Source: Nocardioides pocheonensis
GTDB taxonomy: Bacteria > Actinomycetota > Actinomycetes > Propionibacteriales > Nocardioidaceae
Direction: 5' to 3'
NCBI RefSeq assembly: GCF_003725535.1
Contig: NZ_RJSF01000003.1
Coordinates: 264,336-324,889 of the forward strand
Length of the DNA: 60,554 bases
Under the pieces are notes generated by a model, which was given only the letters and a program-made list of their open reading frames with translations, did not search any database and was not told the DNA's origin. Both the position numbers and the translations under genes were made by a program. Position 1 is the first letter of the stretch, and each line of letters starts with the position of its first letter. Below, one piece after another: positions 1 to 60,554 of the stretch.

Positions 1-99
1 ACGCACTCCCCAGCGAGCGAGGGGGACGCCGGGACACGCCCCGCATCCGCAACCACGGACCCCCGTGCGGCGCAGCCGCACAAGCGCCGCAGGCAACTC

Positions 100-441
100 T
101 TACGTCGCCTCGGCGTCGTACGGAGGCCGCTCGTCCGGGCCGAGGACGGGGCGCTTCGGGCGGTCGACCGGGGTGCCGGTCGCGTCGAGGTCCTCCTCGG
201 CCATCGCCTCGAGCAGGTGCTTGCGGATCGCGACGCGGGGGTCGAGGTCGGTGAGCTTGAGGTCGGCGTACTCGGGGCCGAGCTCGTCGCGGAGGTCCTG
301 CTGGGCGGACTCGGCGAACTTGCGGAGCTGGCGCACCATCCGCCCGGCCTGTCGCGCGTAGTCGGGCAGGCGGTCGGGGCCGAACACGATCACCGCGACC
401 AGCGCGATCACCGCCAACTCGGGCAGCCCGACTCCGAACAT
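100..441 (-). CDS. tatB: Sec-independent protein translocase subunit TatB
   Basis: A 113-residue protein with a short N-terminal membrane helix starting [20 protein letters not shown], followed by the GPDRLP hinge and a charged amphipathic helix (about residues 28-60). This is the TatA/TatB fold; the MFG(V)G(L)PE start and the longer polar tail favour TatB over TatA. TatB works with TatC as receptor for twin-arginine signal peptides at the plasma membrane. It is the last gene of a minus-strand group behind mrp (60 bases apart). No tatC lies in the window. Confidence is high for the family and good for the B subtype. Confidence 0.93.
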
Positions 442-500
442 GCGCCGAGTCTAGGGACCGGGTGTGCGGGATCCCGGAACGAGCCGGATTTCCGCCGGGC

Positions 501-1664
501 TCAGAACTTCGAGGAGGGCGTGAGGCCGAGCTGGAGGCCGGCCAGCCCGCGGCCGCGGCCGGAGAGCTTGTCGGCCACGCCGAGCAGGGCCTGCGCGGAC
601 GGCGAGGTGGGGTCGGCCTCGATGACCGGCTTGCCGCTGTCGCCGCCCTCGCGGAGCGCGAGGTCGATCGGGATCTCGCCCAGGACGGGTACGTCGTACC
701 CGAACCGCTGGCTCAGCGTGGCAGCCACCCGGGCGCCACCGCCGGCGCCGAAGATCTCCAGCCGGTGCTCCTTGCCCTCGGCCGCGCAGTGCGGGCAGGC
801 GAGGAAGGACATGTTCTCGACGACGCCGATCACGCGCTGGTGCATCATCGAGGCCATCGTGCCGGCCCGCTCGGCGACCTCGGCGGCGGCCTCCTGCGGG
901 GTGGTCACCACGATCACCTCGGCGTTGGGCAGGTGCTGGCCCAGCGAGATCGCGACGTCGCCGGTGCCCGGGGGCAGGTCGAGGAGCAGTGCGTCGAGGT
1001 CGCCCCAGTACACGTCGGCGAGCATCTGGACCAGCGCGCGGTCGAGCATGGGTCCGCGCCAGGCGACCACCTGGTCGCGGCGCGGCTTGAGCATGCCGAT
1101 CGAGATCACCGAGACGCCGCTCGCCGTGGGCACCGGCATGATCAGGTCGTCGACCTGGGTGGGCCGGCTGTCCGCGACGCCGAGCATGGCCGGCACGGAG
1201 TGGCCGTAGATGTCCGCGTCGACGAGGCCCACCTTGAGGCCCTGGGCGGCGAGCGCGAGGGCGAGGTTGACCGTGACCGAGGACTTGCCGACTCCGCCCT
1301 TGCCGGACGCGATCGCGTAGACCTTGGTCAGCGAGCCGGCCTGGGCGAACGGGATCTCGCGCTGGGCCTGGCCGTCGCGGAGGAGCTCCTGCAGGCCGGC
1401 GCGCTGCTCGGCGCTCATCACGCCGAGCTGGAGGTCGACGCCGGTGACCCCGGCGACCCGGGAGACGGCTCCGGTGACGTCGCGGTTGATCGTGTCCTTC
1501 AGCGGGCAGCCGGCGACCGTGAGCAGCACCTTGACCGACACCTTGCCGGTGTCGTCGACGTCGACCGACTCGACCATGCCGAGGTCGGTGATCGGGCGCT
1601 TGATCTCGGGGTCGTTCACGGTCGCAAGGGCAGCGTGAACCTGCTCCAGGACGGGGGATGTCAT
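501..1664 (-). CDS. mrp: Mrp/NBP35-type iron-sulfur cluster carrier ATPase
   Basis: A 387-residue protein with an N-terminal DUF59/MIP18 domain (about residues 5-85, with the conserved GCPL at 52-55) and a C-terminal ParA-like P-loop ATPase. The deviant Walker A GKGGVGKS is at 121-128, and the CPHC motif at 290-293 is the usual site for a bridging iron-sulfur cluster. Family members bind and transfer Fe-S clusters in the cytoplasm. It lies between the DUF1003 gene and tatB, as mrp does near the matching genes of other actinobacteria, so co-transcription is likely. Start is ATG at 1664. Confidence 0.93.
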   Translation of the reverse strand: MTSPVLEQVHAALATVNDPEIKRPITDLGMVESVDVDDTGKVSVKVLLTVAGCPLKDTINRDVTGAVSRVAGVTGVDLQLGVMSAEQRAGLQELLRDGQAQREIPFAQAGSLTKVYAIASGKGGVGKSSVTVNLALALAAQGLKVGLVDADIYGHSVPAMLGVADSRPTQVDDLIMPVPTASGVSVISIGMLKPRRDQVVAWRGPMLDRALVQMLADVYWGDLDALLLDLPPGTGDVAISLGQHLPNAEVIVVTTPQEAAAEVAERAGTMASMMHQRVIGVVENMSFLACPHCAAEGKEHRLEIFGAGGGARVAATLSQRFGYDVPVLGEIPIDLALREGGDSGKPVIEADPTSPSAQALLGVADKLSGRGRGLAGLQLGLTPSSKF

Positions 1665-1727
1665 GGGGACGAGCCTACGCGGCGTTGCGCGGTCCCACCC
1701 GCGGCCGTCCGCGCAGTATGGCGCACC

Positions 1728-2330
1728 TCACTCCGCGGCCGGTTCGCCGTCCTCGGCGTCGGCGCGCTGGCGCTCCTCCAGCTCCTCGAGCAGGTCGCGC
1801 AGCTCCGAGCGCAGGAAGTCGCGGGTCGCCACCTCGCCGAGCGCCATCCGCAGCGAGGCGACCTCGCGAGCGAGGAACTCCATGTCGGCGTGCGCCCGGG
1901 CGTTGGCCTGCCGGTCCTGCTCGGTGATGACCCGGTCGCGCAGCTCCTGGCGGTTCTGCGCGAGCAGGATCAGCGGGGCGGCGTACGACGCCTGGAGGCT
2001 GAGCATCAGGGTGAGGAAGATGAACGGGTACTTGTCGAACCGCAGGTCGCTCGGCACCACCCAGTTCCAGCCGATCCACACCGCGACCACGAGGGTCATG
2101 TAGATCAGGAACCGCGCCGTGCCCATGAACCGGGCGAAGCGTTCGGCGAACCGGCCGAGGCGGTCCTGGTCGGGGGCGGTGGCCCGGTCGAGCATCCGGC
2201 CGATCAAGGGGCGCCGGACCTCACGAGGCAGGTCGAGGCGCGGCACGCGCGGGCGGTCGTCGCCCTTCTTCTCGGTCTTCTTGTCCGGCTTGCGCTCGGG
2301 TCGCCGCGACTCCGGGGTCGCCGTGCTCAC
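1728..2330 (-). CDS. DUF1003 family membrane protein
   Basis: A 200-residue protein with a charged, lysine/arginine-rich N-terminal 50 residues, two adjacent membrane helices (about residues 80-100 and 110-135) and a C-terminal coiled coil rich in Glu, Arg and Leu. The helix pair with RFxxxxGTxxFL and the LILLAQNR segment are typical of DUF1003. The GTG start at 2330 overlaps the TGA of the upstream MgtE-N/CBS gene in a GTGA arrangement, so the two are translationally coupled. Function is unknown; a role linked to divalent cation handling is only suggested by its partner. Confidence 0.88.
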   Translation of the reverse strand: MSTATPESRRPERKPDKKTEKKGDDRPRVPRLDLPREVRRPLIGRMLDRATAPDQDRLGRFAERFARFMGTARFLIYMTLVVAVWIGWNWVVPSDLRFDKYPFIFLTLMLSLQASYAAPLILLAQNRQELRDRVITEQDRQANARAHADMEFLAREVASLRMALGEVATRDFLRSELRDLLEELEERQRADAEDGEPAAE

Positions 2331-3574
2331 GAGGCGCCGACCTTCCGGTCGCGCCAGCCCTCGGGCAGCAGGTGGTCGAGCAGGTCGTCCACGGTGACGG
2401 TGCCGAGCAGGCGCCCGTCCTCGTCGACCACGGGTGCGGCCACGAGGTTGTACGTCGCGAGGAAGGTCGCGACGTCCTCCAGCGTCGCGTCGGCGTGCAG
2501 GTAGGTGATCGACGTGTCGAGCACCCCGGCCACCAGCTCGGACGGCGGCTCGCGCAGCAGCCGCTGGATGTGCGCGACGCCCAGCAGCTTGCCCGTCGGC
2601 GTCTCCTGCGGGGGCCGGCAGACGTAGACGAGCGCGGCCAGCGACGGCGTGAGGTCCTCGTTGCGCACCCGGGCGAGGGCCTCGGCGACGGTGGCGTCGG
2701 GGGAGAGGATCACCGGCTCGGGGGTCATCATGCCGCCGGCGGTCTCCTCGCCGTACGACATCAGGCGGCGGACGTCCTTGGCCTCGTCGGGCTCCATCAG
2801 CTCGAGCAGGTGCGCGGCGGTCTCGGGCGGCAGGTCGTTGATCAGGTCGGCCGCGTCGTCGGCCGACATCTCCTCGAGGACGTCGGCGGCGCGCTCGTGG
2901 GTCAGGTGCTCGAGGATCTCGACCTGGTCCTCCTCGGGGAGCTCCTCGAGGACCTCCGCCAGCCGCTCGTCGTTGAGTGCGGCGACCACCTGGCCGCGGC
3001 GTTCCGGCGTGAGCTCGTGGATCACGTTCGCGGCGTCGGCGGCCTTGAGGTCCGACAGCGAGGCGATCAGGTTCGTCGCACCCTGGTTGGCCTCGCGCCG
3101 GTGCAGGCCCTCGACGTCGTCCCAGGCGACGACGTGGGTCTGGCCGCGCCGGCGGAAGCCCTTGACGGCCTCCTCGAGGGCCACCCGGGACAGCACCCAG
3201 TCGCGCGTGCGGGTCTGCTCCATGGCGACGTCGTACACGGTGCCCTCGACACCGCTGCTCTTCACGCGCACCTTGCGGTCGAGCATCTGGCCGATCACGA
3301 GCGTCTCGGCGGCGCGCTTCTCGAAGCGGCGCATGTTGAGCAGCCCGGTCGTGATCACCTGTCCGGGGTCGATGCCGGTGACCCGGGTCATCGGGACGAA
3401 GACCGGTCGCTGGCCGAACACCTCGACCACCAGGCCCACCACGCGCGGCTGGCGGACGTCGGCGCGCAGCACCACCACGACGTCGCGCACCTTGCCGACC
3501 TGGTCGCCCTGGGGGTCGAAGACCGGGAGTCCCACCAGCCGGGCGGCGAAGACGCGGGACGGTGTGGTGCTCAC
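2327..3574 (-). CDS. Soluble MgtE-N/CBS domain protein
   Basis: A 415-residue protein from the GTG at 3574 (VSTTPSRVF). The first 80 or so residues resemble a PRC-barrel (LVGLPVFDPQGDQVGKV). The middle third carries the superhelical MgtE N-terminal domain, with repeats such as ELTPERRGQVVAALN and LPEEDQVEILEHL. Two CBS domains follow (GGMMTPEPVIL and the LGTVTVDDLL end). MgtE transporters then have five membrane helices; this protein stops before them, so it is a soluble regulatory half. It is the first gene of the operon with DUF1003, mrp and tatB, and is divergent from the PhzF gene with 50 bases between starts. A Mg2+-sensing role is inference. Confidence 0.88.
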   Translation of the reverse strand: MSTTPSRVFAARLVGLPVFDPQGDQVGKVRDVVVVLRADVRQPRVVGLVVEVFGQRPVFVPMTRVTGIDPGQVITTGLLNMRRFEKRAAETLVIGQMLDRKVRVKSSGVEGTVYDVAMEQTRTRDWVLSRVALEEAVKGFRRRGQTHVVAWDDVEGLHRREANQGATNLIASLSDLKAADAANVIHELTPERRGQVVAALNDERLAEVLEELPEEDQVEILEHLTHERAADVLEEMSADDAADLINDLPPETAAHLLELMEPDEAKDVRRLMSYGEETAGGMMTPEPVILSPDATVAEALARVRNEDLTPSLAALVYVCRPPQETPTGKLLGVAHIQRLLREPPSELVAGVLDTSITYLHADATLEDVATFLATYNLVAAPVVDEDGRLLGTVTVDDLLDHLLPEGWRDRKVGAS

Positions 3575-3624
3575 AGGGGTCAAGCCTAGGGCCCCGCCGG
3601 AGGTGGCTGGGGCAGGATGTGGCC

Positions 3625-4527
3625 ATGCCCGACGCCTTTCTGGACTACGACGTGGTCGACGTGTTCGCGGAGTCACCGTTCGCGGGGAACCAGCTCGCCG
3701 TCGTGCACGGTGCCGGCGACCTGCCCGACGCGGCGCTGCTCGCGATCACGCGTGAGTTCAACTTCTCCGAGACCACGTTCCCGGTTCCGGTGGACGGTGG
3801 TCGCTACCGCTGCCGGATCTACACGCCGGGTGGCGAGATCCCCTTCGCCGGCCACCCGACCCTGGGCACCGCCTGGGTGCTGCGTGACCGGGGCCGGCTG
3901 GACCAGGCGTCGGTCGTGCAGGAGTGCGGAGCCGGCGAGATCGGCGTCCGCTTCGAGGACGACCTGGTCGAGCTCTCGGCCGCTCCGCGCGACCGGGTCG
4001 GCCCTCTGGGAGAGGCGTTCGCCGCCCAGCTGCTCGAGGCGGTGGGGCTCGACCTCTCCGACGCGGACGGCGAGGTGTGGCTGGCCGGCACCGGGCTGAC
4101 CTTCGTCCACCTGCCGGTGCACGACGAGGCCGTCGCACGGGCACGCGTCCCGGCGCGGGCCGTCCGCGAGATCGCGCGCCTTCCCGAGACGGGTGACCCG
4201 CTCGACGGCCTCAACCTGTACGCCGTGCGTGACCGCACCACGGACGGCCTCGACGTGCACAGCCGCGTGTTCGTGCCGGGCCTCTCGGTGCCCGAGGACC
4301 CGGCGACCGGATCCGCCGCGGCCGGGCTCGCGCTGGCCCTGCACGCGCGCGGCCTGCTCGAGGACGCGGGCCGGTACCGGATCAGCCAGGGCACCGAGCT
4401 CGGTCGCCCGTCGGTACTCCTGGGTCGCGTCGAGGTCGACGGCGACGGCGCCGGGGCGACGGTCTCGCGCGTGCACGTGGCCGGGGAGGTCCACCCGATC
4501 GCTCGGGGACAGATCCGCGTGCCGTGA
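3625..4527 (+). CDS. PhzF family isomerase
   Basis: A 300-residue protein of the PhzF/diaminopimelate epimerase-like fold. The N-terminal DVFAESPFAGNQLAVV, the FNFSETTF segment holding the conserved catalytic Glu of the family, the TPGGEIPFAGHPTLGTAW motif and the C-terminal EDPATGSAA loop are all present. The substrate is unknown: most bacterial PhzF homologues lie outside phenazine clusters, and no phenazine genes are nearby. ATG at 3625 is chosen over upstream in-frame codons because it begins the conserved fold. The stop overlaps the GTG of the EamA transporter, so the two are probably one operon; an amino-acid-like metabolite is a guess. Confidence 0.92.
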   Translation: MPDAFLDYDVVDVFAESPFAGNQLAVVHGAGDLPDAALLAITREFNFSETTFPVPVDGGRYRCRIYTPGGEIPFAGHPTLGTAWVLRDRGRLDQASVVQECGAGEIGVRFEDDLVELSAAPRDRVGPLGEAFAAQLLEAVGLDLSDADGEVWLAGTGLTFVHLPVHDEAVARARVPARAVREIARLPETGDPLDGLNLYAVRDRTTDGLDVHSRVFVPGLSVPEDPATGSAAAGLALALHARGLLEDAGRYRISQGTELGRPSVLLGRVEVDGDGAGATVSRVHVAGEVHPIARGQIRVP

Positions 4528-5456
4528 CCGGCCCGGTCGCGGGATCGCCCGTGAGGGGCGGCACCCTCGCGCTCCTCGGCGTCGGCGTGCTCGCGGTCTC
4601 GCTCGCCGCGCCGCTGATGGCCTCGCTCGCCGTGCCCGCGCTCCCGATCGCCTTCTGGCGCAACGCGCTGGCCAGCGTGGCGATCGCGCCCGTGGCCGGG
4701 TGGCGTGCCGCCCACCCGAGGCCGGCGACCCCGGGCGCGCCGGCCGCCGGTCCGCGCGACCTGGTCCTGGTCGGCGTCGCCGGACTCTGCCTGGCGTCGC
4801 ACTTCGGCTTCTGGGTGACCTCGCTCGGCATGACGTCGGTGGCGTCGAGCACCGCGATCGTGTCGCTGCAGGTGATCTGGGTCGTCGGCTACGACCTCGC
4901 GCGTGGCGCCCCCGTGGGCCGGCGCGTCGTGCTCGGGGTGCTGCTGGCGACCGCCGGCGCGGTCGTCGTCGGCGGCGTCGACCTCTCCATCTCGGCGCGG
5001 GCGCTGGCCGGCGACGGTCTGGCGCTGGTCGGGTCGCTCGGCGTCGCGGCGTACGCCGTGATCGGCGGGCGGGCCCGCCAGCGGCTGCCCACGTCGACGT
5101 ACACCCTGGGTTGCTACGGCACCGCGGCCGCCGCCCTGCTCGTCGCCGCGGTGGTGGCCGGCCAGCCGCTGACCGGGTACGCCCAGGACCAGTGGCTGAA
5201 GCTGCTGCTGCTCACCGCGACCGCCCAGCTGCTCGGGCACTCGGTGTTCAACCACCTGCTCGCGACGGTGTCGCCGATGGTGGTGTCGCTGACGATCCTG
5301 CTCGAGATCCCGGGCGCCTCGCTGATCGCGGCCGCGTGGCTGGGTCAGGTGCCTGAGGCGACCGCGTTCGTGGGCCTGGCGATGATCCTGGCCGGGATGG
5401 CGCTGGTCGTGCTGGCCGCGCCGCCCTCAGGCGAGGCCGAGGCCGTCGCCGCCTGA
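4524..5456 (+). CDS. EamA/DMT family transporter
   Basis: A 310-residue, roughly ten-helix membrane protein made of two EamA repeats (about 10-145 and 160-300). Typical landmarks are the IAFWRNALAS segment after helix 2 and VSLTILLEIPGASLIAAAWLGQ in the second repeat. Members of the drug/metabolite transporter superfamily mostly export small polar metabolites. Translation starts at the GTG of 4524, overlapping the PhzF stop (GTGA), so co-expression is expected and it may export or import a product of that enzyme. The substrate cannot be read from sequence. Confidence 0.92.
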   Translation: MTGPVAGSPVRGGTLALLGVGVLAVSLAAPLMASLAVPALPIAFWRNALASVAIAPVAGWRAAHPRPATPGAPAAGPRDLVLVGVAGLCLASHFGFWVTSLGMTSVASSTAIVSLQVIWVVGYDLARGAPVGRRVVLGVLLATAGAVVVGGVDLSISARALAGDGLALVGSLGVAAYAVIGGRARQRLPTSTYTLGCYGTAAAALLVAAVVAGQPLTGYAQDQWLKLLLLTATAQLLGHSVFNHLLATVSPMVVSLTILLEIPGASLIAAAWLGQVPEATAFVGLAMILAGMALVVLAAPPSGEAEAVAA

Positions 5457-5472
5457 CCAGCGCTCCCGAGTC

Positions 5473-5522
5473 GCCACGCTCTGCTCATCCTCGTGTGGCC
5501 ACGCTCTGCTCAATCTCGTCTG
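5473..5522. repeat. 25-bp tandem repeat at the end of the GNAT gene
   Basis: Two 25-bp units lie head to tail at 5473-5497 and 5498-5522, both beginning GCCACGCTCTGCTCA; a third, shorter match begins at 5523. The second unit contains the stop codon of the minus-strand GNAT gene and the third encodes its final residues, so the array looks like a local duplication of the gene's 3' end. Confidence 0.8.
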
Positions 5523-6031
5523 GCCACGAAGTGCTCCGACGGCTCCTCGTACCAGAGGTGCGTCACGCCGCGGTGCTCCATGCCGACCTTGCGGCACACC
5601 GCCTGCGAGGGCCCGTTGGTCAGGTGGGTGACCGCGTGGATCTCCTCCAGGCCGCCCGCGAAGCCGTGCCGCAGCACGGCCCGTGCCGCCTCGCTCGCGT
5701 AACCGCGGCCCCAGGCGTCCGGGTGCAGGTGCCAGCCGATCTCGACCTCCCCGTCGCCGTTCGGGAGCGGGACGAGCAGCACCGAGCCGATCGGCCGGCC
5801 GTGGAGGGTGCTGCCGTCGGCGACCTCGATCGCCCAGTAGCCCAGGGGCGGGTCGCTGCGGCCGCGCCAGCGCTCGATCCGGGACCGCGCGTCGTCGAGG
5901 TCCTGGCAGAGGTTCGGCGGCCCGTCGCCCAGCCACTTCACGACCTCGATCCGGCCGAGGATGTCGAGCACGGTGGGTGCGTCGTCCAGCGTCCAGTCAC
6001 GGATCCGCAGCCGCTCGGTCTCCAGGAGCAC
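5510..6031 (-). CDS. GNAT family N-acetyltransferase
   Basis: A 173-residue RimJ/RimL-like acetyltransferase from the GTG at 6031 (VLLETERLRIRDW). The ETERLRIR start, the acetyl-CoA-binding region with DAWGRGYASEA (about residues 100-112) and the late AVCRKVGMEHRG segment are typical. Such enzymes acetylate protein N-termini, small amines or antibiotics; the acceptor here is unknown. An open frame continues upstream but would cover the divergent nucleotidyltransferase start, so it was not used. The gene is monocistronic and convergent with the EamA transporter gene. Confidence 0.9.
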   Translation of the reverse strand: MLLETERLRIRDWTLDDAPTVLDILGRIEVVKWLGDGPPNLCQDLDDARSRIERWRGRSDPPLGYWAIEVADGSTLHGRPIGSVLLVPLPNGDGEVEIGWHLHPDAWGRGYASEAARAVLRHGFAGGLEEIHAVTHLTNGPSQAVCRKVGMEHRGVTHLWYEEPSEHFVARRD

Positions 6032-6122
6032 CGCGCCACTGTGCCACGGCCGGAGGGCGGTGGTCGCCTCCTTTGTAGGATGGCGCGACCCCTCGCACCC
6101 CCGAGACACGAGGTACCCGTTC

Positions 6123-6821
6123 GTGGCCATCCAGGTCGTCATCCTCGCCGCCGGTCTGGGCACCCGCCTCGGCAAGCCGCACCCCAAGCCGCTGACCCCG
6201 CTGAACACGGGCGAGAGCATCATGCGCCGGGCGGTGAACTCGCTGCGCGCCGTGTACGGCGACGAGGTGTTCGTGACCGCCGTCGTGGGCTTCAAGCTCG
6301 ACCTGGTCATCGAGGCCATGCCCGACATCTCGTTCGTCTACAACGAGGTCTACGACTCCACGAACACGTCCAAGAGCCTGCTCAAGGCGCTGCGGCTGTC
6401 CCAGCCGGGCGGGGTGCTGTGGCTCAACGGCGACGTGGTCTTCGACCGGCGGGTGCTGGGCCTGATCCACGACAAGATCGAGGCCGGACGCAGCTTCGTC
6501 TGCGTCAACACCGCCTCGGTCGCCGAGGAGGAGGTCAAGTACACCCTCGACGACGACGGCTACATCCGCGAGCTGTCCAAGTCGGTGGTGGACGGCCTCG
6601 GCGAGGCGGTCGGCATCAACTACGTGGCGGGCGAGGACAAGGCTGCGCTGATCGCGCGGCTCGACGAGGCCGACGACCAGGACTACTTCGAGCGCGGGCT
6701 CGAGCTGGCGATCGAGCGGGACGGCATGCGGGTCGAGGCCGTCGACATCTCGCAGTACCAGGTCGTCGAGGTCGACTTCGAGGACGACCTGTCCCGGGCC
6801 AACTCGTTCGTCGAGGGCTGA
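6123..6821 (+). CDS. LicC-like sugar/choline-phosphate nucleotidyltransferase
   Basis: A 232-residue nucleotidyltransferase starting at GTG 6123 (VAIQVVILAAGLGTRLG). The N-terminal LAAGLGTRLGKPHPKPL is the nucleotide-binding signature, and LWLNGDVVFD (about residues 96-105) supplies the metal-binding Asp. Length and the NTSKSLLKAL segment match the phosphocholine cytidylyltransferase (LicC) branch rather than long sugar-nucleotide pyrophosphorylases. It probably activates a phosphorylated head group with CTP. It is followed after six bases by a LicD-methyltransferase fusion, which is the expected user of a CDP-linked donor. The exact substrate (choline, ethanolamine or another) is not visible. 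Confidence 0.87.
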   Translation: MAIQVVILAAGLGTRLGKPHPKPLTPLNTGESIMRRAVNSLRAVYGDEVFVTAVVGFKLDLVIEAMPDISFVYNEVYDSTNTSKSLLKALRLSQPGGVLWLNGDVVFDRRVLGLIHDKIEAGRSFVCVNTASVAEEEVKYTLDDDGYIRELSKSVVDGLGEAVGINYVAGEDKAALIARLDEADDQDYFERGLELAIERDGMRVEAVDISQYQVVEVDFEDDLSRANSFVEG

Positions 6822-6827
6822 GCCGAC

Positions 6828-8405
6828 GTGACGGCGGTTCCCCCCGAGGTCGACGCCGTGCGCGTCGACGACCGCGGCATCTGGTTCCGGTCCCCGGCCG
6901 ACGACGTCGTCGACGTGTGCTTCGACGGCCGTCGGGTCTGGTCGTTCTGGCTCCAGCGCGACAGCACGTCCGCCGGGGGAGGAGCCCGCGTGGCCGAGTG
7001 GCCCAGCGCGCTGGTGCGGTTCCTCGACGGCAGCACGCGGCTCTCCCTGGTCGCACACGTCTCCGGCGTCACCCTGTACGACGAGGAGGTGCGCCTGGGC
7101 TCCGGTGACGGACGCATCGCCGTGGTCAGCCCCGACGGCAAGCCGCTCGGGCTCGACAAGTCCAACCGGCTGTCCCAGACCTTCGACACCCGCACCCCCG
7201 AGCAGGTCGCCCCGCTGCTCGATTCCATCGAGCAGGTGCTCGCGGCGATCCACGACGCCGGCGTCGAGGCGTTCCTGGCCTACGGGACGCTGCTCGGCGC
7301 GGTCCGCCAGGGCGGGCTGATCGGCCACGACAGCGACGCCGACCTGGGCTACGTGAGCCGGCACCACCACCCGCTCGACGTGATCCTCGAGTCCTTCCAC
7401 CTGCAGCGCCACCTGGGCCGGCTGGGCTACACGACGTACCGCTACAGCGGGATCGCCTTCAAGGTCGAGGTGATCGAGGCCGACGGGTTCCGCCGTGGCC
7501 TGGACGTCTTCGGTGGCTTCATCGCCGAGCCGGTGGGCGACCGGCCGCCGATGCTCTACCTGATGGGCGAGATCGGGGCGCCCTTCGAGCTGGACTGGAT
7601 CTACCCGCTGACCACCGCGACCCTGGAGGGCCGCGAGCTGCCGGTGCCCGCCGTCCCGGAGCGGCTCCTCGAGGCCACCTACGGGCCGGGCTGGCGGGTT
7701 CCCGACCCGGCGTACCACTTCGAGACGGCGCGCCCGACCGTGCTCCGCCTGAACGGCTGGTTCCGCGGCATCCGGGTGTTGCGCAGCGAGTGGGAACGCA
7801 AGCACAGCAGCAACCGCGAGCGGCCGGTTCCCGCTGCGCCGAGTGGGCTGGCGCAGCTCGTCGTCGACCGGGAGGGCGTGCCCGGGCAGGTGATCGACCT
7901 CGGCGCCGGACGCGGTGGGGACGCGCTCTGGTTCGCGCGCCAGGGCGCGGCCGTGACCGCGCTGGACTTCGTGCCCCGGGCCGTTGAGAAGGCCCGGGCG
8001 GTCGCCGACGAGGAGGGGCTCGACCTGACCGTGCGTGAGGTCAACCTGCTCTCGCTCCGCTCCACGCTGGCCGAGGGCGCCCGTCTGGCGCACGCACCCG
8101 GGGAGCGGGTCGTCGTGGCGCGCCACCTGGCCGACGCGACGGTCGCCGCCGGTCGGTCGGGCGCGTGGCGGCTGTGCGAGATGGCGCTGCGTGACGGCGG
8201 CCGGCTCTACCTGGAGTTCTGGAGCGGCGGGCGCACCGGACGCAGCGAGACCCAGCTGCTCGCGGCGGTCCCGGCCGAGACGGTGGCGGCCGAGCTGGCC
8301 GAACGCGGAGCCGTTATCGTTCACCGCGAGGAGACCCAGGTGGAGAGTGCGGAGGGACAGCCCGCCCGCACGCTGGCCCGATTGGTGGCGGAGTGGCACA
8401 GGTGA
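6828..8405 (+). CDS. LicD-type phosphotransferase / SAM methyltransferase fusion
   Basis: A 525-residue two-domain protein, GTG start at 6828. The first 130 residues form an uncharacterised module with FDGRRVWSFWLQRD. A LicD-like nucleotidyltransferase fold follows, with FLAYGTLLGAVR and the metal triad in HDSDADL (H167 to D172). The C-terminal third is a class I methyltransferase with motif I VIDLGAGRGG at 355-364. LicD proteins move phosphocholine-type groups from CDP carriers to surface polymers. A fused methyltransferase could methylate the head group or the glycan; this is inference. A paralogue with the same domain order lies at 11555-13105. Its stop overlaps the next gene's GTG. Confidence 0.85.
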   Translation: MTAVPPEVDAVRVDDRGIWFRSPADDVVDVCFDGRRVWSFWLQRDSTSAGGGARVAEWPSALVRFLDGSTRLSLVAHVSGVTLYDEEVRLGSGDGRIAVVSPDGKPLGLDKSNRLSQTFDTRTPEQVAPLLDSIEQVLAAIHDAGVEAFLAYGTLLGAVRQGGLIGHDSDADLGYVSRHHHPLDVILESFHLQRHLGRLGYTTYRYSGIAFKVEVIEADGFRRGLDVFGGFIAEPVGDRPPMLYLMGEIGAPFELDWIYPLTTATLEGRELPVPAVPERLLEATYGPGWRVPDPAYHFETARPTVLRLNGWFRGIRVLRSEWERKHSSNRERPVPAAPSGLAQLVVDREGVPGQVIDLGAGRGGDALWFARQGAAVTALDFVPRAVEKARAVADEEGLDLTVREVNLLSLRSTLAEGARLAHAPGERVVVARHLADATVAAGRSGAWRLCEMALRDGGRLYLEFWSGGRTGRSETQLLAAVPAETVAAELAERGAVIVHREETQVESAEGQPARTLARLVAEWHR

Positions 8406-8635
8406 GAAAGCCGGCAGGACTGCGCCGACGCGTCGTGGACGCCGTCGGAGGTGGTCTGGTCACCGAGATGCGCACCCGGATCGAGGAGCTCGAGGCCGCG
8501 GTGGAGGAGAACCGCAACCTCAACCTGCGCGTCGCGGAGCTGGTCGACCTCGTCCAGGAGCTGCTGATCCCGGTCGCCTCCCAGGACAAGGACAAGATCC
8601 AGGCCGCGCTCGCCGAGTTCCAGCGCAGCCTCTGA
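8402..8635 (+). CDS. Small coiled-coil protein paired with LicD-methyltransferase
   Basis: A 77-residue protein from the GTG at 8402, which overlaps the upstream stop as GTGA; this start aligns with MRNP of the paralogue at 11337-11558. The centre (RIEELEAAVEENRNLNLRVAEL) is a clear coiled coil, followed by a hydrophobic patch VDLVQELLIP and a short amphipathic tail. No catalytic motif or membrane helix is seen. Its coupling to a LicD-methyltransferase in both loci suggests a partner or oligomerisation subunit. I do not recognise a named function. Confidence 0.85.
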   Translation: MRKPAGLRRRVVDAVGGGLVTEMRTRIEELEAAVEENRNLNLRVAELVDLVQELLIPVASQDKDKIQAALAEFQRSL

Positions 8636-8654
8636 CCCGAAGGAGGACGGCGCC

Positions 8655-9794
8655 GTGGCAGCGAAGGTCTTCCTCCACATCGGCCTGCCCAAGACCGGTA
8701 CGACGTACCTGCAGACCGTGATGTGGGCCGACCGGGAGCGGATGCGCGCCCAGGGCGTGCTGCTGCCCGGCCGCGAGCGCCGCGACCACCTGTGGACCAC
8801 GCGGATCATCCGGGAGGACCCCAACCTCGCGACGTACGAGGAGCGCGTGCGCGAGTCGTGGGGCGTGCTGAAGCAGGAGATCGCCGCGTGGCCCGGCACG
8901 GCGCTGATCAGCCACGAGTTCTTCGCGGGCGCCGCTCCCGAGCAGGCGGCCCGGATGGTCGTCGAGCTCGCCCCGGCCGAGGTGCACCTGGTGGTCACGG
9001 CCAGGGAGCCGGTCGGGCTCTACTCCGGCGGCTGGCAGGAGAGCCTGAAGAACCGTGACTCGCGCACGATGACGGAGTTCGCCGAGGCGGAGGTCTCCGA
9101 GAGCCCGATGTCGGTGTGGAACTGGCGCACGCTCGACGTCCGGCTGGTGCTCGAGCGGTGGGCGCCGACGGTGCCGGCCGGGCGGGTCCACGTGCTGCCG
9201 CTGCCGCCGCCCGGCTCACCGCGCACGCTGCTCTGGCAGCGCTTCGCCGGGCTGGTCGGGCTCGACGCGGACACATTCGACCTCTCCGCCACCTTCCCCA
9301 ACGAGTCGATGGGCGTCGCCGAGGCCGAGACGCTGCGCCGGATCAACGACCACCTCAAGGACGAGGACTTCGAGCGGCCCTTCGACCGGGGCGTCTACAT
9401 CCGCACGTTCCTCGCCGACGAGCGCCTCGCCACCCGCAACGGCGAGAAGTACTGGCCGACCGACGCCATCGTCGAGGAGTGCCGGCAGCGGGCGCGGGCC
9501 GCGGTCGCGCACATCGAGGGCGCCGGCTACGACGTGATCGGCGACGTCCACGACCTGCTCGTGGCCGAGACGCTGGAGCCGCGCCGCCGGGTCGACTCGG
9601 TGACCGAGGCCGAGGTGGCCGACGTGGCGACCGCCCTGGCGGGGCAGATGCTGCACGACGTACGCCGGATCCGGACCGAGCGCAACGAGCTGCGCCGGCA
9701 GCTCGACGACGCCGCGGCGCGCCCGGTCCCCGGGCTGCGCGAGGCGCTCGCGACGCGGTTCCCCTGGACCCGCAGGATCGTGCTCCGCTCCTGA
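8655..9794 (+). CDS. Sulfotransferase family protein
   Basis: A 379-residue protein with the PAPS-binding loop HIGLPKTGTTYLQ at residues 7-19, the classic 5'-phosphosulfate motif, and a later VTAREPVGLYSGGW segment matching the 3'-phosphate-binding region. The last 70 residues are a charged coiled-coil-like tail (RRIRTERNELRRQLDDA), so it may associate with partners. It starts 19 bases after the coiled-coil gene with a good ribosome site (GAAGGAGG). Sulfation of a surface glycan or glycolipid is a reasonable guess given the LicC/LicD neighbours; the acceptor is unknown. Confidence 0.85.
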   Translation: MAAKVFLHIGLPKTGTTYLQTVMWADRERMRAQGVLLPGRERRDHLWTTRIIREDPNLATYEERVRESWGVLKQEIAAWPGTALISHEFFAGAAPEQAARMVVELAPAEVHLVVTAREPVGLYSGGWQESLKNRDSRTMTEFAEAEVSESPMSVWNWRTLDVRLVLERWAPTVPAGRVHVLPLPPPGSPRTLLWQRFAGLVGLDADTFDLSATFPNESMGVAEAETLRRINDHLKDEDFERPFDRGVYIRTFLADERLATRNGEKYWPTDAIVEECRQRARAAVAHIEGAGYDVIGDVHDLLVAETLEPRRRVDSVTEAEVADVATALAGQMLHDVRRIRTERNELRRQLDDAAARPVPGLREALATRFPWTRRIVLRS

Positions 9795-9942
9795 CGTGAT
9801 CAGGTCGTCGGCGTGAGGTAGGTCATGGCGACGGCCCACCGTGGCGGGCGATACTGCCGGGTAATCTTCGAGCGCCTGTGTGCCAGGCCGTCCCGCGTGC
9901 CGGGACCGATGTCGAGCTCACCATCCGGAAGGACACACCAGC

Positions 9943-11139
9943 ATGGGTCGCCTGCGCGAGACCGAGGGCCTGACTGACATCCAGGAGGAGATCCTCAAGA
10001 CCATCCGCCAGTTCGTCGACGAGCGGATCATCCCGGTGGCCCAGGAGCTCGAGCACGCCGACGAGTACCCCACCGAGATCGTCGAGGGTCTCAAGGAGCT
10101 CGGGCTGTTCGGCCTGATGATCCCCGAGGAGTACGGCGGCCTCGGTGAGTCCCTGCTGACCTACGCGCTCGCCGTGGAGGAGATCGCCCGCGGCTGGATG
10201 AGCGTCTCCGGCATCATCAACACCCACTTCATCGTGGCCTACATGCTGCTCCAGCACGGCACCGACGAGCAGAAGCAGAAGTACCTGCCGCGGATGGCCA
10301 CCGGCGAGGTGCGGGGCGCGTTCTCGATGTCCGAGCCGGGCTGCGGCTCCGACGTGAGCGCGATCAAGACCAAGGCCGTCAAGCAGGACGACGGGTCGTA
10401 CTCGATCACCGGCCAGAAGATGTGGCTGACCAACGGTGGCTCGGCCAACCTGGTCGCCGTCCTGGTGAAGACCGACGAGGGCGCCGACTCTGTTTATCGC
10501 AATATGACCACCTTCCTGGTCGAGAAGGAGTCCGGCTTCGGCGAGACCGCGCAGGGAGTCACCATCCCGGGCAAGATCGAGAAGATGGGCTACAAGGGCG
10601 TCGACACCACCGAGATGGTGCTCGAGGGCCACCGGATCTCCGCCGACCAGATCCTCGGCGGCGAGCCCGGCAAGGGCTTCTACCAGATGATGGACGGCGT
10701 CGAGGTCGGCCGCGTCAACGTCGCCGCTCGCGGCGTCGGGGTGGCGACCCGGGCGTTCGAGCTGGGCGTCCAGTACGCCCAGCAGCGCGAGACCTTCGGC
10801 AAGAAGATCGCCGAGCACCAGGCCGTGCTGTTCCGGATCGCCGAGATGGCCACCAAGGTCGAGGCCGCCCACCAGATGGTCGTGCTGGCCGCGAGGAAGA
10901 AGGACTCCGGCCAGCGCAACGATCTCGAGGCCGGCATGGCCAAGTACCTCGCCTCGGAGTACTGCTCCCAGGTCGTCGAGGACTCCTTCCGGATCCACGG
11001 CGGCTACGGCTTCTCGAAGGAGTACGAGATCGAGCGGCTCTACCGCGAGGCCCCGATGCTGCTCATCGGCGAGGGCACCGCGGACATCCAGCGGATGATC
11101 ATCGGCCGCCGGATCCTCGAGGACTACAAGCTCAAATGA
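9943..11139 (+). CDS. Acyl-CoA dehydrogenase
   Basis: A 398-residue FAD flavoprotein of the acyl-CoA dehydrogenase family from ATG 9943, preceded by GGAAGGA. Landmarks are FSMSEPGCGSDVSAIKTKA, the FAD-contacting MWLTNGG strand, and near the C-terminus GGYGFSKEYEIERLYREAP followed by IGEGTADIQ, whose Glu sits at the usual catalytic-base position of short/branched-chain enzymes. It should introduce the alpha,beta double bond in fatty or branched acyl-CoA. It lies between the two glycan-decoration loci, but nothing in the sequence links it to them. A strong palindrome follows the stop immediately. Confidence 0.94.
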   Translation: MGRLRETEGLTDIQEEILKTIRQFVDERIIPVAQELEHADEYPTEIVEGLKELGLFGLMIPEEYGGLGESLLTYALAVEEIARGWMSVSGIINTHFIVAYMLLQHGTDEQKQKYLPRMATGEVRGAFSMSEPGCGSDVSAIKTKAVKQDDGSYSITGQKMWLTNGGSANLVAVLVKTDEGADSVYRNMTTFLVEKESGFGETAQGVTIPGKIEKMGYKGVDTTEMVLEGHRISADQILGGEPGKGFYQMMDGVEVGRVNVAARGVGVATRAFELGVQYAQQRETFGKKIAEHQAVLFRIAEMATKVEAAHQMVVLAARKKDSGQRNDLEAGMAKYLASEYCSQVVEDSFRIHGGYGFSKEYEIERLYREAPMLLIGEGTADIQRMIIGRRILEDYKLK

Positions 11140-11140
11140 G

Positions 11141-11183
11141 GTTTCGGCAGGCTCAACCACCCGGTGGTTGAGCCTGCCGAAAC
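11141..11183. repeat. Perfect 20-bp inverted repeat (REP-like, likely terminator)
   Basis: Arms at 11141-11160 and 11164-11183 are perfectly complementary over 20 bp around a 3-base loop, beginning GTTTCGGCAGGCTCAACCAC. It starts one base after the acyl-CoA dehydrogenase stop. The same core recurs at 46497-46620 and 51476-51551, so it belongs to a dispersed palindrome family and may also stop transcription here. Confidence 0.9.
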
Positions 11184-11212
11184 CATCGAGAGCCGGCGCA
11201 GACACCCACCCG

Positions 11213-11312
11213 GGTTTCGAGGCGGTTGCTGCGCAACCGCACCTCAACCACCGGTGGTTGAGGTGCGAGCCCTTCGTCAGGCTCAGGAACCACGCCGGCG
11301 AGCCTCGAAACC
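11213..11312. repeat. Composite palindromic repeat element
   Basis: An 11-bp outer inverted repeat (GGTTTCGAGGC at 11213-11223, GCCTCGAAACC at 11302-11312) encloses a small hairpin (11222-11240) and a perfect 28-bp palindrome at 11239-11266 built on CCTCAACCACCGGTGGTTGAGG. The element fills the gap between two convergent transcription units and could terminate both. No gene is seen in 11140-11336. Confidence 0.85.
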
Positions 11313-11336
11313 AGCCGCCGTTGGACCCGCTCGCCC

Positions 11337-11558
11337 TCAGGTGGCGCGCTTCCTCGCGGCCTGCAGGCTCTCCAGCGCCGACTGCAGCCGGGCGTCGTCG
11401 CGGTCGACGGCCGGCACGAGCAGCTCGGTGACCACGTCGAGGACGTCCGACAGCCGCTCGTTGAGCCGCCGGTTCTCCTCGACCGACCCCATCAGCTCGG
11501 CGACCTCGGCCTCGAGCCGCGCGATGCGTGCGTCGGTCCGGCGCAGCGGGTTCCTCAT
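11337..11558 (-). CDS. Small coiled-coil protein, paralogue
   Basis: A 73-residue paralogue of the protein at 8402-8635. The shared pattern is an N-terminal basic stretch, a RIARLEAEVAEL coiled coil, VEENRRLNERL, then a hydrophobic DVVTELLVPAV and an amphipathic tail (LQSALESLQ). It overlaps the stop of the upstream LicD-methyltransferase gene by four bases (ATGA), repeating the coupling seen at the other locus. The conserved VEEN(R)xLN motif is the best signature of the pair. Function unknown. Confidence 0.85.
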   Translation of the reverse strand: MRNPLRRTDARIARLEAEVAELMGSVEENRRLNERLSDVLDVVTELLVPAVDRDDARLQSALESLQAARKRAT

Positions 11559-13105
11559 GACGTGCCCTTCCTCCAGCTGACGACGAGACGACAGACGACC
11601 GGGTCCTCCTGGCCGAGCCGGGCCAGGCCGCGGCCCTCGACCCTCTCGACGACCGTGCCGCCGTGGCGCGCGATCTCCTCGACGACGGCGTCGGGGTCGG
11701 CGTACGTGCGGGGGTGGTCACCGAAGAACGTCGGCAGGCCGCGGCTCGCCGGCGTCCGGAACTCCAGGAAGGTCAGCCCGCCGCGTCTCCCGGCCACGCG
11801 GCAGAACTGCCACAGCCCGAGTCGCCCCGTCGGGGCGATCGCGTCGATCACCCCGCGTGCGTAGATGTGCCGAGGCTCGGGCTCGTGGGCGATCCGGGTC
11901 GCCGAGACCAGCGAGGACTTCAGCGACTCCAGGTTCGTGGGCCGGTACGGCGCGTAGACGCCGGCCGCCTCCGCCGAGGCGATCGTGGCCTTGCGGGCAC
12001 CCGCGCAGTAGTCGCTGGTGAGGACGTGGTGGCCGTGCTGGATCAGCCACACGGCGTCGCGGCCGGTGCCGGCGCCCAGCTCGACGACCGGACTGCCGGG
12101 CTCCATCCGCTCCTCGGCCCAGGTGACGAAGGCCGACGGGCCGGCCGGCACCCGGCGGTGCGGACCCTGGTAGAACTCCTGCCAGTGCGGCAGCCGGTTG
12201 CGGGCGCCGCGGAACCAGTGCGACATCCGGCGCACGTTCGCCGGCGGGTGGTCGAAGTGGAACGCCGGGTCGGGCACGCGCCAGCCCGGTCCGTAGGTGA
12301 ACTCCAGGAACCGCTCGAGGTCGGCAGGTGCGGGGAAGGTCACTCCTTCGAGCTCGATCTCGCCGAACGGCACGATCGCGTCGCGGTCCAGCCGGCCCCG
12401 CAGCGACCCGGTGATGTGGAAGTGGTCGTTGATGTGGAAGGAGCCGAAGACGTCGACGCCCGCCCGCTTCCCGCTGGGCAGCGGCACCCAGATCTTGAAG
12501 TTGGCGGCGCTCATCCGGACGACCTGCCAGCCGAGCGAGGCCATGGTGCGCTCGGCCGCCCGGGTCTCCTGGATGATGTCGAACGGGTGCGTGTAGCGGC
12601 TCAGGAAGCCGAGGTCGAGGTCCGAGTCGTGCCCGATCATCCGCCCCGAGCGTGCCGCGCCGAGCAGGCCGCCGTAGCAGAGGTAGGCGTCCAGGCCGCA
12701 CGCGTGCGTGAGGTCGTCCAGCACCCGGCGGGTCGCGGCGACCAGCTCGGCGCGGGACTCGTCGGCGAAGTCGTCGAAGGTGCGCTGGAGCCGGCCGCCC
12801 TTGTCCAGCGAGAGCGGGTTGCCGAGGTCGTCGACGAGCAGGAGCGGCACGGTCGAGTCGCCGAACCGGATCGGCCCGGAGAACAACGGATCCCCTCCGT
12901 TGTGCGGCACCAGCGTCACGTCGGCCTGACCCTCGAGCCGCGCCGCCAGCGGCTTGGGCCACTCGACGAACAGGCCGCCCCCGGCCTTCACCGCGTCGCG
13001 CGCAGTCGTGAACGACCAGACCCTGTGACCCCCGAACAGCACGTCGAGCGGTCCGTCGTACGCGTGGGACAGGCGGATGCCCTTCGCGTCGATGTGGGTC
13101 GCCAC
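11555..13105 (-). CDS. LicD-type phosphotransferase / SAM methyltransferase fusion, paralogue
   Basis: A 516-residue paralogue of the 6828-8405 product, GTG start at 13105. It has the same order: an N-terminal module with FGGHRVWSFTTARDA, a LicD-like domain with YLCYGGLLGAARSG and metal-binding HDSDLDL (D160, D162, D164), and a class I methyltransferase with VVELGAGTG at 340-348. Both catalytic cores look intact, so this is not a decaying copy. It is on the opposite strand, facing the first locus across the acyl-CoA dehydrogenase and the palindromes. Two versions may act on different head groups or polymers (inference). Confidence 0.85.
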   Translation of the reverse strand: MATHIDAKGIRLSHAYDGPLDVLFGGHRVWSFTTARDAVKAGGGLFVEWPKPLAARLEGQADVTLVPHNGGDPLFSGPIRFGDSTVPLLLVDDLGNPLSLDKGGRLQRTFDDFADESRAELVAATRRVLDDLTHACGLDAYLCYGGLLGAARSGRMIGHDSDLDLGFLSRYTHPFDIIQETRAAERTMASLGWQVVRMSAANFKIWVPLPSGKRAGVDVFGSFHINDHFHITGSLRGRLDRDAIVPFGEIELEGVTFPAPADLERFLEFTYGPGWRVPDPAFHFDHPPANVRRMSHWFRGARNRLPHWQEFYQGPHRRVPAGPSAFVTWAEERMEPGSPVVELGAGTGRDAVWLIQHGHHVLTSDYCAGARKATIASAEAAGVYAPYRPTNLESLKSSLVSATRIAHEPEPRHIYARGVIDAIAPTGRLGLWQFCRVAGRRGGLTFLEFRTPASRGLPTFFGDHPRTYADPDAVVEEIARHGGTVVERVEGRGLARLGQEDPVVCRLVVSWRKGTS

Positions 13106-13198
13106 GCACGTCCTTCCCGGGTCCTGGCAGCCTTCCGGCGGCCGGTCAGCGGGTCAGCCTACCGGCCGTGCCCGGCCGGGAGGCCGCGGCGCAGCCGG

Positions 13199-14632
13199 TC
13201 AGGGCGCCACCCTGCTGCCAGAGAACGCGGGCGGCGGCGCAGCGTCGCCCCGGACGGCCGCGGCGACCGCCTTGGGCACCTCGGGGTTGAACACGCTGGG
13301 GATGATGAAGCTCGCGTTGAGCTGGTCGTCGGTCACGACCCCGGCGATCGCCGCGGCGGCCCTCAGCAGCATGTCCGTCGTGATGTCGGACGCCCGCGCG
13401 TCGAGCAGGCCGCGGAAGACGCCCGGGAACGCCAGCACGTTGTTGATCTGGTTCGGGTAGTCGCTCCGGCCGCTGGCCACCACGGCCGCGTGCTTGGCCG
13501 CCTCGGCCGGGTCGATCTCGGGATCCGGGTTCGCCAGCGCGAACACCACCGGGTCGGGAGCCATGTCGTCGATCCAGGCCGCGTCGAGCACCCCCGGCCC
13601 GCTCACGCCGATGAACACGTCCGCGTCGTGCAGGGCGTGGTGCAGCGTGCCGCGCACGCAGCGAGGGTTCGTCCGCGCCGCGAGCGCCGCCTTCGCGGAA
13701 GGCAGCGAGTCGTCGTCGCGGGACAGGCAGCCCTCGCGGTCCCACACCACCACGTCGGTGACGCCCGCGGCCATCAGCAGGGTGACGATCGCCGTGCCCG
13801 CGGCGCCGGCGCCGGCCACCACGACCCGGGCCGTGTCGATCTGCTTGTGCACGCAGCGCAGCGCGTTCTCGAGCGCCGCGAGCACCACGATCGCGGTGCC
13901 GTGCTGGTCGTCGTGGAAGACCGGGATGTCGAGCCGCTCGCGCAGCCGCCGCTCGATCTCGAAGCACCGCGGAGCGGCGATGTCCTCGAGGTTGATCCCG
14001 CCGAACCCCGGGGCGATGCCCTCGACGATCTCGACGATCTTGTCGGTGTCCTGGGTGGAGAGGCAGATCGGCCAGGCGTCGATGTCGGCGAACTGCTTGA
14101 ACAGCGCCGCCTTGCCCTCCATCACGGGGAGGGCTGCACCCGGGCCGAGGTTGCCGAGGCCGAGCACGGCCGACCCGTCGGTGACGACGGCGACGGAGTT
14201 GCCCTTGATGGTCAGCTTCGCGACGTCCTCGGGGTGCTCGGCCAGGGCCGTGCTGACCCGCCCGACGCCGGGTGTGTAGGCCATGGAGAGGTCGTCACGA
14301 GTGCGCAGCGGGACCTTCGAGCGCACCTCGATCTTGCCGCCGATGTGGAGCAGGAAGGTCCGGTCGGACACCTTGTGCACGGTGATCCCGGCGAGCGAGC
14401 CGACGGCGTCGACGAGCTCGCGGGAGTGCTCGGCGTCGGTCGCCGAGAAGGTCACGTCGACGACGAGTCCCTCCTGGCGGGAGTCGGCGACGTCGATCGC
14501 GGTCACGATGCCGCCGCCGTGGGCGATCGACGTGGCCACGGCGCCGATCAGGGTGTGGTCGAGCGTCGTGTGCAGACGCATGGTGATCGAGTACGACGCG
14601 CTCGTGGCGGCCCTGCGGGGTGCTTCGGACAT
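13199..14632 (-). CDS. NAD-dependent malic enzyme with N-terminal ACT-like domain
   Basis: A 477-residue protein. The first 100 residues form an ACT-like regulatory domain. The malic enzyme follows: [10 protein letters not shown] (Tyr and substrate loop), [20 protein letters not shown] (catalytic Lys region), and [19 protein letters not shown] with [11 protein letters not shown] (metal ligands). The NAD-binding [13 protein letters not shown] is near residue 270, and [21 protein letters not shown] is a family hallmark. It oxidatively decarboxylates malate to pyruvate in the cytoplasm. The ACT-like domain suggests allosteric control by an amino acid or related ligand. Monocistronic as far as seen. 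Confidence 0.93.
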
Positions 14633-14824
14633 GCCCGAATCCTCCCATCGCGGTCCCGGCGTACCGGGGCCGGGCGCGTACCGGCGGGTAGGCCGGGTAC
14701 GTCGCGTCGACCACTCCTGCGCCGGTCGGGCGCGCGTGTCTGGCTCAACCCGGTCGACGCGTCACCGCGTGGGTGACAGGGTGGAGGCCATCAGCCCGCA
14801 CGCCGTCACAGAGTGAGGACCGAG

Positions 14825-15007
14825 ATGCCGGAGAACCATGCGAACGACGACCTCAAGGCGAAGATGCGTGAGGCGCTCGACCGCAAGCAGGCCCACGACC
14901 GCGGCGTGCCCAAGGACCAGCCGGTCAAGGAGAAGGCACACGGCTCCGAGGTGACCGGTGGCGCGCCGAAGATGCACCGGCGGAAGGCCGGCGGCGGGGG
15001 CTCCTGA
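14825..15007 (+). CDS. DUF5302 family small protein
   Basis: A 60-residue, highly charged protein (MPENHANDDLKAKMREALDR...), with the KMREALDRK helix and a C-terminal basic HRRKAGGGGS tail, as in the actinobacterial DUF5302 family. ATG 14825 is preferred over GTG 14813 because GTGAGGA sits at ribosome-site distance before it. Its 3' end overlaps the convergent membrane-protein gene by 83 bases. No function is known. Confidence 0.78.
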   Translation: MPENHANDDLKAKMREALDRKQAHDRGVPKDQPVKEKAHGSEVTGGAPKMHRRKAGGGGS

Positions 15008-15479
15008 GGGGCGGGTCCTCGGCACGCTGCGCCCGGAGCAGCAGCACCAGCGCCACCACCAGTGGCACGGCCCAGATCGCGAACGCCCAGCCGAACACCA
15101 CCAACGTCGCGTTGAAGCACACCAGCGCGACCAGGGCGCCCTCGCGGAGCCTCCCCGGGACCAGCACGAGCACCCCCGCGAGCGCCTCTCCCGCGATCAG
15201 CAGCCCGATGAAGAGGTGGTGGTGCGGCACCACCAGCGACTCCCAGGTGTCACGGACGAACGGGATCGCCGAGCCGTCCGCGAAGCCGGTGTACGTCGTG
15301 CCGTCGAGCAGCATGGCGAGGTTCGCTCCCGCCCCGGCGACGACCCAGAGCACACTGACCGCGGCGATGCCGGCTGTCAGGGCCGCGCTGCTGCGGGAGG
15401 CGAGCAGTGCGCAGACGACGATGGTCAGGCCGAGACCGGCCCAGGCTGCGGGGAGCACCCACCCGCCGATCAGCTCCAT
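14925..15479 (-). CDS. Four-helix integral membrane protein, DoxX-like topology
   Basis: A 184-residue protein from ATG 15479. Four hydrophobic segments are visible (about 8-27, 35-52, 88-105, 112-145), with HHHLFIGLLIAGEALAGVLVLVPGR in the second half and a basic, disordered C-terminal tail. The pattern recalls DoxX/MauE-like proteins, but no decisive motif was found. The tail overlaps the DUF5302 gene on the other strand. It lies 8 bases downstream of the flavodoxin gene and could be co-transcribed with it. Confidence 0.65.
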   Translation of the reverse strand: MELIGGWVLPAAWAGLGLTIVVCALLASRSSAALTAGIAAVSVLWVVAGAGANLAMLLDGTTYTGFADGSAIPFVRDTWESLVVPHHHLFIGLLIAGEALAGVLVLVPGRLREGALVALVCFNATLVVFGWAFAIWAVPLVVALVLLLRAQRAEDPPLRSPRRRPSAGASSARHRSPRSRVPSP

Positions 15480-15487
15480 CGCGAGCC

Positions 15488-16024
15488 TCAGCGGGCCGGG
15501 GTCCGGCCGTCCTCGGCGACCAGCTGGGCGGCCAGCCGTTCGCCCCAGACACGGGCTCTGGTGATCTCGTCGGAGCTCAGCGGCCCGGCAACGTCGTCGA
15601 CGAAGAAGCTCTCCGGCAGGACGAGCATCCGCACGCCGCGCCGGCGCAGCACGCGAGCCGCGCTGCGCGCCGCCGAGCCGGGCAGGCGGCGTACGCGTGA
15701 CACCCGGGTGTCGAACGTCGCGGCGGGCAGGCCGTGCAGGTCGCGGTCGAGACCCTCGAGCCACTCCCGCAGGCCGCGGGTGGCCAGCCCCTGACCAGCG
15801 CCCTGGCGGATCGCGTCCTCACGGGTGCCCGGTCGGCTCATCGAGAAAGCGTGCGTCGGCCCGCCCACCACGAGCAGGTCGGTGCCGACGGGCACCTCGC
15901 CGCCCGGGGAGCTGGTGACGTCGCGGACGACGACCTCGACGTGCTCGGCGAGTCCCTCGGCGACGGCACGCGCGACACGCTCCGAGTTGCCGAACATCGA
16001 CTCGTACATGACGAGCGCCTTCAT
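15488..16024 (-). CDS. Flavodoxin domain protein
   Basis: A 178-residue protein from ATG 16024, beginning MKALVMYESMFGNSERVARAVAEGL. The FMN-phosphate loop is YESMFGNSE, and LLVVGGPTHAFSMSRPGTRE is the second flavin-contact region. Flavodoxin-like proteins carry electrons or act as quinone reductases; the partner is not indicated by the context. Together with the following membrane-protein gene it may form a two-gene unit. Confidence 0.88.
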   Translation of the reverse strand: MKALVMYESMFGNSERVARAVAEGLAEHVEVVVRDVTSSPGGEVPVGTDLLVVGGPTHAFSMSRPGTREDAIRQGAGQGLATRGLREWLEGLDRDLHGLPAATFDTRVSRVRRLPGSAARSAARVLRRRGVRMLVLPESFFVDDVAGPLSSDEITRARVWGERLAAQLVAEDGRTPAR

Positions 16025-16224
16025 GCGCCACACCTCTTCCTTCTCTCTCCTCTCAGCCTCGTCAGCCCCACGACGCTCGGCACGGGTCGAAGTCCCCGCA
16101 TCTCGCGCCGAAGGTCCTTGCGCCGTCGTGAGGAAGCCCACGTGCCGGCGTGGTTCCCGTGGCCGCCGGCGTTCGGCACGATGGGACGGTTGCCGTCCCG
16201 GCCGTGGAACAGGAGTGAGTCGTC

Positions 16225-16755
16225 ATGCAGTTCGGTCGTAGCTACGAGGAGTTCGAGGTCGGTGCGACGTACAAGCACTGGCCCGGCAAGACGGTCACCG
16301 AGTACGACGACCACCTGTTCTGCCTGCTCACGATGAACCACCACCCGCTGCACCTCGACACGAACTACGCCGAGGAGACCACCCAGTTCGGCAAGAACGT
16401 CGTGGTCGGCAACTACGTGTACTCGATCCTGCTCGGCATGTCGGTGCCCGACATCAGCGGCAAGGCGATCGCGAACCTCGAGATCGAGTCGCTGCGCCAC
16501 GTGGCGCCGACGTTCCACGGCGACACGCTGTACGGCGAGACCACGGTGCTCGACAAGTGGGAGAGCACCTCCAAGGACGACCGCGGCGTCGTCCACGTCG
16601 AGACGATCGGCTACAACCAGGACGGCAAGGTCGTCTGCATCTTCCGCCGCAAGGTGATGGTGCCCAAGCAGAACTACCTCGAGGCCCGCGGCGGCGAGCA
16701 GCCCGGCCGCCCCGTGCCGCAGCCGGACAAGAACTGGCCGAGCAGCAACGCGTGA
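16225..16755 (+). CDS. MaoC family hydratase-like protein
   Basis: A 176-residue hotdog-fold protein of the MaoC family. The hydratase loop reads TMNHHPLHLD, so the Asp usual in the (R)-specific enoyl-CoA hydratase motif (GDxNPxHxD) is Asn here while the His is kept. This variant occurs in a mesaconyl-CoA-hydratase-like group. FGKNVVVGNYVYSILLG and the LRHVAPTFHGDTLYGET segments fit that group. The substrate is probably a short branched or dicarboxylic enoyl-CoA, but no pathway neighbours are present. Preceded by GGAGTGAGTCGTC before ATG 16225. Confidence 0.87.
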   Translation: MQFGRSYEEFEVGATYKHWPGKTVTEYDDHLFCLLTMNHHPLHLDTNYAEETTQFGKNVVVGNYVYSILLGMSVPDISGKAIANLEIESLRHVAPTFHGDTLYGETTVLDKWESTSKDDRGVVHVETIGYNQDGKVVCIFRRKVMVPKQNYLEARGGEQPGRPVPQPDKNWPSSNA

Positions 16756-16794
16756 GGGACGAACGCGCTGCGTCGTGAGGACAGGTTGAGCAAG

Positions 16795-16824
16795 CGACAG
16801 CCCTGAGCCCGCGAAGGGCTGTCG
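16795..16824. terminator. Hairpin between convergent MaoC and MFS genes
   Basis: CGACAGCCCT (16795-16804) pairs perfectly with AGGGCTGTCG (16815-16824). It lies between two convergent genes and is followed by CCCCGAAACCAGCC, a relative of the ends of the REP-like elements elsewhere in the window. Likely a shared terminator; no clear U-tract is present. Confidence 0.6.
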
Positions 16825-16864
16825 GCGCCCCGAAACCAGCCCGGCACGCAGGCCGAGGCCTGAG

Positions 16865-18043
16865 CTAGATCGGCTCGGCCGGCGCGAACGACCGGGCCAG
16901 CGGCAGGATCCCCAGCACCAGCAGCATCGGCACGGCGAACCCGAACCTCAGGTCGCCGGACCCGACCAGTCCGGTGAGCACCGCCCCGATCAGCGCTCCG
17001 ACGTAGTTGAACTGGTTGAAGCGTGCGATCACGGCGTCGACCCGTGCGTGCCGCAGGTGCGGGTCGAGGTCGTCGGCGCCGCCGGCGATGCGGGCCGCCG
17101 CCGAGAAGCTCAACGGCGCGATCACGGCCACCCCGGCGCCGGTGACCAGGAAGCCGAGGACCGCCACCGGCCACGCCGGCGCGAAGACCACCACGGCCAG
17201 GCCGGTGCACGCGACCAGCGCTCCTACCTGCAGCACGCGCACCGGCCCGTAGCGGGCGACGGCGGAGTCGCCGGCCAGCCGCATCCCGCCACTGGCAAGC
17301 AGGTAGGGGAAGGTGGCCAGCGCCACCAGCGACGAGGGTGTCGGGAACACCCGGTCCAGGTAGGTCGGCCCCCACGTGAACGCGGCCGTGTCGACCATGT
17401 AGAAGAGCACCATCGCGATCCCCACCAGGACGATCGGGCGCCAGGGCACCTCGACGCGCGGCCCCGAGGCGACCGGGTCGCCCACCCGCCTGAGGAACGG
17501 TCCGGCCAGCGCGACCAGCGGTACGACGGCCAGGCCGGCGCTCGCGCCCAGGGGCAGGTGCGCGGTGGCGAGCGTGATCGCCGAGCCGACCAGCCCGCCG
17601 AACGTCCAGGCCCCGTGGAACGACGGCAGGATCGGCCGGCCGTACCGGTGCTCGAGCGCCACCGCCTGCATGTTCGTGCTCGCGTCGACCACACCGAGCG
17701 CCGTGCCGTACGCCGCCATGCCCGCGACGAACACACCACCGGCCGGGGCGAGCGCCATGACCGGCACCGCTCCGGCGATCACCGCGAGTCCGGCTCGCAG
17801 CAGCACGGCCGAGTCGCGCTCCCGGGCCAGCCGCTCCGCGATCACGGAGCCGACACCGGCGAGCAGGACCATCATCAGCAGCAGCCCGGAGAGCTCGATC
17901 TCCGAGAGGTGCCAGCGGTCGGAGAAGTCCGGGAGGCGTGTGGTGAGGCTGATGAACACCATGCCCTGGGTGGCGAACGCGGCCGCAGCGGCCAGGCGTG
18001 CGCGTCCGAGCGGCGACGTTGGCCGGCCGGCCGGACTTGTCAC
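16865..18043 (-). CDS. MFS transporter
   Basis: A 392-residue protein from GTG 18043 with about 12 membrane helices and the major facilitator core: MVFISLTTRLPDFSDRW at the first loop, AERLARERDSAVLLRAG as the cytoplasmic basic loop after helix 2, and FHGAWTFGGLVGSA in helix 5. The arrangement resembles the small sugar/unknown-substrate MFS group (FucP/YcaD-like). An ATG at 18073 would also work but overlaps the start codon of the divergent phosphatase gene. Substrate unknown. Confidence 0.88.
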   Translation of the reverse strand: MTSPAGRPTSPLGRARLAAAAAFATQGMVFISLTTRLPDFSDRWHLSEIELSGLLLMMVLLAGVGSVIAERLARERDSAVLLRAGLAVIAGAVPVMALAPAGGVFVAGMAAYGTALGVVDASTNMQAVALEHRYGRPILPSFHGAWTFGGLVGSAITLATAHLPLGASAGLAVVPLVALAGPFLRRVGDPVASGPRVEVPWRPIVLVGIAMVLFYMVDTAAFTWGPTYLDRVFPTPSSLVALATFPYLLASGGMRLAGDSAVARYGPVRVLQVGALVACTGLAVVVFAPAWPVAVLGFLVTGAGVAVIAPLSFSAAARIAGGADDLDPHLRHARVDAVIARFNQFNYVGALIGAVLTGLVGSGDLRFGFAVPMLLVLGILPLARSFAPAEPI

Positions 18044-18071
18044 CGCCCGATGATCGCAGAAGGCTCGGGCC

Positions 18072-18734
18072 ATGACTGCCGATCCGCCGGAGCCCGACCC
18101 CTCCCGCCCCGCTCGCGACGGCGGCGGTGAACCGGAGCCCGAGACCGAGCCCGAGACCGAGCCCGAGACCGAGCCCGAGACCGAGCTCTGGGTGGTGCGC
18201 CACGGGGAGACCGAGTGGAGCGCGGCCGGGCGGCACACCTCGACGACGGACGTGCCGCTCACGCCCGCGGGGGAGGCCGCGGCCCGCGCGCTCGGCGAGC
18301 GGTTGGCGGGCACCGCGTTCGACCTCGTGCTGACCAGTCCGCGCCGGCGCGCCCGGCACACCGCCGAGCTGGCCGGCTTCCCGGACGCCGAGGTCGACGA
18401 GGACCTCGCCGAGTGGGCGTACGGCGAGTACGAGGGCGTGACCACCGCGACCATCCGCGAGACCGTCCCTGACTGGACGGTGTGGACCCGCCCCTGCCCG
18501 GGAGGGGAGACCGCCGAGGAGGTCGGCCGGCGGCTCGACAGAGTGGTCGCCCGGGTGCGGGCGCACGGAGGACGCGTCCTGGTCGTGGGCCACGGTCACG
18601 CCTCGCGAGTGCTGGCCGCCCGCTGGCTGGACCAGCCGGTCGCCGAGGGCCGGTTCTTCCAGCTGGACACCGCCACGATCTCGGTGCTCGGCTACGAGCG
18701 CGAGACGCCGGTCGTGGCCCGCTGGAACGCCTGA
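18072..18734 (+). CDS. Histidine phosphatase family protein
   Basis: A 220-residue protein whose catalytic domain begins with ELWVVRHGETEW, the RHG motif of the phosphoglycerate-mutase-like superfamily. SPRRRARHTAEL, the EWAYGEYEG loop and VVGHGHASRVLAARW (second catalytic His) complete the active site. The first 38 residues are acidic and low-complexity, made by a 12-bp tandem repeat that encodes PETE. Such enzymes dephosphorylate sugar phosphates, nucleotides or proteins. The repeat keeps frame with the domain, supporting ATG 18072. A later in-frame GTG near 18190 is an alternative start. Confidence 0.9.
   Translation: MTADPPEPDPSRPARDGGGEPEPETEPETEPETEPETELWVVRHGETEWSAAGRHTSTTDVPLTPAGEAAARALGERLAGTAFDLVLTSPRRRARHTAELAGFPDAEVDEDLAEWAYGEYEGVTTATIRETVPDWTVWTRPCPGGETAEEVGRRLDRVVARVRAHGGRVLVVGHGHASRVLAARWLDQPVAEGRFFQLDTATISVLGYERETPVVARWNA
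18135..18182. repeat. In-frame 12-bp tandem repeat (4 copies)
   Basis: Four perfect copies of GAGCCCGAGACC lie head to tail and encode Glu-Pro-Glu-Thr repeats at the N-terminus of the histidine phosphatase. A copy-number change would alter only the length of the acidic leader and not the frame. Confidence 0.95.
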
Positions 18735-18752
18735 AGCACTAGGCTCCGAAGC

Positions 18753-19385
18753 GTGTCGCTCGCGGCCTCATGCCCTCGTTGCACGTCCCCGATCACCGAG
18801 ACGGACGGCGCCTACACCTGCAAGCAGCACGGCGAGATCGCGCCGTTGTGGCGTCCGGACACCGCCGACTACACCGCGTTCGCCGAGCTCGTCGGCCGGG
18901 TCGGCGACCTGCCCACCTACCTCCCCTGGCCGATGAGCCCGGGCTGGTCGATCGCCGACTTCGGCTGCGTGGCGAGCCGGGACCGGGCCACCGCCACGGT
19001 CACGACGACGGTGGGCACCAGCGACCTCGACGGACCGGTCGAGGTCACGATCGTGTCGGAGGACTCCGGGGTGGGCCTCGGAGCCCGCTGCGCCGGCACG
19101 GCGTACGACGACCCGGGCGAGCAGGTCGGCCACGGTCCGCACGCGATCCACGTGCGCGCGGGCGGCCGCACCGTGCCGCTCTGGGCAGTGGACCCGCGCG
19201 ACGACGACGACCTGCTCGCGAAGGCCGTGTTCGCCGGCGAGGCGGAGGGCCGGTGGCTGTGGCTGGTGATCCGTCCGGCGTCGGCCGCGCTCCTGCTGCG
19301 TGACGAGTGGCTGCTCGCCGACGTCACCGGCTTCGGTCCGGAGGCCCTGGAGATGCCCTTCGGCGGGCCCCGACCGGCCTGGTGA
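18753..19385 (+). CDS. DUF6758 family protein
   Basis: A 210-residue protein from GTG 18753. It starts with a zinc-ribbon-like CPRCTSPI ... YTCKQHGEI, then PTYLPWPMSPGWSIADFG, GVGLGARCAGTAYDDPG and FAGEAEGRWLWLVIRP. These are conserved blocks of an actinobacterial family (DUF6758) often found near phosphatase or MarC genes. No catalytic residues are recognised. It lies 18 bases after the histidine phosphatase gene and is likely co-transcribed. A weak hairpin (19381-19399) overlaps its stop. Confidence 0.82.
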   Translation: MSLAASCPRCTSPITETDGAYTCKQHGEIAPLWRPDTADYTAFAELVGRVGDLPTYLPWPMSPGWSIADFGCVASRDRATATVTTTVGTSDLDGPVEVTIVSEDSGVGLGARCAGTAYDDPGEQVGHGPHAIHVRAGGRTVPLWAVDPRDDDDLLAKAVFAGEAEGRWLWLVIRPASAALLLRDEWLLADVTGFGPEALEMPFGGPRPAW

Positions 19386-19629
19386 CCCACCGGGTCACCG
19401 CGCACGGGCGGGCCTGGTCTCCCTGAGACCGCCCCGCGCACCGTCCGGTGGCGGGGCGGACCCCAAGTGCCGCCTCGCGTCGCCGGGGAGGGCGGGGAGG
19501 GAGCGAGGCGACATCCGCCGAGGCCCACCCGTTTGGGGGCAGGGTGGACCTTGCGTCGCCCCTTACCCCCTTCGCTCCCGATGATGCACCGTGGTCGGCA
19601 GCGGGTCGCGCGTCTCCTAGGCTCCTCCC

Positions 19630-20235
19630 ATGAACTGGGTCCTGCTCACCGAGGTGTTCGTGACCCTGTTCGTGATCATGGACCCGGTCGGCACGATCCC
19701 GATCTTCCTGTCGCTGACCGGCGGTCGGTCCGTGCAGGTCGCCCGCCGAGCCGCCTGGCAGGCGGTGGCGGTGTCCTTCGGGGTGATCTGCACGTTCGCG
19801 TTCTTCGGCCAGCAGATCCTGGAGTACCTGCACATCTCCCTGCCGGCGCTGCAGTGCGCGGGCGGGCTGCTCCTGCTGCTCGTCGCGCTGGAGCTGCTGA
19901 CCGGCAAGGAGGAGGGCCCGACCGCCACCGCGGACACCAACGTCGCACTGGTGCCGCTCGGGACGCCGCTGCTCGCCGGCCCCGGCGCGATCGTCGCCAC
20001 GATGGTGTTCAGCAAGAAGGTCGACGGGTTCACCGAGTTCGCGGCCGTGGCGCTCGGGGTGATCCTGGTCCACGTCTCGCTGTGGCTCGCGATGCGCTTC
20101 TCGCTGCCGATCCTGCGGCTGATCCGCGAGAGCGGGGTGCTGCTGGTCACGCGGATCGCCGGTCTGCTGCTCTCGGCGATCGCCGTGCAGATGGTGGCCG
20201 ACGCGGTGCGTGCCTTCATCGCCGGCGAGGGCTGA
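19630..20235 (+). CDS. MarC family integral membrane protein
   Basis: A 201-residue, six-helix protein with the MarC/UPF0056 signatures FVIMDPVGTIPIFLSLT in helix 1, PLGTPLLAGPGAIVATM in the middle and a C-terminal RIAGLLLSAIAVQMV. Family members are inner-membrane proteins of unknown transport activity; the old link to multiple antibiotic resistance was not supported. The 244-base gap before it (19386-19629) holds hairpins but no gene. Convergent with the SDR gene, nine bases apart. Confidence 0.93.
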   Translation: MNWVLLTEVFVTLFVIMDPVGTIPIFLSLTGGRSVQVARRAAWQAVAVSFGVICTFAFFGQQILEYLHISLPALQCAGGLLLLLVALELLTGKEEGPTATADTNVALVPLGTPLLAGPGAIVATMVFSKKVDGFTEFAAVALGVILVHVSLWLAMRFSLPILRLIRESGVLLVTRIAGLLLSAIAVQMVADAVRAFIAGEG

Positions 20236-20244
20236 CCGCGCCGG

Positions 20245-21048
20245 CTACTTGCGGCCCATCGACTGGTAGCCCTGCAGGGCCCGCGACGGGACCAGCTTGG
20301 TCAGCGCGACGATCACGCGGTACTGCGCGCCCGGGATCGAGAACGTCCGGCCCTTGTCGAAGTCGCGCAACGCACGCGTCACCAGCGGCCCCGGCTCCAT
20401 CCAGAGGAACGACGTGCCCCGCCGGACCCCCATGCGCTCGTGGAACTCCGTCTTGGTGAAGCCCGGGCAGAGCGCCATCACCGTGACGCCGCTGCCGCGG
20501 TACTCGTTGGCCGCCCACTCGCTGAAGCTGTTGACCCAGGCCTTGGCAGCCGCGTAGGTGCCGCGCGGCAGGAACGCCGCCACGCTGGACACGTTGATCA
20601 CCCCGCCCCGGCCACGCGCCGCCATCGGCCCGAGCGCGGCGTGGCTCAGCCGCATCACGGCGGTGACCAGCACGTCGAGCATCGCCTGCTCCTGGTCGAC
20701 CGTGTTGTCGAGGAACCGGCCCTTGAGTCCGAAGCCGGCGTTGTTCACGAGCAGGTCGACCGGCCGCTCGGCGTCGGCCAGGCGGGCCTCGACCCTGGCC
20801 AGCTCGGTCCGGTCGGTCAGGTCGGCGCCGAGCACCTCCACCGTGACGCCGTACGTCGACCGCAGCTCGGCCGCGACCGCCTCGAGCCGATCGGCGCCCC
20901 GCGCGACCAGGACCAGGTCGTTGTCCCGCGCCGCGAGCTGGCGGGCGAACTCCAGGCCGATGCCCGCGGTGGCCCCCGTCACCAGCGAACGGCGGGTGCC
21001 CGGTCGGGAGCCCTCGGAAGCAGCGGCTGGGTTCGGGGAGTGCGACAT
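20245..21048 (-). CDS. SDR family NAD(P)-dependent oxidoreductase
   Basis: A 267-residue short-chain dehydrogenase from ATG 21048. The cofactor loop is SLVTGATAGIGLEFA; NNAG appears as LLVNNAGFG; the catalytic Ser is in INVSSVAAF, and the YxxxK pair is YAAAKAW. The C-terminus (KLVPSRALQGYQSMGRK) matches the DltE/YqjQ-type subgroup of unknown substrate. An alternative ATG lies 12 bases upstream. Divergent from the ParA gene, 58 bases between starts. Confidence 0.93.
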   Translation of the reverse strand: MSHSPNPAAASEGSRPGTRRSLVTGATAGIGLEFARQLAARDNDLVLVARGADRLEAVAAELRSTYGVTVEVLGADLTDRTELARVEARLADAERPVDLLVNNAGFGLKGRFLDNTVDQEQAMLDVLVTAVMRLSHAALGPMAARGRGGVINVSSVAAFLPRGTYAAAKAWVNSFSEWAANEYRGSGVTVMALCPGFTKTEFHERMGVRRGTSFLWMEPGPLVTRALRDFDKGRTFSIPGAQYRVIVALTKLVPSRALQGYQSMGRK

Positions 21049-21106
21049 GCGGCACAGCATCGCGGTCGGTGGTCGGCTCGGCAACCCGGGTGCGGCATGA
21101 TGGGCC

Positions 21107-21874
21107 GTGATGTCCTCCACCCGCGTGATCGCCGTCGCCAACCAGAAGGGTGGCGTCGCGAAGACGACCACGGTCGCGTCGCTGGGCACGGCCCTCGCCG
21201 AGCTCGGCCAGCGCGTCCTGCTCGTCGACCTCGACCCGCAGGCGTGCCTGACCTTCAGCCTCGGGATCGACCCGGAGGACCTCGAGCTGTCGATCCACCA
21301 CGTGCTCACCAAGGGCCTGCCGCCCTCCGAGGTCATGGTGACGACCGAGGACGGCGTCGACCTGCTGCCGGCGACCATCGAGCTGGCTCGCGCCGAGGCC
21401 GACCTTCTGACCCGCACCGGTCGCGAGTACGTCGTCCGGACGGTCGTCGAGGACCTCGACGGCGAGTACGACTGGGTGCTGCTGGACTGCCCGCCCTCCC
21501 TCGGGGTGCTGACCGTCGCCGCGCTCACCGCCGCCCGCGGGGTGGTCATCCCGCTGCAGTGCGAGACGCTGTCGCACCGCGGAGTCGGGCAGCTGCTCGA
21601 CACGGTGCACGACGTCCGCCGGTTCACCAACCGCGACCTGGAGGTCTGGGGCGTGCTGCCGACGCTGTACGACGGCCGCACCAACCACGCCCGCGCGGTC
21701 CTCGACACGATCTCGGAGACCTACGACCTCGAGGTCCTCGAGCCGCCGATCCCGAAGTCGATCCGGTTCGCCGAGGCTCCGGCAGCGGGTCGCACCATCC
21801 TGTCCACCTCCCGCACCAACAAGGGCGCGACGGCCTACCGGGACGTCGCGGCGAACCTCCTCCGGCGAGGCTGA
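21107..21874 (+). CDS. ParA/MinD family ATPase
   Basis: A 255-residue deviant-Walker P-loop ATPase: VANQKGGVAKTTTVASLG at the N-terminus, LLVDLDPQACLTFSLG as switch I, and WVLLDCPPSLGVLTVAAL as Walker B. No parB is adjacent, so this is probably one of the orphan ParA-like proteins common in actinobacteria that place cargo rather than the main chromosome partition ATPase. Either GTG 21107 or the next codon ATG 21110 may start it. The L,D-transpeptidase gene follows after 6 bases. Confidence 0.9.
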   Translation: MMSSTRVIAVANQKGGVAKTTTVASLGTALAELGQRVLLVDLDPQACLTFSLGIDPEDLELSIHHVLTKGLPPSEVMVTTEDGVDLLPATIELARAEADLLTRTGREYVVRTVVEDLDGEYDWVLLDCPPSLGVLTVAALTAARGVVIPLQCETLSHRGVGQLLDTVHDVRRFTNRDLEVWGVLPTLYDGRTNHARAVLDTISETYDLEVLEPPIPKSIRFAEAPAAGRTILSTSRTNKGATAYRDVAANLLRRG

Positions 21875-21880
21875 TCGCCG

Positions 21881-22561
21881 GTGGGCCGGCACCGCCTCGA
21901 GCCGCCGCCGCGGGTACGCCCGCGGTACGGCAGGGTGGCTGCGGCCGGTCTCTCCCTGCTCGTCACCCTCGTCGCGCTCCTGGGCGGCCTCGGCCTGCTT
22001 CCGGTGCAGGCGGTGCGGGGCGGCGGCGAGGTGGCGGTCTCCTCGTCCACCCACCACCGCGCCGGCGGGTCGGACGGGAGCAGCGCGGAGGGCGACCGCG
22101 GGGACGCGGACCCGCCGGCGCGGGTCGCGGCGCCGGAGGCCGCCGACCCGACCGGCACGGCGCTGCCGGCGGGCAGCGGCGAGGGGCGACGGGTGGTGTT
22201 CGCCAAGGGCGCGCAGCGGGTGTGGCTGGTCGATCCGGACGGCACCGTCGAGGCGACGTACCTGGTCTCGGGCAGCGTCACGGACAACCTGCGACCGGGC
22301 ACCTACGACGTGTACTCCCGCTCCCGCTGGGCCGTCGGCGTCGACGACTCCGGGGTGATGCAGTACTTCGTCCGCTTCGCGCACGGGCCCCACGCGGCGA
22401 TCGGCTTCCACAGCATCCCGACCAAGCACGGCACGCCGTTGCAGAGCGAGACCCAGCTCGGCACGCCGCAGTCGCACGGCTGCATCCGGCAGCGGCTCTC
22501 CGACGCCCGGCTGATGTGGGACTTCGCCCGCGTCGGCACCGACGTCGTCGTGGTGGCCTGA
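21881..22561 (+). CDS. L,D-transpeptidase (YkuD domain)
   Basis: A 226-residue protein with an N-terminal basic stretch and one membrane helix (about residues 20-43), a Ser/Gly/Ala-rich linker to about residue 100, and a C-terminal YkuD domain. The catalytic motif is SHGCIR with Cys201, and IGFHSIP supplies the other conserved His. It should form 3-3 peptidoglycan crosslinks or attach proteins outside the membrane. The GTG at 21881 lies six bases after the ParA stop, so the pair is likely one operon, a possible hint of localised wall synthesis. Confidence 0.9.
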   Translation: MGRHRLEPPPRVRPRYGRVAAAGLSLLVTLVALLGGLGLLPVQAVRGGGEVAVSSSTHHRAGGSDGSSAEGDRGDADPPARVAAPEAADPTGTALPAGSGEGRRVVFAKGAQRVWLVDPDGTVEATYLVSGSVTDNLRPGTYDVYSRSRWAVGVDDSGVMQYFVRFAHGPHAAIGFHSIPTKHGTPLQSETQLGTPQSHGCIRQRLSDARLMWDFARVGTDVVVVA

Positions 22562-22597
22562 CCCGGAGCGGTCAGGGCCCGGGTCTCCCGCGGCCGG

Positions 22598-24031
22598 CTA
22601 CTCCGCGGCGGGCTTGGCGGACTGGCCACCGCCACGGGTACGACGACGGTTCCGGTTGCGCGAGCGCGCCGGCTTCTCGCCGTCCTTCGGCGCCGACGAG
22701 CCCGAGCCCTCGCTGCGAGCCTCGGACCGAGTCTCGGACCTGGCCTCGGACCGGCCCTCGGACCGGCCCTCGGACCGGCCCCGGCCGCCACCCTCGCGTC
22801 CACCGCGGCTGCCGCCGCCGGTGCGTCCGCCGCGGCCGCCCTTGTCGTCCTTGCGCGGCTGCCGGGGGATGACGACCTCGCCCTCGGGGATCAGCCGCCC
22901 CTTGGTGCCCGGCGGGATGCCCATGTCGTGCAGGAAGTGCTCCGAGCTGGAGTAGGTCTCGAGCGGCTCGTCGAACGGCAGGTCGAGCGCCTTGTTGATC
23001 ATCTTCCAGCGGTGCAGGTCCGACCAGTCGACGAAGGTCACCGCGATGCCGGTCGCTCCGGCGCGGCCGGTGCGGCCGATCCGGTGGATGTAGGTCTTCT
23101 CGTCCTCGGGGCAGGTGTAGTTGATGACGTGGGTGACGTCCTGCACGTCGATGCCGCGGGCCGCGACGTCCGTGGCGACCAGCACCTGCATCTTGCCCTC
23201 GCGGAAGCGGGTCAGCGCCTTCTCGCGCGCCGCCTGGGCCATGTCGCCGTGCAGCGCGCTGGCCTTGAAGCCACGCTCGACGAGGTCGTCGGCGACCCGC
23301 TGGGCCTGGCGCTTGGTGCGCGTGAAGATGATCGTCAGCCCGGAGCCCTCGGCCTGCAGCAGGCGCCCGATCATCTCCGGCTTGTCGAGGTCGTGGGCCT
23401 GGTAGATGAACTGGGCGGTCGCGGGCACGGTGGCGTTCTCGTACGACGACTCCGCCCGGATGTTCATCGGGTGGCGCATGTGCGTGCGGGCCAGGGCGAC
23501 GATCGCGGCCGGCATGGTCGCCGAGAACAGCATCGTCTGCCGGGTCTCCGGGGTGCCGGCGAGCAGCCGCTCGACGTCGGGCAGGAAGCCCAGGTCGAGC
23601 ATCTCGTCGGCCTCGTCGAGCACCAGGCTCTTGACGTGCGAGATGTCGAGCGCCTTGCGGTTCATCAGGTCGATCAGGCGACCGGGCGTGCCCACGACGA
23701 CGTCGACACCCGAGGAGAGCGCGTCGAGCTGGCCCTCGTAGGGCACGCCGCCGTACACGGTCAGCACGCGGATGCCGCGGTCGGCGCTCGCGATGGTCAG
23801 GTCGCTGGAGACCTGCAGGGCGAGCTCGCGGGTCGGCGCGACGATCAGCGCCTGCGGCTTGCCGGGGGCGACCAGCTCTTCGTAGTCGGGGTCGTGGGGA
23901 GCGACCGCGCGCTGGATCACCGGGATGCCGAACGCCAGCGTCTTGCCGGTGCCCGTGCGTGCCTGGCCGATCAGGTCGGTGCCCATGAGGGCGACGGAGA
24001 GGGTCATCTCCTGGATGGCGAAGGGTGTCAC
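22598..24031 (-). CDS. rhlE: DEAD-box RNA helicase (RhlE-type); 5' end unusual
   Basis: A 477-residue frame from GTG 24031 with all helicase motifs: GQARTGTGKT (I), PTREL (Ia), LDEADEML (II), FSATMP (III), HRIGRTGRAG (VI). The basic, Gly/Arg/Ser-rich tail includes an in-frame 12-bp repeat. The Q-motif region (FRELGVLPEIADALERVGI) lies upstream of this GTG in the same frame, which stays open only to a TGA at 24143-24145 and holds no ATG, GTG or TTG before 24031. The true start is therefore non-canonical (for example CTG 24097) or reached by a frameshift. RNA unwinding in decay or ribosome assembly is the family role; the position matches Rv3211. Confidence 0.9.
   Translation of the reverse strand: MTPFAIQEMTLSVALMGTDLIGQARTGTGKTLAFGIPVIQRAVAPHDPDYEELVAPGKPQALIVAPTRELALQVSSDLTIASADRGIRVLTVYGGVPYEGQLDALSSGVDVVVGTPGRLIDLMNRKALDISHVKSLVLDEADEMLDLGFLPDVERLLAGTPETRQTMLFSATMPAAIVALARTHMRHPMNIRAESSYENATVPATAQFIYQAHDLDKPEMIGRLLQAEGSGLTIIFTRTKRQAQRVADDLVERGFKASALHGDMAQAAREKALTRFREGKMQVLVATDVAARGIDVQDVTHVINYTCPEDEKTYIHRIGRTGRAGATGIAVTFVDWSDLHRWKMINKALDLPFDEPLETYSSSEHFLHDMGIPPGTKGRLIPEGEVVIPRQPRKDDKGGRGGRTGGGSRGGREGGGRGRSEGRSEGRSEARSETRSEARSEGSGSSAPKDGEKPARSRNRNRRRTRGGGQSAKPAAE
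22721..22780. repeat. In-frame 12-bp tandem repeat in helicase tail
   Basis: Five head-to-tail 12-bp units of the form CTCGGACCGGCC, with small changes in the first two, encode the RSEG/RSEA repeats of the helicase C-terminus. The length can vary without frame loss. The tail is likely an RNA-binding low-complexity region. Confidence 0.92.
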
Positions 24032-24125
24032 GATGCCGACGCGCTCGAGGGCGTCGGCGATCTCGGGGAGGACCCCGAGCTCTCGGAAGGTGGTCAGGAA
24101 CTTGTCCGTTCTGTGCGTGAAAGCG

Positions 24126-24197
24126 TCAGGTGCAGCGCTGCATCAGGGCGTCTGTCAGGGCGTCTGGGGACGCTGCCCGGCGGCGGTCTGCCGACAC
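24126..24197 (-). other. Short upstream frame before the DEAD-box helicase
   Basis: A 23-codon frame from GTG 24197 (VSADRRRAASPD...) ends at TGA 24126-24128. A +1 shift at ACC-TGA-C would join it to the helicase frame just upstream of its Q motif. It could be a real leader, the displaced 5' end of the helicase, or chance. It overlaps the upstream region of the divergent ferritin-like gene. Confidence 0.4.
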
Positions 24198-24220
24198 CAG
24201 TCTATCGGTAGGCTCCCCTC

Positions 24221-24970
24221 ATGACCGAAATCGCGCAGCCCGCACCCCCGGACGGCACGCCCCCGCCGCCCGTGACGGACTCGCTGGGCGAGGTCCCGGT
24301 GGCCTTCCAGGACCCCGGCTACCGCGCCGCCGTCGTGGACCTGATCGGCGCGATCGCGTACGGCGAGATCTCCGCCTTCGACCGGCTCGCGGAGGACGCC
24401 CGGCTCGCGCCGTCCCTCGCCGACAAGCTCGCGCTCGGCAAGATGGCGACGGTGCAGTTCAACCACGTCGAGCCGCTGCTGGCCCGCATCACCGCGCTCG
24501 GCGCGGAGCCGATGCAGGCGATGGCGCCGTTCGTGAAGCCGTTCGACGCCTTCCACGCCAAGACGGCGCCCAGCAACTGGCTCGAGGGCCTGGTGAAGGC
24601 GTACGTCGGCGACGGGCTCGCCGCCGACTTCTACCGCGAGGTCGCGGCCTTCCTCGACGCCGACACCCGCGACCTGGTGATCGCCTCGCTCGTGGACTCC
24701 GGTCACTCCGACTTCGTCGTCGACCGGGTGCGCCGCGCGATCGAGCGCGACGGCCGCGTCGCGGGGCCGCTGGCGCTCTGGGGCCGCCGCCTCATGGGCG
24801 AGGCGCTCTCGCAGGCACAGCGCGTCGTGGCCGAGCGCGACTCGCTCGCGGCCCTGCTGGCCGGCGGGGTGGACCGGCCGGGCCTGGACCTCGCCGCCCT
24901 CGGTCGCATGTTCACGCGGCTCACCGAGAACCACGCGAAGCGGATGGCCGAGCTCGGCCTCGCTTCCTGA
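24221..24970 (+). CDS. Ferritin-like fold (MiaE-like) protein
   Basis: A 249-residue, mainly helical protein with AYGEISAFDRLAEDA, VQFNHVEPLLARI and SGHSDFVVDRVRRAIERDG. The Glu and His-rich helices follow the ferritin-like/tRNA-hydroxylase (MiaE) arrangement of a diiron four-helix bundle, though the ligand set is not fully clear to me. This conserved actinobacterial gene sits next to the DEAD-box helicase as Rv3210c does in M. tuberculosis. It starts 24 bases from the helicase's upstream leader on the other strand. Function is unproven; a link to RNA modification is inference. Confidence 0.82.
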   Translation: MTEIAQPAPPDGTPPPPVTDSLGEVPVAFQDPGYRAAVVDLIGAIAYGEISAFDRLAEDARLAPSLADKLALGKMATVQFNHVEPLLARITALGAEPMQAMAPFVKPFDAFHAKTAPSNWLEGLVKAYVGDGLAADFYREVAAFLDADTRDLVIASLVDSGHSDFVVDRVRRAIERDGRVAGPLALWGRRLMGEALSQAQRVVAERDSLAALLAGGVDRPGLDLAALGRMFTRLTENHAKRMAELGLAS

Positions 24971-24977
24971 ACCTGCC

Positions 24978-25289
24978 TCAGACGCGCTTGCTGCGGCCGG
25001 TCAGCGCCGCCGCCGCCATGACTGCCACCGCGGCGACGGCGACCTGCCAGAGGTGCCGCAACCAGTCGACGCCGTTCGTGGCGTTGTTCATGGTCGCCTT
25101 GTGGCCGTCGAAGGAACCGTTGTCGTGGCCGAACAGCGCCCAGTACACGAGGCTCCCCACGAACATCCCAACGATGCCGCAGACCACGGTCAGCCAGAGC
25201 GGGATGTGGTCACGGTCGCCGGGAGCGACCGCCTTGCCGAGCAGACCGATGACGAGTCCGCCGATCACGGTGACGATGAGCGTGAGCAT
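24978..25289 (-). CDS. GlsB/YeaQ/YmgE-like small membrane protein
   Basis: A 103-residue protein from ATG 25289 with three hydrophobic segments (about 2-18, 30-50, 78-95). VIGGLVIGLLGKAVAPGD and CGIVGMFVGSLVYWALFG match the transglycosylase-associated/GlsB family, often induced by stress. It has a longer C-terminus than usual. It lies last in the minus-strand group TetR - DUF3107 - this gene. Confidence 0.8.
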   Translation of the reverse strand: MLTLIVTVIGGLVIGLLGKAVAPGDRDHIPLWLTVVCGIVGMFVGSLVYWALFGHDNGSFDGHKATMNNATNGVDWLRHLWQVAVAAVAVMAAAALTGRSKRV

Positions 25290-25372
25290 GGGCACCAACC
25301 TCCCTGGCCGTGGCCGCGTCCGGACCGCTTCCGAGCGTGCCACACCCGACGGTCGGCCGCACGAGGCGTGGG

Positions 25373-25594
25373 TCAGGAGCGGAAGCCGACCTGCCCGGCG
25401 GAGCTGGTGGCGATCTCGACGTACGCCAGCTTCTCGACCGGTACGACGACCCGCCGACCCTTCGCGTCGGCCAGCGACAGCAGCCCGCCAGAGGCCAGCG
25501 CCTCGCGGACCTGCTCCTCCACCTCGCCCGCCTCGAGCGCGGTGTCGATGGTGAGCTCGCGGCTGGCGTGGATCACGCCGATCTTGACCTCCAT
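25373..25594 (-). CDS. DUF3107 family protein
   Basis: A 73-residue protein beginning MEVKIGVIHASREL and containing VVPVEKLAYVEI near the end, as in the DUF3107 family (M. tuberculosis Rv3208A, TB9.4). A small beta-rich fold that may bind nucleotides or ATP synthase-like partners has been proposed, but no function is firmly known. It lies 70 bases downstream of the TetR gene, the same pairing as in mycobacteria. A GGAGG motif precedes the ATG. Confidence 0.9.
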   Translation of the reverse strand: MEVKIGVIHASRELTIDTALEAGEVEEQVREALASGGLLSLADAKGRRVVVPVEKLAYVEIATSSAGQVGFRS

Positions 25595-25664
25595 GCGGAG
25601 GACCTCCTGTGGGGTTGGCTGGTGTGCGTGGTGCCCCGCCCGACGCCGGGCGGGAGGACGCGGG

Positions 25665-26324
25665 TCAGGTCTGCTCGTCGGTCCGGGGGTAGCCCCGGAT
25701 GCCCCGCCAGGCGAGGCCCGCGATCAGGCCGGCCGCCATGTCCTGCTCGATCGTGTCGCGGCCCTGGACCCTGTCCTGGAGCCAGAACCGGGCGCTGACC
25801 TCGCCCATTCCCACCAGCGCCACCGCGAGCAGTCGGCACTGGTCGTCGGGGAGCCCGGTGTCGTCGTGGATGACGTGCGCGATCAGCTCGGCGCACTCGG
25901 TGGTCACGCGGTCGATCCGCTGGCGCACGGCCGGGTCGTTGGTGAGGTCGGACTCGAAGACGAGCCGGAACTCGCCCTCCTCGCTGGCGACGTAGGTGTA
26001 GAAGGCGTGCATCGTCGCGGCGACCCGCTGCTTGTTGTCGTCGGTCGACTCCAGCGCGGCACGGGTGCCGTCGATGACGGCGTCGACGGCCCGGTCGAGC
26101 AGGGCCAGGTACAGCTCGAGCTTGCCCGGGAAGTGCTGGTAGAGGACCGGCTTGGAGACGCCGGCGCGGTCGGCGATGTCGTCCATGGCGGCGGCGTGGT
26201 AGCCCTGCGCGACGAACACCTCGAGCGCCGACTCGAGCAGCTGTGCGCGGCGGGCGCGACGGGGAAGCCTGCTGCCGCGCGGCGTGCGCTCGCCGGGGTT
26301 GGGACGGGTCGCGGGACTGCTCAC
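25665..26324 (-). CDS. TetR/AcrR family transcriptional regulator
   Basis: A 219-residue regulator from GTG 26324. The N-terminal helix-turn-helix is MDDIADRAGVSKPVLYQHFPGKLELY (about residues 48-73), preceded by a basic arm (RLPRRARRAQLL). The C-terminal ligand domain contains FRLVFESDLTNDPAVRQRI and GLAWRGIRGYPRTDEQ, which match the conserved orthologue beside DUF3107 in other actinobacteria (Rv3208 position). The ligand is unknown. The 267-base gap to the divergent surface-protein gene could hold its operator. Confidence 0.92.
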   Translation of the reverse strand: MSSPATRPNPGERTPRGSRLPRRARRAQLLESALEVFVAQGYHAAAMDDIADRAGVSKPVLYQHFPGKLELYLALLDRAVDAVIDGTRAALESTDDNKQRVAATMHAFYTYVASEEGEFRLVFESDLTNDPAVRQRIDRVTTECAELIAHVIHDDTGLPDDQCRLLAVALVGMGEVSARFWLQDRVQGRDTIEQDMAAGLIAGLAWRGIRGYPRTDEQT

Positions 26325-26591
26325 GCGGCGGGCCCCCTCGGGTCTCGGTGGTCGTGGACGACGGTCGGCGATGGTCGCAGGCGAGCCTACTCTGCGGCCG
26401 CTGCCGGGGGAGGCCCGCCACGGCCGCGCGTCCCTCGCGACTGCGGATGTGGTCGAAACCACAGCAAAGCAACAAAGCGGACTATACCGCCCGAATTGTT
26501 CCCTTGAATATCGAGGCCGCCCGGGACTGGAATGGATTCGAGGACCGGGCAAATCGGCCCGTTTCGGACAAAAGAATCGGGGGCAGTAATC

Positions 26592-27662
26592 ATGAGGAGC
26601 GTGAGCGGAGCCCGGAAGAATGCGGCCCGCCGCTTTGCCACTGTCATGGCTGCCGCAGGTGCGCTGCTCGTCTCGAGCGGCCTGGCCCTGATGGCAGCCC
26701 CTTCGCCGGCCGCGGCCGGCGACACCCGGGCGGCGGAGAGCACGTGCACGCCGTCGGAGGCCTACACCGAGACCAGCGACTGGGTCCTGACGTCGCCGGG
26801 CACGGATTGGTACGAGGTCGACCAGCGCCAGGTCCTCGTGACGCCGGCCGTCGACCCGACGTACGGTCCCGGCCAGCGGTACTCGTGGAACCCCCAGGGC
26901 CCGTACGACGAGTCCGTGGTCCCGCCCGCCTGGCCGACACCGGCGCAGGGCAGGTGGACGCCGAACACCGCGGCGTACAACCCCGGCCACGTCGGCGAGC
27001 CGGTCGGAGTGGTGTTCCAGCAGGGGCACGGCAACGGTGGTGACAACGCGTCGTGGTTCTACTGGGAGCGGGTGCAGGTCACCCCGGGCTCGGACGCGGT
27101 GTATCGCACCGAGTACAAGTTCGCCCTCGACCACCCGGCGGTCACCTGCCCCGTCGAGGCGTACGCCGACGTGCAGTGGATCGAGCCCAGCTGCGGCACG
27201 AAGGCGGACTTCAAGACCAAGAGCGGCGACCCCGTCGACGTGACCTGGTCCGCCCCGTCGGCCACGCCGGCACCGGGTGTCACGGTGACGCTCGTCGCGA
27301 CCGCGATGGACGGCTACACCTTCGGCGGCTCCGCCACCCAGGCGTTCACCCACACGTACGCCGCGGTGGTGCCGCCCGCAGGGCAGACCTACGACCCCGT
27401 GACGGGTGTCTGCGCGGCGCCCGTGCCGCCGGTCGTCGAGCCGCCCACGACGCCGCAGGTGAGCCCGCCCAAGACGCCCGTGAAGGCGCACGTCAAGGCT
27501 CAGACCAAGACCCCGACCGTCGTCCACGCGGGTCTGGTCACGACCGCGAGTGACACCGGCGCCCAGGCGGGCCTGGGCCTGGTCCTGGCCGGCCTGGTGC
27601 TGCTGGCCGGTGCGGGCAGCCTGGTCCTCGCCGGAGGAGGCGAGCCGAAGGACGCTGCCTGA
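26592..27662 (+). CDS. Secreted, C-terminally anchored surface protein
   Basis: A 356-residue protein from ATG 26592 with a signal peptide (basic start, hydrophobic 16-36, cleavage near APSPAAAGDT). The mature part contains FQQGHGNGGDNASWFYW and a Cys-containing C-terminal half with Pro-rich linkers. The last 50 residues begin TPTVVHAGL, followed after 11 residues by a hydrophobic helix and a short polar tail: a sorting-signal layout without LPXTG. It is paralogous to the next gene and lies two genes before a sortase, suggesting a sortase substrate (inference). Function unknown. The region just upstream is poorer in GC than the neighbouring genes. Confidence 0.82.
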   Translation: MRSVSGARKNAARRFATVMAAAGALLVSSGLALMAAPSPAAAGDTRAAESTCTPSEAYTETSDWVLTSPGTDWYEVDQRQVLVTPAVDPTYGPGQRYSWNPQGPYDESVVPPAWPTPAQGRWTPNTAAYNPGHVGEPVGVVFQQGHGNGGDNASWFYWERVQVTPGSDAVYRTEYKFALDHPAVTCPVEAYADVQWIEPSCGTKADFKTKSGDPVDVTWSAPSATPAPGVTVTLVATAMDGYTFGGSATQAFTHTYAAVVPPAGQTYDPVTGVCAAPVPPVVEPPTTPQVSPPKTPVKAHVKAQTKTPTVVHAGLVTTASDTGAQAGLGLVLAGLVLLAGAGSLVLAGGGEPKDAA

Positions 27663-27971
27663 CCCGGAGCCCGGGCGACGGTCCACCCCAGCCGTCGCCC
27701 GGGCGCTGTTCCCCGTCGCGCCGACTTGATACGGCTTGTCTGAGATATGGCCGGAATGTCCGTTTATTGGCTTTTCCGGACTAGACCGTTCCGCGAACCT
27801 GCTTGGCCGAAGGGCCCCGGAGGCCCTGCAATGGTATTCGCGGATGGGGTCTGGGGCTCTGTCCGCCTGTACCAATCACCCCGGTCCGCCCGGACCGGCG
27901 GGGGCCGTGCCTCTTTTCGGAGGCATTTCGAGGGTGTCTGAAAAGGCACCAGAACTGGGGCAAGAAACATC
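27663..27971. other. Intergenic region between the two surface-protein genes
   Basis: A 309-base gap. It contains the hairpin terminator at 27669-27704 and then a stretch of lower GC with T-rich runs (around 27755-27780), where a separate promoter for the second surface-protein gene is likely. The ribosome-site region GGGGCAAGAAACATC precedes the ATG and resembles the GGGGCAGTAATC leader of the first gene. No reading frame with coding character was seen. Confidence 0.6.
27669..27704 (+). terminator. Hairpin terminator after first surface-protein gene
   Basis: GCCCGGGCGACGG (27669-27681) pairs perfectly with CCGTCGCCCGGGC (27692-27704) around a 10-base loop, and the run GCTGTTCC follows. It lies six bases after the stop of the first surface-protein gene. 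Confidence 0.75.
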
Positions 27972-28703
27972 ATGGGGAACACACATGCAAAGGGGCGGTT
28001 CTCCGCCCGCCGCGCAGCGACCTTCCTGGGGGTGCTCGGTGCGCTGGTGATGTCCAGCGGCATCGCGCTGATGGTTGCCGCAACTCCGGCCAACGCTGCT
28101 GACTGCACGCCCGCCGCGGCGTTCACCGAGACGATCAACCACCCGGCCGTGACCCACGTGGTCCACCACGACGCCGTCGACGCCGTGCCGAGCATGTGGT
28201 GGAACTGGTCTCCCAACAAGGACCAGGGTCCGTTCGACGGGCCGCCGGACTTCCCCACGGACTCGCGCGGCACGTGGGAAGGCCCGCACACCAATGGCGG
28301 GCCCGGCCAGGACGAGGTCGGCACCTTCCAGCAGGGTGAGGGCAACGGCAGCTGGTTCCACCGCTCTGCAGCGGTCGAGGGTCAGGACGCGTTCGACGAG
28401 ACCGTGACCGACACCGCCGCCTGGACCGAGACCATCAACCACCCGGCCGTGACCTGCAACGCCGTCTCGACGCCTCAGGTCGAGGGGACCACCGTGGTCA
28501 GCCCGCCGAAGGCGCACGTCAAGGCCAAGGCCAAGGTCCACGCCCAGGCGGTCACGCCGACCGTGGTGCACGCCGGCCTGGCCAGCACGATCAAGGACAT
28601 GCGCGGCGAGCAGGGCCTGGCCCTGATGGTCGCCGGCATGATCATGCTGGTGGCTGCGGGCGGTCTCGGACTCCGCGTCCGGGGCGCCGCCGCGCGGATC
28701 TGA
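27972..28703 (+). CDS. Second secreted, C-terminally anchored surface protein
   Basis: A 243-residue paralogue of the 26592-27662 product. It has a signal peptide (hydrophobic 17-37, cleavage after TPANA-A), a mature start with DCTPAAAFTE, and QQGEGNGSWFH matching the first protein. The phrase TETINHPAVT occurs twice (residues 52-61 and 152-161), showing internal duplication. The last 49 residues again start TPTVVHAGL and carry a membrane helix, aligned almost gap-free with the first protein, and end RVRGAAARI. Preceded by the Lys-rich linker AHVKAKAKVHAQ. Probable substrate of the adjacent sortase (inference). Confidence 0.8.
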   Translation: MGNTHAKGRFSARRAATFLGVLGALVMSSGIALMVAATPANAADCTPAAAFTETINHPAVTHVVHHDAVDAVPSMWWNWSPNKDQGPFDGPPDFPTDSRGTWEGPHTNGGPGQDEVGTFQQGEGNGSWFHRSAAVEGQDAFDETVTDTAAWTETINHPAVTCNAVSTPQVEGTTVVSPPKAHVKAKAKVHAQAVTPTVVHAGLASTIKDMRGEQGLALMVAGMIMLVAAGGLGLRVRGAAARI

Positions 28704-28746
28704 GCCTCGTCCAGCGGACGAGCTCTGATCCAGTGAGCTGAACCCG

Positions 28747-28787
28747 ACCGAGGGCGACGACCGGTAGGACCGGTCGTCGCCCTCGGT
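28747..28787 (+). terminator. Strong intrinsic terminator after second surface-protein gene
   Basis: An 18-bp perfect stem (28747-28764 with 28770-28787, ACCGAGGGCGACGACCGG on the left) closes a 5-base loop and is followed by GTTTGCG. It separates the surface-protein genes from the sortase gene, so the sortase probably has its own promoter or depends on read-through. Confidence 0.85.
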
Positions 28788-28835
28788 GTTTGCGTCGCGG
28801 GCCGGACCCGAGTGACAGATTCCCGAGGAGGCGCG

Positions 28836-30887
28836 GTGGACGAGCACGGTCCGCCCGACCCGTCGGAGCAGCCGCTGGTTGCGGCCGCCCCGGCCGACGG
28901 CCGCGATCCTGACGACGCGGTCGCGTTCCTCCGTACGGTCCGGGAGCTCGTGCACGGCGAGCAGGTGCCCACGCCCCGAAGCGGGTCCGACGCGTGGGAA
29001 GCGCCGACGGGCAGCGAACCGACGACCGGATGGCTGCCCGGACGGTGGGAGGTCGAACCGGCGCCCGCGGCGCCCGGGCGGCGGCGCCGCAGAGTGCCAC
29101 CGGACGACGAGCAGCAACCGAGCGGGAAGTCGGCGAAGACCCGTCGTCGCGCACGCAGCCGCCGTACCGTGGAGACGGCGGCGCAGAGGGGCGCGCCGGG
29201 GGCGGAGGTGCCGATGAAGGCGAGTGGGCGCGAGCCTGGCCCCACTCCGGTTGCGCCCGACCCGGCACCCGACGACCGCGACCCCGGGTCCCGCGACCGT
29301 CCGGCCGAGGTGACCGCGCCGGCTCCCGGGTCCGAGGAGCTCGTCGGCGACGGCCCACGGGCGCGGACGAAGACCCTCCGGGCAGAGGAGAAGGCGCGCG
29401 CGGCGCGGGAGCGCCAGGAGGCACGCGAGCGGGCCCTGGTGGATCGTGCGGCGGCCCTGGTCGCGAAGGCCGAGGCGAAGGCCGAGAGGGACCGCAGGAA
29501 GGCCGGACGCGGGCAGGCGGAGGCCACCGCCGCTGACCTGGCGGGAACGAGCGAGCCCACGGAGCAGGTCGCCCCGACCCGGCCGACCAGGGCCGAGCGC
29601 AAGGCGGAGCGCGAGGCCGCGCGGGAGCGGGCCTGGCTCGAGCGGGCTGCCGCGGAGGCGGTGGCAGCCGAGGCCCGAGCCGAGCGTGAGGCCGGGGAGA
29701 GCAGGGCCAGGGCGGAGCGCGAGGCGGCGGAGGCCGCGCGTGCGCGGGACCGCGCGGAGCGCGAGGCCGAGGAGGAGCACGCACGGGTCGCACGCATCGC
29801 CGAGGAGGTCGCGGAGACGATCGCGCGCCTCGAGGCGGAGGCGAAGGCCCAGTCCGACGGCATGAGCGCGAAGGCGCAGGCAAGGATCGCGCGCGTCACC
29901 GGGAAGGCGGAGGCGCGGGTCGCGCGAGCCGCGCGCCGATCCGAGGCCGCCACCGAGCGGGCTTCGGCCAAGACGGAGCGACGTCTGCGGCGTCGGGCTG
30001 CGAAGGCCCAGCAGCGTGCCGACCGCGCCGCCGCGGGGGCCAGGGCGAAGTCGGAGGTTGCCGCACAGCACGCCCGCCGGGCCGCCGAGCTCGAGGCGCG
30101 GGCGATCGCGGTCGACCCGGCCGGCACCGACGAGGGACGTGTCGAGCGGCTGGCCGACTACATCGCGCGGGTCGAGGCGCAGCGGTCCTCGCAGGACCGC
30201 GGACCACGATTCGGCCGGCGCGCCCGGGCGGCGACCGTCGGCGCGGTGATCGTGGTCGCCGCGCTCGTGCCGTGGGTGGCCCCGCAGGTGCCTGACGCGA
30301 TCTCCGGGATCCTCCCGGGCCACGCCGGGAAGCCGGTCCGCGTGGCCGACCCGCCCGTCGCGCCGCCGACCACGGCGTTCGTGGGCCCGGTCGGCGTCCA
30401 GGACCAGGCCGGCCCGTACGACGGCGTACGCCTCCAGGCGGCCGGCTGGCCGCGTGAGGTCCAGGTGGACCGGCTGCACGTGGACTCCACGGTCCTTCCG
30501 ATCAGCGGTCAGAGCGGGTCGCTGCTGCCTCCGTCCGACCCGCAGGTGCTGGGCTGGTGGAAGGAGGGGCGACCTGCCGGTGCGGAGTACGGCTCGGCCG
30601 TCATCACCGGGCACACCGTGCACACCGGCGGCGGTGCCCTCGATCACCTCGACAAGCTCGTCGTCGGCGACTCCGTGCGGGTGCGCACGGACGCCGGCTG
30701 GATCCGCTACGAGGTGCAACGGACCCGGGTCTACTCCACCGAGCAGCTGGCCCGCGACGCCAAGCAGATCTTCACCCTGGGCGGCCCGGGACGGCTCGTG
30801 CTGATCACCTGCGACAACTGGAACGGGTCGTTCTACGAGTCCAACGCGGTGGTGTTCGCGGCGCCCGTCGCCGACGAGCCGAGCTGA
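28836..30887 (+). CDS. Sortase with long cytoplasmic coiled-coil N-terminus
   Basis: A 683-residue protein from GTG 28836, which has GAGGAGG at ideal distance. Residues 1-165 are polar and Pro-rich; about 170-450 are an Ala/Arg/Glu-rich coiled coil (repeats such as AEREAAEAARARDRAEREAE); one membrane helix spans about 465-487. The C-terminal domain is a sortase with catalytic His593 in ITGHTVH and Cys659 in LVLITCDNW, closest to the class F type of actinobacteria. Sortases cut a C-terminal signal and join the protein to the wall. The topology puts the coiled coil in the cytoplasm, which is unusual: class F enzymes are normally near 200 residues. Confidence 0.88.
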   Translation: MDEHGPPDPSEQPLVAAAPADGRDPDDAVAFLRTVRELVHGEQVPTPRSGSDAWEAPTGSEPTTGWLPGRWEVEPAPAAPGRRRRRVPPDDEQQPSGKSAKTRRRARSRRTVETAAQRGAPGAEVPMKASGREPGPTPVAPDPAPDDRDPGSRDRPAEVTAPAPGSEELVGDGPRARTKTLRAEEKARAARERQEARERALVDRAAALVAKAEAKAERDRRKAGRGQAEATAADLAGTSEPTEQVAPTRPTRAERKAEREAARERAWLERAAAEAVAAEARAEREAGESRARAEREAAEAARARDRAEREAEEEHARVARIAEEVAETIARLEAEAKAQSDGMSAKAQARIARVTGKAEARVARAARRSEAATERASAKTERRLRRRAAKAQQRADRAAAGARAKSEVAAQHARRAAELEARAIAVDPAGTDEGRVERLADYIARVEAQRSSQDRGPRFGRRARAATVGAVIVVAALVPWVAPQVPDAISGILPGHAGKPVRVADPPVAPPTTAFVGPVGVQDQAGPYDGVRLQAAGWPREVQVDRLHVDSTVLPISGQSGSLLPPSDPQVLGWWKEGRPAGAEYGSAVITGHTVHTGGGALDHLDKLVVGDSVRVRTDAGWIRYEVQRTRVYSTEQLARDAKQIFTLGGPGRLVLITCDNWNGSFYESNAVVFAAPVADEPS

Positions 30888-31016
30888 CGGGATCGCGAGA
30901 CGGAGTTCCCAGATGCCGGGACCGCGGTCGGCGACCGAGGTGGCTCGGGGAACATGGACGGACCGCGCGGTGTTCTCACCGCCGAAGAAGTTCGATCGCT
31001 GACACCGAGGAGCGTC

Positions 31017-32216
31017 GTGTCCCTGCCCGCACTGGTCGAGCCGGCCGCTGAGCTGACCGTCGACGAAGTCCGCCGCTACAGCCGGCACCTGATCATCCCC
31101 GACGTCGGGATGTCGGGGCAGAAGCGGCTCAAGAACGCGAAGGTGCTCGTGATCGGCGCCGGTGGTCTCGGCAGCCCGGCGCTGCTGTACCTCGCCGCAG
31201 CCGGCGTCGGCACGCTCGGCATCGCCGAGTTCGACGAGGTCGACGAGTCGAACCTGCAGCGCCAGGTCATCCACGGCCAGAGCGACGTCGGCCGCCCGAA
31301 GGCGGAGTCGGCCAAGGACTCGATCGCCGAGATCAACCCGCTGGTGAACGTCGTCGTGCACGACGTGCGCCTCGACAACGACAACGTCATGGAGATCTTC
31401 CGTGGCTACGACCTGATCGTCGACGGCACCGACAACTTCGCCACGCGCTACATGGTCAACGACGCGGCGTACTTCCTCGGCATCCCCTACGTCTGGGGCT
31501 CGATCTACCGCTTCGACGGCCAGGCCAGCGTGTTCGCGCCGACGCTCGTCGACGACGCTCCGTGCTACCGCTGCCTCTACCCCGAGCCGCCGCCGCCGGG
31601 CATGGTGCCCAGCTGCGCCGAGGGCGGTGTCCTCGGCGTGCTCTGCGCGAGCATCGGCTCGATCCAGGTCAACGAGGCGATCAAGCTGCTCACCGGCATC
31701 GGCGACCCGCTGGTCGGCAAGCTGATGATCTACGACGCCCTCGAGATGGAGTACCGCAAGCTCAAGGTGCGCAAGGACCCGAACTGCGCGCTCTGCGGCG
31801 AGCACCCCACCGTCACCGAGCTGATCGACTACGAGACCTTCTGCGGTGCGATCAGCGACGAGGCGGCCGACGCGGCCGCCGACGCCACGATCTCGGTGGT
31901 CCAGCTCGAGCACATGCTCAAGGAGCGCGAGGAGGGCACCCGTGACTTCGTGCTCGTCGACGTGCGCGAGCCCAACGAGTACGAGATCAACCGCATCCCC
32001 GGCTCGGTGCTGATCCCCAAGGGCGACTTCCTCAACGGCTCCGCCCTCGAGAAGCTGCCCAGCGACAAGCAGATCGTCATGCACTGCAAGACCGGCGTGC
32101 GGTCCGCGGAGACCCTGGCGATCGTGAAGGGCGCGGGCTACTCCGACGCCGTCCACGTCGGTGGTGGCGTGGTCGCGTGGGTCAACCAGATCGACCCGTC
32201 GCAGCCGTCGTACTGA
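31017..32216 (+). CDS. moeZ: MoeZ: adenylyltransferase/sulfurtransferase
   Basis: A 399-residue fusion of a ThiF/MoeB adenylylating domain (VLVIGAGGLGSPALLYLA at 43-60; DESNLQRQVIHG; DGTDNFATRY) and a C-terminal rhodanese domain with active-site Cys357 in HCKTGVRSAE. Two CxxC pairs (CYRC and CALC) likely bind zinc. It activates the C-terminus of ubiquitin-like sulfur carriers and loads sulfur for molybdopterin, cysteine or thiouridine synthesis. It matches M. tuberculosis MoeZ (Rv3206c) along its length. GTG 31017 with GAGGAGC before it is preferred to upstream codons. Confidence 0.95.
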   Translation: MSLPALVEPAAELTVDEVRRYSRHLIIPDVGMSGQKRLKNAKVLVIGAGGLGSPALLYLAAAGVGTLGIAEFDEVDESNLQRQVIHGQSDVGRPKAESAKDSIAEINPLVNVVVHDVRLDNDNVMEIFRGYDLIVDGTDNFATRYMVNDAAYFLGIPYVWGSIYRFDGQASVFAPTLVDDAPCYRCLYPEPPPPGMVPSCAEGGVLGVLCASIGSIQVNEAIKLLTGIGDPLVGKLMIYDALEMEYRKLKVRKDPNCALCGEHPTVTELIDYETFCGAISDEAADAAADATISVVQLEHMLKEREEGTRDFVLVDVREPNEYEINRIPGSVLIPKGDFLNGSALEKLPSDKQIVMHCKTGVRSAETLAIVKGAGYSDAVHVGGGVVAWVNQIDPSQPSY

Positions 32217-32227
32217 GGCGATTTCGG

Positions 32228-32259
32228 ACGGCGCATGGCCCGAACGGGCCATGCGCCGT
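32228..32259 (+). terminator. Hairpin terminator after moeZ
   Basis: A 14-bp perfect stem (32228-32241 with 32246-32259, ACGGCGCATGGCCC on the left) with loop GAAC begins 12 bases after the moeZ stop. No U-tract follows, as is common in this GC range. Confidence 0.7.
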
Positions 32260-32292
32260 AACCCGAACGGACTAGAACTCGTTGCAGGGGAC

Positions 32293-33147
32293 ATGCGCGT
32301 TCTTCGAGTCCTCGCCCTGCTCCTGCTCGTGGCCGCCGGTCTCACCGCCGCCCAGTCCGGTGCTGCCGCGACGCCCACGTGGGCGCCGGCCGCCACGGCG
32401 GCGATCCACCCCGGCACGATGATGTACACGGCCGGTGCGCAGTGCACCGCCAACTTCGTCTACACCGACGACGCCGGCAACGTGTACGTCGGCTACGCCG
32501 CCCACTGCGCCGGCAAGGGCAGCTCGACGGACACCAACGGCTGCAACGTCGACTCCGTGCCGCTCGGCACCCCCGTCGACTTCACCAACGACGGCAGCCT
32601 GATCTCGGAGGGCACGATCGTGGGCCACGGCACGCTGGCCTACAGCTCCTGGATCACCGAGCACCAGCTCGGCACGACCGACCCGAACACCTGCGCCTAC
32701 AACGACCTCGCCCTGGTGAAGGTCGACCCCGCCGACGTCGGCAAGGTCAACCCCTCCGTGCCCTTCTGGGGCGGGCCCACCGGCATCGACACGAACGGCA
32801 CGGCGGCCGGTGACCGCGTCTACACCTACGGCAACTCCAGCCTGCGGTTCGGCCTCTCCCCGCTCTCCCCGCACACCGGCGTGAGCCTCGGCGACGACCC
32901 GGCCGACGGCGGCTGGTCGCACCCGCTCTACACCGCCTCACCAGGCATCCCCGGCGACTCCGGCTCGGGCTTCTTGAGCGCGGACGGCACCGCGGTCGGC
33001 GTGCTCTCCACACTCGGGCTCGCGCCGCTGCCCGCGTCGAACAACATCGGCGACCTGGCCCACGAGCTCGCGTTCGCGCAGGCGCACTCGGGCATCGCCG
33101 GCCTGCGGCTGGTGCTCGGCACGGAGCCGTTCCAGCCGGCCTTCTGA
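32293..33147 (+). CDS. Secreted chymotrypsin-fold (S1-like) serine protease
   Basis: A 284-residue protein with a signal peptide (hydrophobic 5-21, cleavage near SGAAA-TP). The catalytic triad is readable: His71 in YAAHC, Asp138 in NDLALV, Ser223 in GDSGSG. Several Cys are placed for disulfides (C51-C72-like). The FWGGPTGID loop and the long insertion are shared with the next gene, so the two are paralogues. Its target is unknown. It interrupts the moeZ-to-ATL order of the conserved block. ATG 32293 follows GCAGGGGAC. Confidence 0.87.
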   Translation: MRVLRVLALLLLVAAGLTAAQSGAAATPTWAPAATAAIHPGTMMYTAGAQCTANFVYTDDAGNVYVGYAAHCAGKGSSTDTNGCNVDSVPLGTPVDFTNDGSLISEGTIVGHGTLAYSSWITEHQLGTTDPNTCAYNDLALVKVDPADVGKVNPSVPFWGGPTGIDTNGTAAGDRVYTYGNSSLRFGLSPLSPHTGVSLGDDPADGGWSHPLYTASPGIPGDSGSGFLSADGTAVGVLSTLGLAPLPASNNIGDLAHELAFAQAHSGIAGLRLVLGTEPFQPAF

Positions 33148-33278
33148 GCCGGCCCCGGGCCGCCGCCGACCGGGGTCCCGGCCGCGAGCAGAGGTTTCGT
33201 CCCTTGTCAACCTATTCGCCCGAATTGCGCTGACTGGTCCACTCCGCAAATCCGGCTAAAGCGACACAACGCCCAGGC

Positions 33279-34097
33279 ATGGCGCACCCTGAGTGCATGC
33301 AGCGCAAGGGTTTCTGGGCCACCGTCGTCCTCGCCACCGTCGTCTCGGTGCTCACCGTCCTCGGCACGACTGGTCCAGCAGGAGCGGTCGCGACGAGCAC
33401 GACGGGCCGGGTCGGCCCGGGCACGCAGCTGGTCACCGGCGGGCGGTCGTGCACCGCCGGCTTCGTCTTCCGCGACGCCGCGCACCGGACCTACCTCGGG
33501 TACGCCGCCTCGTGCGCCACCCGCTCCGGCGCGGCGAGCGCCTGCGCCGCTCGCGCACTGCCGGCCGGCACCGTGGTGCGGCTCGCCGACCGCGGCCGCA
33601 CCCTCGGGTACGGCGTGCTGCGGTACTCCTCGCTGCGCGCGCTGAAGGCGGCCGGAGTCTCCGACGCCGCGACCTGCGCAGCCAACGACTTCGCCCTCGT
33701 GCAGCTCCGGGGCGCGCTGGCCCGCCGGGCGCGTGCCGCGATGCCCTACTGGGGCGGGCCGACCGGGCTGGCAGCCCTGCCGAGCGCGGGCAGCACCGTC
33801 TTCGGTCTCGCCCGGACCTCGGCGACCTCGCGGACGATCCCGCGCGCCGGACAGGTCACCTCGACGGCGGGCAGCGCCGCGACCGTCAGCACCCTGCTGC
33901 CCAGCACCCGGGCCGACCGGGGCACCGGGTTCCTCGACGACGCGGGTCGCGCCGTCGGGATCCTGACCGGCTCGTCGACCAGCGGCGCCAACGCCGTGGT
34001 GAGCCTGGCGGACGTGGTGGCGTACGCCGCGGCGCACGGCGTGCCCGGCCTCACCCTGGTGCAGGGCGGCGCGTTCAGCGGGTCGGCCGTTCTCTGA
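33279..34097 (+). CDS. Secreted S1-fold paralogue with lost catalytic residues
   Basis: A 272-residue paralogue of the upstream protease (shared GYAAxC, NDxALV, YWGGPTGL, GTGFLD blocks) with a signal peptide ending near GPAGAVA. The catalytic His is Ser78 (AASC) and the catalytic Ser is Arg214 (ADRGTG); the Asp (137) remains. It cannot act as a serine protease by the usual mechanism. The frame is intact and codon use ordinary, so it looks like a maintained pseudoenzyme (binding or inhibitory role is inference). ATG 33297 is an alternative start with a more typical signal-peptide N-terminus. Confidence 0.82.
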   Translation: MAHPECMQRKGFWATVVLATVVSVLTVLGTTGPAGAVATSTTGRVGPGTQLVTGGRSCTAGFVFRDAAHRTYLGYAASCATRSGAASACAARALPAGTVVRLADRGRTLGYGVLRYSSLRALKAAGVSDAATCAANDFALVQLRGALARRARAAMPYWGGPTGLAALPSAGSTVFGLARTSATSRTIPRAGQVTSTAGSAATVSTLLPSTRADRGTGFLDDAGRAVGILTGSSTSGANAVVSLADVVAYAAAHGVPGLTLVQGGAFSGSAVL

Positions 34098-34125
34098 ACC
34101 GTCGGGGGCCTGCCAGACTCGCCGC

Positions 34126-34431
34126 GTGGACGACGAGTACGTCGAGCAGGTGCTCAGCATCGTCGAGGCGGTCCCGCCCGGCCGGGTCACGACGTACGGG
34201 CTGATCGCTGAGGCCGTGGGGCGCGGCGGTGCTCGGCAGGTCGGTGCCGTGATGGCGGCGTACGGCGGGCCGGTGCCGTGGTGGCGGGTGGTGCGGGCCG
34301 ACGGCTCGCTGCCGGACTCGCACGTCCCGGAGGCGCACCAGGAGTACCTCGCCGAGGGCACCCCGCTGCGGTCCTCGGGGGCCGTCGACATCGCGGCGGC
34401 GGTCTGGCTGCCGGCGGAGACCGACGGCTGA
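34126..34431 (+). CDS. Alkyltransferase-like (ATL) protein
   Basis: A 101-residue protein of the MGMT DNA-binding fold. VEAVPPGRVTTYGLIAEAVG is the recognition region and GGARQVGAVMAA the helix. The position of the alkyl-acceptor Cys (PCHRV in MGMT) is PWWRVV, so the Cys is replaced by Trp, as in ATL proteins that mark O6-alkylguanine for nucleotide excision repair. It matches Rv3204 in the conserved order before adnA. GTG 34126 is the only sensible start. Confidence 0.9.
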   Translation: MDDEYVEQVLSIVEAVPPGRVTTYGLIAEAVGRGGARQVGAVMAAYGGPVPWWRVVRADGSLPDSHVPEAHQEYLAEGTPLRSSGAVDIAAAVWLPAETDG

Positions 34432-34561
34432 ATCCACAGGTGACGGGTCAGGCCGGTGGACGGACCGGTGGAGAACTGCCCTCTCCTGTGGACGACGGCC
34501 CTCGATCTGTGGACGACGCCCCACCGATCGAGAATTCCCATGAATAGTTGGCGAAAGTCCC
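34432..34561. other. Intergenic segment with DnaA-box-like motifs
   Basis: Between the ATL stop and the putative adnA leader promoter lie TGTGGACGA at 34487-34495 and 34508-34516, each one base from the DnaA box TGTGGACAA, plus ATCCACAGG near 34434. No ORF is apparent. A similar cluster occurs at 55193-55224. Whether DnaA binds is untested. Confidence 0.45.
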
Positions 34562-34590
34562 TTGCGCAGATCCTCGCCAGGGCATAGAAA
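34562..34590 (+). promoter_or_regulatory. Putative promoter of the adnA leader
   Basis: A TTGCGC hexamer (34562-34567) is 17 bases from TAGAAA (34585-34590). Sequence between and around fits a housekeeping-sigma promoter in a high-GC genome. The same TTGCGC with a 17-base spacer is seen before the GH5 gene (42042-42070). The predicted start lies near 34597. Confidence 0.5.
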
Positions 34591-34596
34591 TCTCTC

Positions 34597-34786
34597 ACGC
34601 GATCCCCTCGGGGAGAGCCGACCAGCTCGAAGGAGAAGGTCCAGCCGGTGAGGCAACTCGCCGGACGTGGCAGTGATGAGCCGCGGGGCCGGATCGGACG
34701 AGCAGGTCGATCGGAGGCATCACCCGTCGATCACCAGAAGGGCCCGTGCAACTCATACTTGCGCGGGCCCTTCGCCTTTCCCGGGT
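34597..34786 (+). ncRNA. Possible structured leader or small RNA before adnA
   Basis: This stretch has three hairpins: a CCCC/GGGG stem near 34603-34613, an 8-bp stem closed by a GCAA tetraloop (34645-34664), and a terminal 14-bp stem (34737-34750 with 34760-34773, one G-T pair) followed by GCCTTTCCC. That order, ending in a terminator-like hairpin 40 bases before adnA, suggests either an attenuated leader of adnAB or a stand-alone small RNA. It does not match any riboswitch I know. The upstream in-frame codons of adnA (for example GTG 34667) lie inside it. Confidence 0.4.
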
Positions 34787-34813
34787 GTCGGCGCCGGATG
34801 GTTGGGTGTACTC

Positions 34814-37800
34814 GTGAGCAGCCCGTCGTACCGCCTCGTGCGGCCCCAGGCCGAGGTGCTCGCCCCGCCGTCCCTCGACGCCGACCAACGTCGCGTGGTC
34901 GACCACCCCGGCGGGCCGCTGCTCGTGCTCGCCGGGCCGGGCACCGGCAAGACGACCACGCTCGTCGAGGCGATCGTCGAGCGCATCGAGGGGCGAGGCG
35001 CCGACCCGGAGTCGGTGCTGGCCCTGACCTTCAGCCGCAAGGCCGCCGAGCAGCTGCGCGACCGGGTGACCGCCAGGCTCGGCCGCACCACGTCGTCGAC
35101 CCTCTGCTCGACCTTCCACTCCTTCGCCTACGGCCTCGTCCGGCGCTACTCCCCGGCCGACCTGTACGCCGACCCGCTGCGCCTGCTCTCCGCGCCCGAG
35201 CAGGACGTCGTGGTCCGGGGCCTCCTCACCAAGGAGGCCGAGTCGGTGTCCTGGCCGAGCTCCCTCTCGGCCGCCCTGGACACCCGCGGCTTCGCGCGCG
35301 AGCTCGCCGCGCTGATGGCCCGCACCACCGAGCGCGGGCTCGGCTCCCGCCGGCTGCGCGACGTGGGCATCGCGGAGGGCCGGCCCGAGCTGGTCGCAGC
35401 CGCCGACTTCATGGAGCAGTACGACGCCGTCCTCGGCAGCCTCAACGCGCTCGACTACCCGAGCCTGATCGCGGACGCCGTGGCGATGCTCCAGGATCCC
35501 GAGCACCCGGCGCGCGCCGACCTGCGCGCCCAGTACTCCCATGTCTTCGTCGACGAGTACCAGGACACCGACCCCTCGCAGATCGCGCTGCTCCAGGCGA
35601 TCGCGGGCGACGGCCGCGACCTCACCGTCGTCGGCGACCCGCACCAGTCGATCTACGGGTTCCGCGGTGCCGACGTCCGCGGCATCCTGCAGTTCCCGAC
35701 CATGTTCCCCCGCTCCGACGACGAGCGGGCCGACGTGGCGGTGCTCCGCACGACGCGCCGGTTCGGCCCTCGCCTCCTCGAGGCGTCGCGCCGGATCGCC
35801 GGCCGGATCGGGCTGCCCGGCACGATCGGCGAGGCCGACCAACGGGCCTTCCTCGAGCCGGTCGCGGCCGGCGACCACGGGGCCGGCCGCGCGCAGGTGC
35901 TCACCTTCGACACCGCGCGCGCCGAGACCGAGGGCCTGGCCGACCTGCTCCGGCGGGCCCACCTCGAGGACGCCATCGCCTGGTCGGACATGGCGGTGCT
36001 GGTGCGCTCGGGCCGCACCACGATCCCGGGGCTGCGGCGCTCCCTGCTGGCCGCGGGGGTGCCGGTCGAGGTGGCCGCCGACGAGACCCCGCTGGTGCGG
36101 GAGCCGGCGGTGCTCCCGCTGCTCGACGCGCTCCACGCGGTCGCCGCTCCGGACACGTGGCTCGACGCCGAACGCGCCCACGACCTGCTCACCTCACCGC
36201 TGGCGGGGCTCGACGCCGCCGACCTCCGCGCCCTGGGCCGAGCCCTGCGCCGGCGTGACCAGGAGCGCGGTGGGGCCGCCCGGTCCTCGCCGGACCTCCT
36301 GCTCTCGGCGCTGCGCGACCCGGGCGAGCTCGAGGGTCTCGACCTCGCTGCCGCGCGCCGGGCGGCCAGTCTGGGTCGGCTGCTGCGCCGCGGGCGGGCC
36401 CGGCTGGAGAGTGGCGGCACCGTCGAGGAGGTGCTCTGGGAGCTCTGGGCGGGCACGTCCTGGCCGTCCCGGCTGCGCAGCCTGGCCGAGCGCGGGGGCG
36501 CCGCCGCGCGCTACGCCCACCGCGACCTCGACGCCGTCGTGGCGCTGTTCGAGACCGCGGCGCGCGCCGAGGAGCAGCAGGGCCACACCAGCGTCGAGTC
36601 GTTCCTCGAGACCCTGCGCGCCCAGCAGATCCCGGCCGACACCCTCGCCGATCGCGGCGTGCGCGGCGAGTCGGTCCGGTTGCTGACCGCCCACCGCTCC
36701 AAGGGGCTGGAGTGGCGTCTCGTGGCCGTCGTGCACGTGCAGGAGGAGACGTGGCCCGACCTGCGCCACCGTGCCAGCCTGCTCCGGGCCGACGAGGTCG
36801 GCCACGACGGACTCCAGGCGCGCGCCACCACGCGCGAGCTGCTCGCCGAGGAGAGGCGGCTGTTCTACGTCGCGTGCACCCGCGCCCGCGAGCGGCTCCT
36901 GGTGACCGCCGTGCAGTCGCCCGACGACGACGGCGAGCAGCCGAGCCGGTTCCTGGCCGAGCTCGGCCTCGACGTCGACCACCGGCAGGGCCGCCCCGCG
37001 CGACCCCTGTCCCTCGACGGCCTGGTCGCCGAGCTGCGGCGCACGGTCGCCGACGAGACCCGCTCGGAGCGGCTGCGCGCGGCAGCCGCGCGCCGACTGG
37101 CCCGGCTCGCGACCGAGCAGGTCGGCGGGCGGCCCCTGGTCGCCGCGGCCGACCCGGCCAGCTGGTGGGGCACCCGGGCGGTGTCGCACAGCGCGGTGCC
37201 GGTGCGGGCCCCCGACGAGCCGCTGCGCCTGACGGCGAGCGCGCTCACCTCCCTCGGCGAGTGCCCGGCCCGGTGGTTCCTCGAGCGCGAGGCCGGCGGC
37301 GAGCGCGCCAGCACGCAGAGCCAGGGCTTCGGCAACGTCGTCCACGCCCTCGCCGACCGGATCAGCCGCGACGAGCTCGGCGGCCCGGGCCCCGTCGAGG
37401 AGGTGGTCGAGGAGCTGATGGTGCACGTCGACCGCGTCTGGGACGAGATCCCCTTCCGCACGCCGTGGTCGTCCTCCCGCGAGCGCGAGGAGGCCCGCGC
37501 GGCGCTCACGCGCTTCCTGACCTGGCACACCCGTCCCGGCGCCCGCACCGTGCTGAGCACCGAGGAGGAGGTCCGGGCGAGCGTGACCCTGCCCGACGGC
37601 AGCCAGGTCGCGCTCCACGGGTACGCCGACCGCCTCGAGATCGACGACCAGGGCCGCGTCGTGGTGATCGACCTGAAGACCACGAAGTACCCACCCCTCG
37701 AGGGCGAGATCCCGGCCAACCCCCAGCTCGGTCTCTACCAGCTCGCGGTCGAGCAGGGCGCGGTCGACCACCTCGTCGGCCGGCCCGGCGTACCGGGTGG

Positions 37801-38023
37801 TGCCGAGCTGTGGCAGCTGCGCAAGGAGTCCAAAGGCGCGCTCAAGGTGCAGCGGCAGGAGCCGCTCGAGCCGGCCGGCGAGCGCGTGATCGAGGAGCAG
37901 CTCGTCGCGGCCGCGGCCGTGATCCGCTCCGAGGTCTTCCCGACCAGGCCGGGCCAGCAGTGCGAGCGCTGCGACTTCAGGCTGATGTGCCCCGCCCAGA
38001 CCTCCCAGACGGTGCTCTCGTGA
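34814..38023 (+). CDS. adnA: AdnA helicase-nuclease subunit
   Basis: A 1069-residue protein from GTG 34814. The N-terminal UvrD-like motor has Walker A GPGTGKT (41-47), FVDEYQDTDPSQ (about 245-256) and TAHRSKGLEW. The C-terminal RecB-like nuclease has VVVIDLKTTKY (about 950-960) and the iron-sulfur Cys set CPARWF plus CERCDFRLMC. AdnAB is the actinobacterial machine that resects double-strand breaks. The stop overlaps the GTG of adnB (GTGA), as expected for stoichiometric subunits. An upstream in-frame GTG at 34667 would add a Cys/Arg-rich stretch with no family match, so it was not used. Confidence 0.94.
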   Translation: MSSPSYRLVRPQAEVLAPPSLDADQRRVVDHPGGPLLVLAGPGTGKTTTLVEAIVERIEGRGADPESVLALTFSRKAAEQLRDRVTARLGRTTSSTLCSTFHSFAYGLVRRYSPADLYADPLRLLSAPEQDVVVRGLLTKEAESVSWPSSLSAALDTRGFARELAALMARTTERGLGSRRLRDVGIAEGRPELVAAADFMEQYDAVLGSLNALDYPSLIADAVAMLQDPEHPARADLRAQYSHVFVDEYQDTDPSQIALLQAIAGDGRDLTVVGDPHQSIYGFRGADVRGILQFPTMFPRSDDERADVAVLRTTRRFGPRLLEASRRIAGRIGLPGTIGEADQRAFLEPVAAGDHGAGRAQVLTFDTARAETEGLADLLRRAHLEDAIAWSDMAVLVRSGRTTIPGLRRSLLAAGVPVEVAADETPLVREPAVLPLLDALHAVAAPDTWLDAERAHDLLTSPLAGLDAADLRALGRALRRRDQERGGAARSSPDLLLSALRDPGELEGLDLAAARRAASLGRLLRRGRARLESGGTVEEVLWELWAGTSWPSRLRSLAERGGAAARYAHRDLDAVVALFETAARAEEQQGHTSVESFLETLRAQQIPADTLADRGVRGESVRLLTAHRSKGLEWRLVAVVHVQEETWPDLRHRASLLRADEVGHDGLQARATTRELLAEERRLFYVACTRARERLLVTAVQSPDDDGEQPSRFLAELGLDVDHRQGRPARPLSLDGLVAELRRTVADETRSERLRAAAARRLARLATEQVGGRPLVAAADPASWWGTRAVSHSAVPVRAPDEPLRLTASALTSLGECPARWFLEREAGGERASTQSQGFGNVVHALADRISRDELGGPGPVEEVVEELMVHVDRVWDEIPFRTPWSSSREREEARAALTRFLTWHTRPGARTVLSTEEEVRASVTLPDGSQVALHGYADRLEIDDQGRVVVIDLKTTKYPPLEGEIPANPQLGLYQLAVEQGAVDHLVGRPGVPGGAELWQLRKESKGALKVQRQEPLEPAGERVIEEQLVAAAAVIRSEVFPTRPGQQCERCDFRLMCPAQTSQTVLS

Positions 38024-41000
38024 CCGGCGCCGCAACCCCCTTGCAGGTCGACTCGCCCGAGGCCCTGCGTGCGCTCATGGGCGCCGACTTCACGCTGAGC
38101 GACCAGCAGTGGGCCGCCGTCTCCGCGCCGATGCGGCCGGCCGTCGTGATCGCGGGCGCGGGCTCCGGCAAGACCTCGCTGATGGCCGCGCGCGTCGTCT
38201 ACCTCGTCGCCAACGGCCTCGTCCGGCCCGACGAGGTGCTCGGCCTGACCTTCACCACCAAGGCCGCCGCCGAGCTCCGGGCCCGGATCCGCACGTCGCT
38301 CACCGATGCCGGCTTCGGGCGCGGCGCGACGCTCCACGACCAGGCGCCCGACGGGACGCTGGCGGCGGGCGAGGAGGCCGAGGTGCTCGAGCCGACCGTC
38401 GCGACGTACAACGCCTATGCTGCCGGCCTGCTCACCGAGCACGGCCTGCGGATCGGCCACGAGCCGGACACCCGGGTGATGGCCGACGCGTCCCGCTACC
38501 AGCTCGCCGCGCGCGCCGTGGGTCGGCACACGGGTGCGGTCACCCTGCTCTCCGACAGCCCGGCCCACGTGATCAGCTGGATCCTCCAGCTGGAGGCGGC
38601 GATGAGCGAGCACCTCGTCGGCGTCGACGACGTCCGCGAGATCGACCGCCTCTTCGCTGCGCGTGTCGACGAGGCGCTGCGCAGCGGCGCGAAGGGTGAG
38701 CTGCCCAGGTTCGCGGACGCCCTCGCCAAGCGGGAGGAGCTGCTCGGCCTGGTCGAGGGCTACCGCGAGCTCAAGCACGAGCTGGGCCTGATGGACTTCT
38801 CCGACCAGATCGCGCTGTCGGCGCGGCTGGCCGAGGAGCACCCGGACGTCGGCCGCGAGGAGCGCGCGAAGTACCGCATCGTGCTGCTCGACGAGTACCA
38901 GGACACCTCGGTCGCCCAGGCCCGGCTGCTCAGCTCGCTGTTCTCGGGTCCGCCGGGCGAGGGACGCGGGCACGCCGTCACGGCGGTGGGCGACCCGAAC
39001 CAGGCGATCTACGGCTGGCGGGGAGCGTCGGTGTCCAACATCGTGCACTTCGCCGACGACTTCCCGGCCGCGTCGGGCGAGGTGCCGACGCACCCCCTGA
39101 CCGTGAACCGTCGCTCCGACGCCCGCATCCTGGAGACCGCCAACCGGCTGGCCGCGCCGTTGCTCGAGCGCTACCCGGTCGTCCGTCCGCTCGAGCCGGC
39201 CGGCGCGGCTCCGGGCGAGGTGCGCACGATCGTGCACGAGACCTACGCGGGCGAGCTGGAGTGGCTGGCCGCGCACGTGCTCGAGACGCACGAGCGACTG
39301 CTGCGGTCCGAGTCGTCCCGGCCCGCCCACGCACGCCGGATCGGGCTGTGGCGCGAGATCGGCGTGCTCGTGCGCGACAACCGGCACGCCGCCGACGTCT
39401 TCGACGCGCTGACCGCTGCCGGCGTACCGGTGGAGATCGTCGGGCTCCAGGGCCTGCTCCGCCTGCCCGAGGTGTCCGAGGTGGTCGCGACCCTGACCCT
39501 GCTCGACGACCTCACCGCGAACGCCGAGCTGCTCCAGCTGCTCTCCGGCCCACGCTGGGCGATCGGGCCACGCGACCTCGCCCTGCTCGGCCGCCGGGCG
39601 CGCGAGCTCGCCGCGACGCAGCCGGGAGGCGGCCGTGAGCGACCCGCCGACGTGGCCGAGGAGCTGCGCCGGGCCGTCGCCGGCGCCGATCCCACCGAGG
39701 TGGTGGCGTTGTCCGACGCGCTCGACGACCCCGGCGAGCTGCCCTACTCTCCCGAGGCCCGGGAGCGCTTCGCCCTGCTCGCCCAGGAGCTGCGGCACCT
39801 GCGCGCGCACGTCGCCGAGCCGCTCCTCGAGCTGGTCCGGCGGATCATCGAGACCTGCGGCATCGACGTCGAGCTCGCCTCCTCGGTCAGCGAGACCGGC
39901 CGGGCGCGGCGCGACAACCTCGACCTGTTCGTCAAGGCGGTCGCCGAGTTCGAGGCGATCGACGGCTCGGTCACGCTGCCGGCGCTGTTGTCCTACCTGA
40001 CCGCCGAGGACGAGCTCGGCGGTGGCCTCGACGTGGCCACGCCCAGCGAGGCCGACTCGGTCAAGCTGCTCACGGTCCACCGGGCCAAGGGGCTGGAGTG
40101 GGACGTCGTGTTCCTCCCCGGCATGTGCGAGGACAAGTTCCCGCACAGCACCCTGCGCAACCAGTGGCCGACCAGCGCCCACGTGCTGCCGATCCCGCTG
40201 CGCGGAGACGTCGCCGACCTCCCTGCGCTCCCGGAGGTGTCGGCCGACGGCCTGAAGGCGTTCCGCGAGCGCGCCCGCGACCACCAGCAGGAGGAGGAGC
40301 TGCGGCTCGGGTACGTCGCCCTCACCCGTCCGCGCCACCTGCTGTGGGTCTCGTCCTACTGCTGGACCGAGCAGCGCAAGACGCCGCTGGGCCCCTCGCC
40401 GTACCAGCAGACCGTGCGCGACGCGATGGCTGCCTGGGAGGTGCTGCCCGACGCGTGGATCGACCGGCCCGCCAAGGGTCAGCCCAACCCGGCCGTCGTC
40501 CCGGGAGAGGCGGTCAGCTGGCCGGTGACGACGCAGACCGCCGAGGCGTTGCGCCGCATCGACGCCGCCGAGCGCGTGTGGGCGGCCGACCCGGACGAGC
40601 CCGACGCCGACCTCGACCTGGTCGAGCAGGCCCACGTCGCGCAGTGGGACGACGAGCTCGAGCGCCTGCTCGTGGAGGCCCGCGAGGGCACCCAGGACGT
40701 CCTCGAGGTGCCGCTGCCCTCGAGCCTGTCGGCGACCGGTCTGGCCAGGCTGCGCGACGACCCCGACGCCTTCGTCGCCGACCTGGTGCGACCGATGCCG
40801 CGCCAGCCGTCGCCGGCGGCGAGGTTCGGCACCCGCTTCCACGCGTGGGTCGAGGCGCGGTTCGGCCAGCAGCAGCTGCTCGATCCCGACGAGCTCCCGG
40901 GGCGCGGCGACGCGGGCATCGAGGACGACGCCGACCTGCGCGACCTGATCGCGCTGTTCGAGAAGGGGCCCTTCGCCGACCGCGGGCCGCACCGCATCGA

Positions 41001-41298
41001 GGCGCCGTTCGCGCTGGTGGTCGCCGGCCAGGTGGTGCGCGGCCGGATCGACGCGGTGTACGCCGAGCCGGATGGCCGCTGGCTGGTCGTCGACTGGAAG
41101 ACCAACCGTGACCAGACCGCCGACCCGTTGCAGCTCGCGATCTACCGGCTGGCGTGGTCCGAGCTCGCCGGCGTGCCGCTGGAGGACGTCGACGCGGCGT
41201 TCCACTACGTGCGCACCGGGGAGACCGTGCGGCCCACCGACCTCCCCGATCGCGTCGGCATCGCGTCGATCCTCGCTCCGGAGCAGTCGGAGCCGTGA
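38020..41298 (+). CDS. adnB: AdnB helicase-nuclease subunit
   Basis: A 1092-residue partner of AdnA. The motor shows GAGSGKT (46-52), TFTTKAAAELRAR, LLDEYQDTSVAQ, VGDPNQAIYGWRGA and LLTVHRAKGLEWDVVFLPG, a fully canonical set. The C-terminal nuclease has WLVVDWKTNRDQ near residues 1019-1030 with the catalytic Asp and Lys. In the mycobacterial enzyme AdnB is the lead translocase. It is translationally coupled to adnA and convergent with deoD one base after its stop. Confidence 0.95.
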   Translation: MTGAATPLQVDSPEALRALMGADFTLSDQQWAAVSAPMRPAVVIAGAGSGKTSLMAARVVYLVANGLVRPDEVLGLTFTTKAAAELRARIRTSLTDAGFGRGATLHDQAPDGTLAAGEEAEVLEPTVATYNAYAAGLLTEHGLRIGHEPDTRVMADASRYQLAARAVGRHTGAVTLLSDSPAHVISWILQLEAAMSEHLVGVDDVREIDRLFAARVDEALRSGAKGELPRFADALAKREELLGLVEGYRELKHELGLMDFSDQIALSARLAEEHPDVGREERAKYRIVLLDEYQDTSVAQARLLSSLFSGPPGEGRGHAVTAVGDPNQAIYGWRGASVSNIVHFADDFPAASGEVPTHPLTVNRRSDARILETANRLAAPLLERYPVVRPLEPAGAAPGEVRTIVHETYAGELEWLAAHVLETHERLLRSESSRPAHARRIGLWREIGVLVRDNRHAADVFDALTAAGVPVEIVGLQGLLRLPEVSEVVATLTLLDDLTANAELLQLLSGPRWAIGPRDLALLGRRARELAATQPGGGRERPADVAEELRRAVAGADPTEVVALSDALDDPGELPYSPEARERFALLAQELRHLRAHVAEPLLELVRRIIETCGIDVELASSVSETGRARRDNLDLFVKAVAEFEAIDGSVTLPALLSYLTAEDELGGGLDVATPSEADSVKLLTVHRAKGLEWDVVFLPGMCEDKFPHSTLRNQWPTSAHVLPIPLRGDVADLPALPEVSADGLKAFRERARDHQQEEELRLGYVALTRPRHLLWVSSYCWTEQRKTPLGPSPYQQTVRDAMAAWEVLPDAWIDRPAKGQPNPAVVPGEAVSWPVTTQTAEALRRIDAAERVWAADPDEPDADLDLVEQAHVAQWDDELERLLVEAREGTQDVLEVPLPSSLSATGLARLRDDPDAFVADLVRPMPRQPSPAARFGTRFHAWVEARFGQQQLLDPDELPGRGDAGIEDDADLRDLIALFEKGPFADRGPHRIEAPFALVVAGQVVRGRIDAVYAEPDGRWLVVDWKTNRDQTADPLQLAIYRLAWSELAGVPLEDVDAAFHYVRTGETVRPTDLPDRVGIASILAPEQSEP

Positions 41299-41299
41299 G

Positions 41300-42010
41300 T
41301 CAGGCGGTCGACGCCGCCAGGGCGATCTCGACCATCGCACCGAACGTCTCCTGACGCTCGAGCGCGGTGGTCTCCTCGCCGGTGACGATGTGGTCGGAGA
41401 CGGTGCAGATCGCCAGCGCCCGCCGGCCGTACGACGCGGCGAGGGTGTAGAGCGCCGAGGCCTCCATCTCGACGGCGAGCACGCCGTGGTCGACGAGCGG
41501 CTTGGTCAGCTCGGCAGCACGCGGGTTGTAGAAGCTGTCGGAGGAGTAGATCAGGCCGACGTGCGCGGTCAGGTCGGACCGGGCCTGGGCCGCGTCGTGG
41601 GCGGCGCGCAGCAGGCCGAAGTCGGCGACCGGCGCGTAGTCGAGCCCGAGGAACCGCAGGCGGTTCATCGAGGAGTCCGTGCACGCACCGGACGCGAGCA
41701 CGACGTCCCTCAGCGCGAGCCGCTCGGTCAGGGCGCCGCAGGACCCGACCCGCACGATCGACTGCACGTCGTACTCGGCGAACAGCTCGTTGACGTAGAT
41801 CGCCATCGAGGGCTGGCCCATCCCCGACCCCTGCACCGACACCGGCCGGCCGCGCCAGGTGCCCGTGAACCCGTACATCCCGCGGACCTCCGTGTAGCAG
41901 GTCGCGTCGTCGAGGTAGGTCTCGGCGATCCACTTCGCTCGCAGCGGGTCGCCGGGCAGCAGGACGGTGGGCGCGACCTGGCCGGCCGCCGCCGCGATGT
42001 GCGTGCTCAT
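41300..42010 (-). CDS. deoD: Purine-nucleoside phosphorylase DeoD
   Basis: A 236-residue enzyme of the hexameric NP-I family: [38 protein letters not shown], and near the end [17 protein letters not shown] and [14 protein letters not shown] (catalytic Asp). It phosphorolyses purine nucleosides to base and ribose-1-phosphate in the cytoplasm. It is on the opposite strand to adnB and the glycosidase gene and belongs to the segment inserted between adnB and nudC. Confidence 0.95.
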
Positions 42011-42041
42011 GGCCGCAAACTACAAGGTCGCGGACCGACCC

Positions 42042-42099
42042 TTGCGCGCCGCCACCACCGTGAGTAGCGTCCTCGACCACGTCATGTTGACGTCAACAT
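42042..42099 (+). promoter_or_regulatory. Promoter and palindromic operator of the GH5 gene
   Basis: TTGCGC (42042-42047) and TAGCGT (42065-42070), 17 bases apart, form a plausible promoter. Just downstream, at 42084-42099, lies the perfect 16-bp palindrome ATGTTGACGTCAACAT, about 7 bases past the expected start point. A central CG and this length fit a LacI-type or MerR-type operator; a repressor there would block elongation. No regulator gene is adjacent. Confidence 0.6.
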
Positions 42100-42142
42100 C
42101 CGCGCCGGACGAGGTGGCGCGGTCTCTCGGGACGGAGCCCTC

Positions 42143-43564
42143 ATGCGAATCTCACTGCGTCACCTGGCCGCGGTCGCCGCGGTCGTCGTGACCGCCGCCG
42201 CGCCGCTTCCGGTGCTCGCCGCGCCGTCGACCGGACCTGCCGGGACGAGCGAGTTCCGGGGGGTCAACTGGGCCGATCCGCGCGACAACTACGCGGCCGA
42301 CGAGGTCGTGCCGTCCGGGCTGAGCAAGACCGACGACTATGCGACAACCTACGCGAAGGCGACCCGGATCCTCGGCGAGTTCCGGCACGAGCTGCGCGCG
42401 AACACGGTGCGGCTGCCGATCAACCCCGCCAGCGTCGGCACCCCGTGGTGGCAGGCCTACCGCGGCGCGATCGACGCCGCCGTCGACAGCGGCTTCAAGG
42501 TGATCCTGAGCTACTGGGAGGCCAACGACGCCAAGGACGGCCGGGTCGACGACCCCGCGCAGTTCGACGCGATGTGGGACACCGTCGTCGCGGCGTACGG
42601 CGCGAACCCGCGGATGTACTTCGAGCCGATGAACGAGCCGTTCGGCTACTCGCTGCACGACTGGGTCGGCCTCACCTCGTCGTGGCTGTCGCGGCACAGC
42701 GACGTGCCGCGCAAGCGCGTGGTGATCTCGGGCACCGGCTACAACGACGACGTGACCGGGGTCGGGGCCGCGCCGCAGCTCGACGGCACCCTGCTGTCCC
42801 TGCACTTCTACGGCTTCTGGGCGAGCGACACCACCGAGGCCGGCTGGCTGGCGAACCTGCGGCCGCGGATCGGTTCGTACGGCGGGCGCACGATCATCGA
42901 CGAGGCCGGGTCGCCGATGACGATCGGCCTCAACTACGGCAACCACGAGGGCAACGTCTACACCTCCTACCTCGGCGCGCTGACCCGCACGGCGCGCGAG
43001 CAGGGCATGGGCATCGTGTACTGGCCGGGCCTGCGCGACGGCGACGCGTACTCGATGACCACCCGGCTCCCCGACGGCGACCTGGCGGTCAACAGCCAGA
43101 GCGGCCTGGCCCAGCTGCAGTGGGGCTGGGGCCTGCTGAAGACCGAGCCGGTGAACGACCTTCCGCCCGCGCCGCCGGGCGAGGTGCTGCGTGGTGCGGG
43201 CAGCGGCCGCTGCGTCGACGTGCCCGGGTTCTCCACCACCAGCGGCACCGCCCTGGACCTGTGGGACTGCAACGGCGGCGGCAACCAGACCTGGGACTGG
43301 ACGGCCGACCGGCAGCTGACGGTCTATGCGAACAAGTGCATGACGATCGGCGGCGACGGAGCCAGCGCGGGGAGCCCGGTGGTGATCGCCGACTGCACCG
43401 GAGCGGCCGACCAGGCCTGGCAGCTCAATGCCGACCTGACGGTCACCAGCGTCGCCGACCCGGGGCTCTGCCTCGACGCGGCCGGCGGTGGCACGGGCAA
43501 CGGAACGGCCGTCGACGTCTGGTACTGCAACGGCCAGCCCAACCAGCAGTGGTCGCGGTCCTGA
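42143..43564 (+). CDS. Secreted GH5 glycosidase with ricin-type lectin domain
   Basis: A 473-residue protein with a signal peptide ending near PVLAAPS. The catalytic domain (about 38-335) is GH5: acid/base Glu165 in PMNEPF and nucleophile Glu254 in IIDEAGSP, with FKVILSYWE and LLSLHFYGFW strands. The C-terminal domain (about 345-473) is a three-fold ricin B/CBM13 lectin with QxW repeats NQTWDW, DQAWQL and NQQWS. It should hydrolyse a beta-1,4-glucan, mannan or related polymer outside the cell. A palindromic operator precedes it. The gene is in the accessory insertion. Confidence 0.92.
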   Translation: MRISLRHLAAVAAVVVTAAAPLPVLAAPSTGPAGTSEFRGVNWADPRDNYAADEVVPSGLSKTDDYATTYAKATRILGEFRHELRANTVRLPINPASVGTPWWQAYRGAIDAAVDSGFKVILSYWEANDAKDGRVDDPAQFDAMWDTVVAAYGANPRMYFEPMNEPFGYSLHDWVGLTSSWLSRHSDVPRKRVVISGTGYNDDVTGVGAAPQLDGTLLSLHFYGFWASDTTEAGWLANLRPRIGSYGGRTIIDEAGSPMTIGLNYGNHEGNVYTSYLGALTRTAREQGMGIVYWPGLRDGDAYSMTTRLPDGDLAVNSQSGLAQLQWGWGLLKTEPVNDLPPAPPGEVLRGAGSGRCVDVPGFSTTSGTALDLWDCNGGGNQTWDWTADRQLTVYANKCMTIGGDGASAGSPVVIADCTGAADQAWQLNADLTVTSVADPGLCLDAAGGGTGNGTAVDVWYCNGQPNQQWSRS

Positions 43565-43618
43565 CCCGGGGTCGAACTCCCGCGACCGGGTCACCGGACA
43601 CGGGCTAGCCTGCGATCC

Positions 43619-45541
43619 ATGACCGTCCTCGAGCCGATCACGCTGCCCACGACGCCCGAGGGCTGGAGCGACTGGCTCGAGGAGCGCGGACGCGGGTCGC
43701 TGCGCGCCGCCGGCGACCGGATCGCGACGCTGAAGAGCGCGACGCCCGGCGACAGCGTCGTGCTGGAGCTGTGGAACGACGCCGCGATCGCCCTCGCGAA
43801 CGCCTTCGCGACGACCAGCCTGTTCTCCTCCGTCCACCCGGACCCCGAGATCATCGGTCTGGCCGAGACGATCGAGGTCGACGCCCGACGCTTCGCCAGC
43901 GACCTGTACCTCGACGCCGCGGTCTTCGCGCAGCTGTCCAGCCTCGTCCCCGACGCGCTGGACGACGGTGGCCGCCGGGTGCTGGCGGACGCGCTGCGCT
44001 CGTTCCGCCGGTCGGGCGTGGAGCTCGACGACGACACCCGTGGCCGGCTGCGTGAGCTCAACGAGCGCGAGACCGCACTCGGGCAGGCGTTCTCGCGCAA
44101 CATCCGCAACGGCCGCCGCGAGGCGCTGGTGCCGCAGGCGGCGCTCGACGGGCTCCCGCCCGACTTCGTCGAGAGCCACCCGGCCGACGAGCAGGGTCGG
44201 GTCCGGATCACGACCGAGTATCCCGACGTGCACCCGTTCCTCACCCACAGCCGCGACGCGGAGGCCCGCCGTGCCGTCGCCCTGGAGTACTTCAACCTGG
44301 CCTGGCCGGAGAACGACGCGGTCCTGCACGACCTGCTCCGCCTGCGCGACGAGAAGGCGCGCCTGCTCGGCTACCCGTCGTGGCCCGACTTCGACGCCGA
44401 GGTCAAGATGATCGGCAGCGGAGCGGCGGTCGAGAAGTTCGTCGACCGGATCGCCGCCGAGGCGTACGACGCCGGCGTCCGCGACCTGGCCGTCCTCGAG
44501 GCGCGCGGCGCCCAGGAGGGCATCGAGCGGATCGACCTGTCCAACTGGCGCTACTGCTTCGAGGCGGTCAAGCGCGAGCAGTTCGGCGTGGACAGCCAGG
44601 AGGTCCGGCGCTACTTCGACTTCGCGCGGGTGCGCCAGGGGCTGCTCGACGTGACCGGCCGCCTCTTCGGGCTCACCTACGAAGCCGTCGACGTGCCCAC
44701 CTGGCACGACGAGGTCCGCTCGTACGACGTGCACCTCGACGGTCCCGACGGGACGAGGCAGCGGATCGGGCGGATCCACCTCGACCTGCACCCGCGCGAC
44801 CGGAAGTACAACCACGCGGCGCAGTTCGACCTCGTGCCCGGCGTACGCGGGCGTCAGCTGCCGGAGGGTGTGCTGGTCTGCAACTTCAGCCGCGGGCTCA
44901 TGGAGCACCACGAGGTGGTGACCCTCTTCCACGAGTTCGGCCACCTCATGCACCACGTGCTGGCCGGGCGGCACCCGTGGGTGGGCTTCTCCGGCGTGGC
45001 GACGGAGTGGGACTTCGTGGAGGCGCCGTCGCAGATGCTCGAGGAGTGGGCCCGCGACGCCAAGGTCCTGCAGCTGTTCGCGGTCGACGCCGACGGCACC
45101 CCGATCCCGACCGAGCTGGTCGAGCGCCTCCGGGCCGCCGACGAGTTCGGCAAGGGCTTCCTGGCGCGCACGCAGATGTTCTACGCCGCGCTGTCCTACA
45201 AGCTGCACGTCGAGGTGCCCGACGACATCACGGCGCGGATGTTCGAGCTCTACCCGGAGTACAGCCTGGTCGCCCCTCTCGAGGGCACCCACTTCCACAC
45301 CGGGTTCGGCCACCTCGAGGGGTACGGCTCCGGCTACTACACCTACATGTGGTCGCTGGTGATCGCGAAGGACCTGTTCAGCGCCTTCGACCCCGACGAC
45401 CTGCTGTCGACCGAGGTCGCGCGCCGCTACCGCGACACCGTGCTGGCGCCCGGCGGGTCGCGTGATGCCGCCGACCTGGTCGCGGACTTCCTGGGCCGGC
45501 CCTACGACACCGAGGCGTTCTCGCGGTGGCTGAACCGGTGA
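43619..45541 (+). CDS. M3 family metallopeptidase
   Basis: A 640-residue thimet-oligopeptidase-like enzyme. The zinc motif is HEFGHLMHH (His438, Glu439, His442), with GVATEWDFVEAPSQMLEEW supplying the third ligand and HTGFGHLEGYGSGYYTYMWS the substrate-binding Tyr/His loop. No signal peptide is seen, so it degrades oligopeptides in the cytoplasm. Its stop overlaps the GTG start of nudC (GTGA), so the two are coupled although unrelated in function. Confidence 0.94.
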   Translation: MTVLEPITLPTTPEGWSDWLEERGRGSLRAAGDRIATLKSATPGDSVVLELWNDAAIALANAFATTSLFSSVHPDPEIIGLAETIEVDARRFASDLYLDAAVFAQLSSLVPDALDDGGRRVLADALRSFRRSGVELDDDTRGRLRELNERETALGQAFSRNIRNGRREALVPQAALDGLPPDFVESHPADEQGRVRITTEYPDVHPFLTHSRDAEARRAVALEYFNLAWPENDAVLHDLLRLRDEKARLLGYPSWPDFDAEVKMIGSGAAVEKFVDRIAAEAYDAGVRDLAVLEARGAQEGIERIDLSNWRYCFEAVKREQFGVDSQEVRRYFDFARVRQGLLDVTGRLFGLTYEAVDVPTWHDEVRSYDVHLDGPDGTRQRIGRIHLDLHPRDRKYNHAAQFDLVPGVRGRQLPEGVLVCNFSRGLMEHHEVVTLFHEFGHLMHHVLAGRHPWVGFSGVATEWDFVEAPSQMLEEWARDAKVLQLFAVDADGTPIPTELVERLRAADEFGKGFLARTQMFYAALSYKLHVEVPDDITARMFELYPEYSLVAPLEGTHFHTGFGHLEGYGSGYYTYMWSLVIAKDLFSAFDPDDLLSTEVARRYRDTVLAPGGSRDAADLVADFLGRPYDTEAFSRWLNR

Positions 45542-46470
45542 GCGCCGCTGGGCACGCGTCGGACGCCGACCAGCGGCCGATCGCGGAGCCGGTGCACATC
45601 GCGCTCTCGCGTCAGGCGCACGACCGGATCGCCGACCGGCGGGTCGACGAGGCGTGGTTCGAAGAGGTCTGGGCCGACCCGGCCACACGCGTCCTGGTCA
45701 TGGCCGGCACCCGCTTCCGCCGGTCGGGCGGCCGCGTGGTGTGGGTCTCGCCGGAGGAGGCGCCGGAGGGCACGCGGGTTCTTCTCGGTGACCTCGGAGG
45801 CGTCGTGCATCTCGCCGTCGTGGCCGACCCCGGGCTCGCCGACGAGGAGTGGACCGGCCTGCGGGGCATCGTCGCGGACGTCGACGAGGAGGAGGCCGCA
45901 CTCGTCGTCCACGCGGTCGGCATCGCCGAGTGGCTCTTCGCGACCCGGCACTGCGCCCGCTGCGGTGGCACGCTGGAGCCGCGGCAGCTGGGGCACGTGC
46001 TCCGGTGTGCGAGCTGTGGCCGGGAGGAGTTCCCGCGCACCGACCCGGCGGTGATCATGGTCGTGGTCGACGGCGAGGCCCCCCACGACCGCTGCCTGCT
46101 CGGTCGGCACCCGGCCTGGCCGCCGGGCCGCTACTCGACGCTCGCGGGCTTCGTGGAGCCGGGGGAGTCCATCGAGCAGGCCGTGCGCCGCGAGGTCCTC
46201 GAGGAGGCCGGCGTCCATGTCGGCGAGGTCGCGTACTTCGGCAGCCAGCCCTGGCCGCTCCCGCGCAGCCTGATGATCGGCTGCGTCGCCCGCGCGGAGT
46301 CCACGGAGATCTCGGTCGACGGCGAGGAGATCGAGGACGCCCGCTGGTTCACCCGCGAGCAGATGCGCTCGGAGGCCGAGGCCGGCACGCTGGTCCTGCC
46401 CGGCGGGGTCTCGATCTCGCGCTCCCTGGTCGAGCACTGGTACGGCGGCCCGCTGCCCGGCAGCTGGTGA
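45538..46470 (+). CDS. nudC: NADH pyrophosphatase NudC
   Basis: A 310-residue protein from GTG 45538, chosen because it overlaps the M3 stop as GTGA. The zinc ribbon has C139xxC (CARC) and a second pair CASC; the NUDIX box is GFVEPGESIEQAVRREVLEEAGV from residue 204; and SQPWPLPRSLM is the NudC-specific signature. It hydrolyses NAD(H) to NMN(H) and AMP and can remove NAD caps from RNA. Orthologue of Rv3199c by sequence and position. Confidence 0.94.
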   Translation: MSAAGHASDADQRPIAEPVHIALSRQAHDRIADRRVDEAWFEEVWADPATRVLVMAGTRFRRSGGRVVWVSPEEAPEGTRVLLGDLGGVVHLAVVADPGLADEEWTGLRGIVADVDEEEAALVVHAVGIAEWLFATRHCARCGGTLEPRQLGHVLRCASCGREEFPRTDPAVIMVVVDGEAPHDRCLLGRHPAWPPGRYSTLAGFVEPGESIEQAVRREVLEEAGVHVGEVAYFGSQPWPLPRSLMIGCVARAESTEISVDGEEIEDARWFTREQMRSEAEAGTLVLPGGVSISRSLVEHWYGGPLPGSW

Positions 46471-46496
46471 GCGAGGACGCGCCAGCGGACTCGATC

Positions 46497-46620
46497 GTCG
46501 GTGGTTGATTTCGGCAGGTGGTTCCTGAGCCTGCCGAAGGGCTCAATCCGGCGGACCAGCGAGTTCGGCCGAGGCACGAGGCAGAAACCGAGCGTGCCGA
46601 AACCTGCGAGGACGCGCCAG
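46497..46620. repeat. REP-like palindromic element
   Basis: Contains GGTGGTTGATTTCGGCAGG, CCTGAGCCTGCCGAAGGGCTCAA and GTGCCGAAACC, degenerate or rearranged parts of the palindrome family at 11141-11312 and 51476-51551. Lies between convergent nudC and the dehydratase gene. Confidence 0.75.
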
Positions 46621-46634
46621 GCAGGACTCGACGT

Positions 46635-47573
46635 TCAGGCCAGGTCCGACGGATCCGTGTTCGCGCCGCACAGCACGATCCCGACCCGCTCGTCGGCAGC
46701 CGGTCGGTAGCGACCCGACGCCAGTGCAGCCCAGGCCGCGGCCGCGCCGTGCTCGACGACGATCCGCCACCGCGACCACAGCATCGCGCGGGCCTCGACA
46801 AGATCGTCGTCGCTGACGAGCACGCTCCGCACTCCCGTGCGGGTCGCGACGTCGAAGGCGATGTCTCCGAGCCGGCGGGCGCCCAGGGAGTCGGCCGCAA
46901 TGCCCGACACGGCGACGTCGACGGGACGGCCCTCCTCGAGGGCCCGGCTCAGCGTGGGTGCGGTCTCCGGCTCCACGCCGACCACCCGGGCCCGTCCCTC
47001 GAGGGCCGCGGCCACCCCGGCCATCAGGCCCCCGCCACCCACCGCGACGAGCACCGTGTCGAGCCCGTCCGGCACCTGCTCGAGCAGCTCGAGCGCGAGG
47101 GTGCCCGCGCCTGCGGCGATGTCGGGCTGGTCGTACGCGTGGCAGAGCAGGGCGCCGGTGCGAGCGGCGGCCCGCTGGGCTGCGTCCTGCGCCGCGGCGT
47201 ACTCGGAGCCCTCGAGCACGACCGAGGCCCCGAGCTCCTCGAGCCGGGCGACCTTGAAGGCCGGCGCCGTCTCGGGCACGAACACCGTGGCGGGGACGCC
47301 GAGCCGCGCCGCCGCGTAGGCGTTCGCCACGCCCGCATTGCCGCCCGAGGCGACCACGATCCCGACGGCCGGGTCGAGCTCGCCGTCGGCCTGCGCCCGC
47401 AGGATCCGGTTGAGGGCACCTCGCGCCTTGAACGTGCCGGTGTGCTGCAGCTGCTCCAGCTTGAAGCAGGCGTGCCCTCCGAACAGGTCCCGGTCGAGCT
47501 CGAGCACGGGAGTGGTGCGGACCCGGCCCCGGATGCGCTCCCGCGCAGCCAGCACGTCCGAGCGGTCGATCAC
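46635..47573 (-). CDS. Threonine/serine dehydratase-like PLP enzyme
   Basis: A 312-residue fold-type II PLP enzyme. The Schiff-base Lys is in HTGTFKARGALN; SGGNAGVANAYAA holds the substrate loop; VGGGGLMAGV is the phosphate-binding glycine loop. A C-terminal ACT domain is absent, as in catabolic or small serine/threonine dehydratases. It probably deaminates threonine or serine to the 2-oxo acid; racemase activity is also possible. Not part of the mycobacterial core order. Confidence 0.9.
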   Translation of the reverse strand: MIDRSDVLAARERIRGRVRTTPVLELDRDLFGGHACFKLEQLQHTGTFKARGALNRILRAQADGELDPAVGIVVASGGNAGVANAYAAARLGVPATVFVPETAPAFKVARLEELGASVVLEGSEYAAAQDAAQRAAARTGALLCHAYDQPDIAAGAGTLALELLEQVPDGLDTVLVAVGGGGLMAGVAAALEGRARVVGVEPETAPTLSRALEEGRPVDVAVSGIAADSLGARRLGDIAFDVATRTGVRSVLVSDDDLVEARAMLWSRWRIVVEHGAAAAWAALASGRYRPAADERVGIVLCGANTDPSDLA

Positions 47574-47606
47574 GCGACGACCCTAGCCGGGCACGCGCTG
47601 CCGGGG

Positions 47607-47888
47607 TCAGGCAGCGAAGTCGGCGAGCTTCGCCTTCACCTGGGCCAGCGACGGGTTCGTCTGCGCGCTGCCGTCGGGGAAGACGAGGGTCGGCACGGTC
47701 TGGTTGCCACCGTTGACCGCCATCACCAGGTCGGCGGCCTCGGGGTCCCGCTCGATGTCGACGACGTCGTACTCGATGCCTTCACGGTCCAGCTGGCTCT
47801 GCAGGCGGTGGCAGTACCCGCACCACGGGGTGGAGTACATCGTCAGGCGACCGCTCGGACCGGACTGCTCGTGGATGTGGGTGGACAT
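47607..47888 (-). CDS. mrx1: Mycoredoxin (glutaredoxin-like)
   Basis: A 93-residue protein from ATG 47888: MYSTPWCGYCHRLQSQLDR carries the CGYC active site, with GNQTVPTLVFPDGS as the cis-Pro loop. This is the mycothiol-dependent glutaredoxin of actinobacteria (Rv3198A position). It reduces mixed disulfides with mycothiol in the cytoplasm. Divergent from uvrD2, about 105 bases between starts, as in mycobacteria. Confidence 0.93.
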   Translation of the reverse strand: MSTHIHEQSGPSGRLTMYSTPWCGYCHRLQSQLDREGIEYDVVDIERDPEAADLVMAVNGGNQTVPTLVFPDGSAQTNPSLAQVKAKLADFAA

Positions 47889-47992
47889 CGGGTTGTGTCG
47901 CTCCTCGCAACTAGGCTTCCCCCATCCAACCAACGCATGGGGTGAAACATTTCCGAGCGAGGCCACGCAGCGAGTCCAGACCGGGGGAGCCG

Positions 47993-50110
47993 ATGAGCGC
48001 GGAGCGGCTCCTCGAGGCTCTCGACCCCGAGCAGCGCCAGGTCGCGGAGGCCCTGCGTGGGCCCGTCCGCGTGCTCGCGGGGGCGGGCACAGGCAAGACC
48101 CGCGCGATCACGCACCGCATCGCGTACGGCGTCGCGACCGGCACCTACAACCCCGCCGAGGTCCTCGCCGTGACGTTCACCACGCGCGCCGCGGGCGAGA
48201 TGCGCACGCGCCTGCGTGCGCTCGGTGCGCCAGGCGTGCAGGCCCGCACGTTCCACTCCGCGGCGCTGCGGCAGGTCCGCTGGTTCTGGCCGAAGGTCTA
48301 CGGCGGTGAGCCGCCTCAGCTGATGGACTCCAAGATCCCGGTCGTCGCCGGTGCGGCGCGGCGCAACCGCATCCAGGTCGACCAGGGCACCTTGCGCGAC
48401 CTCGCCAGCGAGATCGAGTGGGCCAAGGTCAGCAACGTGCGTCCGGACGCCTACGAGCAGATCGCGCCCACCCGCAACCGCGAGGTCAGCGGCCTGGACG
48501 CCGGCACGGTGGCCCACGTCTTCGCCACCTACGAGGAGCTCAAGCGCGAGCAGGGTCGGATGGACATGGAGGACGTCCTGCTCATCGGCGCCGCCCTGCT
48601 CACCGAGGACGACCGCGTGGCGGCCACGGTCCGCCAGCAGTACAAGTGGTTCGTCGTCGACGAGTACCAGGACGTCAGCCCGATCCAGGCGACCCTCCTC
48701 GACCTGTGGCTCGGCGGGCGCGACGAGATCTGCGTCGTGGGTGATCCGGCACAGACGATCTACTCGTTCGCCGGTGCGCGGGCGGCGTACCTCGGCGAGT
48801 TCGTGCGCACGCACCCGCGGGCGACCAGCGTCGAGCTGGTGCGCAACTACCGCTCGACCCCGCAGGTCATCGAGACCGCCAACGCGCTGCTCAAGGGCAC
48901 CTCGACCGGTGCCGTCTCCCTGCGCGCCCAGCAGCCGTCCGGTGACGCCGTGACCTGGCGCGAGCTGCCCGACGAGGTCGCCGAGGCCGACGCGGTGGCC
49001 GACCACATCGTGCGGCTGCAGCGCGAGGGCGTGCCGCTGCGCGAGATGGCGGTGCTGTTCCGGATCAACGCCCAGTCGGAGAACTTCGAGGAGGCGCTGG
49101 CGTCCCGCTCGATCCCGTACGTCGTCCGCGGCGCCGCGCGCTACTTCGAGCGCCCCGAGGTCCGCCAGGCGCTCGCGCTCCTCCGGGCGAGCGCGCGCGC
49201 CGGCGAGGCGGCGGCCGAGCGCGGTGACGCCCTGGTCAGCCAGGTCAGCGGCGTCCTCGCCGGCATGGGCTGGTCGACGGAGGCACCCGCCGCGCGCGGA
49301 CAGGCCCGCGACCGGTGGGAGTCGCTGACCGCGCTGGTCTCCCAGGCCGAGGAGTACGCCGCCGGCGACGTGGCTCCGACTCTCCAGGGCTTCGTCGCCG
49401 AGCTCGACCGGCGCGCCCACGAGCAGCACGCGCCGGTCGCCGAGGGCGTCACGCTCGCGACGCTGCACGCCGCGAAGGGCCTCGAGTGGGACGCCGTGTT
49501 CCTGGCCGGCCTCCAGGACGGCTCGATGCCGATCAGCTACGCCACCACGCCCGAGGCGGTCGAGGAGGAGCGTCGGCTGCTGTACGTCGGCGTGACCCGC
49601 GCCCGCAAGCACCTGAGCCTGTCCTGGTCGCTGGCCCGCAACCCGGGCGGCCAGGCCCGGCGCAAGCCCTCGCGGTTCCTGGCCGGTCTGCGCCCCGAGT
49701 CGGCCACGGACCGGGCGACGGTCCAGACCAGCGGGTCCTCGAGCCGGCGTCGTTCCAAGGCCTCGGTCTGCAAGATGTGCCGCCGTCCGCTGGCCACGGC
49801 GCGGGAGCGCAACCGGGGCTACTGCTCGGAGTGCCCGCTGCCCTACGACGAGTCCCTGTTCGAGTCGCTCAAGCAGTGGCGCAAGCAGCGTGCGGACGCC
49901 GAGAGCGTGCCGGCGTTCGTGGTGTTCTCCGACGCGACGCTCGAGGCGCTCGCCGAGGTGCGCCCCACCGATCGCAAGGGCCTGCTCCGGGTCAACGGCA
50001 TCGGCGCGGCCAAGCTCGAGCGTTACGCCGACGACGTGCTCGCCGTGCTGGCCGGTGCGACCGCCTCCGGCAGCGGCGACGGCGACTCGGAGAACGCGAC
50101 CGGTAAATGA
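47993..50110 (+). CDS. uvrD2: UvrD2-type DNA helicase
   Basis: A 705-residue superfamily 1 helicase from ATG 47993 with GGGGGAG before it. Walker A is GAGTGKT (30-36); FVVDEYQDVSPIQ, VGDPAQTIYSFAGA and TLHAAKGLEWDAVFLAG follow. After the motor comes a tetracysteine zinc motif (CKMC ... CSEC, about 593-618) and an HRDC domain (about 630-690), the layout of mycobacterial UvrD2. It unwinds 3'-tailed duplex in repair and replication. Its last bases overlap the whiB7 promoter region. Confidence 0.95.
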   Translation: MSAERLLEALDPEQRQVAEALRGPVRVLAGAGTGKTRAITHRIAYGVATGTYNPAEVLAVTFTTRAAGEMRTRLRALGAPGVQARTFHSAALRQVRWFWPKVYGGEPPQLMDSKIPVVAGAARRNRIQVDQGTLRDLASEIEWAKVSNVRPDAYEQIAPTRNREVSGLDAGTVAHVFATYEELKREQGRMDMEDVLLIGAALLTEDDRVAATVRQQYKWFVVDEYQDVSPIQATLLDLWLGGRDEICVVGDPAQTIYSFAGARAAYLGEFVRTHPRATSVELVRNYRSTPQVIETANALLKGTSTGAVSLRAQQPSGDAVTWRELPDEVAEADAVADHIVRLQREGVPLREMAVLFRINAQSENFEEALASRSIPYVVRGAARYFERPEVRQALALLRASARAGEAAAERGDALVSQVSGVLAGMGWSTEAPAARGQARDRWESLTALVSQAEEYAAGDVAPTLQGFVAELDRRAHEQHAPVAEGVTLATLHAAKGLEWDAVFLAGLQDGSMPISYATTPEAVEEERRLLYVGVTRARKHLSLSWSLARNPGGQARRKPSRFLAGLRPESATDRATVQTSGSSSRRRSKASVCKMCRRPLATARERNRGYCSECPLPYDESLFESLKQWRKQRADAESVPAFVVFSDATLEALAEVRPTDRKGLLRVNGIGAAKLERYADDVLAVLAGATASGSGDGDSENATGK

Positions 50111-50141
50111 TTTGCACGCCCGGTGAGGGCAGGCGTAGTTT
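50104..50141 (+). promoter_or_regulatory. WhiB7-type autoregulated promoter
   Basis: TTGCAC (50112-50117) and TAGTTT (50136-50141) are 18 bases apart. An AT-rich run TAAATGATT sits directly against the -35 box, which is the element WhiB7's AT-hook reads together with sigma factor at its own promoter. The AT-rich run includes the uvrD2 stop codon. Confidence 0.75.
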
Positions 50142-50214
50142 ACCGACCACGCCAAATGCGCCAGACGGCCCTGACAAGGCCGGCGCCGAAGACTCCGGAG
50201 GAGGTGCGACACCC

Positions 50215-50430
50215 ATGAGCAACACCACGAGCTGGCACAACACCGTGATGCGGATGCGCTTCGTCGCGCCCACTCACGGTTTCGGCATGGGTGACGTCTG
50301 CCCGCAGGCCACTGGCTACACCTCCGGCTTCTCCGGCGGCGCCGCCATCGCCACGCGCAAGCGCCACCTCGATGCCGCCCAGGCCACCCCGGTGACGGGC
50401 CGCACGCCTTGGAGTCCACCAGTCACATGA
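50215..50430 (+). CDS. Upstream ORF in the whiB7 leader
   Basis: A 71-codon frame from ATG 50215, with GGAGGAGG 11 bases before it. It begins MSNTTSWHNTVMRMRF and ends at 50428-50430, 25 bases before the attenuator stem. whiB7 genes of actinobacteria are known to be controlled by a translated upstream ORF whose stalling under ribosome-targeting drugs prevents early termination. The peptide is longer than short attenuation leaders and may or may not be stable. No family match is known to me. Confidence 0.75.
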   Translation: MSNTTSWHNTVMRMRFVAPTHGFGMGDVCPQATGYTSGFSGGAAIATRKRHLDAAQATPVTGRTPWSPPVT

Positions 50431-50455
50431 GTCCAACTCATCGACCGGCACCTCC

Positions 50456-50503
50456 AAGGCCGCGGAACCCGAACCAAACGGGATCCGCGGCCTTCTTGTT
50501 TCT
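50456..50503 (+). terminator. Attenuator (intrinsic terminator) in the whiB7 leader
   Basis: An 11-bp perfect stem (AAGGCCGCGGA at 50456-50466 with TCCGCGGCCTT at 50484-50494) encloses a smaller CCCG/CGGG stem and is followed by CTTGTTTCT. It lies between the upstream ORF and whiB7 and should stop transcription unless leader translation is disturbed. The right arm can also pair with GCCGCGGA at 50511-50518. Confidence 0.85.
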
Positions 50504-50573
50504 CCAGGAAGCCGCGGACCTCTCCGAGACACAGATTTCCCGACGCGATCGACACAGGAGAAGGAGGTGACAG

Positions 50574-50852
50574 ATGAGTACGAGCGTTCTCGGCTCGTCG
50601 AGTGGAGTCGATGAGGACCTGCTGCCGTGTCGTGCCAACGACGCGGAGCTGTTCTTCGCCGAGTCCCCCAGCGACGTGGAGCTGGCGAAGGCGCTGTGCC
50701 AGGACTGCCCCGTGAGGGTGGAGTGCCTCGCCGGCGCCCTCGAGCGGCGCGAACCATGGGGCGTCTGGGGCGGTGAGCTGTTCCTTCAGGGAGTGGTGAT
50801 CCCCCGCAAGCGCCCTCGTGGCCGGCCTCGCAAGAACCCCGTGGCCGCCTGA
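50574..50852 (+). CDS. whiB7: WhiB7 transcriptional regulator
   Basis: A 92-residue WhiB protein. Cys19, Cys42, Cys45 and Cys51 bind the [4Fe-4S] cluster, EPWGVWGGE is the sigma-contact turn, and the C-terminal RGRPRK AT-hook (81-86) marks the WhiB7 (WblC) subclass. It activates intrinsic resistance genes in response to ribosome-targeting antibiotics and redox stress, including its own gene. A very strong ribosome site (AGGAGGTGACAG) precedes ATG 50574. Expression should be set by the promoter, upstream ORF and attenuator just before it. Confidence 0.96.
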   Translation: MSTSVLGSSSGVDEDLLPCRANDAELFFAESPSDVELAKALCQDCPVRVECLAGALERREPWGVWGGELFLQGVVIPRKRPRGRPRKNPVAA

Positions 50853-50886
50853 AGCGCCCCACCGAACGAAACGGACGACAACCCAG

Positions 50887-51081
50887 ATGAAGACCTACAC
50901 CGATCGGAGCAAGAAGATGAGTTTCCTCGCAGAGGACCTGGCTCGGGCTCATATGAGCTCGCGCCTCGAGCAGGCGCGGATGGCACGGCGCGGGCGTGAG
51001 CTCGCCGCGGCCCGGCGCCTCTCCCGCAAGGCCGAGCGCGCCGCTGCCCAGGCGCGTCTGGCCCTCGCCCGCATGATGTGA
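50887..51081 (+). CDS. Small basic protein downstream of whiB7
   Basis: A 64-residue, Arg/Ala-rich, helical protein (core MSFLAEDLARAHMSSRLEQAR, then RRLSRKAERAAAQ). It could start at ATG 50887 or, more compactly, at ATG 50917. It lies 34 bases after whiB7 and ends just before a strong terminator, so it is likely in the same transcript. No function is known; the charge suggests nucleic-acid or ribosome contact. Confidence 0.75.
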   Translation: MKTYTDRSKKMSFLAEDLARAHMSSRLEQARMARRGRELAAARRLSRKAERAAAQARLALARMM

Positions 51082-51116
51082 ATCAGCACCGACTTCTCGT
51101 CGATCGCGGGAATCGA

Positions 51117-51154
51117 GGCCGGGTCGGTGGCGACAGTTCGCCACCGACCCGGCC
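51117..51154 (+). terminator. Terminator of the whiB7 transcript
   Basis: A 17-bp perfect stem (51117-51133 with 51138-51154, GGCCGGGTCGGTGGCGA on the left) with loop CAGT lies 35 bases after the small basic protein. Only TT follows, but the stem is very stable. Confidence 0.85.
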
Positions 51155-51162
51155 TTCGCCAT

Positions 51163-51277
51163 GTCGAGTGGGCAGTTCGTTCCCGTCGAGTTGGCAGTTC
51201 GTGCCCTTTGAGTTGGCAGTTGGTCCCCCTCAAGCGGTACGAACTCCCCACTCGACGGGACGAACCCCCAACTCAAC
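51163..51277. repeat. Cluster of 22-bp direct and inverted repeats
   Basis: Three 22-bp direct units lie end to end at 51163-51184, 51185-51206 and 51207-51228, with core GAGTTGGCAGTTCGT. They are followed by two inverted copies (ACGAACTCCCCACTCGAC at 51239-51256, and 51257-51277 with the core CGAACCCCCAACTC). The set can fold into a long imperfect hairpin. It sits between the whiB7 terminator and the zinc-ribbon gene. Confidence 0.85.
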
Positions 51278-51302
51278 AGGTCGGCGGCGATACGGTGGCG
51301 CC

Positions 51303-51476
51303 ATGGCAGCCGGTGCGGTCACGTGCGCGTTCTGCGGCAAGGTCAGCGAGGGCGAGGCGCCGCCGCTGACCTGGACGTCGGCGGTCGAGCAGGGGCGAAC
51401 CAAGTGGTTCTGCGACTCCTGCTCCCGCGAGCACCTGCGGTCCATGGAGTCCAAGCTCGACAGCGAGTGGTGGTGA
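51303..51476 (+). CDS. Small zinc-ribbon protein
   Basis: A 57-residue protein with two CxxC pairs (CAFCGKV and CDSCSREH) around a short Trp-rich middle (PPLTWTSAVEQG), so a single zinc ribbon is expected. Ends SKLDSEWW. Similar tiny proteins occur beside uvrD2/whiB7-region genes in related genomes, which I recall without checking. Role unknown. The REP-like element begins at its last base. Confidence 0.78.
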   Translation: MAAGAVTCAFCGKVSEGEAPPLTWTSAVEQGRTKWFCDSCSREHLRSMESKLDSEWW

Positions 51477-51551
51477 GGTGGTTTCGGCAGGCTCAACCAC
51501 CGGTGGTTGAGCCCTTCGGCAAGCTCAGGAACCACCTGCCCGAAACCACCT
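51476..51551. repeat. REP-like palindromic element, complete copy
   Basis: Outer arms AGGTGGTTTCGG (51476-51487) and CCGAAACCACCT (51540-51551) enclose an inner 22-bp palindrome centred on ACCACCGGTGGT (51491-51512), plus a CCTTCGGCAAGCTCAGG arm. It lies between convergent genes and matches the elements at 11141-11312. Confidence 0.88.
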
Positions 51552-52876
51552 CACTCGGCGAAGCCGGGGAGTGACTCCTCGAGGATCTGACGGAAGGGGA
51601 GTGTGGCGCCGAGCTGGCTGAGCACGCCGACGCCGCCCACCCAGGTGCGGTGGATCAGCAGGTACGCCGGCGGCAGGTTCAGCCGCATCATCACCGGGTA
51701 GGCGTCGCCGCGGGGGTCGTTGATCCGCTTGAACTGCTCCTGCATCCAGGCTCGCGAGAACGTGAACGTCTCCGACCTCGCCGGCTCGATGAAGGGTGCG
51801 AGGTAGGACCGGAGCCGGTCGGCGTCGACGCGCACGTTCTCCTTGATGAACCCCTCGTCCCGCAACGCCTCGACCAGCTGGTCGTAGTCGTCGAGGCAGG
51901 CGATCCGGATCAGGGAGCCGTACGCGCGGGGCAGGCTGCGCTCGGGCAGGCGCGCGACCGCGCCGTAGTCGAGCACGCCCAGGCGTCCGGGCGACCCGTC
52001 GGCCTGGGGGAGCAGCCGGAAGTTGCCCGGGTGCGGGTCGGCGTGCAGCATCCCGGTGCGGGCCGGACCGCCGAACATGAACCGCACGTAGAGCTCGCCG
52101 TAGTGGTCGCGCTCCTCCTGGGTGCCGTCGCGGATCACCTGGGCGAGCGACGCCGGGCTGTCCACCCATTCCGTGACCAGCACCTGGGAGGCGACCGCGA
52201 CGACGTCGGGGACGAGGATGGAGGGGTCGCCGGCGTACTCCGCGGCGAACACCCGCTGGGCCTCGGCCTCGAGGTGGTAGTCGAGCTCCTCCTCGACGCG
52301 CGCCTGCAGCTCCTCGACGAGCGGCTTGACGTCGATCCCGGGGAAGGCCGGCCCGAGGCTGCGAGCGACCCGCGAGAGCTGGCGCAGGTCGCTGCGCAGC
52401 GCGTCGGCGGCGCCCGGGTACTGCACCTTGACGGCGACGTCGCGCCCGTCCCAGCGGGCCCGGTGGACCTGTCCGATGGAGGCGGCGGCCGCGGGCACCG
52501 GGTCGAGATCGGTGAGGTGGGAGCGGTAGTCCGCGCCGAGCTCGCGAGCCAGGATCTCCCGGACGGTGATGGTCGGCATCGGGGGAGCGGAGTCCTGCAG
52601 CCGGGTGAGCTGGTCGCGGTACGGCGCGGCGAGGTCCTCCGGGAGGGCCGCTTCGAAGATCGACAGCGCCTGGCCGACCTTCATCGCCCCGCCCTTGAGC
52701 TCGCCGAGGGTGCGGAAGAGCTGCTCGGCGGTGCGCTGCTGGAGCTCGCCGAACACCACCTCGGCCGGCGCGCCACCCATCCGCTTGCCCAGGCCGAGCG
52801 CCGTGCGGCCGGCGTACCCGAGCGGCAACGCCGCCAGGCGGGCGGTGCGGGCGACGGCGTTGCGGGGGGTGCTCAC
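51551..52876 (-). CDS. ABC1 kinase-like (AarF/UbiB) family protein
   Basis: A 441-residue protein from GTG 52876. It carries the KxGQ motif (GAMKVGQAL), an Ala-rich ATP loop (AAAASIGQVHRA), VAVKVQYPG with the Lys, and the HADPHPGNF plus LDYGAVARL motifs of the atypical kinase fold. Members act in lipid or quinone metabolism at the membrane; in bacteria the substrate is mostly undefined. Corresponds to Rv3197. The GTG overlaps the stop of the ThiF-like gene by four bases. The longer upstream frame was rejected. Confidence 0.92.
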   Translation of the reverse strand: MSTPRNAVARTARLAALPLGYAGRTALGLGKRMGGAPAEVVFGELQQRTAEQLFRTLGELKGGAMKVGQALSIFEAALPEDLAAPYRDQLTRLQDSAPPMPTITVREILARELGADYRSHLTDLDPVPAAAASIGQVHRARWDGRDVAVKVQYPGAADALRSDLRQLSRVARSLGPAFPGIDVKPLVEELQARVEEELDYHLEAEAQRVFAAEYAGDPSILVPDVVAVASQVLVTEWVDSPASLAQVIRDGTQEERDHYGELYVRFMFGGPARTGMLHADPHPGNFRLLPQADGSPGRLGVLDYGAVARLPERSLPRAYGSLIRIACLDDYDQLVEALRDEGFIKENVRVDADRLRSYLAPFIEPARSETFTFSRAWMQEQFKRINDPRGDAYPVMMRLNLPPAYLLIHRTWVGGVGVLSQLGATLPFRQILEESLPGFAE

Positions 52877-53742
52877 CCCACCATTGTGCGGGAAGGGTGT
52901 GCGTCCGACGACCAGCCGCAGCCGCAGGCGGGGTGTCGCAGCCACTCGGTCTGGGTGAGCGCAGCCAGCGCGGGCTCGATCCGGACCGTGCTGGACCACG
53001 TCGACGGGCGCCCGCCCTCGACGTGCGTGACCAGGTCGCGCACCGCCCAGGCGAGTGCGAGCGTGCCCAGCGCGGTGTCGACGGGCTCGGCGACGCCGTC
53101 CTGCCGGGCGGCGCGGGCGGCGGCGTGCCGGGCCACCAGGGTCGTCGCCGAGGGATCGTCGACCAGGCGGTGTGCGTCGCTGCAGCGCAGGCAGGCCGTG
53201 CGCCCCGGTACGACGAACGGGCCGACGAGCACGGCGCCCTCGACGAGCCGGACGAGCAGGTGCGGGGTGCCGGTGCGGACCAGCGCGTCCAGCTCGACCC
53301 GGTCGATCTCGCCGAGGGAGAGCACGAGCACGGCGGTGGGCCCGCCGTCGGGTCGGTCGGTGACGGGGAGGCCGACGGCATCGAGCAGACGGGTGGGGTC
53401 GAGGTCAGGGACGATGCCCTGGACGGCGACCCGGGCGCTGCGGCGCGCCGCGAGCCGGTCGCGGTAGCCGGAGTGGTCCTGCGCCGCCACGGCAGCGACG
53501 TCGCCGACCGCGAAGCCGGGGGTCAGCAGGCCGGTGCCGTCCACGAGGACCGGGGCGAGCGCGTCGAGGACGGCTCTGGTCTCGGCATCCCCGGGCACGG
53601 CCTCTCCGCGGACGAGGTGGTCGAGCGTGCGGCGTACCGGCTCGGTGTCGGGCACGCAGACCTCCGGTCGCAGCCCCACCTGAAGCTCGGTCCGCGACCG
53701 GCGCAGCACACGGAGGCCGGGGGCGAGGACCGGGCGCAACAT
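52873..53742 (-). CDS. ThiF/cyclodehydratase-like protein
   Basis: A 289-residue protein with an N-terminal winged-helix-like part and a C-terminal ThiF-like region: VPGRTACLRCSDAHR and HPACGCGW hold a Cys set resembling the zinc site of E1-like/TOMM cyclodehydratase C proteins. No ATP-binding GxGxxG is present, so it is probably a peptide-binding or structural form rather than an adenylating enzyme. It matches the conserved actinobacterial gene at the Rv3196 position. Coupled to the ABC1 kinase gene. No precursor peptide or heterocycle dehydrogenase was seen nearby. Confidence 0.78.
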   Translation of the reverse strand: MLRPVLAPGLRVLRRSRTELQVGLRPEVCVPDTEPVRRTLDHLVRGEAVPGDAETRAVLDALAPVLVDGTGLLTPGFAVGDVAAVAAQDHSGYRDRLAARRSARVAVQGIVPDLDPTRLLDAVGLPVTDRPDGGPTAVLVLSLGEIDRVELDALVRTGTPHLLVRLVEGAVLVGPFVVPGRTACLRCSDAHRLVDDPSATTLVARHAAARAARQDGVAEPVDTALGTLALAWAVRDLVTHVEGGRPSTWSSTVRIEPALAALTQTEWLRHPACGCGWSSDAHPSRTMVG

Positions 53743-53799
53743 GGTCCAGGAGCGTAGGCACGCGCCGCCGGTGGCGCGAACGGTCGTCCACAGGCAAGA

Positions 53800-53848
53800 A
53801 ACAGCGCAACGGCGGGACCCACGAGGTGGGTACCGCCGTTGCGCTGTT
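53800..53848 (-). terminator. Intrinsic terminator of the DUF5679 gene
   Basis: A 16-bp perfect stem (AACAGCGCAACGGCGG at 53800-53815 with its complement at 53833-53848) plus an inner CCC/GGG pair. Read on the minus strand it is followed by TTCTTGCCTG, a good U-rich end. It isolates the DUF5679 transcript from the downstream ThiF-like gene. Confidence 0.88.
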
Positions 53849-53865
53849 GCTTCGGGTCGGTCGGG

Positions 53866-54024
53866 TCAGGCCCGGCCGAGGATGCGGTTCAGCTTCGTGC
53901 CGCACACGGGGCAGGTGGCCTTGGCCATCTTGGTGCCCTTGTCGTTGACCTCGATGGTGCCCTCGGCCTCACGCTTTTCCTTGCACTTCACGCAATAGAA
54001 CTCGCCGCTCCAGGTCTCCGCCAT
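53866..54024 (-). CDS. DUF5679 small zinc-binding protein
   Basis: A 52-residue protein from ATG 54024: MAETWSGEFYCVKCKEKREA, a Lys-rich middle, then ATCPVCGTKLNRILGRA. The two CxxC pairs (CVKC, CPVC) define a zinc ribbon; the family (DUF5679) is widespread in actinobacteria and archaea with no known role. GGAGG precedes the start, and a strong terminator follows. Confidence 0.9.
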   Translation of the reverse strand: MAETWSGEFYCVKCKEKREAEGTIEVNDKGTKMAKATCPVCGTKLNRILGRA

Positions 54025-54202
54025 GACGGCCTCCTTGATCCATGTTGCTCTGGTCGTCGCGGCGGGAGTCTGGGGGAAGACCCGCCGGGGTCCAGTTTTG
54101 GGACCGGTTCGACCCTAGACCACGGGTCCACGCATTTCGCGCAGGGGGAGCCCGTTCGGGGGTGTGTCCTTTTACGGGTGTTCCGGCCGTTAATCTCCGC
54201 TC

Positions 54203-55009
54203 ATGACCGCCGAGTCGCCCTCCTTGACCCATCTCCGGCTGGAGCGCCCGTCCCCGGGAGTCGCCCGCCTGGTGCTGGACAACCCCGGCCAGCGCAACGC
54301 GATGTCCGCCGACATGACCCGGTCGTGGGGCCTGGCGATCGACGCTCTGGCCGCCGACCGCGACCTGCGGGTGGTGGTCGTCACCGGGGAGGGCAGCGCG
54401 TTCTGCTCGGGCGGTGACCCGCGGTGGATCGCCGGCGAGCCGGACGCCACGGTCGACCAGCTGCGCACCCGGATGATCGGGTTCTACCGCGCCTGGCTGG
54501 CGATCCGGGCCCTGGAGGTCCCGACGATCGCGGCGGTCAACGGCCCCGCCGTGGGCGCCGGGCTCTGCCTCGCGCTGGCCTGCGACCTCCGGTACGCCGC
54601 GGCCGGCGCGACCCTGAGCGCGCCGTTCGTCCGGCTCGGCATGAACCCCGGCATGGCGTCGACGTACCTGCTCCCGGACGTGGTCGGTGACGCCCACGCC
54701 CGCGAGCTGCTGCTCACCGGACGCAGCGTGCACGCAGAGGAGGCCCGCCAGCTCGGCATGGTCAGCCGCGTCTTCGCCGACGACGCCTTCGCCGCGGAGG
54801 TGCAGCAGATCGCCGAGGGGATCGCCGCGACCGCGCCGATCGCCAGCCGGTACACGACGGTCTCGCTGCGCGGCGGCGGCCACCGCGACCTGGAGTCCGC
54901 GATCCAGTGGGAGGCGCTCGCGCAGCCGATCACGCTGGCCACCGAGGACCTCCAGGAAGGCGTGCGCGCCGCGCGCGAGAAGCGCCCGCCGCAGTTCCGC
55001 AACGCCTGA
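54203..55009 (+). CDS. Enoyl-CoA hydratase/isomerase family protein
   Basis: A 268-residue crotonase-fold enzyme. SAFCSGGDPRWI forms the first oxyanion-hole strand, AVNGPAVGAGLCLALACDLRYA the second. Position 130-145 (RLGMNPGMASTYLLP) has Gly/Ala where one catalytic Glu often sits, so the reaction could be hydration, isomerisation or another crotonase chemistry. No beta-oxidation partner is adjacent. Monocistronic, with TTTTACGGG and TTAATC-like elements upstream. Confidence 0.9.
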   Translation: MTAESPSLTHLRLERPSPGVARLVLDNPGQRNAMSADMTRSWGLAIDALAADRDLRVVVVTGEGSAFCSGGDPRWIAGEPDATVDQLRTRMIGFYRAWLAIRALEVPTIAAVNGPAVGAGLCLALACDLRYAAAGATLSAPFVRLGMNPGMASTYLLPDVVGDAHARELLLTGRSVHAEEARQLGMVSRVFADDAFAAEVQQIAEGIAATAPIASRYTTVSLRGGGHRDLESAIQWEALAQPITLATEDLQEGVRAAREKRPPQFRNA

Positions 55010-55192
55010 GCACACCCGGCCCGGGTGCGGGGACGCAGAAGGCCCCCGACCGCCGCCGTTCGGTGCTTGCCTTCCCCTTGCGAACACGTGCCCGGCGATG
55101 GTCGAGGGCCTCTTCTGGCGCCACGCTAGGCGAGCGTCGCAACCCGGTCAATCCGCCGCCCCGTACTGGCGTGGACCAGCTTCTCCACGGCC

Positions 55193-55224
55193 TGTGGACA
55201 ACCCTGTGGACGACGTGTGGACAG
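55193..55224. promoter_or_regulatory. Cluster of DnaA-box-like motifs
   Basis: TGTGGACAA (55193-55201) is a perfect DnaA box in the reverse sense. TGTGGACGA (55205-55213) and TGTGGACAG (55216-55224) follow at 12- and 11-base steps. The rest of the 272-base gap (55010-55281) shows no gene. It lies before the PHP gene; origin function is unlikely because no dnaA/dnaN genes are near. Confidence 0.5.
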
Positions 55225-55281
55225 CCGGGGGATCGCTGTGGAGGACGCCATGATCGGGCCGGGTTGGGGAGAATCGCCCGC

Positions 55282-56358
55282 ATGGCAGCACCCACACCCG
55301 CGTACGCCGACGGACCCGTCGCCGCGCTGCGCCGGATCGCCTTCCTGCTCGAGCGCACCAGGGCCGAGACCTACAAGGTCAAGGCGTTCCGGGCGGCGGC
55401 CGCGACGATCCTGCCGCTGGACCCCGAGGAGGTGGCGACCCGGGCCCGCGAGGGGACGCTCCGCGAGCTCGCCGGCATCGGTGCGTCGACCGCCGAGGTG
55501 ATCGCCCAGGCGGTCGAGGGACGCGTCCCGGCCCGACTGGCCCGGCTGGAGGAGGAGGCGGGAGGCGCTCTCGTCGACGGGGGCGACGGCATCCGTGGCG
55601 CGCTGCGCGGCGACCTGCACTCCCACAGCGACTGGTCCGACGGAGGCTCGCCGATCGAGGAGATGGCGTTCACCGCGATCGAGCTCGGCCACGAGTACCT
55701 CGTGCTCACCGACCACTCGCCGCGGCTGACGGTCGCGAACGGCCTCTCGGTCGCGCGCCTGCGCCAGCAGCTCGAGGTCGTCGAGGCGGTCAACGCGCAC
55801 CTGGTCGCGGCCGGGTCCACCGCCGGCACCGGCTTCCGGCTCCTCAAGGGCATCGAGGTCGACATCCTCGACGACGGCAGCCTCGACCAGACCGACGAGA
55901 TGCTCTCCGCCCTGGACGTCCGGGTCGCCTCGGTGCACTCGAAGCTCGCGATGGACAAGGACGCGATGACCCGGCGCATGGTCAACGCGGTCGCGAACCC
56001 GTTCACCAACGTGCTCGGGCACTGCACCGGCCGGCTGGTCACCGGCAACCGGGGGATCCGGGCCCAGTCGCAGTTCGACGCCCGCCGGGTGTTCGAGGCC
56101 TGCGTCGAGCACGACGTCGCCGTGGAGATCAACGCCCGACCCGAGCGGCGCGACCCGCCGACGCGGCTGCTGCAGCTCGCGATCGACGTCGGGTGCCTCT
56201 TCTCGATCGACTCGGACGCCCACGCGCCCGGGCAGCTCGACTTCCAGGTCTACGGGTGCGCGCGTGCCGAGGAGCTCGGGCTGGACCCCGACCGGATCGT
56301 GAACACGTGGCCGGCCGACCGGTTGTTGTCGTGGGCAAGTGGGGGAGCGGGGAGGTAA
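55282..56358 (+). CDS. PHP domain protein (PolX-like)
   Basis: A 358-residue protein from ATG 55282. An N-terminal helix-hairpin-helix-like part (RELAGIGASTAEVIAQAVEG) precedes a PHP phosphoesterase domain with DLHSHSDWSDG, LTDHSP, VHSK, LGHCTGR and DSDAHAPGQ, all metal ligands. This is the C-terminal half layout of bacterial DNA polymerase X, but the nucleotidyltransferase domain is absent, so it is probably a stand-alone 3'-5' exonuclease or phosphatase. The next gene starts 10 bases after. Confidence 0.9.
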   Translation: MAAPTPAYADGPVAALRRIAFLLERTRAETYKVKAFRAAAATILPLDPEEVATRAREGTLRELAGIGASTAEVIAQAVEGRVPARLARLEEEAGGALVDGGDGIRGALRGDLHSHSDWSDGGSPIEEMAFTAIELGHEYLVLTDHSPRLTVANGLSVARLRQQLEVVEAVNAHLVAAGSTAGTGFRLLKGIEVDILDDGSLDQTDEMLSALDVRVASVHSKLAMDKDAMTRRMVNAVANPFTNVLGHCTGRLVTGNRGIRAQSQFDARRVFEACVEHDVAVEINARPERRDPPTRLLQLAIDVGCLFSIDSDAHAPGQLDFQVYGCARAEELGLDPDRIVNTWPADRLLSWASGGAGR

Positions 56359-56367
56359 CTTCTCGCC

Positions 56368-56883
56368 ATGAAGCCCGAGGTCGAGGTGCGTCGTTCGCAC
56401 CGGCGGACGCGCACCGTGTCGGCGTACCGCAAGGACGGCAAGGTCATCGTGATGATCCCGGCCCGGTTCACCCGGGCAGAAGAGTCCGAATGGGTCGACA
56501 CCATGCTCGGCAAGCTGATCCGCAGCGAGCAGCGCGGCCGGCGCACCGACGAGCAGCTGATGCGCCGGGCCCGCGAGCTCGGTCGCGACTACCTCCACGG
56601 CCGGGTGGCGCCGCGCTCGGTGCGCTGGGTCTCCAACATGACGACGCGGTGGGGGTCGTGCACGACGGGTGAGGGCACGATCCGCCTGTCCGACCGGCTC
56701 CAGGGCATGCCCGTCTGGGTCATCGACTACGTGCTGCTGCACGAGCTCGCCCACCTGATCGAGCCGAGCCACAACGCGCGCTTCTGGCACTGGGTGGACA
56801 AGTACCCGCGCGCCGAGCGCGCGAAGGGCTACCTCGAGGGCGTCGCGGCGGCGGCGAACCTCCAGCTCGACGCCTGCGACTGA
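56368..56883 (+). CDS. YgjP-like M48/WLM-type metallopeptidase
   Basis: A 171-residue protein with LLHELAHLIEPSHNARFW, the HExxH plus distal His of a zinc peptidase, and the RWGSC motif typical of YgjP/DUF45 proteins. No signal peptide. Substrate unknown; some relatives are linked with DNA or RNA damage. Spacing of 9 bases suggests co-expression with the PHP gene. Convergent with the NUDIX gene. Confidence 0.9.
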   Translation: MKPEVEVRRSHRRTRTVSAYRKDGKVIVMIPARFTRAEESEWVDTMLGKLIRSEQRGRRTDEQLMRRARELGRDYLHGRVAPRSVRWVSNMTTRWGSCTTGEGTIRLSDRLQGMPVWVIDYVLLHELAHLIEPSHNARFWHWVDKYPRAERAKGYLEGVAAAANLQLDACD

Positions 56884-56914
56884 GCCCGGGCTCCCGGGGA
56901 CACCCCGGCCGGGC

Positions 56915-57466
56915 TCACGCGTGCTGGCGCAGCCGCTCGCCGGCCAGACGGATCAGGTCGAGCATGTCCGGCTCGTCGGTCGGCACGTCGTCGACCGCGA
57001 ACCACTGCAGGTCGAGCGACTCGTCGCTGACCACCGGCTCGCTGCTCGTCCCCAGGCGAGCCAGGAAGCGTACGTCGAAGTGCCGCACCGTGCCGCGGGG
57101 GCTGCAGAAGCCCACCTCGTGGAGGGAGAGGTGCACCGGGTCGGGGTCGACGACCAGGTCGGGCAGGCCGGACTCCTCGGTGCCCTCACGGAGCGCCGCT
57201 CCGGCGAGCGTGGTGTCCTCCGGCTCGAGGTGGCCGCCGAACGCGAACCAGCGGCGAGCCTTGCGGTGCAGGTTGAGCAGCACCTGCGTGCCGTCGTGGG
57301 AGAGCACGAGGGCGCCGGCGGTGAGGTGGTCGGGGAAGCAGGCCTTCTCGAGGCCGTCCGGGCGACGGCGCAGGTGCTCGACGTACTGCTCGCGCAGCAG
57401 CTCCTGGGCGTCGTCCGGCGCCGACCAGCCCTCGAGCACGGCCAGCGCGTCCGCGTGCAGGCTCAC
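56915..57466 (-). CDS. NUDIX hydrolase
   Basis: A 183-residue protein with NUDIX box GHLEPEDTTLAGAALREGTEESG (GX5EX7REXXEEXG satisfied) near residues 77-99. The N-terminus (YVEHLRRRPDGLEKACFPDHLTAG) is family-typical for an actinobacterial NUDIX next to the DUF2342 gene. It likely hydrolyses a nucleoside diphosphate derivative; the substrate is undefined. Its ATG overlaps the stop of the upstream DUF2342 gene by four bases. Confidence 0.92.
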   Translation of the reverse strand: MSLHADALAVLEGWSAPDDAQELLREQYVEHLRRRPDGLEKACFPDHLTAGALVLSHDGTQVLLNLHRKARRWFAFGGHLEPEDTTLAGAALREGTEESGLPDLVVDPDPVHLSLHEVGFCSPRGTVRHFDVRFLARLGTSSEPVVSDESLDLQWFAVDDVPTDEPDMLDLIRLAGERLRQHA

Positions 57467-58842
57467 CGGGGGTCGTCGGAGCCGGGCGCGTCGTCGGTCG
57501 GACCCGGTTCGCCGGTGTCGCCGGCCTCGCTGTCGAGCAGCTCGGCGACGGCCTGCTCGAACGCCTCGTCGCTGAGCTCCTCCGGGTTGCCGACGTCCTC
57601 ACGGAAGCCGAGCGGGTCGTCGAGGTCGGCGGCGGTCGGCAGCAGGTCGGGGTGCGCCCACACCGCGTCGCGCGCCTCGTGGCCCTGGCGCGAACGGAGC
57701 GATCCCCACAGCGCGGAGGCGTCGCGGAGCCGGCGCGGCCGCAGCTCGAGCCCGACCAGCGCCGCGAAGGTCTCCTCGGCAGGTCCACCGGCCGCACGGC
57801 GCCGCCGGATCGCCTCCTGCAGCTTGGCGGCGGCGGGCATCCGCTGGGCGGTGGCCTGACCGACCACCTCGTCGACCCAGCCCTCGACCAGGGCGAGGGT
57901 CGTCTCGAGCCGGGTCAGAGCGGCCTCCTGCGCCGGCGTCTTCTTCGGCTCGAAGAGGCCGCCGTCGAGGGCGGCCTGGAACGCCGCCGGGTTGGTGGGG
58001 TCCAGCTGGCCGAGCGACTCCTCGATGCCGGAGACGTCGATCGTGACGCCGCGGCCGAAGGCCTCGACCGCGGAGATCAGGTGGTCGCGCAGCCACGGCA
58101 CGTGCGCGAACAGGCGCTGGTGCGCGGCCTCGCGCAGCGCCAGGTAGAGCAGCACGTCGTCCTCGGTGACGTCGAGGCCGTCGGCGAACTCCGCGATGTT
58201 GTGCGGCAGCAGCGCCGCCTTGCCGGCAGGTCCGAGCGGCAACCCGATGTCGGAGGCGGTGAGCACCTCGCCCGCGAGGCCGCCGAGCGCCTGCCCGACC
58301 TGCTGGCCGAACATCGCGCCGCCGGCCTTGCCGATCATGCCGATCAGGGGGCCCGCCATCGCGCGCGCCTCCTCGGGGATCGCACTGCCCATCGCGCCCA
58401 CGACGTGCTGGGCGACGGGCTCCACCAGCACCCGCCACACGTCGGTCGTCTGCTCGATCCAGTCCGCGCGGCTCCAGGCGGCCGTGGTGGTGATGCCCGA
58501 GGGCAGGGTGGTCGTGTCGTCGAGCCAGTGGTCGGCGAGGCGGAAGGCGTCGGCGACGCGGTTGCGGGCCGCGCTGTCGGGCGTCGGGTCCGGCTCCTGG
58601 GCCGACGTACGCCGGGCGATGTCGATGGCGAGCGGCCAGTTGACCGGTCCGTCGTAGGGCTGCATCAGGGACTGCATCTGGCCCATCAGCGCGCCGAGGT
58701 CCAGGCCACCGAGGTCGGGCATGCCGCCGCCACCGAAGGCGCCGAAGATCTGCTCGAAGGGGGTGCCCTTGAAGGGGTTGTCGCCGCGGTTCTCGGGGCC
58801 TTCGTCAGGTGTCCCCGAGCCGCTTCCGGCGTCGTTGCTCAT
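57463..58842 (-). CDS. DUF2342 'zinc-dependent metalloprotease' family protein
   Basis: A 459-residue, mostly helical protein with a Gly-rich N-terminus (GTPFEQIFGAFGGGGMPDLGG), VNWPLAIDIARR, and LYLALREAAHQRLFAHVPWL. The family (Rv3195; DUF2342) is named a zinc-dependent metalloprotease, yet the candidate site reads EAAHQRLFAH rather than HExxH, so peptidase activity is unproven. The N-terminal 30 residues are polar. Coupled to the NUDIX gene. Divergent from moaE, 35 bases between starts. Confidence 0.9.
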   Translation of the reverse strand: MSNDAGSGSGTPDEGPENRGDNPFKGTPFEQIFGAFGGGGMPDLGGLDLGALMGQMQSLMQPYDGPVNWPLAIDIARRTSAQEPDPTPDSAARNRVADAFRLADHWLDDTTTLPSGITTTAAWSRADWIEQTTDVWRVLVEPVAQHVVGAMGSAIPEEARAMAGPLIGMIGKAGGAMFGQQVGQALGGLAGEVLTASDIGLPLGPAGKAALLPHNIAEFADGLDVTEDDVLLYLALREAAHQRLFAHVPWLRDHLISAVEAFGRGVTIDVSGIEESLGQLDPTNPAAFQAALDGGLFEPKKTPAQEAALTRLETTLALVEGWVDEVVGQATAQRMPAAAKLQEAIRRRRAAGGPAEETFAALVGLELRPRRLRDASALWGSLRSRQGHEARDAVWAHPDLLPTAADLDDPLGFREDVGNPEELSDEAFEQAVAELLDSEAGDTGEPGPTDDAPGSDDPR

Positions 58843-58877
58843 GGCTCCAAGTTACCGGGCTCATCTAGGCTTGTGGG

Positions 58878-59321
58878 GTGACCACGACCTCCTCCCGAGC
58901 CACGACCGTGCGCCTGGTCGCCGTGCGCGAGGACCCACTCGAGCCGGGCGAGGTCGTCGCCGCCGTCTCCGACGCCGCGGCGGGCGGTCTCGCGGTCTTC
59001 GTCGGCACGGTCCGCGACCACGACGGCGGCCAGGACGTGCAGCGCCTGGAGTACTCCGCGCACCCCACGGCCGAGGCCAGGCTGGCCGAGGTCGCGGCCG
59101 AGGTGGCCGAGGAGTTCGACGTCGTGGCCGTCGCCGCGACCCACCGGGTGGGGGTCCTCGAGATCGGCGACGTCGCGGTGGTCTCCGCGGTCTCGGCGGC
59201 TCACCGGGACACCGCCTTCGCGGCCTCGCGCGCGCTGATCGACCGGCTCAAGGCGCGCGTCCCGATCTGGAAGCACCAGGTGTTCGCCGACGGCACCGAC
59301 GAGTGGGTGGACAGCCCCTAG
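58878..59321 (+). CDS. moaE: Molybdopterin synthase large subunit MoaE
   Basis: A 147-residue protein with GGLAVFVGTVRDHDGGQDVQRLEY, VAATHRVGVLEIGDVAVV and the catalytic region RVPIWKHQVFADG, where the Lys is conserved. It converts cyclic pyranopterin monophosphate to molybdopterin using thiocarboxylated MoaD. No moaD is next to it, but MoeZ (31017-32216) could provide the sulfur transfer. GTG 58878 is the start. Confidence 0.94.
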   Translation: MTTTSSRATTVRLVAVREDPLEPGEVVAAVSDAAAGGLAVFVGTVRDHDGGQDVQRLEYSAHPTAEARLAEVAAEVAEEFDVVAVAATHRVGVLEIGDVAVVSAVSAAHRDTAFAASRALIDRLKARVPIWKHQVFADGTDEWVDSP

Positions 59322-59411
59322 CCGCACACCTGGCCGGCCCGACCTCGCCCGATCGCAGGCGGGCCCGCGTGTTGGCGGCACCCAAGCACGTGGGGTCGTC
59401 ATCATGGGGAC

Positions 59412-59657
59412 GTGGAGATCCTGCTCTGGCTGCTGCCCTCGGTCGTGGTGACGTGCGCCGCGATGGCCTGGGTGGGCTGGGTCGGCAGGGAGCGCCCCGA
59501 GCGCGAGCGGTCCGAGGCGGACCTGCAGCGCCTGGCCGAGGCGATCAGGCGTCCGGTGCCCGACGAGCGTCGCCGGCCGCGTCAGCGGGAGCGGAGCACC
59601 GGGGTGGCCCAGCGGCGGGAGCCTTCCCGGCGCGACCAGACCCGCCGGTCCGCCTAG
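59412..59657 (+). CDS. Small single-helix membrane protein
   Basis: An 81-residue protein from GTG 59412 with one N-terminal membrane helix (MEILLWLLPSVVVTCAAMAWVG) and a strongly basic, Arg-rich C-terminal tail expected in the cytoplasm. It lies directly before the PDZ/Lon-like protein gene, 26 bases apart, and may be co-transcribed with it. No family was recognised. Confidence 0.75.
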   Translation: MEILLWLLPSVVVTCAAMAWVGWVGRERPERERSEADLQRLAEAIRRPVPDERRRPRQRERSTGVAQRREPSRRDQTRRSA

Positions 59658-59683
59658 TTGTGCTCGTTTGAGAGGCTGACGCC

Positions 59684-60554
59684 ATGAGTCGCCGCACGGT
59701 TGCAGGCCTGCTCGCGCTCGGCTTGCTCCTCGTGCTCCTCGTCGTGGCGTGGCGCACTCCGGTCAACTACGTGACCTTCCGGCCCGGGCCGACGATGAAC
59801 GTGCTCGGCCGGTACGACGGCAAGACGATCGTCACGGTCAGCGGCCATCAGAGCTACCGCGACAGCGGCGCGCTGCGGATGGTCACGGTCTACCCGAGCG
59901 GCCCGGACGAGAACATCAGCCTGCTCAACCTGGTGTACGGCTGGGTCGACCCGGACATCGCGGTGCTGCCCAAGGACGCCGTGTACCAGCCCGACGAGAC
60001 CGGGGACAGCGCCCACGAGCAGTCGGCGATCGAGATGACCTCGTCGCAGGACAACGCGACCGCTGCGGCGCTGTCCACCCTCGGCATCGGCTACCAGACC
60101 GAGGTGCAGGTCAGCGAGGTCGCCCGTGACGGCGCGTCGGTCGGCAAGCTGCAGAAGGGCGACGTGCTCCTGGCGGTCAACGGCACCAAGACGTCCGATC
60201 CCACCCAGCTGGTCACGCTGATCCGCGCGATCAAGCCCGGTACGCCGACCCAGCTGACGGTCCGGCGCGACGGCGCCGAGCGCACCGTGACCGTCACGAC
60301 GAAGGCCGACCCGCAGGACAAGACGGCCTCGCGCGTCGGCATCGGGATCCGGCAGTCGTTCCGGTTCCCGTTCCAGGTCAAGGTCCAGCTGCCCGGCACC
60401 GTCGGCGGCCCGTCCGCCGGGATGATGTTCGCGCTGGCGATCTACGACGTGCTCACACCCGGCTCGCTCACGGGTGGCAAGGTGATCGCGGGCAGCGGCG
60501 AGATCAGCCCGGACGGCACCGTCGGCGAGATCGGCGGCATCGGCCAGAAGCTCC
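59684..60554 (+). CDS. PDZ and Lon-protease domain protein (YlbL-like), 3' truncated by window
   Basis: The first 290 residues are present; the gene runs off the end. One N-terminal membrane helix (about 5-23), an extracytoplasmic part with a PDZ domain (GDVLLAVNGTKTSDPTQL, about 160-210), and the start of a Lon S16 domain with catalytic Ser244 in GGPSAGMMFAL and IGGIGQK near the catalytic Lys. It is the Rv3194c/YlbL-type membrane-anchored protease of the conserved block. Confidence 0.92.
   Translation, partial: MSRRTVAGLLALGLLLVLLVVAWRTPVNYVTFRPGPTMNVLGRYDGKTIVTVSGHQSYRDSGALRMVTVYPSGPDENISLLNLVYGWVDPDIAVLPKDAVYQPDETGDSAHEQSAIEMTSSQDNATAAALSTLGIGYQTEVQVSEVARDGASVGKLQKGDVLLAVNGTKTSDPTQLVTLIRAIKPGTPTQLTVRRDGAERTVTVTTKADPQDKTASRVGIGIRQSFRFPFQVKVQLPGTVGGPSAGMMFALAIYDVLTPGSLTGGKVIAGSGEISPDGTVGEIGGIGQKL

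What the first reader, a model, noticed from the sequence alone, without database searches (positions are those of the whole stretch)
28836..30887. Sortase fused to about 280 residues of cytoplasmic coiled coil
Class F sortases are small. This one has a polar head, a long Ala/Arg/Glu coiled coil and only then the membrane helix and catalytic domain (His593, Cys659). A cytoplasmic scaffold of this kind could place the sortase at a septum or pole, or gather secretion partners. I know of no described sortase with this architecture.
Basis: partly seen in the sequence, partly recalled or inferred. Interest (0 to 1): 0.7.

Follow-up and report, generated by a model that had tools for sequence, protein, structure and literature searches.

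The report
Sortase with long cytoplasmic helix tail
A bacterial enzyme that staples proteins to the cell wall carries, in this soil bacterium's lineage, a long and fast-changing tail inside the cell, and the proteins it probably staples are encoded just before it and carry an unusual attachment tag.

Summary
28836-30887 (+) encodes a 683-residue sortase: N-terminal region of about 460 residues, one membrane helix, then a sortase domain (His593, Cys659). Close relatives start at the same place and many conserve head motifs, so a start near residue 455 is excluded. "Coiled coil" needs refining. AlphaFold gives two long helices (60 and 173 residues), but heptad periodicity is absent; the helix is an alanine-rich 11-residue (hendecad) repeat, the kind described for actinobacterial FilP/Scy. 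The helix is not the conserved part: on the tree it needs about five gains or losses, while short motifs around it persist. The nine orthologs found in 24 genomes of the genus all have a tail (about 76-940 residues); three sister loci have 12-24. The two genes upstream encode related secreted proteins ending in PTVVHAG and a membrane helix, which I read as a sorting signal. Neighbours of class-F-like sortases carry such tags in 60 of 69 cases (6 of 65 elsewhere), in two types that follow sortase subtype. Most likely: a dedicated sortase-substrate system whose tail tethers or clusters the enzyme inside the cell; tail function is inferred. Cytoplasmic extensions are published for class E sortases, so this is a new variant of a known kind.

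The parts
28836..30887 (+). sortase gene, 683 aa from GTG (alternative in-frame GTG at 28812)
28926..28961 (+). head motif FLRTVRELVHGE
   Evidence: FLxxVR-LV pattern in 31 of 43 tails, shuffle maximum 1
29031..29048 (+). WLPGRW motif
   Evidence: [WF]LPG in 19 of 43 tails, shuffle maximum 1
29190..29207 (+). GAPGAE motif after a basic stretch
   Evidence: 11 of 43 tails, shuffle maximum 2
29355..29534 (+). predicted helix 1 (residues 182-241)
   Evidence: AlphaFold2
29595..30113 (+). predicted helix 2 (residues 262-434), Ala/Arg/Glu hendecad repeat
30150..30179 (+). juxtamembrane motif LADYIARVEA
   Evidence: [YWFH][LIV][AGV]RV[EQPA][AS] in 26 of 43 tails, shuffle maximum 1
30213..30278 (+). 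membrane helix (residues 468-489), preceded by Arg cluster
   Evidence: cytoplasmic N-terminus inferred from the charges
30462..30869 (+). sortase catalytic domain (PF04203)
30612..30614 (+). catalytic His593
   Evidence: invariant in the 41 rows of A3
30810..30812 (+). catalytic Cys659
   Evidence: invariant in the 41 rows of A3
27972..28703 (+). probable substrate 2: secreted protein with WWNWSPN region and C-terminal anchor
28557..28579 (+). PTVVHAGL sorting-signal candidate of substrate 2
26532..27662 (+). probable substrate 1: paralogue of substrate 2 (likely start ATG 26592)
27513..27535 (+). PTVVHAGL sorting-signal candidate of substrate 1
28747..28787 (+). perfect 19-bp inverted repeat between substrate 2 and the sortase, possible terminator
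   Evidence: not among the terminator-like sites

Best explanation
This is an active class-F-like sortase that covalently anchors the two secreted proteins encoded just upstream, recognising P-T-V-V-H-A-G before their C-terminal membrane helix (cleavage presumably between A and G). Its lineage has added a long cytoplasmic tail. Short motifs shared by many tails (FLxxVRxLVHGE, WLPGxW, the juxtamembrane Y-x-ARVE) dock the enzyme to one or more cytoplasmic or membrane partners. The alanine-rich hendecad helix is an extendable rod, probably self-associating, that spaces or clusters these docking sites. Shown by computation: gene, start, domain, helix periodicity, motif conservation, gene pairing and the tag-subtype agreement. 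Inferred: activity, cleavage at the tag, partner docking, oligomerisation.
For: Sortase domain, catalytic His/Cys and fold. Tail in each of the 9 orthologs found in 24 genus genomes, 12-24 residues in three sister loci. Motifs far above shuffles. Helix 2 aligns without gaps in P0003 and P0004 at 152 and 127 of 173 identical. Tail dN/dS 0.21 against 0.08 for the catalytic domain in one pair. Hendecad periodicity. Tag: 17 hits in 24 genomes, none for the reversed pattern, 15 of 17 within 5 kb upstream on the strand of a class-F-like sortase. One of two tag patterns in 60 of 69 neighbouring secreted proteins against 6 of 65 comparable frames elsewhere in the same loci. Homologous surface proteins carry LPxTG or LAxTG before the membrane helix.
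Against: No experiment or structure of the tail. AlphaFold was run on a monomer, so oligomerisation is untested. The hendecad helix is absent from most relatives, and the dN/dS pair lacks it. 49 of 118 loci had no neighbouring candidate substrate. The tag patterns were written after seeing these sequences, so the agreement describes rather than tests. One homolog, P0068, has PTVVHAGI followed a few residues on by LPNTGG, so there PTVVHAG may be only a linker. The inverted repeat before the sortase suggests separate transcription here. The class A catalytic Arg position holds Asn, as in most class-F-like relatives. Confidence lowered from 0.6 to 0.55 for P0068.
Confidence: 0.55

Rival explanations
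1. One reading: the helix is a FilP-like coiled-coil rod that puts the sortase at the growing pole or septum.
For: Alanine-rich hendecads are the repeat type described for FilP/Scy (PMC9858780, passages seen); the host is an actinobacterium by its relatives.
Against: No DivIVA-like domain found by Pfam at E up to 1. Orthologs without the helix exist, some with Pro/Glu tails. No localisation data.
Confidence: 0.25
2. The tail is mostly non-adaptive low-complexity expansion in GC-rich DNA, tolerated because it dangles in the cytoplasm.
For: Length and composition differ widely among orthologs; the long-helix label needs 5 changes on the tree (3 forced by well-supported branches).
Against: dN/dS 0.21 in the tail of one pair; motifs in up to 31 of 43 against a shuffle maximum of 1; coherent 11-residue phase. 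Only short, weak DNA tandem repeats in the window.
Confidence: 0.2
3. The helix is an amphipathic 11-mer helix lying along the inner membrane surface, stabilising or clustering the enzyme, not a coiled coil.
For: 11-residue periodicity, and Arg, bulky hydrophobic and acidic residues on different faces of the window's helix.
Against: Only 17 of 177 residues are bulky hydrophobics, and basic residues flank one side only.
Confidence: 0.12
4. Start-site artefact: the real gene starts near residue 455.
For: None found; GC-rich open frames on both strands invite over-extension.
Against: Relatives conserve the head and motifs at protein level and start alike.
Confidence: 0.02

Closest known systems
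Class F sortases (NCBIfam NF033748; C. acnes SrtF; C. diphtheriae SrtF 5uus)
   Different: 57.9 bits against a cut-off of 166; C. acnes SrtF works on an LPQTG peptide (PMC7451113 passage), here the neighbours carry PTVVHAG; the class-F-like loci outside the clade that have a neighbouring candidate leave room for only a short tail
Class E SrtE1 of Streptomyces coelicolor with cytoplasmic extension (PMC5148588)
   Same: Cytoplasmic N-terminal extension, variable in sequence, with a conserved stretch before the membrane helix; deletion of residues 15-79 behaves like a null (the authors could not exclude loss of stability)
   Different: 100-200 residues with an acidic and a basic patch, class E domain, LAxTG; no hendecad helix described in the section read
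A. missouriensis SrtE, 792 aa (PMC13251363)
   Same: Sortase with more than 500 residues before the catalytic domain; the same paper notes class F neighbours that look like substrates but lack the usual pentapeptide
   Different: Class E; nature of the N-terminal region not described in the parts seen
FilP and Scy (PMC9858780)
   Same: Actinobacterial alanine-rich hendecad helices
   Different: Cytoskeletal proteins with a DivIVA-like N-terminal part; described without any sortase in the passages seen
AbpA and its SrtB in oral streptococci (PMC4974636)
   Same: Dedicated sortase beside a substrate with an unusual C-terminal signal
   Different: Class B; LPKTS signal without membrane helix; relevant to the anchorless homologs noted in passing

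Membership tests
Sortase superfamily | PF04203 domain over its gathering score with catalytic His and Cys | tested here: met
Sortase superfamily | Arg at the S. aureus SrtA Arg197 position | tested here: not met
   By eye Asn in the window; 51 of 58 genus loci show Asn there by pattern; exceptions include three with YQR and the class E sortase of this genome with DNR. A trait of the class-F-like group rather than of this gene
Class F sortase (NF033748) | Score over the curated cut-off | tested here: not met
   57.9 bits against 166, although it is the best class model
Class F sortase (NF033748) | LPxTG-type substrate | not testable with these tools
   Neighbouring proteins carry PTVVHAG; no biochemistry
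Class E sortase with cytoplasmic extension | Class E catalytic domain (NF033747) | tested here: not met
   21.5 bits against 160
Heptad coiled coil | Hydrophobic a/d enrichment at 7-residue period | tested here: not met
   Mean z 0.8, 2 of 15 above 2; window p 0.42-0.93 for four segments
Hendecad coiled coil | Hydrophobic a/d/h enrichment at 11-residue period in a helix | tested here: met
   Mean z 4.0, 13 of 15 above 2, window z 4.2; with bulky residues alone mean z 2.4, 7 of 15 above 2
Hendecad coiled coil | Helices associate with each other | not testable with these tools
   Only monomer prediction available
FilP/Scy (DivIVA-like superfamily) | DivIVA-like N-terminal domain | tested here: not met
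   Pfam lists only PF04203 for the sortase protein at E up to 1

The most novel reading that the evidence does not exclude
Actinobacterial class-F-like sortases use two hitherto unrecognised sorting codes, P-x-G-[GHSA]-[VPAM]-x-T-G for typical class F and P-[T]-x-[V]-x-[AS]-G for the divergent subtype. In the Marmoricola/Nocardioides lineage the latter enzyme has been fused to cytoplasmic tails, including FilP-like hendecad rods, that couple surface-protein anchoring to an intracellular scaffold.
Probability: 0.3. Interest if true: 0.8.

Novelty: new variant of a known kind. Interest (0 to 1): 0.6.

Why it matters
The role of class F sortases is called unknown in a 2026 study, which deleted all four of one species without phenotype and set aside two neighbouring genes for lack of a pentapeptide, while noting that they may encode substrates (PMC13251363). 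The tags found here give concrete peptides and substrates to test. The tails offer a natural series, from about 76 to 940 residues on one conserved enzyme, for asking what a sortase's cytoplasmic part does, a question left open by the SrtE1 deletion result (PMC5148588).

Full report
1. The gene. Two close relatives, P0003 (MDETGPPDPSEQPLVA...) and P0004 (VDEAGSTDPLEQ...), begin at the point of the 28836 start, and GAGGAGG precedes it. Pfam finds only a sortase domain at 551-686 (691 numbering; 63.3 bits, cut-off 26.6). NCBIfam's best class model is class F, but at 57.9 bits against a cut-off of 166; class E gives 21.5. Another sortase of this genome (L070) and a Kribbella one (L014) are likewise far below the cut-off (83 and 78.5 bits), while a third sortase of this genome (L106) passes it (185 bits). 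The genome has four sortases. Contigs of the relatives N. marmorisolisilvae and Marmoricola sp. have the same lengths as contigs of genomes in the window's genus, so the host is taken to be of that group.

3. The tail. AlphaFold2 on the whole protein (26 rows, mean pLDDT 62.6, pTM 0.30) gives helices 34-48, 182-241, 262-434, 447-459 and the membrane helix 468-489; most of the rest of the tail is below 50. Its periodicity is not heptad. In the window alone, hydrophobicity shows a significant 100-degree period (p 0.0005 for 258-352, 0.009 for 353-437; not for 185-232, p 0.42), and heptad a/d enrichment is not above shuffles in any of four segments. Across 15 sequences with a proline-free run of at least 100 residues the summed spectrum peaks at 99.5 degrees with 89.3, against a maximum of 38.3 in 300 shuffles; 12 of 15 peak at 99-100 degrees, P0018 and P0032 at 119 and P0035 at 94. 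Identity autocorrelation over ten of them is on average highest at lags 11, 22 and 33 (mean z 5.5, 3.8 and 2.8; P0037 z 13.4 at lag 11), though P0024 peaks at 22 and P0040 at 29. Writing the sequence in rows of 11 shows the repeat. A register test gives hendecad a/d/h mean z 4.0 (13 of 15 above 2; window 4.2), heptad 0.8 (2 of 15), pentadecad 1.5, and control periods 9, 10, 12 and 13 give 1.6, -0.7, -0.6 and 0.0; with bulky hydrophobics alone hendecad is 2.4 (7 of 15) and heptad 0.5. Hendecads with alanine cores are described for FilP and Scy (PMC9858780, passages seen). Whether these helices pair here is not known.

4. What is conserved in the tail. A search with residues 440-691 gave 46 relatives of 426-818 residues (length-filtered, so biased to long ones). 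Of 47 sequences including the query, 43 could be anchored and 4 were dropped (P0017, P0029, P0033, P0039). FLxxVR-LV is in 31 of 43, [WF]LPG in 19, GAPGxE in 11, and the juxtamembrane [YWFH][LIV][AGV]RV in 26; shuffled tails reach at most 1, 1, 2 and 1. A long proline-free run (at least 100) is in 15 of these 43. On a tree of 45 sequences 16 carry it, and the label needs 5 changes (bootstrap 4-5; 3 forced by well-supported branches). So the helix is a changeable module between recurring short motifs. Close relatives keep it: helix 2 aligns without gaps to P0003 (152 of 173 identical), P0004 (127) and P0020 (80), where the catalytic part has 137, 138 and 127 of 146.

5. Tails in a set not filtered by length. 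Of 24 genomes of the genus, 23 have an NF033748 match. I fetched 58 loci, not every match. A tree of 71 catalytic domains groups the window's sortase with L087, L091-L096, L099 and the protein relatives (94/100 support): eight further genomes, nine of 24 with this one. Estimated tails from first plausible start to membrane helix are 575 (L087), 339 (L091), 145 (L092), 276 (L093), 76 (L094), 257 (L095), 940 (L096) and 318 (L099) residues; the three sister loci L074, L079 and L090 have 24, 16 and 12. Sequences are unlike: Pro/Glu-rich with five LAALFG-like motifs in L096, W-x-W-x-P motifs in L087, L092 and L099. L091 and L096 still show an FLRDV motif. Measured without a start call, the distance from the substrate stop to the membrane helix is 242-2803 nt in the 8 clade loci and at most 167 nt (median 51) in the other 61 loci that have a neighbouring candidate; the window has 1510 nt. 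In the one close pair with DNA (L093/L095, whose tails lack the helix) the tail has dN/dS 0.21 (0.18 for codons 45-276; 0.77 for the first 45, where dS is small) against 0.08 for the catalytic part.

6. The neighbours. Upstream lie two paralogous secreted proteins (26592-27662 and 27972-28703; 38% identity over 186 columns, 51% over 75 near the C-terminus), both with PTVVHAGL, a spacer and a hydrophobic stretch at the end. The same arrangement is in L005 (two genes), L006, L007, L008, L009 and L010. The DNA pattern for P-T-[VL]-V-[HQDE]-[AST]-G-[LF] occurs 17 times in 11 of the 24 genomes, and its reverse never. Compared with the sortase places, 15 of 17 lie within 5 kb upstream, same strand, of a class-F-like sortase. 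Of the others one is about 6.7 kb away (G006:C1:19002), and one is on a contig without a sortase match (G013:C141:203). In this genome all three hits are beside sortases.

7. Is it a sorting signal? The second protein has 229 homologs, 120 listed. Of the 120, 83 have P[TS][VL]V[HES]AG[LIM] 44-49 residues from the end. Among the 37 without, seven have LPxTG or LAxTG before a membrane helix (P0084, P0087, P0094, P0098, P0102, P0106, P0152). So homologous surface proteins carry a canonical tag where these carry PTVV[HE]AG. Against this, P0068 has both, PTVVHAGI and a few residues on LPNTGG, so the motif may be a linker there. Across 118 fetched loci (58 from the genus, one of them class E, and 60 chosen by hand for variety from the class-wide list, fetched) 69 have a same-strand secreted, tail-anchored neighbour just upstream and 49 have none by my criteria. 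Two patterns, P-x-x-[VI]-x-[TAS]-G and P-x-[GN]-[GSHA]-[VAMP]-x-T-G, cover 60 of the 69 neighbours (38 and 22) and 6 of 65 comparable frames elsewhere in the same loci (5 and 1). Sorted by NCBI's cut-off: of 22 neighbours of sortases over it, 20 have the second pattern and 2 neither; of 47 below it, 38 have the first, 2 the second and 7 neither. With a cut at 140 bits Fisher's test gives 1.6e-15. The patterns were written after seeing these rows and many loci are related, so this is a description to be tested on new genomes.

8. Mechanism. Shown by computation: sortase domain and membrane helix, tail with recurring motifs and hendecad helix, gene pairing, tag agreement. Inferred: the enzyme cleaves the tag and anchors the two upstream proteins; its tail, cytoplasmic by the positive charges before the membrane helix, docks partners through its motifs, with the helix as rod or dimeriser. 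The perfect 19-bp inverted repeat at 28747-28787 (not flagged by the simple terminator scan) suggests that the sortase has its own transcription here, unlike L091, L093, L095, L096 and L099, whose likely starts overlap the substrate stop by 17-20 nt.

9. Against the literature. PMC5148588 (passages and one section read): SrtE1's cytoplasmic extension, 100-200 residues in homologues, is needed in vivo; deleting 15-79 acts as a null, with loss of stability not excluded. PMC13251363 (two sections and passages read): SrtE has 792 residues with the class E domain at 575-775; deletion of four class F sortases gave no phenotype; two neighbours of class F genes have signal peptide, membrane region and basic tail but no recognised pentapeptide and may be substrates. 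PMC7451113 (passages): C. acnes SrtF works on an LPQTG peptide. PMC4974636 (passages): an anchorless C-terminal sorting signal. I found no paper describing a class-F-like sortase with such a tail, nor these tags, in the searches. Verdict: a real and unusual variant of a known enzyme; the substrate tags may be the more useful part.

Noticed in passing
P0072, P0075, P0074, P0090 and 12 more homologs of window 27972-28703: Sixteen of 120 listed homologs end exactly at ...[VI]-x-[AS]-G-L (such as VPTVIDAGL) and three at ...LPNTGA, without any membrane anchor; AbpA's anchorless LPKTSAVK signal (PMC4974636, passages) is a precedent.
   Followed up: partly
L171 2300-3487 (Microbacterium phage Ixel gene 42); L173 3932-5065 (IMG/VR contig): Phage-borne homologs of the window's surface proteins with host-type sorting signals: LAETG in Ixel, PTVVDAG on the viral contig. 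A phage may put a protein on the host wall.
   Followed up: partly
window 27972-28703 and homologs: A region of about 70 residues with WWNWSPN...GTWxGPH...GGP...SWFHRE recurs in the homologs aligned and has no Pfam or NCBIfam match over cut-off.
   Followed up: partly
L092, L087, L099 tails: Cytoplasmic tails repeat W-x-W-x-P motifs that resemble the WWNWSPN motif of the surface proteins; probably coincidence.
   Followed up: no
L091, L093, L095, L096, L099 (start of tail): These orthologs begin with a short hydrophobic stretch flanked by arginines (such as LRNVALSLLVVGVT) right after the substrate stop; not seen in the window.
   Followed up: no
58 genus loci: Class-F-like sortases mostly have Asn where class A has the catalytic Arg197 (51 of 58 by pattern); the class E enzyme keeps Arg.
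   Followed up: partly
window 25665-26420 (-) and 30954-32216 (+): The locus is flanked by a FasR-like TetR regulator (below cut-off) and MoeZ; by sight L005 keeps both neighbours.
   Followed up: partly
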